Shown piece after piece: positions 1-39,288 of a stretch of DNA of 39,288 bases. The stretch covers positions 1 through 39,288 of the forward strand of contig CANLJX010000013.1 of the NCBI GenBank assembly GCA_947491545.1, given 5' to 3'. Source of the DNA: Deltaproteobacteria bacterium (GTDB lineage Bacteria; Bdellovibrionota_C; UBA2361; OMII01). How positions within the stretch are numbered: the stretch's first letter is position 1; each line of letters starts with the position of its first letter. A program made the translations under genes and the position numbers. The notes beneath the pieces are model-generated. The model worked only from the letters and a program-made list of their open reading frames with translations, searched no databases and was not told the DNA's origin.

Positions 1-627
1 GCGGAAGTAGGTCGAAAGCTCAAGTGGGCACCGGACTCCCTTCGGGATGTAGCAGAACGACCCGTCAGTGAAGACTGCGGAGTTGAGGGCCGCGAAGAAA
101 TTGTCGCTGTGAGGGACGACCGACCCTAGGTACTTCTTAACAAGTTCCGGATGGTGCTGAATCGCCTCGGACATCGAGCAGAAGATAACGCCAACCTCTT
201 CGAGCTGCTTCTTGAAGGTCGTTACAACCGACACTGAGTCGAATACTGCATCGACAGCAACTCCTGCTAAGGCCTTCTGCTCGTGCAGCGGGATGCCTAG
301 CTTCTCGTAGGTCTTGAGGATCTCAGGATCCACTTCTTCGAGGCTAGCAGGCCCCTTCTTCTGCTTCGGCGCTGAGTAGTACACGATCTCGTCGTACTTC
401 ACCGGTGGGTAATTCACGAATGCCCAGTGCGGCTCCTTCATCTCCTTCCAGCGCGCGAAGGCTTTGAGGCGCCACTGAAGCATCCAGTCGGGCTCGTTCT
501 TCTTGGCCGAAATGAAGCGGATGATATCCTCGTTGAGACCAGGAGGCGCCTCGTCAGCTTCGATGTTCGTGTAGAAGCCGTACTTGTATTCCTGGCTGGT
601 GAAGTCTTCTAAAATCTCTGTGCTCAT
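1..627 (-). CDS. sufB: Fe-S cluster assembly protein SufB (N-terminal part, truncated by window start)
   Basis: Reverse-strand translation from ATG at 627: [60 protein letters not shown]...[15 protein letters not shown]; typical SufB N-terminus. Open to the window edge. Confidence 0.95.
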
Positions 628-1024
628 AGCCGCTCGAAACGGGTACTCTCTTCCGAAGTTCTCAGGTCGCTATCTGCTGCAGGGACCCCAGGCGACGGAA
701 ATTCGCGAGGCATCCTTTATTTTTGAGGCTCCACAGGATACCGGATTACAGAACCTAAGTCCCGCCACGGACCCCGACACCTCATTTAGCCTTCCGGATT
801 TGGCAGAAGGTAACAATCTTGAATCTTTTATTCAAGTATAGGAGGCAAGTTAAGTGTCTGCAATGCAAAGATATTTTGGCTGATATGGGCAACAAAGGTT
901 ACAGTCGAGCGTGGAGTTTCGGGGTTCCTTAGTCGGGAGATGGGGCTCAGAGATGGGGTAACTAATTGCTAGGACTCATTAAATTATCAGTGTTTGTGGG
1001 GCGTTCGGGCGACGTGACGGTGTT

Positions 1025-1067
1025 GGAACGGGAGCCGGCTCCGGTCCGGTGCCGTGACCGGTCCCGG
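1025..1067. repeat. GGNNCC-type GC hexamer repeat, locus A
   Basis: ggaacgggagccggctccggtccggtgccgtgaccggtcccgg, just 3' of the 1094..2200 (-) stop. Confidence 0.7.
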
Positions 1068-1093
1068 AAATGGTTAGGGGGGTGAAGGGTTGT

Positions 1094-2200
1094 TTATCCG
1101 ACAACGGAGACCGAAACGCCGGGGAAAACTGGGGCGGCCGACTCGGGGTCCTGGAAGAGCCAGCGCAGCAGCTCTTGGTAGAAACCAAAGAGCGGGATCT
1201 GCTCGGCTACTCTCTGGCGCACCTGTTCGCGCCGGCTCTTGAAACCAGCGTGGCTCTCTCGCGTTAGGTGCTCCCTCTCACGCCAGAAATTTCCGAGCGG
1301 CTGAACCTGGATCTCGAACATCTTTCCACACCACAGCACTACCGACTTAACAGCTTCCCAGCCGCTCTCCTTCTCTGCCTCGCGCAGGTAGTTCTTGGTC
1401 TCGATGAAGGCAAGTCGCTCGCTCTCAGGCGTACGCGGCAGGGAAAGCTTGGCGAGAGCCGCATCATCCCACTCAAGGGACTGCAAGGCTGACTGCAGCT
1501 TCGCCGCCTCAGCGGCTGACCCGACCACGATCTTAATTCCGAAGATATCTTTTACGTACCGACTCAGGTGACGCAGCTGCTTGTCACGCCGCACGAGGGA
1601 ATCGAGGCCGAAGATCTCATCGACTACCTTGTTCCAGATCTCCTCTTCCGCCTTGATGCGGCTGATGAGCTTGTGAACCCCGCGCTGGTTGGGCTCGACT
1701 GGCTGATATTCAACAACATTCGCCACTAGCTGCGGAGCAACCCAGCTTGCGCCATCGTAGTACTTAAGCTTCCAAAGCTGCCGAGTGCCGAGGTCTAGGT
1801 CGATCGTGGAGTACAGGTCAGCGCGGGAGAGCAGCTGAGATAGCGTGAATCGCTCACCGGTCGTCGGCACCTCGCCGATTGCAACCGACTGCAGGTGGCA
1901 CGGCCCCACGAACGAGGTGCAAAGAAGCTCGCACAGGCGATGAAGTGCCTCCTCACCTCGGATGATCATGCGGTCGAAGGCGGCTCTGCACTCACGCAGC
2001 CGGTCGCGAGAGAATCGCAGCTCGTGCGTTACGCCAGGATTTTTCTGAAGCTCGCCTCGAAAACGGCCGAGGTACAAGACTAGCTCATTGAGCAAAGGCT
2101 CCTGGCTCACCATCCACAGGGGCGAGTGCGCATTGTCATTTGTGTGCGTTTCCGCAACCAACAGCTCATCGAGCGGTGTCATGGTGCTGAGAGGTATCAC
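1094..2200 (-). CDS. Divergent RelA/SpoT synthetase-like domain protein
   Basis: 368 aa ORF; HKLISRIKAEEEIWNK...YVKDIFGIKIVV...FIETKNYL...KMFEIQVQPLGNFWREREHLTRESHAGFKSRRE resembles the order of motifs in RelA/SpoT synthetase domains. Confidence 0.5.
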   Translation of the reverse strand: MIPLSTMTPLDELLVAETHTNDNAHSPLWMVSQEPLLNELVLYLGRFRGELQKNPGVTHELRFSRDRLRECRAAFDRMIIRGEEALHRLCELLCTSFVGPCHLQSVAIGEVPTTGERFTLSQLLSRADLYSTIDLDLGTRQLWKLKYYDGASWVAPQLVANVVEYQPVEPNQRGVHKLISRIKAEEEIWNKVVDEIFGLDSLVRRDKQLRHLSRYVKDIFGIKIVVGSAAEAAKLQSALQSLEWDDAALAKLSLPRTPESERLAFIETKNYLREAEKESGWEAVKSVVLWCGKMFEIQVQPLGNFWREREHLTRESHAGFKSRREQVRQRVAEQIPLFGFYQELLRWLFQDPESAAPVFPGVSVSVVG

Positions 2201-2305
2201 TCCCCTGCGGTCGAGAGAAGAGAGATTATCCGGCGGCGGATTATAGGGGTTGAATGAGACCTAGCTGCTTAAGCAGCAAATTGGGAGAAACCGTGTGGGA
2301 TAATG

Positions 2306-2378
<73 letters not shown>

Positions 2379-2470
2379 AAGTACGGGGGATGGTAGCACA
2401 TTGGAGGCGAATTGAAACTGATGTGGTAGTGGGACCAGGTATGCATCCCGCGCTCCGACACACGACACGG

Positions 2471-2601
2471 GAACGGCCACGGCTCCGGATACGGCTCCGG
2501 CCTCGGCTCCGGGAACAAACCTGCAATCCCCGCCCCACCCCAGTGCCAGTGCCGGTGGTGCCGGTGCCGGTGCCGGTGCCGGTGCCGGTGCCGGTGCCGG
2601 T
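2471..2601. repeat. GGNNCC-type GC hexamer repeat, locus B: GGCTCC-rich arm (2471-2515) and (GGTGCC)7 arm (2557-2598)
   Basis: Seven perfect GGTGCC units at 2557-2598; three CGGCTCC units upstream in a second arm. Confidence 0.9.
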
Positions 2602-2670
2602 TAGAGTCTATTTGAACCCTGCTGGGAACAGATCCCTCGAACGAGGGAGGAGAAAACGAGGGAAGAGAAT

Positions 2671-2753
2671 TGGTGAGAGAGGGATTCGAACCCCCGTAGG
2701 CCGGAGCCAGCAGATTTACAGTCTGCCCCCTTTAGCCACTCGGGCACCTCACC
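2671..2753 (-). tRNA. tRNA-Tyr(GTA)
   Basis: 83-nt class II tRNA with long variable arm; anticodon stem-loop CAGACTGTAAATCTG; discriminator A. Confidence 0.96.
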
Positions 2754-2796
2754 AGATGAGTGGATTGAAACGCGAGCCCCCAGTAACTCCCCGGGT

Positions 2797-2815
2797 GCAG
2801 GGGCAAAACCCCTGC
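2797..2815. repeat. GC-rich hairpin A1 (GCAGGGG-caaaa-CCCCTGC)
   Basis: Perfect 7-bp inverted repeat; related hairpin A2 at 2957-2975. Confidence 0.85.
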
Positions 2816-2820
2816 CCATC

Positions 2821-3010
2821 ATTCGAATCTTGGCAAAGCCAAGTTCGAATAGAAGCAACACCGTCATGCAAATCTTGGCAAAGCCAAGTTTGCATAGAAG
2901 CAACACCGTCATGCAAATCTTGGCAAAGCCAAGTTTGCATAGGAGCTCTCCTGAGTGCAGGGGCAGCGCCCCTGCCCGTCATGCAAATCTTGGCAAAGCC
3001 AAGTTTGCAT
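2821..3010. repeat. Tandem hairpin array: four 30-nt imperfect palindromes (H1 2821-2850, H2 2866-2895, H3 2911-2940, H4 2981-3010) with interposed hairpin A2 (2957-2975)
   Basis: H2-H4: ATGCAAATCTTGGCAAAGCCAAGTTTGCAT; H1: ATTCGAATCTTGGCAAAGCCAAGTTCGAAT. 45-nt period for H1-H3. A2 = GCAGGGGC-agc-GCCCCTGC. Confidence 0.95.
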
Positions 3011-3021
3011 AGGAGCTAAAC

Positions 3022-3094
<73 letters not shown>

Positions 3095-3243
3095 GTAACA
3101 GTCACGTTCAACGGGCCGCATTATGTTCAATTAGGGGGATCAAGTAAATACACTAGGGACTTACCACCCTTAGTAATTGAAATTTCGGCCAAGCTTTTAT
3201 AACCTGAGGGTGTTAGCGGGTTTGCGTTCGCAGGGCCCCCTTT

Positions 3244-3316
3244 GCTGGCATAGCTCAATTGGTAGAGCAACTGATTTGTAATCAGTAGGTTCCCCGTTCA
3301 AGTCGGGGTGTCAGCT
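3244..3316 (+). tRNA. tRNA-Thr(TGT)
   Basis: GCTGGCA/TGTCAGC acceptor, D-arm TAGCTCAATTGGTAGAGCA, anticodon loop TTTGTAA, CCCCGTTCAAGTCGGGG T-arm. Confidence 0.97.
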
Positions 3317-3469
3317 TTCATTCTTCCCTCCCCGTGCGTGGGCCAACTGCTCTGAAATCATCCTGGGTTAAACCGTGGGCGCCCCGGCAACTTCAAGGCA
3401 GCCAGCCTCAGTGTTTCTGTCTCTAGCAACCTGAAGAGCGCTTGAGAGATTGTGCTCCGTTGATCTCGC

Positions 3470-3919
3470 GTGATTGAATACTGTCCACCAATGGGCACAC
3501 AACCTCCCTCGCACGACGCGCTCAATGTTCCCTCGCACGACGCGCTCAATGTTCCCTCGCACGACGCGCTCAATGCCGCACTCGCGTTCATCCCAATCTT
3601 CGAGGAAGGCGTGTTTGAGAATGCTTCCTCCGTCTACATAACGACCGGCGAGTACCCACTGCACGTCAAAGAGCTCCTCTCTCTCCTTACCGCGCTTGAG
3701 ATTCAACCAGACGGTTTCGACTGGATGTCGTGGATCGATCAGGCTCGACCGTACCTGCAAGACCCGAAGAAGATCTCGGAAGCCGACGCAGAGGCGGTGT
3801 CACGGCTCACTGCGCTAGCGGTTCAGTCGGACCGATTCAACAAAAGTCTCTTTCCGCACCTTTGCTCATCAGGGGTGCTGCATCAGCTCCTGCTCAGGCT
3901 CCGTACGCTCTGCGCGTAA
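3470..3919 (+). CDS. DUF6508-like protein with N-terminal PSHDALNV octapeptide repeats
   Basis: ORF 149 aa; ALAFIPIFEEG...FDWMSWIDQARPYLQDPKKISEADAEAVSRLTALAVQSDRF...GVLHQLLLRL resembles DUF6508. True start may be the internal ATG at MGTQ. Confidence 0.6.
   Translation: MIEYCPPMGTQPPSHDALNVPSHDALNVPSHDALNAALAFIPIFEEGVFENASSVYITTGEYPLHVKELLSLLTALEIQPDGFDWMSWIDQARPYLQDPKKISEADAEAVSRLTALAVQSDRFNKSLFPHLCSSGVLHQLLLRLRTLCA
3506..3577 (+). repeat. 24-bp tandem repeat, 3 copies, in frame
   Basis: CCCTCGCACGACGCGCTCAATGTT at 3506-3529 and 3530-3553; third copy 3554-3577 ends ..AATGCC. Confidence 0.97.
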
Positions 3920-4059
3920 AGCAGGCTAACCGGGCTCATAGCGCCCGAAGCTTTCTGTAAGCAACGTGCCCTGGACATGCTTCCGCAAGAGAGGCGGCGC
4001 GGAATTGTCTGCGCCGCCTCTCCTTGCCTTTCATGCCTACACCAGTAAGGAGATACCGT

Positions 4060-4758
4060 ATGAACCGATCCACACGATGCGCCGTTCTTGGCGCTGCACT
4101 GAGCACACTACTCCAGATTCAAGGCGCGATGGCGGAGGAGATTAAAATCGACCGCTCAACGCGAGCTTTCAAGGAGGCACAGGAATCCTTGAGCAAGTCC
4201 ACGCAGCTCTACAAAACTATCTCTGAAGGGAAGATGGGCAAGGTGCCCCAATCCGTGCTCGACGCCACGAGGTGCGTAGTTATCTTTCCAGATACCATGA
4301 CCGTGTCAGTTGCGCTCGGCGGGACCCACGGCGATGGCGTGGGCTTCTGTAAGTCGGCTGCAGGCACGTGGCAGAACCCGATGTTCTTGAACCTGATCGG
4401 CGGAAGCCTGGGCATCCAGGCGGGCGTGAAGTCGGCTGATATGGTGCTCTACGTCACTGGGGACAAGGCTGCTGAGGCTCTGAAGAAGGGAACATTCAAG
4501 CTTGGCGGCGAGCTGAGCGCTGTAGCGGGCACGTTCGACAAGACCTTCTCGGCAGGACATGCAGAGGTCGTTGCATACCAGCGTGCTGAGGGGCTCTTTG
4601 CAGGAGCGAGCTTGGAGGGGATCAGCATTTCGCGCGACGAGAGTGATGAGCGCGCCTTCTACGGAACTCGCGAGGCGGTCTTGACTGAGAAGATCCCCAG
4701 CGACCTTGAGAAAGATGTGAATGAGCTACGAGAGGTCCTGCCGACGCACGTTGGCTAA
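4060..4758 (+). CDS. SYLF/Ysc84 domain lipid-binding protein with signal peptide
   Basis: Signal peptide MNRSTRCAVLGAALSTLLQIQGAMAEE; AFKEAQESL...VVIFPDT...GGTHGDGVGFCKSAAGTWQNPMFLNLIGGSLGIQAGVKSADMVLYV, typical of the Ysc84 family. Tracked ORF extends to 4024. Confidence 0.88.
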   Translation: MNRSTRCAVLGAALSTLLQIQGAMAEEIKIDRSTRAFKEAQESLSKSTQLYKTISEGKMGKVPQSVLDATRCVVIFPDTMTVSVALGGTHGDGVGFCKSAAGTWQNPMFLNLIGGSLGIQAGVKSADMVLYVTGDKAAEALKKGTFKLGGELSAVAGTFDKTFSAGHAEVVAYQRAEGLFAGASLEGISISRDESDERAFYGTREAVLTEKIPSDLEKDVNELREVLPTHVG

Positions 4759-4765
4759 CCCGGAT

Positions 4766-4799
4766 GGGCTCGCTGCAAGAAGGCTTTTGCAGCGAGCCC
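4766..4799 (+). terminator. Hairpin 3' of the Ysc84 gene
   Basis: 13-bp perfect inverted repeat GGGCTCGCTGCAA...TTGCAGCGAGCCC; no downstream T-tract, so terminator function is uncertain. Confidence 0.55.
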
Positions 4800-4821
4800 T
4801 CGCTAAATCCGTGAGGGGAAT

Positions 4822-5085
4822 ATGGAGTCAGTCTGGATCGTCGTCTGTGGCCTGGTCGTTGGCCTTATCGCGCGAGCGGTTTTGCCTGGGACGGACCGAG
4901 CCGGGTTCGTTGTAACGGCTCTCCTAGGTATCGCAGGAGCGCTGCTCGGCTCGGTTGTAAGCTGGCTACTCGACATCTACAACCCGAGAACATTCGTTGG
5001 TGTGGCGATGTCGGTATTGGGGGCTGTCGCCATCTTGGCGCTCTACCGTAGGACCGCCCCTCTGGCGAAAGCTCCTCGGATGTAA
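4822..5085 (+). CDS. GlsB/YeaQ/YmgE family stress-response membrane protein
   Basis: 87 aa with three hydrophobic segments, GLVVGLIARAVLPG...GFVVTALLGIAGALLGSVV, family signature. Confidence 0.88.
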   Translation: MESVWIVVCGLVVGLIARAVLPGTDRAGFVVTALLGIAGALLGSVVSWLLDIYNPRTFVGVAMSVLGAVAILALYRRTAPLAKAPRM

Positions 5086-5095
5086 CGGGGCTGCG

Positions 5096-6598
5096 TTAGC
5101 CGTCTGACTCGGCTGCATCCTTTATGACGAAGCGAGGCTTGAGCCTCGCAACAACCGACGCCAGGCCCGCCAACTCAACAGACCTCAACACCTCGCAAAA
5201 ATCCTTGTAGGCCGCAGGCGCCTCGTCGAGCGGGTACGCTCGGCAGTTGCTTAGCACGTCTAGCTTGTCAAGCTCTGCATCGACAGCCGCCTGGTCCAGT
5301 GCCTTGAACGCCGCCCGCCTCCCCATTGCTCGACCGGCACCATGATTGACGCTGTAGCAGCTCATTCGAGCCCCCTCTTCCGCCACCATTACCACCGAAC
5401 CGTCTCGCGGATTCCCCGGAAGCAGGATCGGATGCCCCACTCCCTCAAAGGGAGAGCCGCGTAGCGCCGGATGTCCTGCAGGAAATGCGCGCGTTGCGCC
5501 CTTGCGGTGCACCCACATCTCTAGCCCTCCGACCTCTTCGCGACGAGCGATGTTGTGGCTGATGAAGTAGACGAGCCTTCCCGTTGTCCCCGGAATCACT
5601 TCACGAAACGCATCAAGCACGAGCGCATTAATCAGCATGTGGTTGACAGTGGCGAAGTTTGCGCCGAGAGCCATGTCATCCAGGTAGTCGTTCGCCTCTG
5701 CTGAGCCGAGCGGCGCGTACACAAGCTCTCGGTCGTTCCCGGGAAGCGGGATGTTCCACTGCTCGAAGTGACGCTGCAGGAGCTGAAACTGGTTGCGTGC
5801 GAGGATATTTCCGAGACCTCGCGATCCGCAGTGCGAGAGGAAGGCAACGTGACCATCCTCGAGCCCGAAGTGCGCGGCTACATCCCTAGCGCGCGCCGAA
5901 TCCTCAATAGCAACTGTGCTGCACTCACCGAAGTGGTTCCCGCCGCCGTACGAGCCGAGCTGGCTGCACTTCTCCGCAAAGTTTCTGATCACACCAGCTT
6001 TGAGGAGCGCCACAATTCGGTGCCTTAGCGCCGCCTGAGTGCCATCGTGCCCCACGTGGTGAGCGTCCTCGCACCGACTCGCCCACTCGACTGGGATGCC
6101 GAGCTCACGCAGCACGGCCTCAGAGGCGCCCTCGGTCAGCGCCTGCATACCAAGCTCCTCGGACACCTCGCGGCCCATCGCCACAGCACGTGCCCCCTTC
6201 CCGGGGCCGGTGGGTATGCGCTTGCAGATAGCATCGATGATCGCTCGACGGATTGGGCGAGCAGAGATTGCGTCTGCCGGCAGGTCGAGCTGCAGAAGGC
6301 TCATCGAGCACTTGATGTCCACTCCGATTGGGCCTGGGTAGATGTGAGTGGGCGATGCGAGCACACACCCAATCGGAGCGCCATAGCCAGCGTGGGCGTC
6401 GGGCTGAAGCACGAGCTCGGCCACTCCGGGAGCGGCGCGAGTAGTGAGCGCCTGTTTGAGACAGGTCGGGTCGAATCCCCGTCGGATCTCCGGCGTGCCG
6501 ATCACTACCACGGGCTTGCACTGGGAGCCTGGAACTGGAAGGAGCGCGACGGCCTCGCCTTTGGGGACAAACTGATGCTCGGCTTCGTTAGTATTCAT
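5096..6598 (-). CDS. rtcB: RtcB family RNA ligase
   Basis: 500 aa; LQPDAHAGYGAPIGCVLA, GVDIKCS, GGGNHFGE, SHCGSRGLG, ISHNIARRE, VNHGAGRAMGRRAA motifs. Confidence 0.9.
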   Translation of the reverse strand: MNTNEAEHQFVPKGEAVALLPVPGSQCKPVVVIGTPEIRRGFDPTCLKQALTTRAAPGVAELVLQPDAHAGYGAPIGCVLASPTHIYPGPIGVDIKCSMSLLQLDLPADAISARPIRRAIIDAICKRIPTGPGKGARAVAMGREVSEELGMQALTEGASEAVLRELGIPVEWASRCEDAHHVGHDGTQAALRHRIVALLKAGVIRNFAEKCSQLGSYGGGNHFGECSTVAIEDSARARDVAAHFGLEDGHVAFLSHCGSRGLGNILARNQFQLLQRHFEQWNIPLPGNDRELVYAPLGSAEANDYLDDMALGANFATVNHMLINALVLDAFREVIPGTTGRLVYFISHNIARREEVGGLEMWVHRKGATRAFPAGHPALRGSPFEGVGHPILLPGNPRDGSVVMVAEEGARMSCYSVNHGAGRAMGRRAAFKALDQAAVDAELDKLDVLSNCRAYPLDEAPAAYKDFCEVLRSVELAGLASVVARLKPRFVIKDAAESDG

Positions 6599-6643
6599 AC
6601 GAAGAGTATCGTCTTGAGAGCGTTGCGAGTCGTGCGAACTCGA

Positions 6644-7525
6644 TCAGGCGCCCTGCCCGGCCTGAATCCGGCGCAAGGCTTCAACCGCCTCTTCTGGCAG
6701 GTGCCCACGCCGCTCGGCTATCACAGTAGCGTGCCGGACCAATTCCCGATACAGCGATGCTATCTCTGGGTTTACCTCGCTCAGCGCCGAGAGCTGCCGC
6801 TCCACGAGCGAGGCATCTCCGCGAACTACAGGCCCAGTCAGGGCCTCAGTTGTGCCCAGGGCGCAAACGTTCTCGACTGTGCCTCGCACAATCGGTGGCA
6901 GCATCGTCTCGGCGACCTCGACCGGAATGCCTGCCTCTTCGTAGAGGCGACGCGCAACATCGACGACCGTCACGAGGTAGTTGCTGGCAAAGACATGCCC
7001 GGCGTGGCAGATCATTTTCGCTCGGCTGTCGACTTCGAAGGGCTTCCCGCCGATCGCCTCCACCATCGTTCGCAGCTCAGCCCTAGCGCTCTCGTCTCCT
7101 TCAATCGCACAGGCGGTGCCAGTGAACGATGTAACAACAAGCTCTGGGCTGGCGATGCTTCTTACTGGGTGGAGGCTCCCCAGCCGGGCGCCTCGTGCAC
7201 GCAGCGGCTCTAGCACCTCGGAGCTCTGAGCGCCACTGACATGGAATACCAAGTTTCCCTCCACGAGCGACTGCTGGGCCACAAGTAGCTGCGCGGCTTC
7301 TTGCACGGCGCTGTCGGCAGAGGCGATCATCCACGCGTCACACGGCGGCATCTCAGCGATAGAGTCAACGGCTTTTGCCTTCGGAACAAAAGCCGCCGCC
7401 CGGCGAGAAGACTCCGGGGTGCGGTTGCAGACTGTCACACGCGAGAAGATCGAGTGGCGCACGAAGAGCGAGCCCAATGCCCTGCCCACGCGACCACACC
7501 CAAGTATGTTGAGGCTTCGGCCCAT
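6644..7525 (-). CDS. Rossmann-like/DUF2520 domain NAD(P)-binding protein
   Basis: MGRSLNILGCGRVGRALGSLF; VFHVSGAQSSEVLEPLRARGARLGSLHPVRSI...KMICHAGHVFASNYLVTVVDVA typical of DUF2520 proteins. Confidence 0.88.
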   Translation of the reverse strand: MGRSLNILGCGRVGRALGSLFVRHSIFSRVTVCNRTPESSRRAAAFVPKAKAVDSIAEMPPCDAWMIASADSAVQEAAQLLVAQQSLVEGNLVFHVSGAQSSEVLEPLRARGARLGSLHPVRSIASPELVVTSFTGTACAIEGDESARAELRTMVEAIGGKPFEVDSRAKMICHAGHVFASNYLVTVVDVARRLYEEAGIPVEVAETMLPPIVRGTVENVCALGTTEALTGPVVRGDASLVERQLSALSEVNPEIASLYRELVRHATVIAERRGHLPEEAVEALRRIQAGQGA

Positions 7526-7534
7526 CTGCCGAGC

Positions 7535-9037
7535 TTAGCGCAAAACGAGGAAGAAGATCACGTTTATCAACACTGGAACGAGTGCTGAGGCGAGGAGCGC
7601 AAACTGAGAGAGGCCACCATCAAAAAACCTAGAAAGAATGGAGTTTCCTATCGGGTTCGGGGCGTTAGCGATGATCGTCAAGCCTCCGCCCGCGATCGCC
7701 CCTGACATCACAATGTAGCGCACCTCCTCGCTGCTGTTCGGAACAAGCGAAGCCAAGTAGGTGATTGAGGCGTTGTCGTTAAAGGCCGAGAGCCCCAGGG
7801 TAGTGAAGAATAGCGGTATGTCGCTCACGCGCTCGAGCACGGGCTCAATCCACCAGGTTTGAAACGAGCCGTGGATCACGAGCCCCGCCAAGAAGAAGCC
7901 AACCAAGAGCGGAGCGCGGAGCGAAACCGCCCGCTGAAAGTGTCGAGTGGCATCGACGAAGGCGAGGAAGAAGAGCAATCCAACTACCAGGAGCCGTGGG
8001 CTGCCAGAGTGAGTAACTGTCCACGCGAGGAAGAGCAGATTGCCCACTACCACCCCTGTGGGGACCGCCCGCTCGTACAGCGGGTTCGATACCTCAGAAT
8101 CAGAGGCGCGCAGTTGGAGGGCCGCAAGATCCCGTCGCAGGAGGGCTGCGTACAGAAGAGTGCCCACGACTAGCGCTGCAACGGCACGGACACCAAAGGT
8201 CCAGAACATGACAGATGAGTCCCATCCCCAGCTCGGAATGACCATCAATACCGGAGGCGCGGCAAAATTCGTCAAAACTCCGCCAATCGAGATGTTGCAG
8301 AAGAGCAGCGCCACCGTCGCATAGGCCAGCCTTTTTGACGGGCGGTAGCGAAAGAAGTGCTGAGCGAGCAGCAGCGAGCAGATTGTCATCGCTGCTGGTT
8401 CGGTAATGAGCGACCCCAGCAAAGGCCCAACGACCAAGATACTAAACCACCAAGCCTTCGGCCTGTTCCCTCCCAGGCTAGCTACCATCGACAGGAGCTT
8501 CTCACCAACGTACAGCATAGGCTGCGTTGAGGCGATCGCCATCACTACGACAACGAACACAGCTTCGTCGAAGTGGGCGATTCCTTCCAAGAACTGCTTC
8601 GCATCAGCCCAGCCTCTGTTAAAGGTAACGGCTGCCATGAGCGGGATAGCCCAGAGACCAAATACTGCCTCGATCTCGCCGAGGTAGTGCATAAACACCG
8701 CAACGAAGCTCACCGGCTCCTCGGCCCCCTCTGCCGCTGACTCTTCGCTCTCAAGCCACCGCAGGTGGTGGGACTCCTCGAGGCGCCGCGCAAGCCTTGC
8801 AAAGAGAGGTGCACAGAAGGTGTGCAGGATGGCGCAGACGAAGATCAGCGTCGCAACCAGGTTGAGCGGCTCAGCCGACACTCGCTCAAGAAGGATCTCT
8901 CGGAGCGAGGCGTTTGGCGATGATGCCTCAAGCGTGAAGGCTCCGAGAGTGCCCGCAACACAACCAGCAAAGCTGCCCGATACGCTCCTCAGAGCATCGT
9001 AGAAAGCTAGAATGTGTTGCAGCGGCCACATGACCAA
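7535..9037 (-). CDS. Putative Na+/H+ antiporter
   Basis: 500 aa polytopic protein; LILVGPLLGSLITEPAAMTICSLLLAQHFF and GLSAFNDNASITYLASLVP motifs, as in putative Na+/H+ antiporter families. Confidence 0.72.
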   Translation of the reverse strand: MVMWPLQHILAFYDALRSVSGSFAGCVAGTLGAFTLEASSPNASLREILLERVSAEPLNLVATLIFVCAILHTFCAPLFARLARRLEESHHLRWLESEESAAEGAEEPVSFVAVFMHYLGEIEAVFGLWAIPLMAAVTFNRGWADAKQFLEGIAHFDEAVFVVVVMAIASTQPMLYVGEKLLSMVASLGGNRPKAWWFSILVVGPLLGSLITEPAAMTICSLLLAQHFFRYRPSKRLAYATVALLFCNISIGGVLTNFAAPPVLMVIPSWGWDSSVMFWTFGVRAVAALVVGTLLYAALLRRDLAALQLRASDSEVSNPLYERAVPTGVVVGNLLFLAWTVTHSGSPRLLVVGLLFFLAFVDATRHFQRAVSLRAPLLVGFFLAGLVIHGSFQTWWIEPVLERVSDIPLFFTTLGLSAFNDNASITYLASLVPNSSEEVRYIVMSGAIAGGGLTIIANAPNPIGNSILSRFFDGGLSQFALLASALVPVLINVIFFLVLR

Positions 9038-9105
9038 GAGGATAGACCGGGAGTGACAGGGAAAAAAGGGGTCGTAACGCCCTGTGGAGGGCAGGTATAA
9101 CCGTC

Positions 9106-10167
9106 ATGGCCATGGAACGACTCCCAATCGAACATCCGACCCGAATCTCAGCTATCGTTCTGACCACCGCCCTCCTGCTCGGGCTGCACGTCTTGCTCGC
9201 AGTCGTGGTTCGTCCCTTCATCACGCCGCTGCTGTGGTCGATGGTGCTTGCCATCGCCACCTGGCCTTTGTACGTCCGTGCGAGATCTCTAGTGCCTCAC
9301 AGGCCCTTGGTCGCGGCGATCTCCCTCTCGCTAGTGCTGGGAGCTGTGCTGCTCGCTATCGCTATCCCCTTGCCCTTAGAGCTGGCGGGAGAGCTGCACC
9401 AGCTCGGAAGCAACCTCTCAGGGCTCAACATCGAAACAACGCTTCTCTCGCTGCATCAGGTGCCAGTCCTTGGACCGATGCTGACTGAGCAGCTCACCGC
9501 GCTCCTGCATGATGAGCAGGGCCTCAGATCGCTCCTCGCCTCGCACCAGGCAGAGCTGGTCCGCTTTGCGACTCAGGCCGCAAGAGGAGTTATCGACACC
9601 GTTAGCGTGACTATTATGGCCCTCGCGGGGTGCTGCATCCTTTACCTGCACGGCGAAGCGGTAATCGCTGAAGCGACAGCCATCATGAGGCGGCTCGGCT
9701 CACAGCGCTCAGAGTACCTGGTAGGCTACATCGGAGCCACGGTGCGGGGAGCGGCGTACAGCGTTATCGCTACCGCAATCGCGCAAGGCACGTTAGCAGG
9801 CATCGGATACTCTATCGCCGGCGCGCCACTGCCACTCCTGCTTGCGCTCTGCACGATGGTGTTATCGCTCATACCGTTCGGTGCGCCCTTCCTGTACGTG
9901 CCGATCTCAGCGTACCTCATCTTCGGGTCCGGGCTCCCGTGGTACCACGGCGTGGGGCTTCTCGTTTGGGGAATCGTGGTGGTGAGCACGGTCGACAACT
10001 TCTTGCGCTCAGTCCTCATTAGCCAAGCAACTCAGGTGTCGCCAGTACTTGTATTCATCGGCGTGGTTGGCGGGGTGCTCTCATTTGGACTGCTCGGCGT
10101 GTTTATCGGCCCAGCGATCATTGGAATCGCGACGACGCTATGGCGCGATTTTGCTGAAGGGGCATAA
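9106..10167 (+). CDS. AI-2E family transporter
   Basis: 353 aa, multiple TM segments, GVLSFGLLGVFIGPAIIGIATTLWRDF C-terminal signature. Confidence 0.88.
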   Translation: MAMERLPIEHPTRISAIVLTTALLLGLHVLLAVVVRPFITPLLWSMVLAIATWPLYVRARSLVPHRPLVAAISLSLVLGAVLLAIAIPLPLELAGELHQLGSNLSGLNIETTLLSLHQVPVLGPMLTEQLTALLHDEQGLRSLLASHQAELVRFATQAARGVIDTVSVTIMALAGCCILYLHGEAVIAEATAIMRRLGSQRSEYLVGYIGATVRGAAYSVIATAIAQGTLAGIGYSIAGAPLPLLLALCTMVLSLIPFGAPFLYVPISAYLIFGSGLPWYHGVGLLVWGIVVVSTVDNFLRSVLISQATQVSPVLVFIGVVGGVLSFGLLGVFIGPAIIGIATTLWRDFAEGA

Positions 10168-10178
10168 CCCGCTAGGGA

Positions 10179-11624
10179 TTACGACAGAGAGATCTCCTGG
10201 TCGCGGAGAGCGCGCGTCTCTTTCGGAACCGAAGCGATCTTTTCGGCCGGCCCGTTGAGCGTCACCGCGCCTTCAATCGAAAGCGGATGATCAAACTCCA
10301 CATTTCCCTTAACCGTGAAGCTCGTGGCCGCAACCAGAGATGGCATCGCCTTCATGCGCGACTCGAAATCCTTCAAAAGGCCGAAGAAGTGAGAGTCGAG
10401 CGAAACAGAGGGCAGCCCGGCGATGGTGCGCTTCGGATTAACGCCTAGCGTGAAGTCCTCACTGAGCACGTAGGCATCGGAACGGACAACGAGCAGATCG
10501 TTGTTAGACTTGACCGGCGCGAATCGGCTGCGGGGGACCTGAAGCGCCCTTGCCCCCTCGAAAACCTCGATCGCAGCTCCCATCGCAGTCTCTATCTGGA
10601 TAACGCGTCGGCTGCCTCGATCACGGGGATTAACCGTCTTCTTGTTGCTGATCAGCGGCAGCGGGATGCTGCCGTTGTGCTCACGAGCAACTCGCACCAC
10701 TGCCTCCAAGTCGAGCCAGATGTTGTTGGTGTTGAAGTGCCTGTATTTCAGCACATCCTGGAACTCGGGGATGATCTCGCCGCCTGGTGCGGTAGGCGCC
10801 TGGCTGCTCTCACGCAGCACGAGCCTGCCAGAGCTTTTGCGCCTCGCCAGGTGCCCGCCCTTTGCATCGGCTTTCGTCCTCTCGGCGGTCTCCATCAGGA
10901 ACGGCGCTCCGGAAGAGGCGAAGTACCCCAGGATAGACGGCTCCACCGTGGCGCCGAGATTGTCTGCGTTTGCGACGAATGCGTAGCGCTTCCCCATAGC
11001 CAGCAGCTTCTCTGCCAGGCCTGTGGCGAGCAGTGCAGCATAGATGTCCCCGTGTCCTGGCGGGTTCCAGTTGAGCTCTTCGACGGGCTCCTCCGCCGGA
11101 GACATAGTATCGACGTAGATCTTCGGATGGCGGTGCTGCAGAAAGCTCACAGGCAAGCCGCCAGGGCTCAAGTCGCCGTACGGCTCCATGGCACGCTTCA
11201 CGTCAGCATCAGTAGAGAAGCTCGTCATGTGGATCAGCGGGATACTTGCCCCACTTCGTGCTCCGAGAACCCGTAGCTGCTTGGCGATAATGTCGTTGAA
11301 CGTCAGCCCCTCTTTGACTCTCAGCAGCGACTTCGCGCGCTCTAGCCCCATGGTCGTGCCGAGCCCGCCGTTTAGCCGGATCACCGCGAGCTTGCCGAGC
11401 AGCTTCATCCCCTCGCCAAGGGCGTTGTTGCACACAGACACTGTGCTAAAGCAGTCGATCTCCGCGACCGGCTCAATCTCAGCCTCTGTAATGATTCCAG
11501 TCTTGCCGAGGATGACGTCGCGGAAAAGGCGCTCGAAGTTCTTGATCACGGCTTCAGGCAGCCCGTCACGTTGCATCAGCGCCGCGGCTCGCTCTAATCC
11601 TGCCTTGCTCTTCTCTGTGACCAA
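10179..11624 (-). CDS. UTP--glucose-1-phosphate uridylyltransferase (UDPGP family)
   Basis: VIRLNGGLGTTMGLERAKSLLRVKEGLTFNDIIAKQ; FVANADNLGATVEPSILGYFA; FNTNNIWLDLEAV. Confidence 0.93.
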   Translation of the reverse strand: MVTEKSKAGLERAAALMQRDGLPEAVIKNFERLFRDVILGKTGIITEAEIEPVAEIDCFSTVSVCNNALGEGMKLLGKLAVIRLNGGLGTTMGLERAKSLLRVKEGLTFNDIIAKQLRVLGARSGASIPLIHMTSFSTDADVKRAMEPYGDLSPGGLPVSFLQHRHPKIYVDTMSPAEEPVEELNWNPPGHGDIYAALLATGLAEKLLAMGKRYAFVANADNLGATVEPSILGYFASSGAPFLMETAERTKADAKGGHLARRKSSGRLVLRESSQAPTAPGGEIIPEFQDVLKYRHFNTNNIWLDLEAVVRVAREHNGSIPLPLISNKKTVNPRDRGSRRVIQIETAMGAAIEVFEGARALQVPRSRFAPVKSNNDLLVVRSDAYVLSEDFTLGVNPKRTIAGLPSVSLDSHFFGLLKDFESRMKAMPSLVAATSFTVKGNVEFDHPLSIEGAVTLNGPAEKIASVPKETRALRDQEISLS

Positions 11625-11707
11625 CTACACCCCCTCGAAACGATGGACGCTTTCGCCCGCTTCCGCCGATATAATGGTCAAAAAAAAGGATTTTTGCACT
11701 ATGTTGA

Positions 11708-13042
11708 TTACAGGTTGGTGGAGGCACCGCTGATAGCTCGGTACACCGCCGCATCCCTGCGCTGGATCAGGCACGGTGAGGCACCGGCCGGAATCAGGAG
11801 CGCGTCTCCGTCACGCAGCTCGACGACTGCTCCGTCCTCAGTTTTGATCGAGGCTTCACGCCCGAGGCACAGAAGAACCTCAGCTGTACTGCCAGGGCTC
11901 AGAGTGGCATCGCCGCTTCCGTAGGGGAGCAGCGATAATGAGAACTCCTTGATCGGCAGGCTAAACTCCGAGAATCCTCCCTGCTGTTCGCGCGGCTCAA
12001 TCAGGGACGGCTGCTCACATGAGTAGTCGAGCATTTCCAAGAGCGTGGCGACGTCCTTAAACTTCGGCGTGAGGCCGGCACGGACCACGTTGTCGGAGCA
12101 GGCCATGCACTCCACCAGATCCCCTTCCAAGTACGCGTGCGGAACATTCGGCCCGATATAGAGCGCTTTTCCCGGCAGCACTGTGATAATATTAAGCACA
12201 AAGAGTGCCAGAAGACCGACATCGCCATTCCCGTACCTCTTACGCAGCCGCTCGAGCAGCTCAATTTCGCGCGGGATCGACTCCTCTTCAGCGAAGCGCT
12301 GCGTGATAGATGTTACCACCTGCTCAACTGTCGAGCGCGGCGCCTGCAGCAACGCCGAGAGCAGCTCACGCCGCAATGCGGGCAGCTCGGGGCCGGCTCG
12401 TGCTGCCTGCACCGCCGAGACTAAAGGCTGTGGAACGATCTGGGACAGCTCTGGGAATCGCTCAAACGCCTCGCGAAGATCGACTGGGCCGCGAAAGCCG
12501 TACAGCAGCGTGACCGGCGTCAGAGGAACGCCCACTTCCGGCTTGTGAGAGGTGTCTGGGTAGTTGACCGGATCGAGGATGTGCAGTTTGCGAGCAAGCT
12601 CCCGATCGGGATGCGCCTGGATCGAGAGCCCCCAAGTCGGGTCAACAGAAAGCACTTTAAGGATGAAGGGCAGCGCCTGTGGGTGTCGAGTTGGGCCGAT
12701 CAACGCTGGATGCGTTCGGGCCAGGTCTGCCAGAGATACCCACCCCTCACCCGGAAGCTCAACCAGCGAACACCCCTTCGGATGCCCTCCGATCCAGTAC
12801 TCAGCGAGCGGGCCATCAGGAGACTCTCCGGGAACCATCGCCGCGATGCGCGAAGCTACCCCCACTTTTCCCCATGAGTACTTCTGCGTTGCGCCCTTGA
12901 GGCGCAGAGGTCGACGCCTTTCTCTACCTGTACCGTGGCTTGGGTTGCTGCTGCTCATCGACCTACTTCCGTTGCTGCCAATTCCAGGCACCTTCGAACG
13001 ACCGACGATTCGACCGAACGACGCCCCGGAGGCTACCGACAA
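11708..13042 (-). CDS. manA: Mannose-6-phosphate isomerase, class I
   Basis: LKGATQKYSWGKVG; PLAEYWIGGHPKG; FILKVLSVDPTWGLSIQAHPDRELA; KPEVGVPLTPVTLLYGFR. Start may be an internal ATG. Confidence 0.92.
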   Translation of the reverse strand: MSVASGASFGRIVGRSKVPGIGSNGSRSMSSSNPSHGTGRERRRPLRLKGATQKYSWGKVGVASRIAAMVPGESPDGPLAEYWIGGHPKGCSLVELPGEGWVSLADLARTHPALIGPTRHPQALPFILKVLSVDPTWGLSIQAHPDRELARKLHILDPVNYPDTSHKPEVGVPLTPVTLLYGFRGPVDLREAFERFPELSQIVPQPLVSAVQAARAGPELPALRRELLSALLQAPRSTVEQVVTSITQRFAEEESIPREIELLERLRKRYGNGDVGLLALFVLNIITVLPGKALYIGPNVPHAYLEGDLVECMACSDNVVRAGLTPKFKDVATLLEMLDYSCEQPSLIEPREQQGGFSEFSLPIKEFSLSLLPYGSGDATLSPGSTAEVLLCLGREASIKTEDGAVVELRDGDALLIPAGASPCLIQRRDAAVYRAISGASTNL

Positions 13043-13140
13043 AGCCCAATGGGGACAAGGGATTCAGAAAGGGCTCCAGCACTGTCGTAACACCCAAATC
13101 GCCAACGAGATTAAGGATATCCCCAAGGTTTACTTGTAGG

Positions 13141-13192
13141 CTTCAGTAAGCCTCGAAATGCCTGTACCATAGAGGGGTTGTACTTACTGAAG
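13141..13192. promoter_or_regulatory. 10-bp inverted repeat upstream of the VirD4-like gene
   Basis: CTTCAGTAAG (13141-13150) and CTTACTGAAG (13183-13192), perfect, 32-nt spacer, in the divergent manA/ATPase intergenic region. Confidence 0.5.
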
Positions 13193-13200
13193 TCGAGAGT

Positions 13201-15450
13201 ATGCGAGTCGCCTGTCTTTTTATTCCAAAGTCCTCTGGCTCGCTGGGAGAGACCTTCAATGTGGTCAAGTACCTCCTCTTTAACACCACGCACTTCACCA
13301 ACCAACTGCAGGAGATGTCGGAGAACACCACCCAGCCGTTCTCGCTGGAGTTCTACTCATGCGATGGAGTGATCTACGCCACTGTCGTGGCCGAGGAGCA
13401 GATGCTTCAGTACATCTGCTCGGCGATGTACGGCTGGTATTCAGACCTAGAGATCCGGGAGATGCCGGACTACACGCAACAGGTGACGGAGCGCACCCTC
13501 GTTGGCTCAAGCGACATGTTCCTAGAGTTCCAGGACATCTTTCCGATCCAGACCTACAAGAATTTCTCTTGGAACAGCGTGGCGCCAATGCTGACGGCGA
13601 TGTCTCGCGTTCCCACTCAGGACCGCATGCTGATGCAGGTGCTAGTGCGGCCGATCAAAGACACGCCACAGCTCCACGCCAGCCTCGCCTTCTCGCGCTT
13701 CCTCTCCCGCTTCTTGCGCTGGACTCACTCGCGTACCTGGATGCGACGGGCCTACTCAGGTCAGACAACGAAGATGATCCAGGAGAAGTGCCGCACGAGA
13801 CTCTTCCGCACAAATGTCCGAATTAGCGCATTTCGGGAGCTTCCCGAAGGTTTCACGAAGCAAGACCTACGCCGAGCGAAGCTAGCCCTGACGCGGGACA
13901 TCGCATCGGTGTCCGGAACAGCACAGTACCTGAGCACAACCGACCAGAATCGTCTCGGCTTCCGGCCAGTCAAGTTCGGTGCGGGAGCTCTCCAGAAGAT
14001 TCAGCAGCGCCGATTCGAACGGCCCTTCCGCCTTACATCTGTTGAAGTTGCAACATTGTGGCACCCAATCGGCCTAGGCAACGCGCCGTGTACAGCGCAG
14101 GTATTGTCACGCAAAGCACCGCCGCCACCCACGTTACCTTCCCTGGCTGGAGATCCACAGATCAGCGTCTTCGGACAAACTAACTTCCGGGACCAAACAT
14201 CGGACTTCGGCATCCGGCGCTTCGATCGTCGCCGCCACCTCTACATCGTCGGAAAATCAGGCTACGGAAAGTCATGCCTCTTGCAGCTCCTCATCCGCTC
14301 GGACATAGAGAACGGCCATGGCTGCGCTATCCTCGACCCACACGGCGACTTGGTCGACGACATCTTGAAGGCGATACCGCAACGGCGACACAAAGACGTG
14401 GTGCTCTTCGATCCATCCGATTTGCAGTTTCCCCCAAGCTTCAATCCGATGATCCCCTCACGCCCAGACCAGAAAGTGCGCGTGACCTTAAGCTTCCTTG
14501 ACACCTTCAAGCGCGTCTTCGGCGCCTCGTGGTCAGACAAGATGGACCACCTCGTGCGGTACTCGATTATTGCGCTCATCAACATCCCGGGCACCAGCAT
14601 TGTGTCGCTGCGGCGCATGCTCTCGGACGATGACTTCCGCCGAGAGGTTGTTAGCCGCTGTCCAGACGAGTCAGTAAGACGCTTCTGGGAAGTCGAGTTC
14701 ACCTCTCGCCGGAGCGAGTTCGAGGCAGGGCCCGTGTCGCAGCTTCTCAACCGGCTGGACGAGCTGCTAGCCACCGACATGATGCGCAACATCCTTGGCC
14801 AGCCGACGAACAGCTTCGACTTCCGCGACTTTATGGACAATCGCAAGATTGTCCTCTTCAAGATATCGAAGGGTGTGTTGGGCGCAGAAAATGCCTCGCT
14901 GCTCGGCTCCCTCATTATCTGGAAGCTCTACGAGGCAGCCATGTCGCGCGCCGACACGGCTGCCGAGTCGCGGCAAGACTTTTACTTCTACGTCGACGAG
15001 TTTCAAAACTTCGCAACGAGCTCCTTCGGCGAAATTCTGAGCGAGTCGCGCAAGTACCGTCTCTGCATGACCTTCGCCAACCAGTACCTTGGGCAGTTTG
15101 CCGGCGACATTAAGGCCTCCGTGTTCGGCAACATCGCGAACCTGATCGCATTCCGCACCGGAGCCGATGATGCCGGCACCGTCGCAAACGAGTTTAAGCC
15201 GAGATTCTCTTCGGATGACCTGCTAAACCTTCCCCTGCGCGAGTTCTACGTGAAGATGTGCGTCGACGGTGAAGTGCAGGAGGCTTTCTCAGGCCGGACG
15301 CTAGATCTAAAAGAGCCGGAAAACGCCAGCCAGAACGTGCAGGCCATCATCGAGGCATCGCGCAAGAAGTACTCCACCCCACTGGCGCAAGCCGAGGAGC
15401 TGCTGGCCCTCTCTGAAATCATGTCTCCGCGCGCCATCGGCATCCGGTAG
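13201..15450 (+). CDS. VirD4/TraD-like coupling-protein ATPase (type IV secretion DNA-binding / TraM-recognition domain)
   Basis: 749 aa; Walker A IVGKSGYGKSCLLQLL, CAILDPHGDLVDDIL, Walker B FYFYVDEFQNFATSSFGEILSESRKYRLCMTFANQYLGQF, FGNIANLIAFRTGADDA. Confidence 0.88.
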   Translation: MRVACLFIPKSSGSLGETFNVVKYLLFNTTHFTNQLQEMSENTTQPFSLEFYSCDGVIYATVVAEEQMLQYICSAMYGWYSDLEIREMPDYTQQVTERTLVGSSDMFLEFQDIFPIQTYKNFSWNSVAPMLTAMSRVPTQDRMLMQVLVRPIKDTPQLHASLAFSRFLSRFLRWTHSRTWMRRAYSGQTTKMIQEKCRTRLFRTNVRISAFRELPEGFTKQDLRRAKLALTRDIASVSGTAQYLSTTDQNRLGFRPVKFGAGALQKIQQRRFERPFRLTSVEVATLWHPIGLGNAPCTAQVLSRKAPPPPTLPSLAGDPQISVFGQTNFRDQTSDFGIRRFDRRRHLYIVGKSGYGKSCLLQLLIRSDIENGHGCAILDPHGDLVDDILKAIPQRRHKDVVLFDPSDLQFPPSFNPMIPSRPDQKVRVTLSFLDTFKRVFGASWSDKMDHLVRYSIIALINIPGTSIVSLRRMLSDDDFRREVVSRCPDESVRRFWEVEFTSRRSEFEAGPVSQLLNRLDELLATDMMRNILGQPTNSFDFRDFMDNRKIVLFKISKGVLGAENASLLGSLIIWKLYEAAMSRADTAAESRQDFYFYVDEFQNFATSSFGEILSESRKYRLCMTFANQYLGQFAGDIKASVFGNIANLIAFRTGADDAGTVANEFKPRFSSDDLLNLPLREFYVKMCVDGEVQEAFSGRTLDLKEPENASQNVQAIIEASRKKYSTPLAQAEELLALSEIMSPRAIGIR

Positions 15451-15576
15451 CCCCCTTTTCTTAACACAGCGTTATAAATGTTGGCTTACTGCTGCAAGGG
15501 GAAGCGATCGGCCGAGCCCGGTAATCTAAGAGAGGGATCATGCTAAACGAGGGAGTCTCCCTCTAGAAAGGCGAAC

Positions 15577-16683
15577 ATGCACACCGTAGCACTCTTCGGA
15601 GCGGGAAAGATTGGCGAGGCGATATCAGCTCTCTTAGCCTCTTCGGGGCGCTACACCGTGCGAGTCTGCGACGGAGACATCAATCGCGCCAAAGCGATCG
15701 CACAGCAGTGGAAGTCGTGCGAAGCACACCAGCTCTCTCTCGCTGACCCAGCTTCTATCAAAGCGCTTCTCCAGGGCTGCTCGCTCGTGATGAGCGCCCT
15801 GCCCTTCGCCTGCAACAAAACAGTCGCTCAAGCAGCAGCCGACGTAGGCGTTCACTACGCAGACCTTACCGAAGACGTGGACACGTCGCACTTCATCGCG
15901 AGCCTCGCGACAAAGTCATCAGTTTGCTTCATCCCGCAGTGCGGCATAGCGCCTGGATTCGTCAGTATCGCTGCCGCTCACCTCGTCAAGCTCTTCGACA
16001 AGGTCGACTCGGTGAAGATGAGAGTTGGGGCGCTGCCGATCTACCCAACGAACCGGCTCAAGTACAACCTAACCTGGTCAACCGATGGGTTGATTAACGA
16101 GTATTGCAACCCGTGTGAAGTGATCCTGGACGGGCGGCTGATTAAAGTTCCGCCGCTCGAAGGGTACGAGCGGTTCTCGCTCGACGGCGACGAGTACGAA
16201 ACCTTCCACACCTCAGGCGGACTCGGAACGCTCTGCCACACCCTACATGGCAAGGTGCGCGAGCTAAATTACAAGACGATCCGCTACCCCGGGCACCGCG
16301 ACCTGGTGGCATTTCTGCTTGAAGACCTGCGCTTTCACGACGACCGCGACAGCTTAAAGAAGATCCTTGAGCGTAGCCTCTCCACGACCAAGCAGGACAA
16401 GTGCATGATCCTGGTCGAGGCCACCGGCTACGACCAAGGCAGGTTCTGCCAGAAGACCTACGCCAGCACAGTCTACAACCAGGTAATCTTCGGGCAGCAC
16501 TTCGGAGCGATTCAGGCGACAACTGCCGCCGGAATCTGCGGGGTTATAGACCTCCTGCTGGAAGGGCAATTCAAAGGGAAGCGCGGTCTGATCAAGACCG
16601 AAGAGATCCCACTGCTCGACTTCCTCGGGAACGAATTCGGGCGCATATTTCGCGACGAGAAGGCACTGAAGGGCCTGTCGTAG
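15577..16683 (+). CDS. Saccharopine dehydrogenase family protein
   Basis: MHTVALFGAGKIGEAISALLASSG; VMSALPFACNKTVAQAAADVGVHYADLTED; CGIAPGFVSIAAAHL; HTSGGLGTLCHTLHGKVRELNYKTIRYPGH. Confidence 0.92.
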   Translation: MHTVALFGAGKIGEAISALLASSGRYTVRVCDGDINRAKAIAQQWKSCEAHQLSLADPASIKALLQGCSLVMSALPFACNKTVAQAAADVGVHYADLTEDVDTSHFIASLATKSSVCFIPQCGIAPGFVSIAAAHLVKLFDKVDSVKMRVGALPIYPTNRLKYNLTWSTDGLINEYCNPCEVILDGRLIKVPPLEGYERFSLDGDEYETFHTSGGLGTLCHTLHGKVRELNYKTIRYPGHRDLVAFLLEDLRFHDDRDSLKKILERSLSTTKQDKCMILVEATGYDQGRFCQKTYASTVYNQVIFGQHFGAIQATTAAGICGVIDLLLEGQFKGKRGLIKTEEIPLLDFLGNEFGRIFRDEKALKGLS

Positions 16684-16723
16684 CCGCCCACCTGTCTCTA
16701 CCTAACGCCCCCCTCACGGTCGC

Positions 16724-16835
<112 letters not shown>

Positions 16836-16874
16836 GTTGCGGGCGGTGTTGTAGGCGAGGAGAGAAAAAGCCGA

Positions 16875-18119
16875 CTATGCTTCCTCAAGCACTTTAATGA
16901 TCCGATCAAGCGCGAGATCTAGATCTTGCTTCGAGATAGTGAGCGGTGGTGCCAGGCGGATAGTTTGAACCCGGGTGTCTTTGCACAGCACGCCGGCATA
17001 CTTAATCTTCTTGCAGAAATCTTTGGCAGTGCCCGCAGCGGGATCTATATCGAACCCGATCATAAGGCCTTTTCCGCGAACCTCTTTCACGACACGCGAC
17101 TTCATCCCCTTCAGCCGCATCAAGGCATGCGCCCCGAGCTCAGCAGCGCGCTCGTGCGGCTTCTCTTCGCGTATTAAAGCGATAACCTCGCGCGCGATCG
17201 CGCACGCAAAAGGGTTGCCGCCGAAAGTGCTGCCGTGAGTTCCTGGAGTAAAGACCTTCATCACATCAGCGTTGGCGGCGATGCACGAGATCGGGATAAT
17301 CCCTCCGCCCAGCGACTTGCCGAGGATGTACATGTCTGGATGCACCCCTTCGTGCTGGCATGCAAACACTTTGCCAGCTCGACAGAGCCCGGTCTGAATC
17401 TCGTCAGCAACCATCAAGATCTTCCGCCGTGTACAGATCTCTCTTAGGTTCTTGAGGAAGCCTGTTGGCGGGATGATCACCCCACCTTCGCCGAGGATCG
17501 GCTCGAAGATGATGCCGGCTGTGTATTCGTTGATGGCATCCTCAACCGCAGCCGGGTTGCCGAACTCCACCATCCGGAATCCTCCGGTGAATGGCCCGAA
17601 GCCCTTCTGGCTGAGTGGCGAGGAGCTAAATCCAACGATCGTTGTCGTGCGGCCGTGGAAGTTGTCCTTGAACACTAGGATCTCAGCGCGGTTCTCTGGG
17701 ATGCCCTTGACGTCGTACCCCCACTTTCGGACCGCTTTGACAGCGGTCTCAACCGCCTCGGCGCCTGAGTTCATCAGGAGCACTTTGTCCATGCCGCAGA
17801 GCTCCGCCAGCTCCTTGCACAGGTAGGCCACCGAATCGGCGTAGTAGGCACGGCTGACAAGAGTAAGAGTGTCAAGCTGTTCGTGAGCAACCTTAGTGAT
17901 GCGAGGATTCTGGTGGCCAAAGTTGAGAGCGCTGTAGGCGCTCAGGCAGTCGATGTAGCGGTGACCGTCGACGTCCTCGACCCAGGCGTTCTGCCCTGAA
18001 CGGATAACCACCTCGAGCGGCGCGTAGTTCTGGGCAGAGTACGCCTCCGTCATCTCGATTAGTTCTCGGGACTTCTGGTAGTCGTTCGACATAGCTGAGG
18101 AGAGAGGTTTCATGACCAT
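16875..18119 (-). CDS. rocD: Ornithine--oxo-acid transaminase
   Basis: YIDCLSAYSALNFGHQNPRI; VLLMNSGAEAVETAVKAVRKWGYDVKGIPENRAEILVFKDNFHGRTTTIVGFSS; ADEIQTGLCRAGK; LGKSLGGGIIP. Confidence 0.94.
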   Translation of the reverse strand: MVMKPLSSAMSNDYQKSRELIEMTEAYSAQNYAPLEVVIRSGQNAWVEDVDGHRYIDCLSAYSALNFGHQNPRITKVAHEQLDTLTLVSRAYYADSVAYLCKELAELCGMDKVLLMNSGAEAVETAVKAVRKWGYDVKGIPENRAEILVFKDNFHGRTTTIVGFSSSPLSQKGFGPFTGGFRMVEFGNPAAVEDAINEYTAGIIFEPILGEGGVIIPPTGFLKNLREICTRRKILMVADEIQTGLCRAGKVFACQHEGVHPDMYILGKSLGGGIIPISCIAANADVMKVFTPGTHGSTFGGNPFACAIAREVIALIREEKPHERAAELGAHALMRLKGMKSRVVKEVRGKGLMIGFDIDPAAGTAKDFCKKIKYAGVLCKDTRVQTIRLAPPLTISKQDLDLALDRIIKVLEEA

Positions 18120-18241
18120 ACGTGCACCTATAGTATACCGCAGTCCGACTTATCGCGACTACTGAAGAAGAACGACATGACTTTTGGGCCTTCGGAGCCC
18201 TAGATTTCGCCCCCAAAACCGCAAAAAATTGGCCGAAGCCC

Positions 18242-19639
18242 CTAAAACTTCGCAAACCCCGGGAAGCGCGGGAACGGAATCACATCGCGTATGTTCTGCA
18301 TACCCGTCACGTACATCAGGAGCCGCTCGAAGCCGAGACCGAAGCCCGCGTGCGGCACAGTACCGAATTTGCGCAGCTCGAGGTACCACCAGTAGGCAGA
18401 CTCATCGAGCCCCATCGCCCTGATCTTCTCGAGCAGCACGTCGTGCCGCTCCTCTCTCTGCGAGCCGCCAACGATCTCTCCGAGGCGCGGCACTAACACG
18501 TCCATCGCGCGCACCGTCTTTCCGTCCTCATTGAGACGCATGTAGAAGGCCTTTATCTCCTTGGGGTAGTTAACTACGGTTACTGGGCCCTTCACGTGCT
18601 CATCTGTCAGGTACCGCTCATGCTCAGACTGTAGATCGATCCCCCATGAGACAGGATACTCGAAGCTCTTGCCGCTGCGCTGCAGAATCGAGATCGCTTC
18701 TGTGTAGTCGAGGTGCGTGAACTTTGATTCCACCACAGCTTGGAGGTTCTCAACGTGCCCCGGCTGCGCCCACTCCTGAGAGGCGAGCAACTCAAGCTCC
18801 TTCGGACACTTCTCAAGCAGCTCCCGGATCACCGCCTGCACGAAATCCTGTGCGAGCGCCATGTTGTCCTCTAGCTCGTAGAAGGCCATTTCAGGCTCGA
18901 TCATCCAAAACTCTGCCAGGTGGCGAGTGGTATTTGAGTTCTCTGCCCGGAACGTCGGCCCGAAGGTATAGATCTTTGAGATCCCCATAGCACAGATCTC
19001 GCCCTCAAGCTGTCCGGAGACCGTTAGGCTGGCTGGCTCATTGAAGAAGTCTTCGGAGTAGTCGACCCTGCCGTTGACTCGGGGTGGCGCGTCGATGTTG
19101 AGCGTCGTGACGTGGAACATCTGCCCCGCCCCCTCGCAGTCTGACGTGCTAATGATCGGAGTGTTGAGATAGAAAAATCCGCGCTCCTGGAAGAAGCGGT
19201 GCACCGCGAACGATGCAGCCGAGCGCATTCGCAGCACAGCCCCCATCGTGGCGGTGCGCGGACGAAGGTGCAGCACCTCGCGCAGGAACTCGAGCGAGTG
19301 GGCTTTCTTCTGAAGCGGGAACTGCTCGGGATCGGCTTCGCCAACCAGCTCAAGCTGTTTCACCTGGAACTCGTACTTCTGGCCCTTGGCTGGCGAGAGC
19401 ACGAGCTCCCCTGCTGCCCGGATTGAAGCCCCTGTCGAGAGCTTTGCAGCAACTGCCTGGTAGTCGGGGCTCGTCGGATCGAGAACCAGCTGCAAGTTTC
19501 CAACGCTCGTTCCATCAGATAGCTCGATGAACGAGACGCGCTTCGACTGCCGGTGGGTCCGTATCCAGCCACCGACTTCGGTCTGGCCGACAGGAACCCG
19601 ATCTTCAAGGATATCGCGAATGGAGGTTGGACGAGGCAT
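18242..19639 (-). CDS. asnS: Asparaginyl-tRNA synthetase
   Basis: VGGWIRTHRQSKRVSFIELSDGTSVGNLQLV; RSAASFAVHRFFQERGFFYLNTPIISTSDCEGAG; FGPTFRAENSNTTRHLAEFWMIEPEM; GFGLGFERLLMYVTGMQNIRDVIPFPRFPG. Confidence 0.97.
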   Translation of the reverse strand: MPRPTSIRDILEDRVPVGQTEVGGWIRTHRQSKRVSFIELSDGTSVGNLQLVLDPTSPDYQAVAAKLSTGASIRAAGELVLSPAKGQKYEFQVKQLELVGEADPEQFPLQKKAHSLEFLREVLHLRPRTATMGAVLRMRSAASFAVHRFFQERGFFYLNTPIISTSDCEGAGQMFHVTTLNIDAPPRVNGRVDYSEDFFNEPASLTVSGQLEGEICAMGISKIYTFGPTFRAENSNTTRHLAEFWMIEPEMAFYELEDNMALAQDFVQAVIRELLEKCPKELELLASQEWAQPGHVENLQAVVESKFTHLDYTEAISILQRSGKSFEYPVSWGIDLQSEHERYLTDEHVKGPVTVVNYPKEIKAFYMRLNEDGKTVRAMDVLVPRLGEIVGGSQREERHDVLLEKIRAMGLDESAYWWYLELRKFGTVPHAGFGLGFERLLMYVTGMQNIRDVIPFPRFPGFAKF

Positions 19640-19653
19640 GAGGTCACTCCTGT

Positions 19654-19717
19654 CCGGAGCGGGCAGCTGGGGTCGGTCTCCAGCCTGCGCGGAGGCAGCT
19701 GCCTGTCGGCACTCCGG
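19654..19717 (-). promoter_or_regulatory. Structured 5' leader of asnS (two nested stems)
   Basis: CCGGAG/CTCCGG (19654-19659 with 19712-19717) enclosing GGCAGCTG/CAGCTGCC (19662-19669 with 19696-19703), directly before a plausible AGGAGTGA ribosome-binding site on the minus strand. Confidence 0.45.
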
Positions 19718-19740
19718 CTACAAAAACAAAGAAAAAAGAA

Positions 19741-19815
19741 TCGGGGTGACAAGATTCGAACTTGCGACCTCTAGTTCCCAAAACTAGCGCTCTAGCCGGG
19801 CTGAGCTACACCCCG
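19741..19815 (-). tRNA. tRNA-Pro(TGG)
   Basis: CGGGGTG/CACCCCG acceptor, anticodon loop TTTGGGA, T-arm AAGTTCGAATCTT, discriminator A. Confidence 0.96.
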
Positions 19816-19914
19816 ATGACCGACGACCCGCGAGGTTAGCCGCTTCACGGAGAGGAAGCAAGTTCCCGTTGTTTTTAGCTGATTGGCGGGTGATTATACC
19901 GCCGGAGGATACCG

Positions 19915-20301
19915 ATGATGCCCATCCAGACCCGAGAAAGCACAGCAAAAGAAGCGCCGCAGGGGAGCTACGTAGTGCTGCGAGTGCCTGAACTAGAGCG
20001 CTCGGCGAATTTTTACCGCGCTCTGGGCCTGGAGCTCACAGAAGAAAAACATGGCGAGGGACCGGTCCACTACTCATTTCCCCTGGCAGCTGATGTGGTT
20101 TGTGAACTGTATCCGCTACGAGCTGGCAGCCTTGCTCCTGTTACGGGGATCCGGCTTGGGTTCGCGGTTCTGGATCCGGAAGCAGTCCGAGCGGAGCTGG
20201 CACGCTCCGGCTACAGCGTCTCAGATGGCCACACTCCAGGGTCATTCGTCGTCGTTGATCCGAGCGGAAATCAGGTGGAAGTAGCGCCCAGAGCAGCCTA
20301 G
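19915..20301 (+). CDS. VOC family (glyoxalase/bleomycin resistance-like) protein
   Basis: VVLRVPELERSANFYRALGLELTEEKHGEGPVHYSF...FVVVDPSGNQVEV. Confidence 0.88.
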   Translation: MMPIQTRESTAKEAPQGSYVVLRVPELERSANFYRALGLELTEEKHGEGPVHYSFPLAADVVCELYPLRAGSLAPVTGIRLGFAVLDPEAVRAELARSGYSVSDGHTPGSFVVVDPSGNQVEVAPRAA

Positions 20302-20308
20302 CGCCAAC

Positions 20309-21412
20309 ATGCAAAAGAAAGATTTGCTCATCGTTGGGGCCGGTCCTGCCGGCCTGTCGTTGTCATCAGCCCTGATGCCAGACATGGCTGTCACCTGCAT
20401 ATCAGAGCGCCCGAGCCAAAAAGCATCTCACTCTCGAGCCACCGGCATTCAGCCACGTACCCTTGAATTACTCCACTCAAGCGGCATCCTCGATGCGGTG
20501 CGCCGCGAGGCTGTAACTCTCAGGGGCAATATCATTTACCTCGATGGCGAGCGGCTGCGCGCCTTATCTTTCTTCGACCCGGCAAGCGGAGAGCACGGCT
20601 TGTCGCTAGACCAACGCCGAATTGAGTCACTCCTGGCCGAGCAGCTGGAAAGAAACGGCCGCTCGATTGAGTGGGGCACATCCCTCGTCGACCTCGAGGA
20701 TCTTGGCCACTTCGTGCGCGCGGAGATCCAGCGCGAGAATGGCTCAGTCGAACAGTGGCGCTGCCGTCGTGTCGTTGGCTGCGATGGTGGTCGAAGCGCA
20801 GTGCGAAAGCTTGCGAAGATTGAGTTTCCAGGACACACCTACGAGGAGCGCAGTTTTGTGCTCGACGTGCTCGTGCAAGGCGCGCTAGAGCCGGGCTACA
20901 TGCACTTCTTTGTTGGCAAAGAGAGTCGGCTAGTGCTCGTTCCCCTAAATGACCGTGGAACGTTCAAGGCTAGTGGTGCCTTGCCTCCAGGCAAAACTGG
21001 CACGCTTGAGCAGCAGTTCCGCGAGATGGTGGCGCTGCATGGGCGCGGGCGTCTCTCCGTAGAGCCGCTCACTCCACTTACAACCTACGTGATGCATGCG
21101 AGACTTGCCGACACATTTCGGATTGAAGATCGGATTTTCCTGTGTGGTGACGCAGCACACATCTTTCCGCCAAACGGAGGACAGGGCATGAACCTAGCCC
21201 TTGAGGACGCGCACGATCTTGCCACGGCCTTAAACCTCTTCGCGCAATCAAAAGAGAGAAGGCACCTTGAGGCATACTCCGAGCGCCGCGAAGAGGCGCG
21301 CAGGGCACTTGAGTCCGTGTGTGCTGCGAAGGATCGTTACTCGTACGAGTCGCTTCTGTCCGGTGTCAACTTCGCCACTGAGCAGGAGCGAATCCGACAG
21401 GAGGAGCTTTAA
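20309..21412 (+). CDS. FAD-dependent monooxygenase (PheA/TfdB-like)
   Basis: LLIVGAGPAGLSLSSAL; VVGCDGGRSAVRKLAKIEFPG; IFLCGDAAHIFPPNGGQGMNLALEDAHDLATAL. Confidence 0.92.
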   Translation: MQKKDLLIVGAGPAGLSLSSALMPDMAVTCISERPSQKASHSRATGIQPRTLELLHSSGILDAVRREAVTLRGNIIYLDGERLRALSFFDPASGEHGLSLDQRRIESLLAEQLERNGRSIEWGTSLVDLEDLGHFVRAEIQRENGSVEQWRCRRVVGCDGGRSAVRKLAKIEFPGHTYEERSFVLDVLVQGALEPGYMHFFVGKESRLVLVPLNDRGTFKASGALPPGKTGTLEQQFREMVALHGRGRLSVEPLTPLTTYVMHARLADTFRIEDRIFLCGDAAHIFPPNGGQGMNLALEDAHDLATALNLFAQSKERRHLEAYSERREEARRALESVCAAKDRYSYESLLSGVNFATEQERIRQEEL

Positions 21413-21437
21413 GACTCTCGCCACGTTCCCTCTCTGC

Positions 21438-21938
21438 CTACCGCAGACGTAAAACCTGGTCTCTGCCCCGCTCTTCCTCCACCACTACCTCCTGCTGTGA
21501 TATACTTCGCACCACAGACTGCCCCCCAATCCGCGTGCCCTCACGCAGCATGAAGCCCAAGCCGCTTGCGTCCTCTACAGAGGCGCCGAAGCGCCCTTCG
21601 ACGTCACGCACGATTGCCACCAAACGGAGCTGTGATAGTTCAAGCTGCTCAAGGCTTGGGCGCTCACCGGGCTTGCTGCTACGCCTCGCCGCACGGATGA
21701 ACGGATCCCGGAGCGGCTCCTCACTTGCAGACTCGCTCTGCTCCTTCTTTGTCTCGGCTTTCGTTCGCTTTGCGCCCTTCGGGGTGCGCTGAGCTTTTGG
21801 ACCTGCCTCGCCAGAGCTTAGCGAAACGAACTGGGCAGGTCTCGGCTCGCTACGGTGATCGAGCAGGTAGCCAATACCAAGTATAGCCATGGCGGTAGCG
21901 CCGATAGCAACGTTTCGGATGGAGGCGGATTGAGCCAT
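21438..21938 (-). CDS. PilP-like pilus assembly protein
   Basis: 166 aa with N-terminal TM; SLEQLELSQLRLVAIVRDVEGRFGASVEDASGLGFMLREGTRIGGQSVVRSISQQEVVVEE resembles PilP C-terminal beta domain. Confidence 0.62.
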   Translation of the reverse strand: MAQSASIRNVAIGATAMAILGIGYLLDHRSEPRPAQFVSLSSGEAGPKAQRTPKGAKRTKAETKKEQSESASEEPLRDPFIRAARRSSKPGERPSLEQLELSQLRLVAIVRDVEGRFGASVEDASGLGFMLREGTRIGGQSVVRSISQQEVVVEEERGRDQVLRLR

Positions 21939-21941
21939 CGG

Positions 21942-23507
21942 TTACGCTGCTGCCTCCCTCCTGGCTGCTTGTGAGCGCACCAGAGGCGTGCCCCCGCTCA
22001 AGATATTAGAGAGCCTGTCGAGAGACCGGTACGAGACGGCCTCCGCTACCATCTCGTCTGACACCTCGTCGGTGCCGCTTAAGTCAGCGATTGTGCGCGC
22101 CACTCGCAGCACTCGCGTGTAGCCGCGAGCGCTCAAGCCGAGCCGCTTTACGGCCTCGCTCAGCAGCGTGCGCCCACCTGAAGAGATGTTGAGCTGCGCC
22201 CGCAGCATGCCGTCGGAGACCTCGGCGTTAAGCACCGCCTGGCGTGAGAGCTGCCGTTCACGAGCCGCGAAGACGCTCTCTGCTGGGGGCGAAGCTCCAG
22301 CCACCGTGCGAGCGGGTGACCACACCAATCGATCGATATCAACCGCCTCAAGCTCGACGTGCAGATCGATGCGGTCGAGGATCGGCTGAGAGAGCTTTGC
22401 AACGTAGTCGCGGATGGCGTGGTGTGAACAGCGGCAGCCTCCCCCTTTCGTTCCGAACCGCCCACACGGACACGGGTTCATCGCCGCTATGAGCTGAAAG
22501 CGTGCCGGGTAGTTGAGCGACGCTTTTGCTCGCGCTACCTGCACCCATCCAGTCTCAAGGGGTGAGCGCATCGCTTCGACCGTGCTGCGCCGGAACTCAG
22601 GAAACTCATCGAGGAAAAGCACGCCGCGGTGCGCGAGGCTCACCTCTCCTGGTCGAGGCATCGTGCCGCCCCCGATCAAGCCAGCGTCGCTTATGACGTA
22701 GTGCGGCGAGCGGAATGGCCTGACTCCGGCAAGGATCGGCGCAGTGCGCTGGCCAGCAATGCTGTGTATCCGGAGCACCTCTAGGATCTCGCTCCCGCTC
22801 AGGGGCGGCAGGAGCGAGGCGAGCCGCTCAGCGAGCATGCTTTTGCCGCAGCCGGGCGGGCCGATCATGAGCAGGTTGTGGCCCCCTGCAGCGGCAATTG
22901 CCAGCGCCCTTTTCGCCCCCTCCTGCCCCAAGACATCATCGAGGGCCTTGGCGAAAGCATGCGGCTCACTTGCTGGCTTGTCGGCGTAGGTTGGCTTCTC
23001 TCTCCCGCTTAGCACTCGCAATGCCTGTGGCAACGATGAGACTGGAATGGCCCTGACACCGTTAACTACCGCTGCTTCGCTGCAGTTGGCGGACGGCACC
23101 ATGATGTGCTCGAAGCCAGCTTGAGCAGCCGCTAGCGCGTGCGCTGTGAGCCCTGGAGTCTCTTTTACCTCTCCAGTGAGGGAGAGCTCGCCGACAGCAG
23201 CCACCTTGTCTAGGGCTGACTGCGCGAGCCCTCCGGCTGCACAAGCCAACGCGAGCGCGATCGGCAGGTCAAAGGCAGCGCTCTCCTTCCTCACCTCTGC
23301 GGGGGCCAGGTTGACCAGGATAATTCCGGGTACGTCGTAGCCAGAGTGCTGCAACGCAGTCAGGATTCGGTCGCGCGATTCACGCACTGCGGCTCCTCCG
23401 AGACCGAGGATGGTGAACTTTGCGCTGCCGTTCTTGACGTGAATTTCGGCATCAACCGGAACGGCGTCTAGGCCAACGATGCAGCTTGTGTGAGAGGTTG
23501 CAAACAT
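21942..23507 (-). CDS. comM: YifB/ComM family Mg chelatase-like AAA ATPase
   Basis: MFATSHTSCIVGLDAVPVDAEIHVKNGSAKFTILGLGGAAVRESRDRI; GGHNLLMIGPPGCGKSMLAERLASLLPPL; GVLFLDEFPEF. Start at 23507 preferred over tracked ORF start 23759, which overlaps the next gene. Confidence 0.93.
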   Translation of the reverse strand: MFATSHTSCIVGLDAVPVDAEIHVKNGSAKFTILGLGGAAVRESRDRILTALQHSGYDVPGIILVNLAPAEVRKESAAFDLPIALALACAAGGLAQSALDKVAAVGELSLTGEVKETPGLTAHALAAAQAGFEHIMVPSANCSEAAVVNGVRAIPVSSLPQALRVLSGREKPTYADKPASEPHAFAKALDDVLGQEGAKRALAIAAAGGHNLLMIGPPGCGKSMLAERLASLLPPLSGSEILEVLRIHSIAGQRTAPILAGVRPFRSPHYVISDAGLIGGGTMPRPGEVSLAHRGVLFLDEFPEFRRSTVEAMRSPLETGWVQVARAKASLNYPARFQLIAAMNPCPCGRFGTKGGGCRCSHHAIRDYVAKLSQPILDRIDLHVELEAVDIDRLVWSPARTVAGASPPAESVFAARERQLSRQAVLNAEVSDGMLRAQLNISSGGRTLLSEAVKRLGLSARGYTRVLRVARTIADLSGTDEVSDEMVAEAVSYRSLDRLSNILSGGTPLVRSQAARREAAA

Positions 23508-23647
23508 ACCAATCGGGTGTTCGGATGCCGCCCAATTTTGTTGCCTCGGCACGGTACGGGTTGTGCTTTTAAAGAGTCGAATTTGGAAGCTCGGGGCTGA
23601 TTCCAGCCACTTAACGGTTTTGTACGGCAAGATTTTCCGTTCCTTAC

Positions 23648-24481
23648 ATGGCATCAGAGGCAGAAAAAACTCAGGGGAGCAAAGATAGCCTGGCGCGCGA
23701 TATCTGGGGGCGCATCCCCCCGGAGGAGCGGCTTGAGGTTTTAGCCGATGCTCAAGCAAAGGGTGTTCAGGCCGCGTTGCTCCTGCTCTTGATGGCGTTC
23801 AGCGTGGCTCTGGGCTTCAAGCGCCCCTGGATCTTCTTTAGCTCGCTGCTGCTGGCCCCCTTCGCTTTCCAGATCATGTCTTCGAAGGCCTGGAACATGG
23901 CGAAAGCACGCCCGATGCTTGAATACGCCGCCGCTCGTGCCACCGCACGCCTCTTCGCCCTGAACGCAGGCGCCCGCAGTGTTGAGCCTGCGCTCATGTT
24001 CCGCGCCGAACTGCAGCCCAGCGTCGCAGGAGATGACTTCGACATCACCGATGAAGAGCTGCTTGAGAAGCCCACCGCCAAGCCAGTTTGGGTGAGCCTA
24101 TTCGCCGACACGATCGTGATCGCTGCCGAAGGCCCCAAGGGCGCAAGGCTTGAGCTGGCCCACTCGCTCTTCGCTAACTTCTCCATCACCGCGGAAGGCT
24201 TCGAAGAGGGCGATGAATCCGGCTCAAAGAGGCTCTCAATCGAAGTGGAGTCACGCCCTGGAACGGTATCTCGCTGGACACTCGACTCCCGTCATCCGGC
24301 AACGCTTCTGGCATGTGAGCGCCGCGCCAAGGCCTATATAGTCCGCCACCAGCGTGAGCTAGAAGAGCAAGAGCGCCGCAACCTTGAGCGACAGCAGCGC
24401 GACCAAGAGCGCCTGATAGCATCGAGACCACGCGCCGCTCAGATCGGGCTAGGGTCACCGTCAGCCTCGGCCCCAGCGTGA
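23648..24481 (+). CDS. Hypothetical membrane protein with charged C-terminal region
   Basis: 277 aa ORF with hydrophobic segment AALLLLLMAFSVALGF...IFFSSLLLAPFAFQIM and RRAKAYIVRHQRELEEQERRNLERQQRDQERL; no family recognised. Confidence 0.7.
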   Translation: MASEAEKTQGSKDSLARDIWGRIPPEERLEVLADAQAKGVQAALLLLLMAFSVALGFKRPWIFFSSLLLAPFAFQIMSSKAWNMAKARPMLEYAAARATARLFALNAGARSVEPALMFRAELQPSVAGDDFDITDEELLEKPTAKPVWVSLFADTIVIAAEGPKGARLELAHSLFANFSITAEGFEEGDESGSKRLSIEVESRPGTVSRWTLDSRHPATLLACERRAKAYIVRHQRELEEQERRNLERQQRDQERLIASRPRAAQIGLGSPSASAPA

Positions 24482-24609
24482 ATACAACGCCGTTTCCCAA
24501 AAAGCCCCCTCTTCTAGCCACTCTAGCTAACCTTTAGAGCACCACCCCCCCGCGCGGGAAGCATCATAATCGATGCGTAATCTCTCTATTCTTAGCGCAG
24601 GTTTTAGCC

Positions 24610-25797
24610 ATGCACTCGCACCGCCGCACCTCCCTTCGCCAACTCTCAACCTTCACAGCTCTCGTGATCGCACTCGCGCTCGCAACAGCTCCAGTGGCTT
24701 TCGCCGAGCGGAAGCTCTCGGGCGCCGTGACTCTCTCCTCAAAGGATCGTGTCTCGGTCGTGCTCGACCGTGAGACAGCAGACGATGGCAGCTACGTTGT
24801 TCTTAAAATTGTCACGCCCCAAGAAGTAAAGATCGAAGCCTTCATGCTCCCCTCCCCTCCGCGCATCGTGCTCGACCTGACCGGAGCTACCGTAAAGCGC
24901 AGCGAAACTTTCAATGCTCCCGCGAACGATGTGGTAAAAGCCGTCAGGCTCGGATCCCATCCAGGGAAGCTGCGTGTCGTAGTAGATCTGGTTAAGGCAG
25001 AGGCCCCGAAGTACGAGTGGAAGGCCGGCAAGCGCCAAGTGATCCTGCGCATGCTTGAGAAAGCGGCTCCAGCCGGTGCCCCTGAAGCAGCACAGCTCCC
25101 CGCACAACCCGCAGCACAGCTCCCTGAAGCTTCGGCCGAGAAGGTAGCTGAGCCAGCAGCAGAGCAGCCAAAGCTGCCCGAAAGCGCCGGAGAAGCTGAA
25201 GCGATCTCGCTTGGAGACACCGAGCAACAGGCAAGAGAAGAGGCGCCTCAAGCCGCGCTACCGGAGAAAGCCGTAGAGGCGGCTCTTCCGGCCCAAGAGC
25301 CCGAGAAGCCCGCTCAAGCTACTCAGGAAGAGAAGATCTCCCCGACAGCGGCCGCCCAGGAACCGACGCTCGCTCCGACCACCGCTCCGTCAGCAGAACA
25401 GCCAGGGTCGCTTGGGGCAGCAGCGGCAGCACAGGCTCCACAAGCCGCAAGCCAGCCCCCAGCCCAGAGCAACATAAAGATCGTTGGCTACCGCTTCGAG
25501 TACGGCGAGCCTGGGAAGACGCCAATCCTAAAAGTAACGCTCAACTCGAATGGCGCCTTAGCACAGATCAGCAAGGTAGACAGCACAACCTACAAGATCG
25601 TTGTGCCGAAGAGCGCTCTCGCGAACGAAGAGCTAGTGCTCCCTCAGTTCCCGCCCGCCGACTTCGTCGGATTTATCATGGTGATGAGTGAAGAGGTCTC
25701 AGGATCAGTTGAGATCACCGTGAGTGTTGAGGAGGGAGTGACCCTGAACACGATGGTGAAGGGTGACGAGATCTGGGCACTGGCCTCGGGCACGTAA
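24610..25797 (+). CDS. Secreted AMIN-domain protein with Pro/Ala/Glu-rich linker
   Basis: Signal peptide; VEAFMLPSPPRIVLDLTG-type AMIN motif (KIEAFMLPSPPRIVLDLTGATV), A/P/E-rich linker, C-terminal beta-type domain. Confidence 0.8.
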   Translation: MHSHRRTSLRQLSTFTALVIALALATAPVAFAERKLSGAVTLSSKDRVSVVLDRETADDGSYVVLKIVTPQEVKIEAFMLPSPPRIVLDLTGATVKRSETFNAPANDVVKAVRLGSHPGKLRVVVDLVKAEAPKYEWKAGKRQVILRMLEKAAPAGAPEAAQLPAQPAAQLPEASAEKVAEPAAEQPKLPESAGEAEAISLGDTEQQAREEAPQAALPEKAVEAALPAQEPEKPAQATQEEKISPTAAAQEPTLAPTTAPSAEQPGSLGAAAAAQAPQAASQPPAQSNIKIVGYRFEYGEPGKTPILKVTLNSNGALAQISKVDSTTYKIVVPKSALANEELVLPQFPPADFVGFIMVMSEEVSGSVEITVSVEEGVTLNTMVKGDEIWALASGT

Positions 25798-25939
25798 ACG
25801 AGGACGTACCCAAAAAGCCAATCGATCCCGCTATTATCGAATCAGTATACAAAGAGAGCAGCGAGAACAACGAGAGGAACCACTCACGGAGCAATACTCC
25901 CTCTCAAGTAACTCCTCGCCGCCAAACTTTCTCCCTATC

Positions 25940-26060
25940 GGGAACGGCAACGGCTCCGGGTCCGCCTTCCGCCCCGAGAAAAACCACACGCGACGAAGAC
26001 CAAGCCTCGATTAGTCAGATCGGAGCCGTGGCCGGAGCCGTTGCCGTTGCCGCTCCCGTT
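25940..26060. repeat. GC hexamer repeat, locus D, containing a 15-bp perfect inverted repeat
   Basis: CGGCAACGGCTCCGG (25945-25959) and CCGGAGCCGTTGCCG (26032-26046), 72-nt spacer, between convergent genes. Confidence 0.85.
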
Positions 26061-26102
26061 CTGCGGCAGGCGCGTTTTAGGTGTAAAGCCCGAGCAGCGC
26101 CC

Positions 26103-27560
26103 CTACAACCGCTCAATCTTCAGCGACTCCCCATTCAGCTTAAGCAGCGACCCCTTGCCATTAATGCTCGTCTCAAGCACCACATCACGCTCCCAGAGGC
26201 GCGCAACGTGCTTTAGGGTGTGCTCAGCGTAATCAAGCTGCAGGTCACGGCCGTCGTGGTAGTGCTTGAGGTACAGGGTCCGGTTCTTGCCAAAATCAGC
26301 GTCTTCTACCTTGATGACTGGGATTGAGCCGGTGCCGACGTTCTTAATCATCGTGTCGCGCACCTCTTTCCAAGCCTCCTCGTTCGGAAGCTTGGTCACT
26401 ACTCGCTCCTTGCCACGACGCTCGTGCTGGAAGAGGTTTAAGTCTTCCATCAGCTCCTTGGTCAGGAACCGTCGCAAGAACGATTGGTCACGGTCAGTCT
26501 CACGAACTTCGAAGATCTTCTTGCGGCCCGGGGTGTCGTTCTCGTGCTGAGAGCTCTCCCGCTTCGGCTGATCCTTGGTGTCCCACTCACGCCCGGTGTC
26601 ACCCTCGTTCCAGCGTCGCTCGATGTCGTGCCACATCACGAAGCCGAGATGGTACGGGTTGAGCCCGCCTGGGTGCGGCCGCAGCACTTGGTTGTGCCGA
26701 ACGAGGAATTCGATGTGCATGCCCTGAGGAAGCCCAAGCTCGTTTAGGATCTTGTGGTGCCAGTAGCTGGCCCAGCCCTCGTTCATGATCTTGGTCTCCA
26801 TCTGCGGCATGAAGTACTGGGTCTGGCTGTCAACGATGTGGAGCAAGTCACGCTTCCACTCCGAGAGGTACGGATTGCACTGCGCAATGAACTGCAGCAG
26901 GTTCTCCTGCGGCTCTACCGGCGTCTTGGAGAGGTCAGGAGCCTTGTACTCTTGCGCCGGGTGTATCTCGCGCCACGGATCAGGCGCCGCCTGCGCTCGC
27001 TCCCAAGCCCTCATGCGCGCCTCGTCTTCTGAGAGCTGGCGAATGGCGAGGTTTCGAGATCGCTGATAGCAGATGGCGTGTGCGTGGTCGATGACAGCCT
27101 CAACTGCCTCGACGCCGATTGAGGGGTCCTCCATGTAGCTCGCTACCCGGTTCGCCTGGTTCTTGAACATCTCAAGCACGTGCCGTGCGTCGGTGCCGGA
27201 AGTAAAGGTGAAATTGTTGGCGAAGAAGTCGTTGTGCCCGTACACGTGCGCAATCGTCAGCACCTGGAGCAGCAGCGAGTTGTCGCGCATCAGGTACGCC
27301 AGGCACGGGCTTGAGTTTATCACCATCTCGTACGGCAGCCCGGAGACGCCGTAGTCGTACATCGTCTTCTGCCGCTCGTAGGCCTTGCCGTACGACCAGT
27401 GCGAGTAGTGCGCCGGCATGCCGGTGTACGCCATGTACCCGAGCATCTCGTTGTGGTCGCAGATCTCAAACTCTTGTGGGTAGCAGTTGAGCCGGTAACG
27501 GTCGACAATCTCCTTAATCTTCTCGTCCCAGACAGCAAGCTCGTCGATGTTGAATGACAT
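26103..27560 (-). CDS. SpoVR family protein
   Basis: YPQEFEICDHNEMLGYMAYTGMPAHYSHWSYGKAYERQKTMYDYGVSGLPYEMVINSSPCLAYLM; FFANNFTF; NEGWASYWHHKI. Confidence 0.95.
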   Translation of the reverse strand: MSFNIDELAVWDEKIKEIVDRYRLNCYPQEFEICDHNEMLGYMAYTGMPAHYSHWSYGKAYERQKTMYDYGVSGLPYEMVINSSPCLAYLMRDNSLLLQVLTIAHVYGHNDFFANNFTFTSGTDARHVLEMFKNQANRVASYMEDPSIGVEAVEAVIDHAHAICYQRSRNLAIRQLSEDEARMRAWERAQAAPDPWREIHPAQEYKAPDLSKTPVEPQENLLQFIAQCNPYLSEWKRDLLHIVDSQTQYFMPQMETKIMNEGWASYWHHKILNELGLPQGMHIEFLVRHNQVLRPHPGGLNPYHLGFVMWHDIERRWNEGDTGREWDTKDQPKRESSQHENDTPGRKKIFEVRETDRDQSFLRRFLTKELMEDLNLFQHERRGKERVVTKLPNEEAWKEVRDTMIKNVGTGSIPVIKVEDADFGKNRTLYLKHYHDGRDLQLDYAEHTLKHVARLWERDVVLETSINGKGSLLKLNGESLKIERL

Positions 27561-27565
27561 GGCTG

Positions 27566-28810
27566 TTACGGCGCTGCTGACGCCGCTCCTTCGCTGTTCT
27601 GTGGGCCAAACACCTTCCCGTGAGCCGAAACGCCGCTCGCCCTATCCTTCATCAGGAAGCTGCGGAAGCCCTCCCACAGGTCCTCCTTCTTCTCGATCGT
27701 GATCATGTGGAAGTTGGGTGCCTTGATGGCGCTAAACACTTCCAGCATGCTGCCGCTGTAGTACGCGCTCCCCGAGGGCTTAATCTCGCCGTACCCGAAC
27801 AAGTTGCACACCTTGCACAGCTCCTCGGCCGCCTGCAGCGCGCGCTCGTTGTCAGAGTAGAAGTTGTCGCCATCGGAGCAGTGGAAAGCGTACACGTTCC
27901 ACAGCGACGGGTGGTAGCGGTCCTGAATGATGTCGAGCGCCTTTCGGTACCCAGACGAGATGTACGTGCCCCCCGACTCAACCTTATGAAAGAAGTCAGC
28001 CTCAGGCACCTCTTTCGCTTCGGTGTGGTGTGCGATGAAGACCACTTCGACGTTGTTGTACTTCTGGCGCACGAACTGGAATAGGAGGAAGTAAAAGCTG
28101 CGAGCCAGGTACTTCTTCACCGTGCCCATCGATCCCGAGGTGTCCATGATGCAGAACACAACTGCATTCGACGCCTCTTTCGTCGTCGGAGCGATGTGGA
28201 AGTAGCTCATGTCGTCTTTGTGGAACGGGAAGCGCTGCTCCTCGTCCTCCATGTCGATATCCCTGCTGCCCTGCACTGCGAGCTTGCGGCGGACACGGTT
28301 GCGGGCCGTAGCGCGCTTGTCGAGCCGCGGGCGAATTCCCGCCTTGCGGTGCCCCTTGCGCTTGCGCGCGTCCTCGGACATGACCTCTTTGATGGCCTTC
28401 TTCTCAAGCTCGGGCAACTCGAGGTCGTCGAACATAATCGCTATGAGCTCTTCGAGGGTAATGTCCGTTTCGAACGCGTCAACACCTGGCTGGTTGCCGC
28501 CCTGTCCCTGGCCTTGGCCCTGGCCGTCTCCCTGCCCCTGCTCGACGACGTCCCCCGGCTTCTGGTTTCCGTCCCCCTGCGCAACGCCCGCCGCATTGTC
28601 ACCGTAAATGAAGCGGTACTCCTTCACCGAGCGAATCGGAACTTTGATAATCTTGTCCCGATCGCGCCCGATAATTGACTCTTCTGCCAGGATGTCGCCG
28701 ATATTGTCGCGGATCGAGTCCTTGATCTTCTGCCTGTGCCTTAGCCGGTCGCGAGCGCTCCTGTCGGAGCGTTGTGAGGTTGGGGTGTAGGGACGAAAGA
28801 TCGTGGACAT
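27566..28810 (-). CDS. YeaH/YhbH family protein (DUF444)
   Basis: MSTIFRPYTPTSQRSDRSARDRLRHRQKIKDSIRDNIGDILAEESIIG; VVFCIMDTSGSMGTVKKYLARSFYFLLFQFVR; AHHTEAKEV. Confidence 0.95.
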   Translation of the reverse strand: MSTIFRPYTPTSQRSDRSARDRLRHRQKIKDSIRDNIGDILAEESIIGRDRDKIIKVPIRSVKEYRFIYGDNAAGVAQGDGNQKPGDVVEQGQGDGQGQGQGQGGNQPGVDAFETDITLEELIAIMFDDLELPELEKKAIKEVMSEDARKRKGHRKAGIRPRLDKRATARNRVRRKLAVQGSRDIDMEDEEQRFPFHKDDMSYFHIAPTTKEASNAVVFCIMDTSGSMGTVKKYLARSFYFLLFQFVRQKYNNVEVVFIAHHTEAKEVPEADFFHKVESGGTYISSGYRKALDIIQDRYHPSLWNVYAFHCSDGDNFYSDNERALQAAEELCKVCNLFGYGEIKPSGSAYYSGSMLEVFSAIKAPNFHMITIEKKEDLWEGFRSFLMKDRASGVSAHGKVFGPQNSEGAASAAP

Positions 28811-28837
28811 CAGCGTCGAGGCGCCTCCTGAGCCCTA

Positions 28838-30778
28838 TTAGTCTTTCCAGAGGTTGTTGGCGGCGTACTTGAGGATGATGTCCACGCAGCTCGCCGGGTA
28901 TCCGTTCCTGATAAGCTGCTCGACCATGCGGTTGTACTTCTTGTGCTGGTCGTCATCTCGGGTGCGGGCCTTGGTGATAATGCGCGAGACATCACGAACG
29001 CTCGCCATCAGCTTCTTCTCAATCGCCTCTTTCAGCGGCTCGTAGCTCTCGTAGGTGACCTTCTCGCCACGACGGCCTGCTGACCACAGGTACGCGATCA
29101 CCTCCTGGCGGAAGCCGTCACAGGCAGTGCCGATGATCGCAATCTGCTCCTCAATCGACTTCATGAAGCCCTCGTCTGGCTCCATCGTCTCGCCGGTGCT
29201 GCGGTCCTTGAACTTCTTCTTGGTGACGTACGACTCGGCGTGATCGAGGTAGTTCTGGAAGAGCGACTCAGCCTGCTCTTGGTAGGAGTAGACGAAGGCC
29301 TTCGTAATCTCCTTCTCGAGCACCTCAAGGTACTCCTTGTGGAGCGTGTCCTGGAGGAACTCAAGGTAGCGCTTCTTGACATCGTCGGCGAAGTCAGACT
29401 CCTTGACCATGTGCACGAGAGACTCGCGCACCGAGATCGGATGGATTGCGTTCTGGTCTATGTTGTCAGAGAGCGCGTTGTCGAGCGCCTTCATGATGAA
29501 ACGCGTCGATATGCCGTTCATGCCCTCGCTCTTCGCCTCTTCACGCAGCTCGACCACGTCTATCTTCTTGGTCTTGCCCTTCTCCACGACCTCCTCGCCG
29601 TTGTAGAGCTTGAGCTTCGTCATGAGGTCGCACTTATTGGTGGGCTCAAGCCGAGAGAGGATGGCGAACATCGAGGCAATCTCGATGGTGTGCGGCGCGA
29701 TATCGGCCGTGAACTGCGACTGGCGGATGATCTTCTTGTAGATCTTTACCTCCTCAGAGAGCCGCAGGTTGTACGGCACCTTTACGGTGACGATACGGTC
29801 GAGGATCGCCTCGTTGGTGTGGTCGCTCTTGAACTTCTTCCACTCTGCCTCGTTGGAGTGCGCCACAATGCAGGTGTCGACGTAGATCATGCCGTGCCGT
29901 CCTGGAGCCGGGATCGACTTCTCTTGGGTCGCGGTGATCATCGCGTGCAGATACTCGGTCTCGTTCTTGAACACCTCGATGAACTCCACCATGCCACGGT
30001 TGCCCACGTTGAGCGCTCCAGACAGGTCAAGCACTCGTGGGTCGCCCTCGGAGTACAGGTCGAGCTTCGAAATATCCTCGCCGCCGATCAGCACGCTCGT
30101 GTCCTGGTTGTTGGGGTCTACCGGGGGAACGACACCGATACCACGCTTGGCGCGGATGCTCAGGTCATAGTTCCTGACTGGGAAGTCTTCCCACTTGCCC
30201 TGGTGCTCCTCCTTGAGGCGGTACCGGCACACTGGACAGAGGTCGCCTTCTATTTCAATGCCGAGCATCTTCGAGAACTCCTTCCGCAGGTGGCGAGGAA
30301 CGAGGTGCAGCGGCTCTTCAAACATCGGGCAGTTTTCAATCGCGAAGATTGGAGGAAGCTGCTCAAGACCCTTCTTGAGCCGCTCAACGAGCGAACTCTT
30401 TCCTGAGCCTACGGGACCTACGAGGTAGAGCACCTGTCGGCTCTCCTCGCCCTTGAGCGAGGCAGAGTGGAAGTAGCGGACGATCTGGTTGATGGTCTTC
30501 TCCATCCCGAAGAATTCGTCTGCAAAGAAGTTGAAGACTTTGAGCTTCTCGCCCTTGAAGATGCGCTTCATGCTCGGGTCTTGCTCGAGGTCCACCTCGA
30601 CCACGCCGCGGTCTATCATCATGTCGTAGAGGCGCTTGTGCGCGAGCTTGTGGAGCGCCGTGTTCTCGCGAATCTGCTCGAGGTACTCGAGCATGGTGCC
30701 CTTCCATGAGGACTTCTTGCGAGTCTCACGATCTTCGTCGATCAGCCGCTGGAACTCGTTGTTGGTGTCGTTGCTCAT
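28838..30778 (-). CDS. prkA: PrkA family serine protein kinase
   Basis: GEESRQVLYLVGPVGSGKSSLVERLKKGLE; MIYVDTCIVAHSNEAEWKKFKSDHTNEAILDRI; GMNGISTRFIMKALDNALS. Confidence 0.95.
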   Translation of the reverse strand: MSNDTNNEFQRLIDEDRETRKKSSWKGTMLEYLEQIRENTALHKLAHKRLYDMMIDRGVVEVDLEQDPSMKRIFKGEKLKVFNFFADEFFGMEKTINQIVRYFHSASLKGEESRQVLYLVGPVGSGKSSLVERLKKGLEQLPPIFAIENCPMFEEPLHLVPRHLRKEFSKMLGIEIEGDLCPVCRYRLKEEHQGKWEDFPVRNYDLSIRAKRGIGVVPPVDPNNQDTSVLIGGEDISKLDLYSEGDPRVLDLSGALNVGNRGMVEFIEVFKNETEYLHAMITATQEKSIPAPGRHGMIYVDTCIVAHSNEAEWKKFKSDHTNEAILDRIVTVKVPYNLRLSEEVKIYKKIIRQSQFTADIAPHTIEIASMFAILSRLEPTNKCDLMTKLKLYNGEEVVEKGKTKKIDVVELREEAKSEGMNGISTRFIMKALDNALSDNIDQNAIHPISVRESLVHMVKESDFADDVKKRYLEFLQDTLHKEYLEVLEKEITKAFVYSYQEQAESLFQNYLDHAESYVTKKKFKDRSTGETMEPDEGFMKSIEEQIAIIGTACDGFRQEVIAYLWSAGRRGEKVTYESYEPLKEAIEKKLMASVRDVSRIITKARTRDDDQHKKYNRMVEQLIRNGYPASCVDIILKYAANNLWKD

Positions 30779-31358
30779 GGAACCTTCTCCTCACTCTGGA
30801 GCGCCACTGCAACTGCCCGGCTCCGGGCTGCTGCCATCGGCGCTTTTTTTACGAGCCGTTCACTGCCACCGGAGATCAACAACCTTTCAAGGCTCTCTCC
30901 GCTGCGAGACGCACTGCCCTGCCACAACGCGAGGAGTGCCTCGTTGCTAACTGCCTGTGGCGCCGAATTTCGGGCCACACCGTCAACCGTGAGATGCCTT
31001 ACTTCCAGGGTACGCGATGGAGGCTGGAGTCCACAATGTGAAACGCCTGCTAGATCGCGACCTTCGATGCAATGCTCCCCTAAATTCAGATGCCCGCTTG
31101 CCCTGAATTGATTGACCTAAGGGTTTATTTCGGCGGAAAGATTTTTTGCCTTTACGAATTGTGCCGAGCCCTAGTTTCCTGGAAACCACTACCCGAGGAC
31201 TGCCGCCGCGAGTCGTTGCCCATCCAGCACTGCGGAAATGTGGGTGTTTTTGCCCTTTTTTAGCCCACGGCATGGCCTCTAAAGCTCTCCCGAAATAGCC
31301 GAAGAAAAAAACGGGACGGTGTTCGATTGCTGCCCTGTGCTCCTTGAGGACCGGGGGT

Positions 31359-31426
31359 GCCCGAGGGGCAGCGATGAGCTCTGCAGCTCGTGCCTCGGGC
31401 TGCCACCAAAAGCGAGCTAACTCGCT
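31359..31426 (+). promoter_or_regulatory. Hairpins in the purL upstream region
   Basis: GCCCGAGG/CCTCGGGC (31359-31366 / 31393-31400) with inner GAGCT-ctgc-AGCTC; then AGCGAG-ctaa-CTCGCT (31411-31426); purL ATG at 31496. Confidence 0.4.
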
Positions 31427-31495
31427 GCGAAATCTTGAGGTTATCGACCCTCCAGTATAGACTCCCGCCGTCCTGAAACCCTCACGGAGCACGTC

Positions 31496-33751
31496 ATGAC
31501 AAACTCGCCCGCATGGAAGCGCACCGCTACTGCACAAGACGCGCAGGAGCACGGACTGAAGGCGGGCGAATTCGATGCGGTGACGAAGGCTCTAGGCCGC
31601 TCAATCAACATGGTTGAGCTCGGCATCTGCTCCGCGCTTTTTTCCGAACATTGTTCATACAAGAGCACGAAGGTGCACCTACGCGGGCTGCCGACCACTG
31701 GGCCGCGCGTCATCATAGGGCCAGGCGAGAACGCCTGCGTGGTCGATATCGGCGACAACGAGGCGGTCGTCTTCAAAGTTGAGAGCCACAACCACCCTAC
31801 ATTCATTGAGCCGTTCCAGGGTGCGGCCACTGGCGTTGGCGGAATCTTGCGAGATGTGTTCACGATGGGTGCCCGGCCGGTAGCGCTGCTCAACTCACTG
31901 CGCTTCGGAGACCCTGAGCTTCCGAAGAGCCGCTACCTCCTGCGGCGCGCCGTGAACGGGATCGGCTTCTACGGAAACTGCATGGGAATCCCCACCGTTG
32001 GCGGCGAGCTCTCTTTTCACTCATCTTTTAACGGCAACTGCCTGGTGAACGCCTTCGCCCTCGGCGTTGTAAAGCAAGATGAAGTGTTCCTCGGCACTGC
32101 AGCGGGTGTTGGAAATGTCGTGCTGTACGTGGGATCAAAGACCGGTCGCGACGGTATTCACGGTGCGAGCATGTCTTCAGAGGAGTTTGGCGAAGACTCG
32201 GATGCGAAGCGGCCGACTGTGCAAGTCGGCGATCCCTTCCAGGAGAAGCTGCTGCTGGAAGCCTGCCTGGAGGCCTTTAAGAGCGGCTGCGTGGTCGGGG
32301 TGCAGGACATGGGAGCGGCGGGGCTCACGTCCTCGTCGTTTGAGATGGCAGATCGCGGCGGCAACGGCGTGCGGATGCACCTCGACCGAGTGCCGCAGCG
32401 TGAGACTGGGATGAACCCATACGAGATCATGCTCTCGGAGTCACAGGAGCGGATGCTCTTCATCGTCAAAGCAGGACAAGAAGATAAGCTGATCACGATC
32501 TTCAAACGCTGGGAGCTTGATGCTGTTGCAATCGGCGAAGTCATTGAGGGCGGAAATGTTGAGCTCCTCTGGCACGGGGAGCTGGTCTCGTCGATCCCGG
32601 CCCACCTGCTGACAAGCGCCGTTCCTCAGTACGAGTGGCCGACGAAGGATCCTGCGCTCGACCCAGCGAATGCGGAGCTTCGGGCCCCGATCGACTTGGC
32701 AGAGATCCCGCCCCCGAAAGACCTCGGCAGCGCCTGGCTCTCTCTGTTGGCCCATCCAAACCTCTGTTCCCGCCACGCAGTCTACAGCCAGTACGACAGC
32801 ACGGTGCGCGCTGACACCGTTGTGCACCCGGGCAGCGATGCAGGTGTTGTGCGGCTTAAGTCTGCTCGCGGTCGCGAGAAAGGGATCGCAATCTCGCTCG
32901 ACTGCAACTCCCGCTTCTGCGCTATCGACGCCGTGAAGGGCGCAGCTCTTTCGCTCGCAGAGTCGTGCAGGAATATCGCTGCGGCCGGCGCAATTCCTCT
33001 TGGGATCTCAGACTGCCTCAATATGCCAAGCCCAGAGAACCCCGAGACGATGTGGCAGATCGCTGGCAGCATCCGCGGCCTCGGCGAAGCGGCCCGCCAG
33101 TTCGGAGTTCCTGTCGTGAGCGGCAACGTGAGCCTCTACAACCAGACACACGGCCAAGGCATCCAGCCAACTCCTCTTCTGGCAGTCGTCGGGCTGCTCG
33201 ACGATGTGACGAAAGCTGTGCCTTCGCAGTTCCGCTCGCCGGGCGATGCTGTTCTGCTGCTCGGCGAGACTCGTGAGGCGGAGCTGGGTGGCAGCGCTTA
33301 CCTAGCCTTCCAGCATGGCATCGAGCGCGGCGAGCTGCCGGTTCTTGATTACGAAGCGGAGAAACGCGCCTGCGATTTCGTTCGTAGCCTGATTGAGAAG
33401 AGGCTTATCAGCTCGTGCCACGATCTCTCAGAAGGCGGACTCGGAGTTGCTCTGGCTGAGTGCTGCTTCCGTGACTACGAGGCTCCGCTTGGAGTGACGC
33501 TCTCTCTGACGAAGAAGAACACGCGTCCGGACGCTGCGCTGTTTGCCGAGAGTGGCGCACGGTTCATCATTAGCTTGCCTGCCAAGGCTGTAGCCGAGGT
33601 CAAGGCAGCTGCAACGGCTGCCGGTGTCCCGGTCGGCGGCGAAGGCATCGTAGGTGGCGATGCGATCGCCGTAGACGGGGTCGCTTCAATTCCCTCCCAC
33701 AAGGCTTTTAAAGCCTGGTTTAACGGCCTGGATCAGCTCTTTGAGGCGTAA
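31496..33751 (+). CDS. purL: Phosphoribosylformylglycinamidine synthase subunit PurL
   Basis: ALGRSINMVELGICSALFSEHCSYKSTKVHLRGLPT; VFKVESHNHPTFIEPFQGAATGVGGILRDVFTMGARPVALLNSLRFG; GVQDMGAAGLTSSSFEMA. Confidence 0.97.
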   Translation: MTNSPAWKRTATAQDAQEHGLKAGEFDAVTKALGRSINMVELGICSALFSEHCSYKSTKVHLRGLPTTGPRVIIGPGENACVVDIGDNEAVVFKVESHNHPTFIEPFQGAATGVGGILRDVFTMGARPVALLNSLRFGDPELPKSRYLLRRAVNGIGFYGNCMGIPTVGGELSFHSSFNGNCLVNAFALGVVKQDEVFLGTAAGVGNVVLYVGSKTGRDGIHGASMSSEEFGEDSDAKRPTVQVGDPFQEKLLLEACLEAFKSGCVVGVQDMGAAGLTSSSFEMADRGGNGVRMHLDRVPQRETGMNPYEIMLSESQERMLFIVKAGQEDKLITIFKRWELDAVAIGEVIEGGNVELLWHGELVSSIPAHLLTSAVPQYEWPTKDPALDPANAELRAPIDLAEIPPPKDLGSAWLSLLAHPNLCSRHAVYSQYDSTVRADTVVHPGSDAGVVRLKSARGREKGIAISLDCNSRFCAIDAVKGAALSLAESCRNIAAAGAIPLGISDCLNMPSPENPETMWQIAGSIRGLGEAARQFGVPVVSGNVSLYNQTHGQGIQPTPLLAVVGLLDDVTKAVPSQFRSPGDAVLLLGETREAELGGSAYLAFQHGIERGELPVLDYEAEKRACDFVRSLIEKRLISSCHDLSEGGLGVALAECCFRDYEAPLGVTLSLTKKNTRPDAALFAESGARFIISLPAKAVAEVKAAATAAGVPVGGEGIVGGDAIAVDGVASIPSHKAFKAWFNGLDQLFEA

Positions 33752-33758
33752 GAATACG

Positions 33759-35084
33759 ATGGATGCTCTCGACAAGTTTCACGACGAGTGTGGCCTGATG
33801 GCGGTCTGGAACCATCCAGAGGCGGCCAACCTGGCCTACCTCGGACTGTACGCCCAGCAGCACCGCGGGCAGGAGGGCGCCGGCGTTGTCTCGGTGCACA
33901 GAAACGGGGACGACGAGCCGCACTTCTCGGTTCACAAGGGCTTGGGGCTCGTCGCAGACGTCTTCTCTGATTTCGACTTCGGGCAGCTGCCTGGCTCCGT
34001 GGCAATCGGCCATGTGCGCTACACAACGGCGGGGGGAAACAAGCTGGCAAACGTTCAGCCCTTCGTCGCCGACATCTCGCTCGGATACACAGCTGTTGCA
34101 CACAACGGCAACCTCATTAACGCCGACGAGCTGCGGCAGGAGCTTATTAGCCAGGGGTCAATCTTCGCAACTACGTCGGACACTGAAACAATCCTACACC
34201 TGCTCGCCCGCGGCGATCGCGACCAGCCTCTTGTCGAGACGGTCGTCGGGGCGCTCCAGCGCCTTCGGGGCGCGTTCTCTCTCCTGATTCTCTTTGAAGA
34301 CAGGCTGATGGTTGTGCGGGATCGGCACGGCCTCCGCCCGCTCGCTATCGGCGAGCTAAACGGGGCCAAAGTCTTCGCCTCTGAGACCTGCGCGTTCGAC
34401 CTTATTGGCGCCACCTACCTGCGCGACGTAGCGCCGGGCGAGCTGATTGAGATTAGCCGCGACGGCACGATGCGCAGCTTCTTTCCGTTTGGATTTGCGC
34501 GCGAAGCCCCGTGCATCTTCGAATTCGTATACTTTGCGCGCCCCGACTCGAATGTCTTTGGCAAGAACGTCTACCAGCTCAGAAAGAACATGGGCGCTGA
34601 GCTCGCCAGAGAGAACAAGGTCACTGCAGACCTAGTCACTGCCGTCCCAGACTCCGGAACAGCGGCGGCCATTGGCTACGCTGAAGCATCGGGAATTCCC
34701 TTCGAGATGGGACTTGTGCGGAACCACTACGTGGGGCGCACATTTATCGAGCCAAAACAGAGCATCCGCGACTTCGGCGTCAAGATTAAGCTGAACCCGA
34801 ACCCTGAGCTCCTCAAGGGGAAATCGATCGTGGTCGTTGACGACTCGATCGTTCGGGGCACGACAAGCCGGAAGCTCGTGACGATGCTGCGCCAGGCTGG
34901 AGCGAGAGAGATCCACCTGCGCATATCGTCGCCTCCCACCACCGATCCCTGCTACTACGGGATAGACACGCCCCCCCTCCTGGTACACACTAGAAATCTC
35001 CCCTCTGGTACCCCCCTCTGGTACACACTAGAAATCACATCACCACAACGCGAATCTCTCGGCCGATATACCCCATACCCGTAG
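33759..35084 (+). CDS. purF: Amidophosphoribosyltransferase with atypical, apparently truncated C-terminus
   Basis: MDALDKFHDECGLMAVWNHPEAANLAYLGLYAQQHRGQEGAG; VVVDDSIVRGTTSRKLVTMLRQAGAREIHLRISSPP. Homology appears to end at CYYGIDTP (about 34972). Confidence 0.92.
   Translation: MDALDKFHDECGLMAVWNHPEAANLAYLGLYAQQHRGQEGAGVVSVHRNGDDEPHFSVHKGLGLVADVFSDFDFGQLPGSVAIGHVRYTTAGGNKLANVQPFVADISLGYTAVAHNGNLINADELRQELISQGSIFATTSDTETILHLLARGDRDQPLVETVVGALQRLRGAFSLLILFEDRLMVVRDRHGLRPLAIGELNGAKVFASETCAFDLIGATYLRDVAPGELIEISRDGTMRSFFPFGFAREAPCIFEFVYFARPDSNVFGKNVYQLRKNMGAELARENKVTADLVTAVPDSGTAAAIGYAEASGIPFEMGLVRNHYVGRTFIEPKQSIRDFGVKIKLNPNPELLKGKSIVVVDDSIVRGTTSRKLVTMLRQAGAREIHLRISSPPTTDPCYYGIDTPPLLVHTRNLPSGTPLWYTLEITSPQRESLGRYTPYP
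34980..35036. repeat. 19-bp direct repeat, two copies (34980-34998 and 35018-35036)
   Basis: CTGGTACACACTAGAAATC twice, 38-nt period, with a partial copy (ctctggtac) between. Confidence 0.93.
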
Positions 35085-35137
35085 GTGTTGCCGAGGAGTT
35101 TCGTGGGGGGAGCGAGCAGGCCTTAGGTAGGTTGGGG

Positions 35138-35167
35138 GGTGTGGAATCTACCGTGTACTAGAGTCTG
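35138..35167. repeat. Direct repeat R1 (30 bp; partner R2 at 36317)
   Basis: GGTGTGGAATCTACCGTGTACTAGAGTCTG; 29/30 identical to R2. Confidence 0.95.
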
Positions 35168-35295
35168 GGGGCGGCAGCAGATGCTTTTTGAGGTTAAGAA
35201 GTAGCCCTGATCGGTACACCTCGTTCCTTAAAGCGACTCCAGTCTCAGCACTCCCTCGGGTTTCCTAACCCCAGCCCCACTGGTACTCTGGTGGG

Positions 35296-35982
35296 ATGCA
35301 GCTCTGTAAAGAGAAACATAGCGCTCCAGGGGAAGATTGCCTAAAGCTGCCCAGCCGTCCGGCTGTAGGCATCGGCGCGGCGCTGCTTGAGGCGAAAGCG
35401 CAGCTTGGCACACAGAGCGAGCGTCAGGCCCTCGATCAGCTAATGCCGCAGGTTCTGGCGTTTGCGAGCGATACGGTCCAGCGCAAATTCCCGCAGCTTC
35501 CTCAGGCCGACCAAGACAACATAGTTCAGGAGAGCGCCCTTAAAGCGTGGCGAACGCTCTCGCAGGTTGACCCGCTGCGAAATCCGGCGAGTTGGCTGTG
35601 GGCTGTCACCTACTCAACAGCGATCACGTACCTCCGGGCTGAATCGGCACGCCGAGAGGTCTCCAACATATGGGATGTGCCAAAGCCGGGCTCCGACGAG
35701 CGGAACCTTCCCTCAATCGCGTCCAATGAGCCGTGCCCCCTCTCGGTACTGCTTAAAAAAGAGGAGCATACAGGTGAGCATGCTTTTAAGGATTCTGTTT
35801 TAATGGCACTCGGGCCGGCTGTTTCGGAAACGGTTGATTTAAGGCTTTCAGGACTTAAGTACGCCGATATCGCTGCGACGCAGCGCCTCTCGCTTGGAAC
35901 CGTCAAGTTTCGCTTAAACCTGGCGCGGAGGACCGCACAGGAGCTTCGAACTCAAAGTGCGGCGAGAGAGCGAACTGCCTGA
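35296..35982 (+). CDS. Sigma-70 family (ECF-like) RNA polymerase sigma factor
   Basis: LPQADQDNIVQESALKAWRTLSQVDPLRNPASWLWAVTYSTAITYLRAESARRE (region 2-like) and LRLSGLKYADIAATQRLSLGTVKFRLNLARRTAQE (region 4-like HTH). Confidence 0.82.
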   Translation: MQLCKEKHSAPGEDCLKLPSRPAVGIGAALLEAKAQLGTQSERQALDQLMPQVLAFASDTVQRKFPQLPQADQDNIVQESALKAWRTLSQVDPLRNPASWLWAVTYSTAITYLRAESARREVSNIWDVPKPGSDERNLPSIASNEPCPLSVLLKKEEHTGEHAFKDSVLMALGPAVSETVDLRLSGLKYADIAATQRLSLGTVKFRLNLARRTAQELRTQSAARERTA

Positions 35983-36316
35983 GCGATTACTGGGATCCGA
36001 CATCTGAGCGCTGCCCTTCCGCTGGTGCCCCGCACCACCTTCACAGAGCTATACCTCGCTATTGCAGGCCAGCGCGTCCGCTCAATAACCCCGTAAGGGC
36101 AAGAAGGGTATTTGCCCCCCTTTCCCAGTCTCCGAACCTTTCATCGATATTCAATCGCATCTTCAGGGTTCCTCGGTAAGAGCAACTGGCTGCTCGCAAC
36201 AGCGGGAACTCAATCGCGTGGGGAGTGCTGTGTACCAGTTGGCAGAGCGAAATAGTCGCCGCCGGCCCTAAAAGCGTTATGGGAGCGGGCCTGCAGCCGC
36301 GTTACAGAGGAAGGTA

Positions 36317-36346
36317 GGTGTGGAATCTACCGTGTAGTAGAGTCTG
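36317..36346. repeat. Direct repeat R2 (30 bp; partner R1 at 35138)
   Basis: GGTGTGGAATCTACCGTGTAGTAGAGTCTG; one mismatch to R1. Confidence 0.95.
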
Positions 36347-36432
36347 AGGCACACCACCCCTACCACTCACGCGTTCTCCGGTACGCTACGGACTCGTGTA
36401 TCTCCAGTTCTTCGCTATCGCCGGTTTCTTCA

Positions 36433-37125
36433 TCAGCTTGAGGCTGCATGGGGCACGTCTCGTCTCTGCGCTGTTTTGCGCTGTTTGGGTCCGGAGCGTG
36501 GAGCCAGGCTACAGAGGAACAATTGCTCCCAGGCTTCCAGGGGCTGCTTTCTCTCCTTGAGGCGAGCGACCTTTGGAGATGTTTGAATGCAGGTCGTTCG
36601 ATATGAAGGAAGACCTCTCTCGTATATGTGTGTCTCATAGGTCAGTAGCTCGAAGCAGAGAAGCTGCAGAAGTCGCTTGGCGATGACCTGCTGGCAGAAC
36701 ATTTGCGGTTCCTGAAAAGAGGGGAGATCGTGCGGGTTGAAGATCTGACTCGGATCGAAGGGGCCCTCTAACAACCTAGGAAAGCGCTCGAACCTTTTAA
36801 GGCAGAGCGCTGCTTTCCCGTCTTCAATAATCATGCCGAATCCCCAAAGGTGAATGGAGTATCCGGAGTCACGGACTAACGAGTAGCGTGTTGAGCCGTG
36901 CCTCGATGGAGGTGGACGAGTTCGGATAAATCCGAATTCCGTCAGAAAATTTCCCTCTATGTTTCTAATATCGCAGCCAAAGCACCACATCTGGAGGTTA
37001 ACGAGCTTTTCAAAGTTGCGGCCGAACTCTCCAGTGAAAGACCACGAGGAGAGTTTCTCCCTAGACCGAGGAAACAGGTGATTCGACTCTGGGTTCATGA
37101 CGCATGAGATTCCTGAAGAGCCCAC
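36433..37125 (-). CDS. Uncharacterised protein with WCFGCD (CxxC) motif, overlapping the GTPase gene
   Basis: 230 aa; [43 protein letters not shown]...[13 protein letters not shown]; start overlaps the 3' end of the 37095..38321 ORF, consistent with an operon. Confidence 0.65.
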
Positions 37126-38321
37126 GGTGAGAACGGATCCGTGAATTTTCTCCAGCCTTCCTCCCCCACCGCCATTTCCTCGTCAGTAAGAAGGCAGTCG
37201 TCAAGCATTGCGGTAAGCAGCTCTTGGTTCATATCAAGACCTATCAGCACCAGTTCCTGTTTGCCTTTCACGGGAGCGACTTCGGAGCTAATCAGGGAGC
37301 CGTCCTCAGCACTTGCCGCCCAAAATCCGGCCGGCTCGGAGCGACACGACCCTCCAGCCTGAGACCAGGAGCCAGCTAGTCGCGAACGTGACGCGAGCCA
37401 GAAAAACCCCTTCGAGCGAACTACTCCCGGCCACTCTGATTGAATGCAGAGGGAGAAGCGCTCCGGATGAAACGGTCTATCGCGTCTGTAGACGAAGCTT
37501 GAGATTCCGTACTCCTCAGTCTCGGGGGTGTGTTCGCCTGCTAGCTCTTTAATCCAGCCCGGGCTCTGAGATGCTTTCTCGTAGTCGAAGAGTTTCGTGT
37601 TGAGCACTTGATGAGGGGTAATAGTTGCAAACTGGGTATGAAGAAGCTGAGCATCAGGATTGAGCTTTTGAATCATTGCTTCAACGACAGCGAGCTGTGA
37701 TGGTAGTAGGAGGTCTGTCTTGTTAAGAACTATGACGTTGGCGAACTCAACTTGATCGATCAGAAGATCGACAATGGTTCGGTCGTCAGTATCATCGACC
37801 GCTATGCCGAGCTTCTTGAGGTCATCGGATGATTCCATGTGAGAGAAGAAGCTAGCGGCGTCGACCACAGTGACCATTGTATCGAGTCGAGCGACTTGTG
37901 AAAGGCTCCGGCCCTCTTCGTCGGTATGAGCAAAAGTTGCCGCTACAGGCATCGGCTCACCTATGCCTGTCGATTCGATGAGTAGGTAGTCGTATTTTTC
38001 CTCTGCGGCCAATTCCGCGACTTGCTCAAGGAGGTCCTCTCTTAGGGTGCAGCAGATACACCCATTCGACATCTCAACAAGCTTCTCTTGGCTCCGGTCA
38101 AGGCGAGCATCTCCACGCTCAACAAGCTGCACGTCGATGTTGACTTCGCTCATGTCGTTGACAATCACCGCCACCTTTAGGCCGTCGCGATTGGTGAGAA
38201 CGTGGTTGAGCAGGGTAGTCTTCCCAGCGCCTAGGAACCCCGAGAGGACGGTCACGGGGAGCCGTTGTCTGCGAACAGTTGAGTTCCTTTTTGATGGGCT
38301 TGATTCATCTTGTTTGGTCAT
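37095..38321 (-). CDS. COG0523/CobW-family GTPase (candidate zinc metallochaperone)
   Basis: [62 protein letters not shown]. Confidence 0.93.
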
Positions 38322-38339
38322 AGAGGGCTCCGAGATTCA

Positions 38340-38360
38340 ATATGCAACTGGGTTGCATAT
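38340..38360. promoter_or_regulatory. 21-bp palindrome, candidate operator for the Fur-family regulator
   Basis: ATATGCAAC-tgg-GTTGCATAT, perfect 9-bp arms, centred between the divergent GTPase and Fur-family genes. Confidence 0.75.
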
Positions 38361-38403
38361 GACTGTCAGATGCGATAGGCTTTTGTCAAGAGAGGGGCGC
38401 AAG

Positions 38404-38769
38404 ATGAGAAAGACACAAGCGAGACAAGCTATTGTTGACCTCCTGTCAAAGTCAGACAGGCCGGTGCCGGCTCGGGATATCGTGCTTGGCGTCGCTCGGG
38501 ATCGACCAGATATCAATAAGTCGACGGTTTATCGCTTCATCAAGAGTTTACTGGAGTCGCAACAGCTAATCTCCATCCCTCTGCCGGGGCGTGGCGCGTT
38601 GTATGAGTTGCGGCGCGAAGGGGAGCATTACCATTTTAGTTGCGAAGGGTGTCAGGAGGTTTTGTGCCTCAATGATACTAAATTGGAGGTGGGGCGGTTG
38701 GTTCCAAGGGGCTATACAGTCTCGCCACAGAATCTCGTACTTTCGGGGCTATGTCCGAAATGCAGTTAG
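38404..38769 (+). CDS. Fur family transcriptional regulator (Zur-like by context)
   Basis: MRKTQARQAIVDLLSKSDRPVPARDIVLGVARDRPDINKSTVYRFIKSLLES...YHFSCEGCQEVLCL...LSGLCPKCS; CxxC pairs. Start placed downstream of the palindrome; tracked ORF starts at 38047. Confidence 0.85.
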   Translation: MRKTQARQAIVDLLSKSDRPVPARDIVLGVARDRPDINKSTVYRFIKSLLESQQLISIPLPGRGALYELRREGEHYHFSCEGCQEVLCLNDTKLEVGRLVPRGYTVSPQNLVLSGLCPKCS

Positions 38770-38801
38770 GCGCGGAACAAGGTTTATAGGTCTAATCAGA
38801 T

Positions 38802-38996
38802 TTGAATCTCATGCTAATGGGACCTTTATCGCTTACGGCGTTTTATTTGGGACTCCTTCATGCCTTAGAGCCTGGGCACGGCAAGACGTTGATGGCTGGT
38901 ACTCTGGTCGGCTCTCAGAGAAAATGGCTAGATCCGATCTCTATAGGCGTATCAACCGCGGGCGGTCATGCCGTTGGAAACTCCTGTCAGTCATGA
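38802..38996 (+). pseudogene. N-terminal fragment of a NicO/RcnA-like metal transporter
   Basis: SLTAFYLGLLHALEPGHGKTLMAGTLVGSQRKWLDPISIGVSTAGGHAVGN, HALEPGHGKT signature; ORF stops 12 nt into the inverted-repeat element. Confidence 0.7.
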
Positions 38997-39096
38997 CTTT
39001 CCGCCTTTTCGGCCTACCGACTCCCGGTCGACGCGTGTGAGCCCCAACTTAGCGGTCCAGAAAATCCGCTCAAAAGTCGGAAAGTCATGACTGACA
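38985..39096. mobile_element. 112-bp MITE-like element with 25-bp terminal inverted repeats
   Basis: Left TGTCAGTCATGACTTTCCGCCTTTT (38985-39009); reverse complement of right end TGTCAGTCATGACTTTCCGACTTTT (39072-39096); 24/25 identical. No clear target-site duplication. Confidence 0.65.
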
Positions 39097-39100
39097 CAAG

Positions 39101-39123
39101 TTCCCCGCCAAATAAGCGGGGAA
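39101..39123. repeat. GC-rich hairpin
   Basis: ttccccgc-caaataa-gcggggaa inverted repeat just after the MITE-like element. Confidence 0.6.
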
Positions 39124-39288
39124 GGGTCGCTACTCTTTTTGATTCCGCCTTCTCTGGCGGGCGCGCTCACGCTGCTTAGGGGCTAGAACGCATCTGCCCT
39201 GCACTAAAGCCCAGGGGAGCGAAGGGTAACGTCCCTTTTTTAAACTTCCCTACTGATAGAACTCCCACCCCCGAGCCGGCAGCTCAAT

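Follow-up and report, generated by a model that had tools for sequence, protein, structure and literature searches.

The window, that is, the whole 39,288-nucleotide stretch of DNA analysed here, contains a tandem array of hairpins between two minus-strand tRNA genes, tRNA-Thr(ggt) at 3022-3094 and tRNA-Tyr(gta) at 2670-2754. The original prediction had placed the array between two tRNA genes of the same strand, and every element that it described was recovered: four 30-nt hairpins at 2821-2850, 2866-2895, 2911-2940 and 2981-3010, all built on the core CTTGGC-AAA-GCCAAG; an unpaired T in each (2828, 2873, 2918 and 2988), which is an unpaired A on the tRNA strand; and two GCAGGGG/CCCCTGC hairpins at 2797-2815 and 2957-2975. 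The first hairpin in window order (H1) differs from the other three (H2-H4) by two bases in each arm, and both pairs are kept (T-A to G-C and G-C to A-T).

What is the repeating unit? The individual hairpins stand as predicted, but their layout does not: hairpin A and a variable GC-rich hairpin B that follows it make up one double-hairpin unit, whose reading direction is that of the tRNA genes. Hairpin A has 13 bp, a 3-nt loop, a conserved bulged A and the flanks TTCCTA and TGACGG, and on the tRNA strand the unit reads TCCTATGCAAACTTGGC-TTT-GCCAAG-A-TTTGCATGACGG plus the GC-rich hairpin B. The array begins 5 nt past the 3′ end of tRNA-Thr, read on the minus strand, with hairpin A of copy 1 (GCTCCTATGCAAACTTGGCTTTGCCAAGATTTGCATGACGG; 2976-3016, minus strand; 63.3 bits with our covariance model, R1), and hairpin B of this copy, GCAGGGGC-GCT-GCCCCTGC on the minus strand, was found by pattern match at 2957-2975. 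Folded as single-stranded DNA, one A+B unit reaches -24.2 kcal/mol as compared with -11.2 kcal/mol for shuffled sequences (z = -6.0, dinucleotide shuffles). Hairpin A of copy 2 (2906-2946, 63.3 bits) and of copy 3 (2861-2901, 60.5 bits, at a spacing of 45 nt) follow on the same strand, and hairpin B is absent both between copies 2 and 3 and between copies 3 and 4. Copy 4 (2816-2856, minus strand, 58.5 bits) is the H1 of the original prediction, with its two compensated pairs, and has a hairpin B, GCAGGGG-TTTTG-CCCCTGC on the minus strand, at 2797-2815 (pattern match with one mismatch). The next gene downstream, tRNA-Tyr, carries no unit on its own 3′ side.

A search of the window against Rfam returned only tRNAs above the gathering score and no other RNA family, and a search for intrinsic terminators over 2250-3450 gave 0 matches and no U-tract; we therefore rejected both a known Rfam RNA family and an intrinsic terminator. 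Beside the tRNA cluster, at 2543-2601 and 3505-3575, lie a GTGCCG hexamer run and three perfect 24-bp tandem repeats, and an RtcB RNA ligase gene lies two kb from the cluster (5096-6598).

Copies behind tRNA and tmRNA genes

In the draft genome to which the window belongs (G000; 3.03 Mb) we counted 31 exact matches to the core CTTGGCNNNGCCAAG and 2 to a reversed control pattern. Given this excess and the z of -6.0 for the folded unit, the array in the window is not a product of chance. In the exact-core arrays the core lies 18-24 nt behind a tRNA gene, or else the array sits at a contig end and shares its unit with an array so placed; the tRNAs concerned are Gly, Gly, Met, Thr, Lys, Ser, Ser, Ile and His. 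Altered but still paired cores are found behind further tRNA genes, for example CCTGCC/GGCAGG (Lys), CTTTGC/GCAAAG (Asn), CCTGGC/GCCAGG (Glu) and CCCGC/GCGGG (Phe), and about two thirds of the tRNA genes in this genome have no unit. Across 17 family members from G000, 94.1% of cells are paired, nine of the 13 pairs show two-sided changes, and no pair shows a one-sided standard change. In paired percentage, two-sided counts and covariation score alike, every shuffled alignment falls short of these copies, and slides fall far off. These counts bear out the suggestion that either selection acts on the folded form or a copying mechanism preserves it.

A covariance model built from the 17 copies, which may miss distant relatives, matched 4-40 copies in every one of the 12 genomes of this uncultured genus and a few copies in three other families of the order. 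This distribution throughout the genus favours the REP-like element among the roles first suggested for the array; copies recur well beyond the window, and their pairing holds. Two of the three other families have one copy each, behind tmRNA, and in the third (G025) an array is divided between two contig ends, next to lexA on one and next to recA on the other, and the fetched sequence contains no tRNA gene. The unit of these two contig-end arrays (L179 and L180) is 68 nt long and belongs to the same family as the hairpin A unit. The model, possibly too specific, found no match in 17 genomes of other orders of the phylum. Named records with the motif are metagenome-assembled genomes (MAGs) labelled Deltaproteobacteria, Proteobacteria or Oligoflexia. 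An origin in phages or plasmids was rejected, as phage and plasmid collections gave no match and a 20-base pattern had no exact match in viral contigs.

Locations were counted over 77 fetched arrays, including one from a named MAG, with ARAGORN ends taken as gene ends; the sequences come from draft MAGs, in which several arrays stand at the end of a contig. The first 41-nt copy lies no more than 30 nt, and nearly always 1-11 nt, after a tRNA gene in 58 of the 77. Of the rest, four lie 79-178 nt behind a tRNA gene, three are associated with tmRNA and two with fragments of tRNA genes, seven are truncated at a contig end, and the last three are not near any tRNA. Thus, once the truncated arrays are set aside, about 67 of some 70 are located at a tRNA gene, at tmRNA or at a fragment of one of these. 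The orientation is the same (sense) in all arrays behind complete tRNA genes, the isoacceptors occupied vary between species, and the exceptional sites are inside tmRNA (twice), beside tRNA-Asp, nested in the element's own loop, or at lexA/recA.

Several other repeats and fragments were noted in G000. Hairpins of another family, unrelated to the first, with CTCGGCnnTnnnGCCnAGGG ahead of GC-rich hairpins, occur at C165:3900-4017, C193:3610-3715, C154:5952-6057, C19:9826-9924 and C99:1647-1736, directly behind the tRNA genes Thr, Cys, Ala and Ala; the C154 copy has the unit of the Cys array, and relatives of this family lie behind tmRNA in other genomes. An orphan tRNA-Met fragment, the 3′ half, carries a unit at C9:13617 (L123 2018-2058); it lies 18 kb from the intact tRNA-Met (C9:31909-31982), which has no unit, and looks like the displaced tRNA end of an integrated island. 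The 3′ ends of tRNA-Met and tRNA-Leu are repeated behind their genes with other short sequences (L044 3560-3805, L065 830-1003), and an interspersed repeat containing CTTCTCTTCCTCCTGCACTTGCACTG follows closely behind several arrays (L025 1105-1250, L044 800-900, L070 700-900).

Pairing, and signs of insertion and of exchange between loci

Is the pairing of hairpin A maintained in DNA or in RNA? G.U pairs are tolerated in RNA helices, and selection on a folded transcript would be expected to leave them in excess. Among 96 distinct copies of hairpin A (1248 pair cells), 1179 cells are Watson-Crick, 14 are G.T (1.1%) and 23 are A.C (1.8%), whereas, for 69 distinct tRNAs taken from these loci, the acceptor and T stems together gave 78 G.T (9.4%) and 4 A.C (0.5%) among 828 cells. 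Because G.T is no commoner than A.C, the comparison argues that the pairing is kept not by RNA-level selection on either strand but in a DNA hairpin. The bulged A is retained in 93 of the 96 copies and the flanks are also conserved although neither is paired; conservation of this kind suggests that a protein recognises them. With tRNA stems from these loci as calibration, the ratio of G.T to A.C mismatches offers a simple test of whether pairing is maintained at the DNA or the RNA level.

A number of loci suggest how units may have come to lie where they are. For example, genome G009 has a unit in the tmRNA 5′ region between 37-bp direct copies of that region, and G005 has two tandem units in the same region flanked by 29-bp direct copies; in six other genomes of the genus whose tmRNA gene could be read, the 5′ region lacks an insertion of this kind. 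Similarly, two units in G008 lie between a 31-bp copy of the tRNA-Asp 5′ half, which comes first, and a complete tRNA-Asp gene, and the repeated unit behind tRNA-Gly in the named MAG includes 25 bp from the 3′ end of that tRNA. Behind tmRNA in G006, G013 and G016 a degenerate tmRNA 3′ end comes after the unit, and the same unit together with this end is found behind tRNA-Ala in G008. Hairpins are also nested: L147 1-260 (G008 C253) has four to five layers, each in the loop of the previous one, and the outer layer has its own matched variant, GCGAAC/ATTCGC, as compared with GCAAAC/ATTTGC in the inner ones.

Units are shared between loci as well. The Thr and Ile arrays of G000 contain a nearly identical unit, and the spacers of the Ile array carry what appears to be the tRNA-Thr 3′ end motif, CATGG-CTGTTT. 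Counted over 41 positions, copies differ by 3.0 within an array, by 10.4 at the same tRNA in different genomes, by 12.1 at different tRNAs of one genome and by 12.2 in unrelated pairs; most sites therefore appear to be old and inherited, with arrays homogenised locally and movement between loci probably occasional. A recent genome-wide burst was rejected as the general rule, since within one genome copies at different tRNAs resemble each other no more than random pairs do. The genome-specific core CTTGGG/CCCAAG at three G009 loci fits occasional spread.

Origin of the arrays and comparison with known systems

We propose, as the most probable reading though by no means a secure one, that the array is a non-autonomous, REP-like two-hairpin element of about 65-80 bp with the 3′ ends of tRNA and tmRNA genes as its target. 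The element would first insert at the gene end and then multiply on site as direct tandem copies. Hairpin A, whose TGACGG flank is a CGTC tag on the other strand, would be the conserved recognition part, kept perfectly Watson-Crick because it acts as folded single-stranded DNA and read in that form by an enzyme presumably encoded elsewhere; no enzyme gene was found next to the element. Insertion would sometimes duplicate 25-37 bp of the target, so that a full RNA gene survives. We infer mobility from the arrangement of the copies, and the divergence values weigh somewhat against it, as copies at the same tRNA in different species (10.4) are slightly closer than copies at different tRNAs within a genome (12.1).

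A history without transposition is unlikely, although it is the strongest of the alternatives. It holds that old trailer palindromes were duplicated in tandem, that their arms were equalised by replication template switching (quasi-palindrome correction) and that gene conversion acted between tRNA loci. Copies differing by 3/41 within arrays and otherwise unrelated within a genome agree with this history, as do the equal rarity of G.T and A.C and the tRNA 3′ ends inside units, which tandem duplication would be expected to produce. However, palindrome correction alone would not keep the bulged A and the unpaired flanks, and the account leaves aside the tmRNA and tRNA-Asp insertions with target duplications, the nested copies and the lexA/recA arrays of another family, where the fetched sequence contains no tRNA gene. 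Arrays as such could arise through tandem duplication and template switching; nested copies and spread from locus to locus are not readily accounted for in this way.

The fixed distance and orientation behind tRNA genes and the strong covariation would also suit a functional pre-tRNA trailer, an RNA hairpin directing the 3′ processing, stability or termination of tRNA transcripts. This seems improbable: G.U is not in excess over A.C, as it is in tRNA stems, most tRNA genes of the genome lack the unit, isoacceptor occupancy differs between species, the region has neither a U-tract nor a terminator match, and the unit also lies inside tmRNA and at lexA-recA. The same observations leave two roles suggested at the outset, a tRNA-precursor processing signal and a structured small RNA, without support. 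That the units are residual att sites of tyrosine-recombinase islands at tRNA/tmRNA 3′ ends is very unlikely, for although degenerate tmRNA 3′ ends lie on the far side of the tmRNA units and the orphan tRNA-Met half carries a unit 18 kb from the intact gene, some 70 bp repeated up to five times without genes does not resemble islands that carry kilobases and integrase genes, and the conserved part is the hairpins and not the tRNA core.

Short palindromic repeats are known in many bacteria; for the CGTC type we know of neither an enzyme nor a target rule. If the array is a mobile two-hairpin element, the target rule in this lineage is plain (tRNA and tmRNA ends, one orientation, a fixed distance), and the visible target duplications, nested copies and shared units make the movement of such repeats testable. 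More tentatively, and with the odds slightly against us, we suggest an undescribed class of bacterial mini-elements in which a folded DNA hairpin inserts at tRNA/tmRNA genes with a 25-37 bp duplication that saves the gene and then forms arrays, tandem or nested; within one genome, two or more unrelated families would share the tRNA-end habitat.

How does the element compare with known systems? A literature search on repeats behind tRNA genes found nothing matching. RtT repeats (Rfam RF00391) lie in tandem behind E. coli tyrT and include tRNA 3′ end sequence; they are not, to our knowledge, a covarying hairpin family, and they differ from the present element in having a longer unit and one locus, nor is there an Rfam match here. 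Integron attC sites carry the boxes R″ (RYYYAAC) and R′ (GTTRRRY); GTTRRRY is missing at the expected place from the consensus of the 96 copies, and an attC site was rejected. The double-hairpin and repetitive hairpin-forming elements of fungal and sponge mitochondria are described as small repeats that invade RNA genes and intergenic regions (PMC2800124). They too form single or double hairpins whose related copies differ by complementary substitutions, and they differ in belonging to an organelle and, in the description consulted, in having no tRNA-end targeting; the likeness is one of description.

Like the GTAG REPs of the RAYT system (REPtrons, REPINs), the element is a non-autonomous hairpin, probably read as single-stranded DNA, but it has no GTAG tag and forms direct arrays instead of inverted pairs. 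The suggested search for a RAYT transposase found Y1 transposase genes in 11 of the 12 genus genomes, where the proteins are of two types, one of 326-368 aa and one shorter; none of the six Y1_Tnp loci of G000 (L071-L076) has a hairpin A (model R1) within the 1-2 kb examined, and inspection of inverted repeats at four of the six revealed no REP, so a RAYT association was rejected.

The closest resemblance is to the CGTC-tagged REP superfamily, which includes the Rickettsia RPE repeats and has stems of 8-9 bp, loops of 4-5 nt and the tail CCA, with head-to-head dimers predominating and clusters rare (Di Nocera et al. 2013, PMC3733652). As in that superfamily, an unpaired CGTC stands at one foot of the palindrome (CCGTC on the plus strand; GACG at positions 37-40 in most of the 96 copies, 81-86/96 per position), complementary A-T pairs occupy stem positions 1 (A-T in 83/96) and 2 (T-A in 81/96), and no dedicated transposase lies nearby. 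In contrast, the element has a 13-bp bulged stem, a 3-nt loop, the tail AGG and a second hairpin in the unit, and it forms direct tandem arrays of one orientation, not head-to-head dimers, almost only behind tRNA/tmRNA genes. Because the tag and the A-T foot fit while stem, loop, tail and arrangement differ, we regard the element, on its sequence features, as REP-like and as a probable variant rather than a member of the CGTC-tagged superfamily.
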